From: Entrophospora sp. SA101
Lineage: Eukaryota; Glomeromycota; Glomeromycetes; Entrophosporales; Entrophosporaceae
DNA: 17,453 nt
Assembly (NCBI GenBank): GCA_958430865.1
Contig: CAUDNR010001219.1
Span: forward strand, 1 to 17,453
Direction of reading: 5' to 3'
The stretch's first letter is position 1. Each line of letters starts with the position of its first letter. A model generated the notes under the pieces. It made no database searches, was not told where the DNA came from, and saw only the letters and a program-made list of their open reading frames with translations. The position numbers and the translations under genes are program-made. Below are positions 1-17,453 of this stretch, one piece after another.

Positions 1-291
1 GGCTGGTTTTTTCTTAAACTGAAAATTGGCTGAGCCTTAGCATTTTGAAAATTCCGAATTTTGTTATACACTTAAGAAATTGAGACTAAGTAAATTTCGT
101 GTAATAACTTTTTTTTCATAGAATATTTTAGACAACATACATTTGATTTATTTGACTTATTTTTTTCCTTTTTTTTATTAATAGATAAAGTTCTTTACAA
201 CAAAAAAGTTTAACGAACATATTACATTAAAAGAAAATCATTATCAAATTTGGTCATGAGATTCAAAATATTGTAACACAAAAATTATTGT
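1..291. other. AT-rich non-coding stretch
   Basis: No gene, RNA or clear repeat is seen here. The sequence is very AT-rich with poly-T runs and no open frame that resembles a protein. Confidence 0.6.
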
Positions 292-299
292 TGCACTTC
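292..299. repeat. Target-site duplication, left copy
   Basis: TGCACTTC directly before the left inverted end of the 300-560 element; identical to 561-568. Confidence 0.8.
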
Positions 300-560
300 T
301 ATAGATGGGCGTCTAAATTGTTTTTGGGGTTGTCTAAAGTCAAAATAGCATTTAGACAAAAATGTCTAAATGTCTAAATTAATATAAATAGTAATGATTT
401 GCTTTAAATACAATTAAAAGTCATGTGTATATACACAAAATCCACAAAGTTCAGTTTAATTTCAGCATTTTAGACAATTGAGACCATGATTGTCTAAATG
501 TCTAAATTAATTTATATTTTAGACATTGTCTAAATAATTTAGTTTAGACACCCATCTATA
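300..560. mobile_element. MITE: non-autonomous DNA transposon with TIRs and target duplication
   Basis: A 261-bp element with inverted ends. The left end reads TATAGATGGGCGTCTAAA (300-317) and the right end is its reverse complement with one mismatch (543-560). It is flanked by identical 8-bp copies of TGCACTTC (292-299 and 561-568), the expected footprint of insertion. About eleven copies of GTCTAAA or its complement crowd both halves, as transposase-binding subterminal repeats often do. It has no coding capacity. An 8-bp duplication fits the hAT superfamily; if the first T belongs to the duplication it becomes 9 bp, which would fit Mutator-like elements, so the superfamily is open. Confidence 0.85.
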
Positions 561-568
561 TGCACTTC
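561..568. repeat. Target-site duplication, right copy
   Basis: TGCACTTC directly after the right inverted end of the element; identical to 292-299. Confidence 0.8.
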
Positions 569-1042
569 TGAGCATAACTTTCAAATTTAAAAAATCTATG
601 AAAAAGAAAATGAGACAAATTTTTTTTTTAGATTTATAGGCTCCCTTTTTAAAACTGAATTGAATGGTGGTGGGTTTTTTAAAATCCAATGTGTGGATCA
701 CATAATATTTCAAAAATTTTAACTTTTGAGTATAGATGAGCCGCACTGTATATACACCATAACTTTATTTTTGCGAAAAATAAAATTAGTATGCAAATTT
801 TTTGACATGCTCAAAACGGATGGCAGAGAGGTAGTCCATTGTTTCGAATTTCCAAAATCCCATTGGCGGTTAAGCGGTTAAGAACCTGTAGTATTTATTT
901 TCTAATTCGTACATATGTATACTTCGAAACTTTATTTTCAATTATTTCAAACAATATAATTATAAGTATATAAATTATGTACGTATTCTTATTAAAGTTG
1001 AGAACACTTTTATTTGAATTCATTTTATATAAGCTTTAACAA
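569..1042. other. Non-coding stretch downstream of the 1043-2831 pseudogene
   Basis: No gene is seen. A short tRNA-like stretch near 820-880 was considered and rejected. The sequence lies 3' of the minus-strand pseudogene. Confidence 0.5.
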
Positions 1043-2831
1043 TTATTTTTCATAAAGTAGAAGGTCCTTCAAAGCTTTTGGAATTTTTAACACATCCCGA
1101 ACTATATTTCTTCCATTATTATCAACTATTAGGTCAAGATTTTTCATAATTGAAATTTGTTTCATGATTTCTTCCTGAAAATCACAGAAGTCTGAGTGAC
1201 TAAAGATCAATAAACTATGATTGCATAATTTTACTTACATGAAAAATTGCCATCAGATAAAGAATTCCCTTGTACTTCGATATGGCATCAAGTGAAAATG
1301 GTAACAATGTAGAATATAGTTCAGACGTCAGAAAAGTGCCATCTTTTAGCATGTTGAGCGAGTATAATGTCTCTTTTTAAATAAATATAAATATTTACCA
1401 ATCACTTGTAAACTAAAAACTTTAATTTCAGTTGCATTTTCTACTGGAATTTGAAGGTGATCAAGCAGGATCGCAATTAGGTTTAAAATATCAGTATGTA
1501 GAGATTTTTTTGTATCGTTAACAGCGTGATCATGTGGTGGTGGCAATGGCAGACCAGATACTTCTACGTGAAAAATTTCTTTATCATCGAATAACCGGAC
1601 ACCTTTCAGGATAATTAAGGAACAATTGTTAAATAATAAGTTGAAATTATGAATATACGTCATTGCTTACCTCTTACATCAACCTTAACAATACCAGAGT
1701 TTGTAGGTGTTTTCGTTAATTTTGATGCTGGTGAATGTGATTCGATCCAATCAAATCACATATTACCAAATGTGACTTCATAAAATTTGAACAAAGAAGA
1801 AATGTTTTGAACGATATACTTTCGTTCTCCAATTTTTCTTGACAAATTAGGAAATATATCGACCATATTGTAGCTAGAATCAAGAAACAATGCTAAGTGA
1901 CAAATCATCTGAAGAACAACAATAAATGAGAAAAAACTTACAAGTCCATTAATACCTTTTCACAATAAAGGCGAAACGTGTTGTTTTCATCACCATCAAT
2001 TTTTTGCATTATTTCCGACTTAAAATTATTTCTCAATTTATATAACATTGTAGCAAAGATGTTAAAAATTTATTGGCTTCTGATATAACATTAATTAATG
2101 TCGCGAATACCCACCTTAAAAACATTATCAATATAAATATTTAAAGACTCCGTCCATACAGATGGTTTTTGAACTACAACTTGATCATGTTTCAATAATT
2201 GTCTCATGACATTAAGATACTGAACAATCCTTCCATCATTCATCTGTCGTTTATTTGGAGTAAGAAAAATTGTATCTTCATTATAATTTCGTGATGAGGG
2301 AGACAGTGTTTTTACTCCACTTTCTTCATTTTGCACCTAAATGGTAATAAGATTATGTCAAATTAGAAAATTAGCTACATTTTCAACAATTAAAAGTTTT
2401 AGAAAAAATTGCCATACCTCATCTAAATTCCCTAACTCTGTTACTATTTCGAATTCATCATTTGATCCTGATATCAAAAAAGGATTATCATCAGAAGAGA
2501 GTTGATCTTGGGAAATGGATGATTTTTCACCTGGTACCCAAAAAGGATTATCTTCGTTATCATCATCATTATTACTATTCTGTTTGTATTACAAAGAATA
2601 ATCAATTAAAATTTTGCTAGTCCAGCAATAGTAAATCAATGAAAACCATCACCTTATGAGTTCTGTTACGTTTTGATGTTCTTTCATTGCTATTATCGAG
2701 GAACCTCTTCGCGATGCTGGTGGTAGTTGATGTGGCATATTTTTGAATTTGTTCTGTCACCACCGTAGCAACGGTTATATGTTGGTTTGTCTGTGTACGA
2801 GAAATGAATCAAGAGTGAATTTTTGATCCAT
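1043..2831 (-). pseudogene. Seven-exon fungal gene of unknown function, decayed
   Basis: Proposed exons, 5' to 3' on the minus strand: 2831-2653, 2579-2418, 2336-1942, 1908-1671, 1602-1399, 1372-1239, 1174-1043, about 480 residues in all. The start is the ATG of MDQKFTLDSFLVHRQTN. Recognisable parts are an Asn/Asp-rich region (exon 2), LSRKIGERKYIVQN (exon 4), HVEVSGLPLPPPHDH and DTKKSLHTDILNLIAILLDH (exon 5), and a C-terminus ending DLLLYEK before TAA. I recall this core from uncharacterised expanded families in Mucoromycota; no function is known to me. Damage: a frameshift in exon 1, two in exon 3, a phase mismatch between exons 3 and 4, an in-frame TGA at 1758-1756 (exon 4), and two apparent introns of only 33 and 26 bp. 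Splice sites otherwise look good, for example GTAAGT at 1941 and 1238. Confidence 0.7.
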
Positions 2832-3139
2832 CACGTTAGCTAATTGGGGAATGAGTGAAATACCTGCAACTCCTGAATTTTCATCCTTACCTGTTCTTCT
2901 TGTAAATTGTTTCTCGCTACAATATTTTGTCTTTCATTTTGAAATTCCCAAAAATGCTTTATTATTGATGACCGTTTACTTCCCTACAAGCAATATAAAA
3001 CATGAGTACCTGTGCCTAACAGACTTTGTTTTATAACTGGTCCAATTCACATACAAGAAAAAATACAATAGGAAGCGTCATGAACAGTCAAGCACCTAGA
3101 TTGTATTCAATTATTGAATAACTATCTTTCGCAAGCACT
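2832..3139. other. Spacer upstream of the 1043-2831 pseudogene
   Basis: No gene is seen. Further 5' exons of the minus-strand pseudogene could lie here, but none could be read with confidence. Confidence 0.4.
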
Positions 3140-3340
3140 ATGGTTCCCAAAGTCCATTGAGTATAGCTCATCAACAGATATGCAATCGTTCCACTACAAG
3201 TGCCACAGGTTGTAGAGTAGTTGATGTATTCAATTGTACTAAGGGTCTCAAGGTGGTTCGTGGAGTATACTTCACCAACAGACAAGCAGTCGTTCCCACT
3301 ACAAGCACCACAGGTTGTAGGGTAGTTGATGTACTCATGA
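3140..3340. repeat. Two-copy direct repeat, period about 104 bp
   Basis: The stretch from CAACAGATATGCAATCG (3172) to about 3234 recurs from CAACAGACAAGCAGTCG (3276) to about 3338. The best matched core is CCACAGGTTGTAGnGTAGTTGATGTA. Weaker similarity extends to the left (GAGTATAGCTCATC and GAGTATACTTCACC). On the minus strand both copies read as TSTTLQPV followed by (V/A)LVV, so the repeat may have been part of a coding region, but no complete gene is seen. Confidence 0.65.
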
Positions 3341-3373
3341 TCCTAATCCAAATAGTATGTACACTTTACTTGC

Positions 3374-3681
3374 CTTAAAAGCAGTTTTCCACTTTTGCAC
3401 TTTCTGTCCAAACTCGGATACTTCAGTGTAGAATTTACTGATTTCATTCAGTTCTTTCTTGTAGCGATTATACTCAGTTTTCATGTCTTCTAAATTGCCA
3501 GCAGAAAGTCAAAAATCTAAAAATTTTTTGAGTGAAGGCTCACTTGTACTTTCCCAAAAGGCTAAATGATCATAAGTGATAGGTTATGTTATAAATCATA
3601 AGAACATTGGCACAGTTTATGAATAAACTTTATCTTACCAGGGTATTTCACAGCATTTAGACATTCAGGAAGAAGGTGCAT
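3374..3681 (-). pseudogene. Two exons of an unrecognised fungal gene, decayed
   Basis: Exon 1 (3681-3639) reads MHLLPECLNAVKYP and stops at a GTAAG donor. A 77-bp intron (3638-3562) ends in CATTTAG. Exon 2 (3561-3374) reads AFWESTSEPSLKKFLDF, an in-frame TGA (3511-3509), then LSAGNLEDMKTEYNRYKKEL and a charged, helical stretch ending VQKWKTAFK. After that comes AAG|GCAAGT, the usual context of the rare GC-AG donor class; without splicing the frame ends at a TGA at 3337-3335. The reading frame is kept across the first intron, which supports a real gene. No family is recognised. The start and the missing 3' end are uncertain. Confidence 0.5.
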
Positions 3682-4788
3682 AATATCAAGTTAAAGGTGG
3701 ATCGAGAAAATTTTGTATATATATTATTTATTTTTTTCTACACAAAAAAGGAAATAAAAATGTACATAATAATAACAAATTACAACATAGCGGGCTTTAT
3801 CTGTGATTGGTTGATCTATAAAGAAATTGATTGGATAATTTTATAATATGATGACGTCGCCTTTAATATTAATATACTTTCAAGACAATAAAAATATAAA
3901 AATAGAAAATTCTTGGCACATTTTTATTAATAACTTGTAATGAATTATTCAGTAAAGACATTAGTGTAAAAATTCTTGTAATAAAAAAAAATGTGATAAG
4001 TACACCTATTACTATAATACAAATATCTCATATCAAAATGACTAATTTGAGAAAAAAACCATGCCCACCCATAAAATAATATGTTGAAAGCAATTTTCGT
4101 TTGATACAATCAATAGATGTATTGTTTGCTCATTATCTATGATATATTAAACTATTACACAATTTTTATCTAATAATGACTATTAAATAAAACTAATAAC
4201 ATATCACATACCATTATAGTCAGCCCCACAACCATTATTCATACCTTCTCTTTCCAGTAATCTTTACATTATTTAGAACTATGAGATAGCCAACCAAAGC
4301 GTAAAAGTTATATAATTAACATTATAAATGTACCTTTTTAACTTTTACAATAAAAAATAATTTAATTTAAATAAATAAATAAATAAGTGCTTATTTATCA
4401 AGACTTCTCAAATTACTAACCGGTATATTAAACAGAATATAGTAGAGAGTATGGATCCTGGTAGTTATTTAAATTATTAATTTAAAATTATTATTTTTAA
4501 AATGAACATATTATTTACTAAATGCAAAAAGTCTTCTATAACTAACTTCCGAATTACTCCACCTTTTTTAACATAGAATGAAATGTGTATTTTTGAATAT
4601 GATAATTTTTATTATCTGCGTTCTTATTTTCTGTATTTATGAAGCTGCATTCCTATTTAAAGTCAGGTGATGGTAATATATATATGATAATCATTTCTAA
4701 ATTCAACCAATCATCATATTTAAGCCCACTATGTTCAAATTTAAATTTAGATGCGCACATTATTATCTTTATTTATTATAATAAACAA
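3682..4788. other. AT-rich intergenic stretch
   Basis: No gene is seen in about 1.1 kb. It holds long A/T runs and an (AAAT)n microsatellite at 4368-4386. Confidence 0.5.
4368..4386. repeat. (AAAT)n microsatellite
   Basis: Four to five tandem AAAT units. Confidence 0.8.
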
Positions 4789-5097
4789 GTGTATAAACCT
4801 AACAAAAAATCAGACGCATATAGTGTGAGTATTTTATTATGGGAGTTGACTAGGTAATTTAGATGTAAATCATCAAAAATATACTTTGATATTTGATATT
4901 ATCAAAGGAACTCATGAAGAATCTATTCCTGATACACCTGATGAATATGTTAACTTATACAAAATAAAAATCGATCTGTATTATTTCCATTTTATTAAAA
5001 TTTTTGTTATTTTTCTTAATCATTTTATTTATTTGCAGAACATTGGCGGGATAATCCAGAAAATAGGCCTGACAATAATAACATTTTCTGTCTATGA
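4789..5097 (+). pseudogene. C-terminal fragment of a fungal protein kinase
   Basis: Three blocks match the tail of a eukaryotic protein kinase domain as found in the expanded kinase families of Rhizophagus. Block 1 (4789-4854) reads VYKPNKKSDAYSVSILLWEL, subdomain IX with its Asp and the WE pair. It ends at a TAA (4855-4857). Block 2 (4859-4963), in another frame, reads LDVNHQKYTLIFDIIKG and then IPDTPDEYVNLY. Block 3 (5039-5094) follows a TTTGCAG acceptor and reads HWRDNPENRPDNN, subdomain XI with the invariant Arg. The HRD and DFG motifs and the whole N-lobe are missing. A frameshift with loss of about eight residues separates blocks 1 and 2, and no GT donor is visible for the intron before block 3. 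It is dead as a kinase. Confidence 0.75.
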
Positions 5098-5441
5098 CCA
5101 ACAATGTGTGGAAAAATTCATTGGTAAAGGTAGTCAATTTTTTATTAACTTGCTATTATTTCATTTATTGTTTGCTTTTTAAGTTGTCTTTTCTCATTTT
5201 GATTATTAATAATGGTAAGCCAATTTAAATCTAGGCCATAATTATTTTTTCATGGGGAAGTTGTCCAAATTTTCAATTTTTCTTCACAACAACCATATCT
5301 TTTAAATCATTTACCTAAAAATATTCCATTGATTCATCCAAGTTTAATTCCATTCATATAATTTCTTTCAATTTTAAAACAATTATAAAAAACTACAAAG
5401 TGAACATAAAATTATAAAATTATTTATATATATAGGGATAA
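5098..5441. other. Spacer between kinase relic and the TGA=Trp block
   Basis: No gene is seen. The left border of the foreign-looking block must lie here or just upstream, but no duplication or inverted end marks it. The last 30 bases are a TATATA tract ending in TATAG before GGATAAGTGTATATG. Confidence 0.4.
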
Positions 5442-5447
5442 GTGTAT

Positions 5448-7201
5448 ATGAAAAGTAATAAATATAATGGTTCTAATGAATACCAAAAAGCCATTGATTT
5501 TTTAGAAAAAGGATGTGATTGTGATTGTTTTTCCAGAATTCCCAAGGAACAATTTGCAGAATTAAGAGAATCCTTTCAAGCTCTTTCTAAAACAGAACAA
5601 GACATATTTTTAATGGCTCAACTTAAGGCAATGGATGGTGGATCAATAAGCACTAGTAGACGCCTTAAAAAGAAAACTAGATCTAATAAAAGAACTTTCT
5701 ATCATTGGGATCACAATACACTTCTTTGTCAAGAAACTTACCTCAATATGTTGGGGATTGGCAGGACTTATTTTGAAAATATCAGAAATCATCTGATAAA
5801 TAATGGTCTTCTACCAAGAGTTCATGGTAATATTAAAAGAATGCCTCAATGGAAAACAAAGATGATGATTGATAAAAATGTTGCTGAGGTAGTAAAGAAT
5901 TTTCTGGAAAATTATGCTGAAGTTCATGGATTACCAAGTCCAGGAAGAAGTATCAATAGAATAACCCAATCAATTACATTCTTACCAGCTGAAATGGGTT
6001 ATAAATCTGTGTACAGGGATTTTCTAGCTGGTCTAGAAGAAGATAGTAATTTGAAATCTTTGAAATATGATGCTTTCAGAAAATTATGACATCAATTGAC
6101 ACCAGAAATTCAAATTATGAGTCCAAGGACTGACTTGTGTGATACTTGTCAACATTTTAGAGATGGTTTACATTACAATGCTCGCCAAGAGGAAGAAGCT
6201 AAAGATTTACTCAAAAGATTTAAAGAGCATCTGTCCAAGTCAAGATTAGAAAGAAATTATTATAATAAAAACACCAAATTAGCAGAAGAACAAAGAAAAT
6301 TAGTTGATCAAAATTATTCAAAGGGTAAAACAAAATATTGCAGTATTGATGCTACTGCTCATTATAGTTATGATTGAGCCCAAAATGTTTATGTGCCCCA
6401 TTCAGATCAACAAGTAAGTAAAATATGTTACCTTAGTCCATGTAAAGTCCATTTGTTTGGTATTCAAGATGAAGCAGTAAGGGATCAAATTAATTATGTT
6501 CTTAATGAAGATGAAATTATAGGAAAAGGACCAAATGGCACACTTAGTATGATCTTTGATGGAATTAAGAAATTGAATAAAGGTGAAAAGCATTTAAAGA
6601 TTACTTGTGATAATGCTGGGGGACAAAATAAAAATAATGTAACAATTTGGTTTTACTTGTATTTAGTAATTTGTGGTTATTATGAAAGTATTGAATTAAA
6701 TTTTATGATTCCTGGACACACCAAATTCAAGTGTGATGGTAGTTTTGGTTTAATAAAAAAACTCTATAGGAAAATAAGAGTAGATTGTCTGGGTCATGTG
6801 GTTGAAGTGATAAAAAAGTCTAGTCCAGCAGGATTAAATAAAGCTCAATGTTATTAATGTGGAAAAGATTTTCAATACTTAGATATTAAAGCTATTTTGG
6901 AATTTATTTTAAGAAATTACCAGGTATGCAGAAATTTCAACATTTTCTTTTTGAAGCATCCAATTTTGGTACAGTGAAAGTTCAAGAAGTTGCTAATGGA
7001 CCTTTTACTGAATTCAATTTATTGAAAACCAAGGAAGCAGATATTTTGGAAGAAATTAGAGCTTTATCCATTTTAGTATTAACACCACCACCTTTGGATT
7101 ACAAAATGCAAGAATATATTTACCAGAATATTCGCCCATTTGTGAAAGATGAATACAAAGATATTACTTGCCTAAGACCAATCTATACTGGCAATGAATA
7201 A
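5448..7201 (+). pseudogene. DUF7869-like transposon-type protein, read with TGA=Trp, decayed
   Basis: Read from ATG 5448 (GTG 5442 is a possible alternative; AGGG lies 10 bases before the ATG), one frame covers about 584 residues. Under the standard code it breaks at TGA 6087-6089 and 6375-6377. Both read well as Trp (RKLWHQLTPE, SYDWAQNVYV), and related proteins as I recall them carry Trp or another aromatic residue there. True damage is a TAA at 6855-6857 and a one-base loss in a T run near 6895-6902, after which the frame resumes as YFKKLPGMQKFQHF to a TAA at 7199. Motifs: Cys-rich start (GCDCDCF), LCDTCQ, SIDATAHYSYD, CDNAGGQNKN (Asp about 388), and GHTKFKCDGSFGLIKK. These fit the eukaryotic DUF7869-type family, probably a transposase-like fold with acidic catalytic residues; the name is from memory. 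It is intronless and first in a co-directional set of three ORFs. Confidence 0.7.
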
Positions 7202-7391
7202 AATATTTAGAATAAAATCACCACTGATTTCTTACTGTCATTAAGTTTAATAAGTTTAATCTTTTGACAAATATTGTTAGCTTTTTCCACATTTAAAGTA
7301 GAAAAGTACTAAAATAATTATATACTTAACATACCCTAAGGATATATGTATATTAAAAGAATAAATAAAAAAAGGAACAATCAAGAAAATC

Positions 7392-8280
7392 ATGACAAAC
7401 ATCATAAATGAACAACAACAAGCAAACAAAACACTAATTAATGAAATTGAAGCATTGAAAAGGCAATTATCCAATAAAGAACAAGAAATTACTGAATTAA
7501 AAATCTAGGAGAAGTAAGTGAACAAGAAGAAGCTGAATTTAAGCAAGAAGCAATCAACCAAATTTACCAAATATTGGTAGATATGAAAAATAGATTTCCT
7601 CATTGTAGTAAAATATTGAACAAGATTTAAGGAAATTGATTAGCAAACCATTAAGAAATCAGTTTATGAATATTTGTTTTCAACATAGTCTTATGTATGA
7701 CTATAAATGGGAAGGCAAAGAAAACTTAGAAAAAATTGTTGAGAGAATTATTATAGATTATTTTGAAGACACTGAGTTAGCCACTGAATTGAAAAAAGAT
7801 TGGAAACTATGAAATCAAAGAACTCATATTTTTTCTCAAATAAAAGAAGGAGGTAATATTTGAGGCAAGCCTGCTAAGGATATAATTCTTAAAGATATTA
7901 TAGGAAGCAAGATTGAACGAATTATAGCAGTTGGTGAAAAGTGAAGTAAAGCTCAAGCAGAAGATTTTAAAGAAAAATCACTAATGCTACAAAAATCTGA
8001 TAAAATGCTTGAAGAGGAGGTAGCAAAAAATATAAAACTACAAGAGGAGTCAGAAGAGAAATCGAAAATGTTAGCAAGAAGTGGAGAAAGAGAAGAAGAA
8101 CTAAAAAGACAACTGTATTTAGAAAGAAAACCCTTGCCTGTTCTACCTAAAAAACGAAATACTTTACAAAAATTAGGCTCAAGAATTAAAACCAAACTCC
8201 AAAAACTTCAACAATTGGTAGAAAATAAAAAACATCAAGCCCGAGAATTTATTGCTCAAATAGAAGTAAAAGTTAACTAA
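7392..8280 (+). pseudogene. Coiled-coil protein of unknown function, read with TGA=Trp, frameshifted
   Basis: Three linked frames make one protein of about 296 residues. It starts MTNIINEQQQANKTL (ATG 7392). The frame shifts by one base in an A run near 7500 (TAG at 7506 otherwise) and again in an A run near 7610 (TAA at 7628 otherwise). From 7612 to the TAA at 8278-8280 the frame is open except for three TGA codons, at 7810, 7861 and 7942, read as Trp (DWKLWNQR, GNIWGKPA, GEKWSKAQ). TGG is also used (YKWEGKE, KDWKLW). The N-terminal 60 residues and residues 190-240 are Glu/Lys/Gln-rich heptad-like coiled coils. The middle (IIIDYFEDTELATELKKDW) looks globular. The C-terminus is basic (LPVLPKKRNTLQKLGSRIKT) and ends AQIEVKVN. 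No signal peptide or membrane segment is seen. AGGA at 7373 is too far upstream to be a convincing ribosome site. ORF 8296-8886 follows 15 bases later and shares the AQIEVK ending. Confidence 0.65.
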
Positions 8281-8295
8281 TTTACCTTATTTAAT

Positions 8296-8886
8296 ATGAG
8301 AGAATTGCTTTACACTATTTTAGAGTTAGAAGAATGACATAGCAGTAATTCTACTTGTGTTTTTTGTCCTAATTTAAAAAAAGCAGTTTGTCAAATCAGA
8401 ACCCGAAGCAAAGCAACTAGCAAATTTGTTGAAAGTGATAAGGCTTGTGAAAGTTGTAAAGACAAGTTCGAAAATGATGAATTACCTAAATGTAGTTGTG
8501 GAAGGTTAAAGACTAGATACATTTGTGATTGTAAAGAAAAGGGCAATGAAAAAGAACTTCCTCTTTTACCTAATCAAAATGGAGGAATGGCACTTTTCTA
8601 TGAAAAATAAATAAACTCTCTGCAAGAACAACTGACTGAAACCGAGGAAGCATTGGAAATTGAAAGGGAAGAAGTGGTTAAGTTTCAAGAAAAATCTGAG
8701 GAGTGAGGCAAATGACAAAAGCAAGAGTTATTAGAATGAATTAAGCAATTAGAAGAAGAGAATGTTAATCACAAAGAGGAAATCAAAAGATTAAAGGCTC
8801 AGCTAGAACAGTTAACTTCTCAACAAGTTGCTCAAATTGAAGTTAAAGAAACTAAAAAATGACCTTGATTGAAAATAAAAAATTAA
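8296..8886 (+). pseudogene. Cys-rich plus coiled-coil protein, read with TGA=Trp, one in-frame TAA
   Basis: From ATG 8296 one frame runs 196 codons to TAA 8884-8886. It holds six TGA codons (8335, 8704, 8713, 8737, 8860, 8866) and no TGG, so every Trp would be TGA. The only other stop is a TAA at 8608-8610, a simple C-to-T change from CAA (Gln) in a Gln/Glu-rich context. Residues 21-79 contain nine Cys in close pairs (CVFC, CESC, CSC, CDC), suggesting one or two zinc-binding modules. Residues about 105-180 form a Glu/Gln/Leu-rich coiled coil. The end is VAQIEVKETKKWPWLKIKN, with two TGA-encoded Trp. If the TAA is authentic, the gene would be a 104-residue Cys-rich protein and the coiled coil an untranslated remnant. 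The 15-base gap to the upstream ORF suggests a shared transcript in the donor. No homologue is recognised. Confidence 0.65.
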
Positions 8887-8914
8887 CAAAGTTGAAAAAA
8901 AAGTAATTATTTGT

Positions 8915-9171
8915 TTAGTTTTTTATTCTGCTAGTTTTCTTTTTTTTTCTTGATTCTTTACTAGAATTCTCTAATATTCTTTTGAAAACTCTTTCCTCTT
9001 AATAAATTTCATATGTAATCCTTTCTTTGTCTAAATATGTTTGCAAAGATTTGGTATCTGCTAAATAAAAATGTAAGGAGCAATTTTTTCACCTTGTTCT
9101 TTCTTCAGAATGCTTCTAATGGTACTATAATTCTTGGGTTCCATGGTAGACCTAATGTAAATTAACTTCAT
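8915..9171 (-). pseudogene. Small unrecognised protein gene, convergent with 8296-8886, decayed
   Basis: ATG at 9171 begins MKLIYIRSTMEPKNYS and continues through a Lys/Glu-rich helix to APYIF. One base has been lost from a T run near 9062-9072. The frame then resumes as YLADTKSLQTYLDKERITYE, meets a TAA at 9001-8999, and continues EERVFKRILENSSKES to a Lys-rich end and TAA at 8917-8915. The repaired length would be 85 residues. The alternating strand-helix-strand pattern suggests a compact alpha/beta domain, but no family is recognised. It contains no Trp, so its genetic code cannot be told. It ends 28 bases from the end of the convergent ORF. Two partial copies of its 5' end lie upstream. 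Confidence 0.5.
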
Positions 9172-9446
9172 ATTAACTATTTTTATAGAGGTAATTCTAT
9201 ATATCACTTAAGATAACAAATGGGATATTATAAAACTGTTAATTATATAATCATGTTACAAATTTTTGAACCCTGAAATTCTTGGTAGTACCAATGTTCA
9301 CTTTGTCTGGTTTTAATGTAAATTAACTTCATATTAACTATTTTATCTAGGCAAATATTGTAAATCACATACACTGGTGATGTTAAACAAGCACTATTGA
9401 TCCCAATTCTTGGTAATACCAATGTTCACTTTTGTCTGGTTTTATT
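9129..9446. repeat. Three-copy direct repeat including the MKLIYI gene start
   Basis: Copies begin with AATTCTTGG at 9129, 9277 and 9405, spaced 148 and 128 bp. A 31-bp stretch starting TAATGTAAATTAACTTCATA is identical at 9153-9183 and 9314-9344. Copies 2 and 3 share about 40 bp nearly perfectly (9277-9316 and 9405-9445), including the palindrome TTGGTAnTACCAA. Copy 1 contains the start of the 8915-9171 gene. Confidence 0.75.
9243..9332 (-). pseudogene. Truncated paralogue of the MKLIYI gene
   Basis: ATG at 9332 gives MKLIYIKTRQSEHWYYQEF, then TAA after 29 residues. The first six residues and the upstream flank match the 8915-9171 gene exactly, so this appears to be a second, truncated copy. 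It could equally be a non-coding repeat that happens to be open. Confidence 0.35.
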
Positions 9447-9460
9447 GTAGCATGCCCCAT
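9383..9460 (-). pseudogene. Second truncated copy of the repeat, SEHWYYQE fragment
   Basis: The frame MGHATIKPDKSEHWYYQEL (ATG 9460) ends at TAA after 25 residues. SEHWYYQE is shared with 9243-9332, but the MKLIYI start is absent. It is a fragment only. Confidence 0.3.
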
Positions 9461-10030
9461 ATAAGCCAACAACTATACATCTTTTTCCTCAATATGTTTA
9501 TGATAATGTTTTAATACAATCAATGAAAGCATGTCTAAAAATTATGTAAAAATTAAAATTCTACAGTACTTTATTTTGTTAGCCTAAAGTAAACAAAGTT
9601 TTTGTTATTTCTAGGATATTGAGGTTATTAATCAAATCATAAATAATATAATTATTAGACAAACTTCCGGATCCATTAAATCGTATATATTCATCAACTC
9701 ATAAGTTGTTAAGAGATTGATTATATTAGACTAACTAATAAAAGAAAATTAATTTTGCAAATGAGTTGAGAAAAAAATTTCGCGCCTTTATTAATATTTG
9801 TTAAAAGCATATGTCAATTACATTTCATTGATAAAGACAACCAAAATTTATTCTACCCATGAATTTAATATATATATATATATACTGTATGTTCAAATGA
9901 GTAGAGTTGTTTAAGAGAAAAGAATAAAAATATTTACACAAATATATATATCTATTACTATATACGAAGATTGGAGATTATATGGACAAGTAAAAAGAAA
10001 AGGAAAATCAATAATTCCCACTTTAGAATT
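9461..10030. other. AT-rich spacer downstream of the Bye1-like gene
   Basis: No gene is seen. It contains an alternating TA tract at 9869-9884. The right border of the foreign-looking block should lie in this stretch, but no junction signature is visible. The 3' untranslated region and polyadenylation signals of the Bye1-like gene are expected near its right end. Confidence 0.45.
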
Positions 10031-13000
10031 TTAACATTTATATCTCTTAGATGATCGTTTTCTATCATAATGATCATAATGAGATTGATAACGATGTTGT
10101 CTTGATGATGATGATGATGATGATGACGACGACGACGATGATTGTCGGGGTTGATGTTCTTGATTATATTCCTGTCGATGTTCACGGCGATATTCTTTAT
10201 TATTATGATGATGTTGCTTTTGCTGTTTTTCTTGATAATGATGTTGCTGCTTTTCTCGATAATGTTGCTGTTGTAGTGAAGAACGTGGACCAAAATCTTG
10301 TATCGGTTGTGACGTAGTTTGAGAATAATATTGATCATATGAAGAATATGCAGGTGGAGATGGAATAGCTTGAAGCCCGGGTGAACCATGATGTGTTGGT
10401 ATAAACGAGTGTTGATTATTTTGTAGTGGTGATGGTTGTATAGCAGTTTGATATTGAGTTGGGTATTGAGTTGAATATTGTTGTGCTTGTGGCTGTGGTG
10501 ATGGTATAGAAATATGAGATTGATTAAAAGATATAGGAGAAGGTGCTGTATTATTGAATGGTGATAGTTGAGCATTATAATGGCCAGTCGTTGCTGACAA
10601 ATTTTGTGTTGGTAAGTTATGTTGTGCAATGTTTTGTATATTTGAATTTGCCAACAAGGTTTGAAAAAATTCAGAAAATTCTCCATTAGATGCTGAAATC
10701 ACTGGCAAATTATTTGTGTAGGAATGTTGTGATTTTTGAGAATTAGGTGGCTGTAATGATTGTGGAGTGGGATTAGTAGCATTTTGTTGTGATTTAATAA
10801 CAGTGTCGGTTTCAGGTTTTTCATTTTGTTTATTAGATCCAGAAATTGATTTAACAGGTTCATCATGATGTGATTTTTCTTTTTTATCTAGTCTATTGCC
10901 ACCTTTACTGCTGATATGATTTGCATTTGCATCACTTACATCACGTGGACGTTTTAATTTACCTGATTCAGCTTCAACTATCACTATTGCGCCTAACAAT
11001 AATTTAGAGTCACGTTTATTACCGTCAGTTTGCGGTATCAAGATCTCATCATATTCCAAAAATGTTACTACATCAGGTATTTTGTCTTCAGGTTCTATTG
11101 GTATAAGGTACAGTTCTCTAACAGTAGTGTATGTATTCGCCACACGACCATAACGAATATGCTTATCTTTTGGTGAGTAGCGTAGATAATTAAACATACT
11201 ATCAAATTGTTGTTTATCAAAGAAAGTATCATCCACTTCAAATTTAATAAAAACAACATCTTTTGATGGTGAACACCAACAATCAATCAAATATGTATCA
11301 GCCTGTTCGACGCGTGACACGTGTCCATTAACTCGAATAGAAGCAGCGAGATATTCATCCCAGTTTCGAACTTTATCAAGTTTCTTTGCTGCAACAAGAC
11401 TTGCCTGTCCTGAAAACCTTGCCACGCCATCATATAATAATCTTCCTTTCCAAACTGTGATTGGTTCGGTTATAGCATTGTTTTGTGGTTCTCCTGGTGG
11501 GGTTTTAGAAGGACTTCCAAAGGATGATGATACAGAAGATGATAAAGCTCCAGGTGAATATGGAGGCGAATCCATCACTTGTTGTGGTAAATTCATAATC
11601 GCGTTTGATACAATTGGCACTGTTTTTTTTTTAATATTTACATAATTGTCTGTTGCCTTTATTTCTTTATTATTATTACCATTATTGGAATTTGCAAGAG
11701 AAGTTTCCTTATCATAAATTACAGCGGCCTTTGTTTCCATATTTTCTGTAGACTTTAAAATTGATGTATCATCTTTTGATGAGTCATTATTATTAAAAGC
11801 AGCAAAATTATTAATGGCGATAGTGGGAGAAATAGTGATAGAAGTAGCAGTAGCAGGTGATACAATATCACTGCCTAAGCTTGTTTTTCTTTTGGGAATT
11901 AAATCTTCTATATTGATTTTTGGTCTAGTTGGACTAATACTAATAGAACTGGTGGATTTTAGTGTCGGTGTATTTTTATCTTGCTGTGGTGATGATGTTG
12001 ATGAGCTGTCATTTTTTGATGAATCTAAAAAGTCTCCAACAATAATGTATTCACCTTTATGAGTTTTTTTAATTCTAGGTCCCATATCTTCAGCTTTTAA
12101 AACAGATTGTTGCATGCTTTCCCTACGAACTTTTACCATTAATGATTTTTGTTCTGGATTAGCCAATTCTTCCGGGGTCATTTGTACCAATTTCACTATT
12201 GGGATATCACCCTTAACAACATTTGTCAACAATCGATCATTTTTTGGATGTCCTAAACTTGTATGAAGATTTCGAAATTTTGATTTATAAGGTTGACCTA
12301 ATGGTTCTTTATCATTTTTTGTAGCAAAAGCATCATGTATAGCTTCTTCAAGTTTTTGTGCAAGTCTTCCACCAAGTTGATCAATCGTGTCGTCAGATTT
12401 TGGTAAGTCATCTTTTTGATCCAAGTCTTTATATTTTTTAACAAATATTTCTTTAAATTTCAGAGTACATAAAGCTCTTAAATTGGAATCATATAAAGAA
12501 TTTGTTGGCTTTTTGGCTTGAATTTGTAATTTTTTAATTGAACCTTGACCGGACTTTTTAGCAATAGCAGTCTTAGCACCACCACTGCTGCTACCATTAT
12601 TATTATTAGTAGCAGAAACACCAGCAATACTTTGCACACCATTTACATTAGTTGACTGTAATTTACTACTACTAGTCACTAAATGTGATTTCATAGAAGC
12701 ATTTAAAACTTTATTTGTAGTAGTTTTAGAAGAAGGGGGGGGAGAAGAAAGAGTGAACTTTGAGTGTACCTGACTTGGTACTTTTTTTGATTCTTTTGTA
12801 ACAACAAAAGGTGATGATACAGGTTTTTGTGTCTGTGATTCAACTCCTTTAAATGTTTTACTATCTAAATTTTTACTTTGTAAATAACACACTTCACCAC
12901 CACAATATGAATTATTTTTCTGCGTAGAATTTGAACACTCCTTATTCAGACATTTGGTTTCCGAATTTAATGATTCCTAATTTAAAATTATTAATTTTAA

Positions 13001-14228
13001 TTATTAAATAAAACAAAAACAAAAACAAAAATAATAAATAAAATTTTTACATCATTAGTGTGTTTCACAATCATTGAAGCCTTCGGATCAATACCAAGAG
13101 GTTCAGGTAATGGGCATTCATCTATACAATTTTTTTTTTAAAAAATTTTTTTTTATATATATTATATTAGCCATTTGAATACGATTACATTTATGGTGAT
13201 GATGATGATGATGATGATAAAGGATTGGGTTTGTTTTAAAAAAATCATCCATTTTTAGATCGATTCAAAAAAAAGAAAAACCCCTTTTTTTCAAAATAAT
13301 GAACGTATTATAACGATGTTTGATAATATTTGTGGCGAAAAGTGATTTATATTTCATTATACAAAGGATAACAATGTATTATAAACGTTATATACAATTA
13401 ATCATAAAAAAAAATAAATCGAAGATGAATTTTGCGAAAAATAAAGATGATGCTATATATACATAAATAAACAGAAAATACCTTTTAATAAATCAATATA
13501 TGGACGATTTTCTGAACATTTAGGACAAATGTATTTTTCCATTTCTACAGCCTGTTGTTCGGTGAGATTCACACATTCAATATGACACCTGTAGCAATCA
13601 ATTACACAGAGTATAAAAAATCAAAATAAAATAGGGACAATATATTTAAAAAAATAAATAATTTATTTAATCATCATTGAAAAACCAATTACCAGTCGTT
13701 ACAGATATCACAGTTAACCATTGTACCATGAGCAGATCTACGACAAATACAATATTCTTTTGTTTTTTCTTTCTTTTGTTTTCTGGTTTTTGAGCGAACT
13801 TCTATTCCTGGAGTGGAGCGTTTTTGATTTGCAAAACGGGTACCATAGGAATGTCCTTGTTGATTTTGTTGAACTATTTTAGTAGTCGTCGGTGTTTCAC
13901 TTGTATGTTCTTTTTGTGGTTCCATTTCTTTTGGCCCTTTTTCTTTTTGTGTTGTTTTTTGCAATTGTGTCGATTCTTCTAGTTGTTCTGAAGATTGTCC
14001 TAAAGGTTGTTTTTGATGGGACTGTGATAAAAGTGAGGGATCTATAAGGTATTGCGTATCATCTACAGTCGGATTTATCATTATCGAATGTTTACATTTA
14101 TCAGCCACGTTTGGGTTTATTAGCGCCGGATTTTCATCAATCACTGTTGTGTTCGTTGATATAGGATTTTTGCCGTTATCTTGAACGGAATCAAGAAGCG
14201 TAGTAGAGGCACACTGTTCTTCCTCCAT
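10031..14228 (-). CDS. BYE1: Bye1/DIDO-like transcription regulator (PHD, Cys knuckle, TFIIS central, SPOC)
   Basis: Four exons on the minus strand: 14228-13693, 13588-13482, 13121-13051 and 12976-10031. All introns are GT-AG (104, 360 and 74 bp) and keep the frame, giving 1219 residues. A C4HC3 PHD finger spans residues 160-203 (C160, C162, C173, C176, H181, C184, C200, C203) and its Trp179 codon is split by intron 1; such fingers bind histone H3 tails, often K4-methylated. A second Cys cluster (CLNKECSN then SYCGGEVC, residues 247-268) resembles the YCSxxC knuckle of DIDO and Cfp1/Spp1. The TFIIS central domain (about 398-526; YKSKFRNLHTSLGHPKN, IVKLVQMTPEEL) docks on RNA polymerase II. SPOC lies at about 743-907 (VWKGRLLYDGVARFSGQ) and, in relatives, binds the phosphorylated polymerase tail. 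The rest is disordered: Ser/Pro/Asn linkers, a Gln/His-rich C-terminus and a run of about 13 Ser. All Trp codons are TGG. Likely nuclear. Confidence 0.93.
10103..10142 (-). repeat. Coding trinucleotide repeat (poly-Ser)
   Basis: Pure GAT units followed by GAC units on the plus strand, read as TCA/TCG Ser codons near the C-terminus of the Bye1-like protein. It is a probable length polymorphism. Confidence 0.85.
13198..13218. repeat. (GAT)7 microsatellite in intron 2 of the Bye1-like gene
   Basis: Seven tandem GAT units inside the 360-bp intron. The same intron also holds a T9-A6-T9-type homopolymer tract at about 13131-13154. Confidence 0.85.
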
Positions 14229-14365
14229 TGGGTTTTAGTTATGGGTAGATTTTTTAATTGATCTTTTGATCTTCGAAAATCGTGTAACATAAATTATGTT
14301 TATCCGTCCAATCATCGAATTTCTTCACATTTTTGAAAATAATTTAGGTTAGCACAGCTCGTAAA
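14229..14365. promoter_or_regulatory. Possible short divergent promoter region
   Basis: 137 bp separate the start codon of the Bye1-like gene (minus) from the ATG of a candidate small gene (plus). If the small gene is real, both promoters must share this stretch. No TATA box or known motif stands out. Confidence 0.3.
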
Positions 14366-14624
14366 ATGATAAAAGAAGAAAAGATTTCTGGCCGAGCGAT
14401 TTTAATGGCTCCTGAACAGAAAAAACAATTATCACAACGGGTATAGTTCTTTCTTTTTTGATAGGGTATTAATATTGTCATTTTAGGGATTAGAAAAAGA
14501 CATTATATTTACAACGCTTGCAGCTTCAGAGATTTTCCTCATTAGAAATGTCCAAGATAGAGAGGCATTCAAACAAGCTTTCTCTAATACTAATATGAGA
14601 TTCAATAAGAATTTTATTTTGTGA
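14366..14624 (+). CDS. Possible small two-exon gene, 70 residues, unrecognised
   Basis: Exon 1 (14366-14440) reads MIKEEKISGRAILMAPEQKK and ends QLSQR. A 46-bp intron (GTATAG to TTTTAG, 14441-14486) follows. Exon 2 (14487-14624) reads GLEKDIIFTTLAASEIFLIR and onward to FNKNFIL and TGA. The frame is kept across the intron and the composition looks protein-like, with two helices likely. A TTTAG just before GTTAGCACAGC (14346) could be the acceptor of a further upstream exon, making this the 3' part of a longer gene. No family is recognised. Confidence 0.4.
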
Positions 14625-15808
14625 CTATGATTTGCAACACATGTGGGGGCAAAAAGTCCTCTGACCAAATTTAAAGATTAATTAATCTATAATAAGGCTT
14701 TGAAATATAAAAACATATTTTGCAAAGATCGTCAGCCCCTGAAACTCGGAATATTTTCTATAATAATAATTACTTCTTCACTCTAATATAGTTTTCATGC
14801 CAACAGATACATAGAATATTATTCGTCGTTGTTAATATTTCAATTATAACTATAATAAAGTTCAACAATGATTTATAAGATGATTAATTTGTATAAATAT
14901 AAAGGTGTTCATTAAATTTCAACATTATCTTCATTAACCCATTCGTGTAAAAAGTCAAATAAATGTACTGGTTCCAAGACTTAATTTCTACCCTTTACCT
15001 TTACCATTATGACCCTTCCATTCCTCATATTCAATTGTAAAAAAGATACAACTGTTTATTACTCTTGCATTTGAAAATAGGGGTGAAAAAACCAGTTGCT
15101 TTAACAATGACGATTAAAAAATTGATGATTAAACCCTTAGTCATGATCTTGATCAGTCATAATCACAAGTTGCAAGTTTTTTATTGTTTATTAAAGTTGC
15201 AAACCAAGAACTTGCTTTATAGGTTTCCTTATTTTCAGATTTAAAAATTTATAACGAAGAAATTAACCAGTGTTTATTATAAATAAATATTTATAACCAG
15301 TTTATTTAAAATGATATCAAACTATGATTGAAATATAAATCTTATCGTTTTGCTTGCTGAAAATTTGCCCTCAATATTGAGACTTTTTTTAGAAAACTTC
15401 AACATCTTTTTGCTGGACAAAATTTCATATTTTTTCATATTTAATTAGCAACAACTAAATTTCCAAATATCATTACGTTTTTAATAATGGCGATAATAAT
15501 TATTCTTTGTTCTTGATGAACAGATGAAGCAATTGTTGTAACCTCTTTTACGCAAATTTTACCAGGGTAATTTAAACCACGAAGCTTTATGGTGTAAAAG
15601 AGCCATCATGTCTTATAGCACTATCATGTCTTGCTAGTTTGGCGGATCACATATGAAGGTATAGCGAAAAAGCCCAAAATATCTTTAAATGATGACAAGC
15701 CTACATTTACTGAAAACCCCCCATATTTTATTAATCATATCTTACTATAACAGTTTCCAATATTAACTAAATGTTTATTTTATCTTATTATTTTATCAGA
15801 AAATTTAA
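14625..15808. other. Non-coding stretch, no gene recognised
   Basis: About 1.2 kb without a convincing frame. Short open pieces occur, such as IAKKPKISLNDDKPTFTE near 15663, but none connects into a gene. They may be relics linked to the fragment at 15809. Confidence 0.45.
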
Positions 15809-15946
15809 AGTGGTAACGATGACGATGATGATTATGAAGTAAAAAATGGTAATTTGTTAAATAACATTCCTTCATTGGAAAAAAGTATTCTTAAAGCTCT
15901 AAACGAGCCGAGCTTCAAGCCAACTCGAAATTTGATATATAAATAA
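15809..15946 (+). pseudogene. Possible last exon of a lost fungal gene
   Basis: An open stretch reading SGNDDDDDYEVKNGNLL, then SLEKSILKALNEPSFKPTRN, to TAA at 15944-15946. A TTTTATCAG resembling a splice acceptor lies just upstream (ends 15799), but the frame contains a TAA between it and the stretch. Acidic then mixed composition; no family recognised. Confidence 0.3.
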
Positions 15947-16001
15947 ATTTTGTTTATTATTTTAATTTATTCTAAATAGTGTTAAGACCTTATCCGGTAA
16001 T

Positions 16002-16078
16002 TAACGGATTACGGGTTAATGTTAAGAAATTTTGCATAATAATAATATTATTATTATATTAACATTAACAATCCGTTA
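16002..16078. repeat. Imperfect inverted repeat with palindromic loop
   Basis: The left arm (16002-16024) reads TAACGGATT, ACGG, GTTAATGTTAA. The right arm (16059-16078) is TTAACATTAACAATCCGTTA, pairing throughout except for the ACGG bulge. The 34-base loop contains a perfect palindrome of ATA/TAT units. A further CCCGTTAA-type motif follows at 16090. It could form a cruciform or be the remnant of a fold-back element. No target duplication is seen. Confidence 0.65.
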
Positions 16079-16097
16079 AAACCCTGTTAACCCGTTA

Positions 16098-16119
16098 ATA
16101 TCAATATCAATATCAATAT
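16098..16119. repeat. (ATCAAT)n microsatellite
   Basis: Three tandem ATCAAT-like units directly after the inverted repeat. Confidence 0.7.
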
Positions 16120-16262
16120 TATTATAATTAACAATCTATTAATCCATTCATTTTCATTCCAATTAAGTGGATTATAACCACCAATTATTTGTTCTAAATT
16201 TTTTATTTTAGAAATTACAAAAGTTTTGTGTTATAACATTTTCGTAACTGATTTTAGACCAT

Positions 16263-16772
16263 CTATACTGTTATGATATAGAAATATAGAAGTTTGAATT
16301 CATATTTGACTTTTCTGAGTGAAGTGTATGGTGAAATTTTTGTATCAATCAAACTTGCAAAAGGCAAAGCTTGCTTTTCATTATTGATTGTTGTTGAAAC
16401 TATCTTTAATGGCAATAAATTTGAATTTTGTTGTTCATCAGAGTCAAATAATAATGCGAAATATCTTCCCACAAAGCCTCAGGAAATAACATTTGATGTG
16501 GCTTAAATTTGCCATTAAATCTCTTGCTAGAGATGCCTCAAAATCTAGTTAAAGGAATGATATATTCTTTAAATTTATGAGATCATCTTCATTTAACTCT
16601 GAATTATCAATTTGTCCAATTCCCCATCGGATAATACAATTCCAAATATCAAATTCAAAACATATTTTTTTAAAATAGATACAAGCATTGGTTCTTTGAT
16701 ATCTTTATAATTATTAGATTTTTTAATGTTTTCTTAATTAAGTTTTCAATGTAATCATTAAGTATATTGAGT
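16263..16772 (-). pseudogene. BTB-BACK-TLDc protein relic
   Basis: Broken pieces in several frames follow the order of a BTB-BACK-TLDc (kelch-like adaptor) protein. SLNILNDYIENLIKKT (about 16772-16728) fits the end of the BTB fold. EPMLVSIL then, in another frame, EFDIWNCIIRWGIGQ and LNEDDLINLKNISFL (about 16685-16552) fit the BACK domain with its conserved W..(I/V)I.WG pattern. HQMLFPEALWEDISHYY (about 16500-16450) fits the BACK end. NEKQALPFASLIDTKISPYT and KVKYEFKLLY (about 16392-16280) fit the start of the TLDc domain. At least three frameshifts separate these blocks, and the N-terminal BTB and most of TLDc are missing. Such genes are abundant in Glomeromycotina. Confidence 0.7.
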
Positions 16773-17011
16773 GATTGATACTTCAATGAAATTTGATATA
16801 GATAAATTCTCCAAAATCCATTCTTTTTCATTTTCAATTATAATTCCATCAGGATTTAATTATCCGTATCAATTATTTCCATATCATAAAAGTCCAATTC
16901 ATTCAATAATCATTACAAGTTTATTGGTATGTTTTGGCAAAGGGGGAATACGCTCAATTTTTGGTTTTTTTCCTATTTGTTTAAGCATAACGGAATTTCT
17001 TTGTGATTAGT
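16771..17011 (-). other. TGA-interrupted open frame, W-rich if TGA is Trp
   Basis: One minus-strand frame reads MLKQIGKKPKIERIPPLPK, then HTNKLVMIIE, then TGA-interrupted IGLL, YGNN, YG, a TAA, and LNPDGIIIENEKEW. Three TGA codons fall in an aromatic context where Trp would be natural. With only one 80-codon frame, this may be a decayed fungal gene with TGG-to-TGA changes, a second TGA=Trp fragment, or chance. No family is recognised. Confidence 0.3.
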
Positions 17012-17304
17012 CAATAATGATCGACAAATTTAATAGCCAAAATAAAAATTTTTATCAATCGAAGACAATTAATTATGTTTTAAATTAAACCTTTAAAAAG
17101 GAATCTTTTATTTTGATGAATTGATAGTAATAAATGTTAGCAATGTGTCCATCTATATATTATGTTAATATATATTATATAAGTAAACAATACATGGTGT
17201 CCAAATAATTAAATTAATATCTATTAAAAAAAATCATTATTCGCGAATGAATCAGAGAAATGATCGACATTTTAATATAAAAATTTTTGTGCTAATTGTT
17301 ATTA

Positions 17305-17451
17305 ATAAAATAAGAAAACTCTCATGTCTACACAAAAAGTATAAAGAACAACTTTAGAATTCTTTCAAGATCGTTGAATACTACTTTAAAATTCTTTTGC
17401 AGTTATTTTATTGACTTGACTTATAACAACATGTGGTTCATTTGGTAAAAT
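17305..17451 (-). pseudogene. Possible decayed coding fragment running off the window
   Basis: A minus-strand frame entering from the window edge reads ILPNEPHVVISQVNKITAKEF, which I split here as ILPNEPHVV and ISQVNKITAKEF, then a TAA, SSIQRS, a TGA, and KNSKVVLYTFCVDMRVF before two TAA codons at 17304-17299. It looks like a protein relic but is not recognised. Confidence 0.28.
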
Positions 17452-17453
17452 AA

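Follow-up and report, generated by a model that had tools for sequence, protein, structure and literature searches.

A DNA-transposon family written with UGA as tryptophan in the genome assembly of the fungus Entrophospora sp. SA101

Where could three adjacent reading frames that use TGA as a sense codon be translated, when they lie beside a fungal gene? The window, meaning the whole stretch of 17,453 nucleotides analysed here, is the entire contig C1028 of the Entrophospora sp. SA101 assembly (G000; 101.3 Mb in 2,123 contigs). A sequence-only reading took positions 5448-8886 for a block of UGA=Trp genes probably transferred from a Mollicutes-related endobacterium and followed on the right by an intact fungal gene. 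The fungal gene is confirmed: a host gene with TFIIS-M and SPOC domains (BYE1-like) occupies 10031..12892 on the minus strand, matches an Entrophospora sp. SA101 protein with 100% identity along 91% of its length, and has TGG as its sole tryptophan codon. A recount of the three ORFs also returned the same totals of 11 in-frame TGA, 2 internal TAA and 0 TAG. We read the region differently, as a damaged member of a family of DNA transposons in which the transposase gene (ORF1) uses UGA for tryptophan, and not as a single transferred block.

The three frames were found as claimed, all on the plus strand, although ORF1 extends further, to 7201, and ORF2 is longer in a copy on contig C1574 (L040). 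ORF1, a DUF7869 DDE-transposase-like gene at 5442..7201, contains two TGA (6087-6089 and 6375-6377, at Trp 220 and Trp 316 of the C1574 copy) and three TGG before a TAA at 6855-6857; this TAA and a frameshift break the frame, after which the coding match runs on to 7201. In the C1574 copy, code 4 opens ORF1 throughout its 590 codons, four of them TGA, and an ORF2 of 296 codons comes after it. ORF2 of the window (7636..8280), a coiled-coil-like cargo gene as judged by eye and with no Pfam match, has three TGA (7810, 7861 and 7942), two TGG and a terminal TAA. Its in-frame match begins at codon 72 of the C1574 ORF2, and codons 1-40 of the latter match 7392-7511, a stretch containing a TAG, so the 5' part of ORF2 is frame-broken in the window. 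ORF3 with its continuation past an internal TAA at 8608-8610 (8296..8886, terminal TAA) has six TGA (8335, 8704, 8713, 8737, 8860 and 8866) and no TGG, and the earlier statement that all six tryptophans of this frame are TGA stands. No tRNA genes were found in the window.

The ORF1 protein matches PF25273 (DUF7869) with 50.7 bits against a Pfam cut-off of 26, and its predicted fold is that of RNase H-like DDE transposases. Three candidate catalytic aspartates (315, 394 and 436) are invariant in 18 aligned rows and, in the predicted structure, are placed at the ends of strands 306-316 and 386-393 and at the start of helix 435-447. ORF1 is thus predicted to encode a DDE-type transposase-like protein, with the catalytic triad as a candidate only. 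The catalytic domains of Mos1/mariner and retroviral integrases show low identity to it (8-17% among the matches listed), and they differ from it in that the N-terminal half of ORF1 is distinct and its activity is a prediction.

A search with ORF1 returned at least 94 matches in the same assembly (90 of 1,382 candidates scored), some of which are pieces of a single copy; this copy number rules out a unique transferred block, and 5448-8886 does not mark the bounds of a single insertion. Seventeen of the best 20 matches are interrupted by TGA only. ORF1 copies are dispersed over many contigs, and their left flanks differ. The cargo half has fewer copies than ORF1 among the matches listed, while for ORF2 at least 140 matches, differing in length and in identity, came from 132 scored candidates out of 225. 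Cargo homologues were also identified in metagenomes, and in an alignment of 11 ORF2 homologues tryptophan is present at the 'KLW' site in nine and at the 'GEKW' site in ten. No relatives were confirmed in searches of genome_contigs, viral contigs, plasmids and phages. Among the copy-bearing contigs, fungal signs were noted on C1028 (the host gene), on C1061, which combines a TGA copy with a DUF7869 copy of the standard-code type, and on C1452, where a TGA copy accompanies a synthetase in separate pieces, as if intron-split.

The meaning of TGA was assessed in 30 ORF1 copies, the window included, by frameshift-aware alignment to the C1574 frame (25 copies with 14,220 codons, and five more); these are mostly best matches, a choice that favours intact copies and overestimates intactness. 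Five tryptophan sites (93, 141, 220, 316 and 407) account for 147 codons, namely 90 TGA, 56 TGG and 1 TGT, with TGA in 29/29 copies at site 220 and in 30/30 at site 316, and all other sites together hold 3 TGA, 6 TAA, 0 TAG and 1 TGG. Although TGA was scored as tryptophan by the aligner, the Trp-site counts were the same when 25 copies were aligned simply as DNA. If new stops arise by single-base changes in the sense codons that this gene has, 20-25% of them are expected to be TGA, and the probability of at least 11 TGA among the 13 stops of the window is about 1e-5 to 8e-7, depending on the mutation model. The frameshift and the TAA of the window copy would suit ordinary decay of a fungal gene; against it stand the window by itself (P about 1e-5 or less) and the 90 of 93 TGA codons that fall on five sites in 30 copies. 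This pattern rules out random decay, as had been argued earlier from the TGA excess, and leaves the decay of a fungal gene with practically no probability.

The code 4 reading is also under selection. Of 25 copies, eight (two of them partial) are free of frameshifts and of stops outside the Trp sites. When ORF1 was read by code 4, mean pairwise dS was 0.399 and dN 0.053 (300 pairs). Parsimony reconstruction along a FastTree tree put N/S per site at 0.146 for the 23 internal branches and 0.187 for the 25 terminal ones; these figures carry the caveat that sequence is shared in mosaic fashion among the window, C964 and C1574. If neutral decay had an N/S of 1, about 5% of the change on terminal branches would be neutral. 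TGA and TGG were exchanged 15 times on the ORF1 tree. Nine standard-code DUF7869 copies of the same assembly have TGG only, 7 to 10 each, a result that is partly by construction since open frames were chosen. The standard-code nuclear relatives have a pairwise dN/dS of 0.30-0.33 at dS 0.28-0.48, although the two most similar pairs appear to evolve neutrally (0.74 and 2.1, on few changes). Such strong purifying selection on the UGA=Trp reading implies that the family evolved where UGA means tryptophan. We therefore regard it as very nearly certain that the ORF1 family is a repeat written and selected in a UGA=Trp code within a host that apparently does not use it. A multi-copy nuclear family of this kind is hard to accommodate in ordinary transposon biology: either bacterium and eukaryotic nucleus exchange mobile DNA repeatedly, or part of the fungal genome is translated with UGA as tryptophan.

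The ends of the element are short and variable. The left ends of ORF1 copies have in common solely a short inverted core, ACAAAGTGAACAT, about 50 bases upstream of the start codon; in the window this left-end core, CAAAGTGAACAT, lies at 5396..5407 on the plus strand and is inverted relative to the right end. The right-end region of the window (9217..9459, plus strand) contains two degenerate copies of the terminal motif at 9277-9314 and 9405-9459, the latter ending in GCATGCCCCA. Across 25 contexts of cargo copies, the right end ATGCCCCA is followed by unrelated DNA in 15, a near variant is present in seven, and it is absent from three; these right ends have the same core as the left end, inverted. 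A copy on C714 (L046) is cut at codon 419 and joined to this same right end. When up to three mismatches are allowed, the 35-base right-end motif occurs at 957 places in the assembly (reversed control, 0). These places were dropped as a copy number for the ORF1 family, since the same motif is carried by a short unit starting with AAATGGGATATT that also stands alone.

One such standalone unit lies directly behind a standard-code DUF7869 copy on C18. This arrangement, together with the abundance of standard-code relatives in the assembly, would suit a scenario in which a UGA=Trp organism donated the family in a few ancient events and standard-code DUF7869 transposases then spread it passively in the nucleus. 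Dead passengers should be neutral, however, and the terminal-branch N/S of 0.187 with intact Trp sites already disfavours this scenario, which we consider improbable.

Which compartment, then, reads UGA as tryptophan? The assembly contains code 4 endobacteria. Four bacterial L2 genes are located on C1669, C1178, C390 and C893, and in-frame TGA occurs in ribosomal and other genes of C1669 and C390, the two analysed in more detail; in addition, synthetase or ABC genes interrupted by TGA only are found on C792, C1138, C1734, C624, C1611, C293, C2013, C2074 and C1204. The endobacterial set comprises 13 contigs with at least about 0.73 Mb (from lengths or highest coordinates), and contigs with ABC genes lacking TGA (C447, C976, C1379, C1402, C763 and C1334) were kept outside it. 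TGA makes up 62% of the Trp codons in ORF1, a share similar to the 69% in the endobacteria. The suggested comparison with Candidatus Moeniiplasma yielded a relative in Candidatus Moeniiplasma glomeromycotorum, P0032 (I3273_02745), with 54% identity over 55% of ORF1; it is 54-58% identical to family members over the catalytic half, and, at 329 aa, it differs in lacking about 250 N-terminal residues of ORF1. P0032, P0028 and P0030 fall outside a 33-row standard-code group in a tree whose base is without resolution, and the TGA copies cluster with metagenome proteins. Tryptophan at the five sites is not absolute among relatives: P0016 has Ser and P0030 has Leu at 316, and P0014 has Glu at 141. 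Fungal mitochondria commonly read UGA as tryptophan as well, and the nuclear copies might accordingly be mitochondrial strays. Given a named homologue in a mollicute metagenome-assembled genome (P0032), we consider this origin very unlikely, and mollicute endobacteria are the likeliest compartment to decode UGA.

The proposal of a Mollicutes-related source thus has in its favour the Moeniiplasma homologue and the code 4 contigs of the same assembly, but other parts of the evidence do not fit it. None of the 13 endobacterial contigs is among the matches listed for ORF1, cargo or DUF7869, an absence that is weak evidence, as about 0.73 Mb of endobacterial sequence is set against roughly one listed copy per Mb of assembly. 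The CpG observed/expected ratio is 0.02-0.15 in nine ORF1 copies, 0.26 in the cargo, 0.63 in the host gene and 0.10-0.39 at eight standard-code DUF7869 loci, and is unlike that of the endobacteria (0.82-1.23 at four loci). There is no excess of mixed TG/CA columns in ORF1 copies (17 vs 21 GT/AC control columns), which indicates that CpG loss is old or ancestral and did not arise by recent decay copy by copy; the terminal branches show only a roughly twofold higher rate of transitions at CpG than at other C or G positions (0.078 vs 0.036; 12 changes). The long-term home of ORF1 was hence CpG-poor, being either an endobacterial lineage beyond those sampled or the nucleus. Codon usage was set aside as a donor test for its mixed signal. 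With CpG codons removed, ORF1 is nearest to the host gene (0.68), followed by standard-code relatives (0.79) and endobacteria (0.88), and the cargo is slightly nearer to endobacteria; the Ser and Ile codons of ORF1 and the Thr codons of the cargo are endobacteria-like, and the remaining residues are more fungus-like. On balance, a bacterial source of the family appears somewhat more likely than not.

The explanation that we favour, at a probability of roughly 0.55, is a DNA-transposon family whose UGA=Trp transposase is made in mollicute endobacteria and whose nuclear copies arrived or were moved repeatedly and then decayed. The ORF1 protein would be produced in Candidatus Moeniiplasma and its kin, where UGA is read as Trp. 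The fungal code would stop ORF1 at Trp 220, upstream of all three candidate aspartates, and nuclear copies should therefore be silent; they may arrive repeatedly from endobacterial lineages, or may be moved by the protein made in the bacterium, and would decay after arrival, with the coiled-coil-like genes carried along as cargo. A bolder version, in which nuclear copies pile up in the fungus with an unreadable transposase gene and the endosymbiont alone makes the enzyme, is a tentative idea to which we give distinctly less weight; if true, symbiont translation would drive insertions into host genomes across the mycorrhizal phylum. Several observations run against the endobacterial explanation. 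The 957 terminal motifs suggest mobilisation in the nucleus, no endobacterial contig is among the matches listed, CpG is low and was lost anciently, ORF1 codon usage without CpG codons leans towards the host gene, and the standard-code nuclear relatives likewise have long selected lineages; moreover, the sampling of best matches favours intact copies, and the Trp sites are not absolutely conserved.

Some of these observations would equally suit a family that lives in the fungal nucleus, with the fungus itself decoding UGA as tryptophan, for instance through stop-codon readthrough, a non-standard tRNA or some special state of expression. The CpG depletion resembles that of nuclear transposons, and the terminal motifs, the lack of an identified endobacterial contig among the matches listed and the long selected lineages of the standard-code nuclear relatives point in the same direction; tRNA-Trp reading UGA is described for some unicellular eukaryotes in the accessible part of PMC13092985. 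On the other hand, the host gene has TGG only, TGA seems to serve as the stop codon of one standard-code relative (L064), and the nine standard-code copies have TGG only, again partly by construction. With up to five TGA per ORF1 copy, weak readthrough would give almost no protein. A pattern search for tRNAs with a UCA anticodon gave 116 matches vs 97 in the control, which is at noise level. Decoding by the fungus is rather unlikely in our view.

The assembly calls for caution locally. Right of about position 7600 the window shares 99-100% identity with C1574, compared with about 90% to the left, and it has further identical stretches in common with C964. The fungal flank at 9460..10030 (571 bp) is 100% identical in C1028, C1574 and C1537, and in C1537 it adjoins a 91% version of the element tail. 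As three contigs join this flank to different element versions, the local junction in C1028 is ambiguous; some element of the ORF1 family abuts the flank in all three alike. Such mosaicism, the flank joined to three versions and the mixed nature of the assembly would be expected if the contigs were chimeras of endobacterial repeats and fungal DNA. Copies are found on many contigs with different flanks, however, and neither the presence of copies in both codes on C1061 nor the intron-like split synthetase with a TGA copy on C1452 fits chimeras, which we regard as a slim prospect.

Published work on exchange between fungi and Mollicutes-related endobacteria includes fungal genes moved into endobacteria (PMC10507103) and mixed fungus-endobacterium assemblies (PMC11423566), and the accessible parts of both papers describe neither a transposon nor DNA entering the nucleus of the fungus. 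PMC5982333 and PMC10386755 likewise deal with gene transfer and mixed assemblies, as far as their accessible text goes. No report of a UGA=Trp transposon in a fungal nucleus was found among titles and the beginnings of abstracts, with few subscription papers included.

Related fungi appear to contain the same family. From 99 homologues, 23 gene models of named fungi of the close clade were chosen; Racocetra P0067 was left out as too distant (45% identity, with Phe and Arg at 93 and 141 and with 220, 316 and 407 unaligned). Within the span of the 23 models, 48 of 77 Trp sites are skipped by gaps of at least eight residues, and 45 of the 58 gaps hold a Trp site; in 20,000 trials of gap rotation a mean of 18.6 sites was skipped, and in no trial as many as 48. 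None of 63 Trp sites is skipped in 17 control proteins, which are mostly intronless metagenome or bacterial gene calls and include only P0020, P0024 and P0034 as annotated Rhizophagus models. The gaps most likely reflect introns called over TGA, and the skipped sites of the other fungi would then be TGA codons; the ORF1 family may thus account for one kind of broken gene model in these fungi. The recurrence of one Trp-site pattern in independent assemblies of related genera is a further argument against chimeras. Skipped sites occur in models of Ambispora leptoticha, Geosiphon pyriformis, Diversispora eburnea and Gigaspora rosea, and in Glomus cerebriforme in one weakly aligned model with 20% coverage (P0092); a Funneliformis model spans one Trp site and keeps it. 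The PF25273 proteins of Rhizophagus irregularis and R. clarus (P0020, P0024 and P0034) have the same domain as ORF1 with 37-40% identity, and their gene models skip no Trp site. P0020 and P0024 share tryptophan at 220 and 316 with ORF1, but unlike ORF1 they have Phe, Asn and Phe at 93, 141 and 407.

Besides the elements themselves, the Entrophospora assembly (101.3 Mb) contains Mollicutes-type endobacterial contigs in which UGA encodes tryptophan, namely C1669, C1178, C390, C893 and nine more (among them loci L069-L072, L079 and L080). The presence of four different L2 genes suggests up to four endobacterial lineages in this assembly. Elsewhere in the assembly, C28, C1489 and C1972 carry three DUF7869 copies with equal scores, six TGA codons and no other stops; these copies share 48% identity with the protein of Candidatus Moeniiplasma glomeromycotorum (P0032) and possibly represent a second subfamily written with UGA as tryptophan.

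For the cargo, the coiled-coil-like proteins of the C1574 copy (L040:3460-4680) have at least 30 relatives (P0100-P0129), derived mainly from metagenomes, with one cluster comprising 93 member sequences, and no Pfam match above the cut-off was obtained for these cargo proteins. To the left of the window copy, the sequence-only reading had noticed a kinase tail; gene models from Geosiphon (P0063) and Funneliformis (P0096) join a protein kinase domain with pieces of the transposase.

On the right, positions 9217-9459 of the window hold a short repeat unit whose highly conserved 35-base right-end motif occurs at 957 places in the assembly, or approximately a thousand. This unit is also found on its own, as on C18, where it follows a DUF7869 copy of the standard-code type. 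The adjoining host-gene flank (9460-10030) is 100% identical in C1028 (the window), C1574 and C1537 and is joined to a different element version in each, pointing to duplicated or mis-joined contigs.
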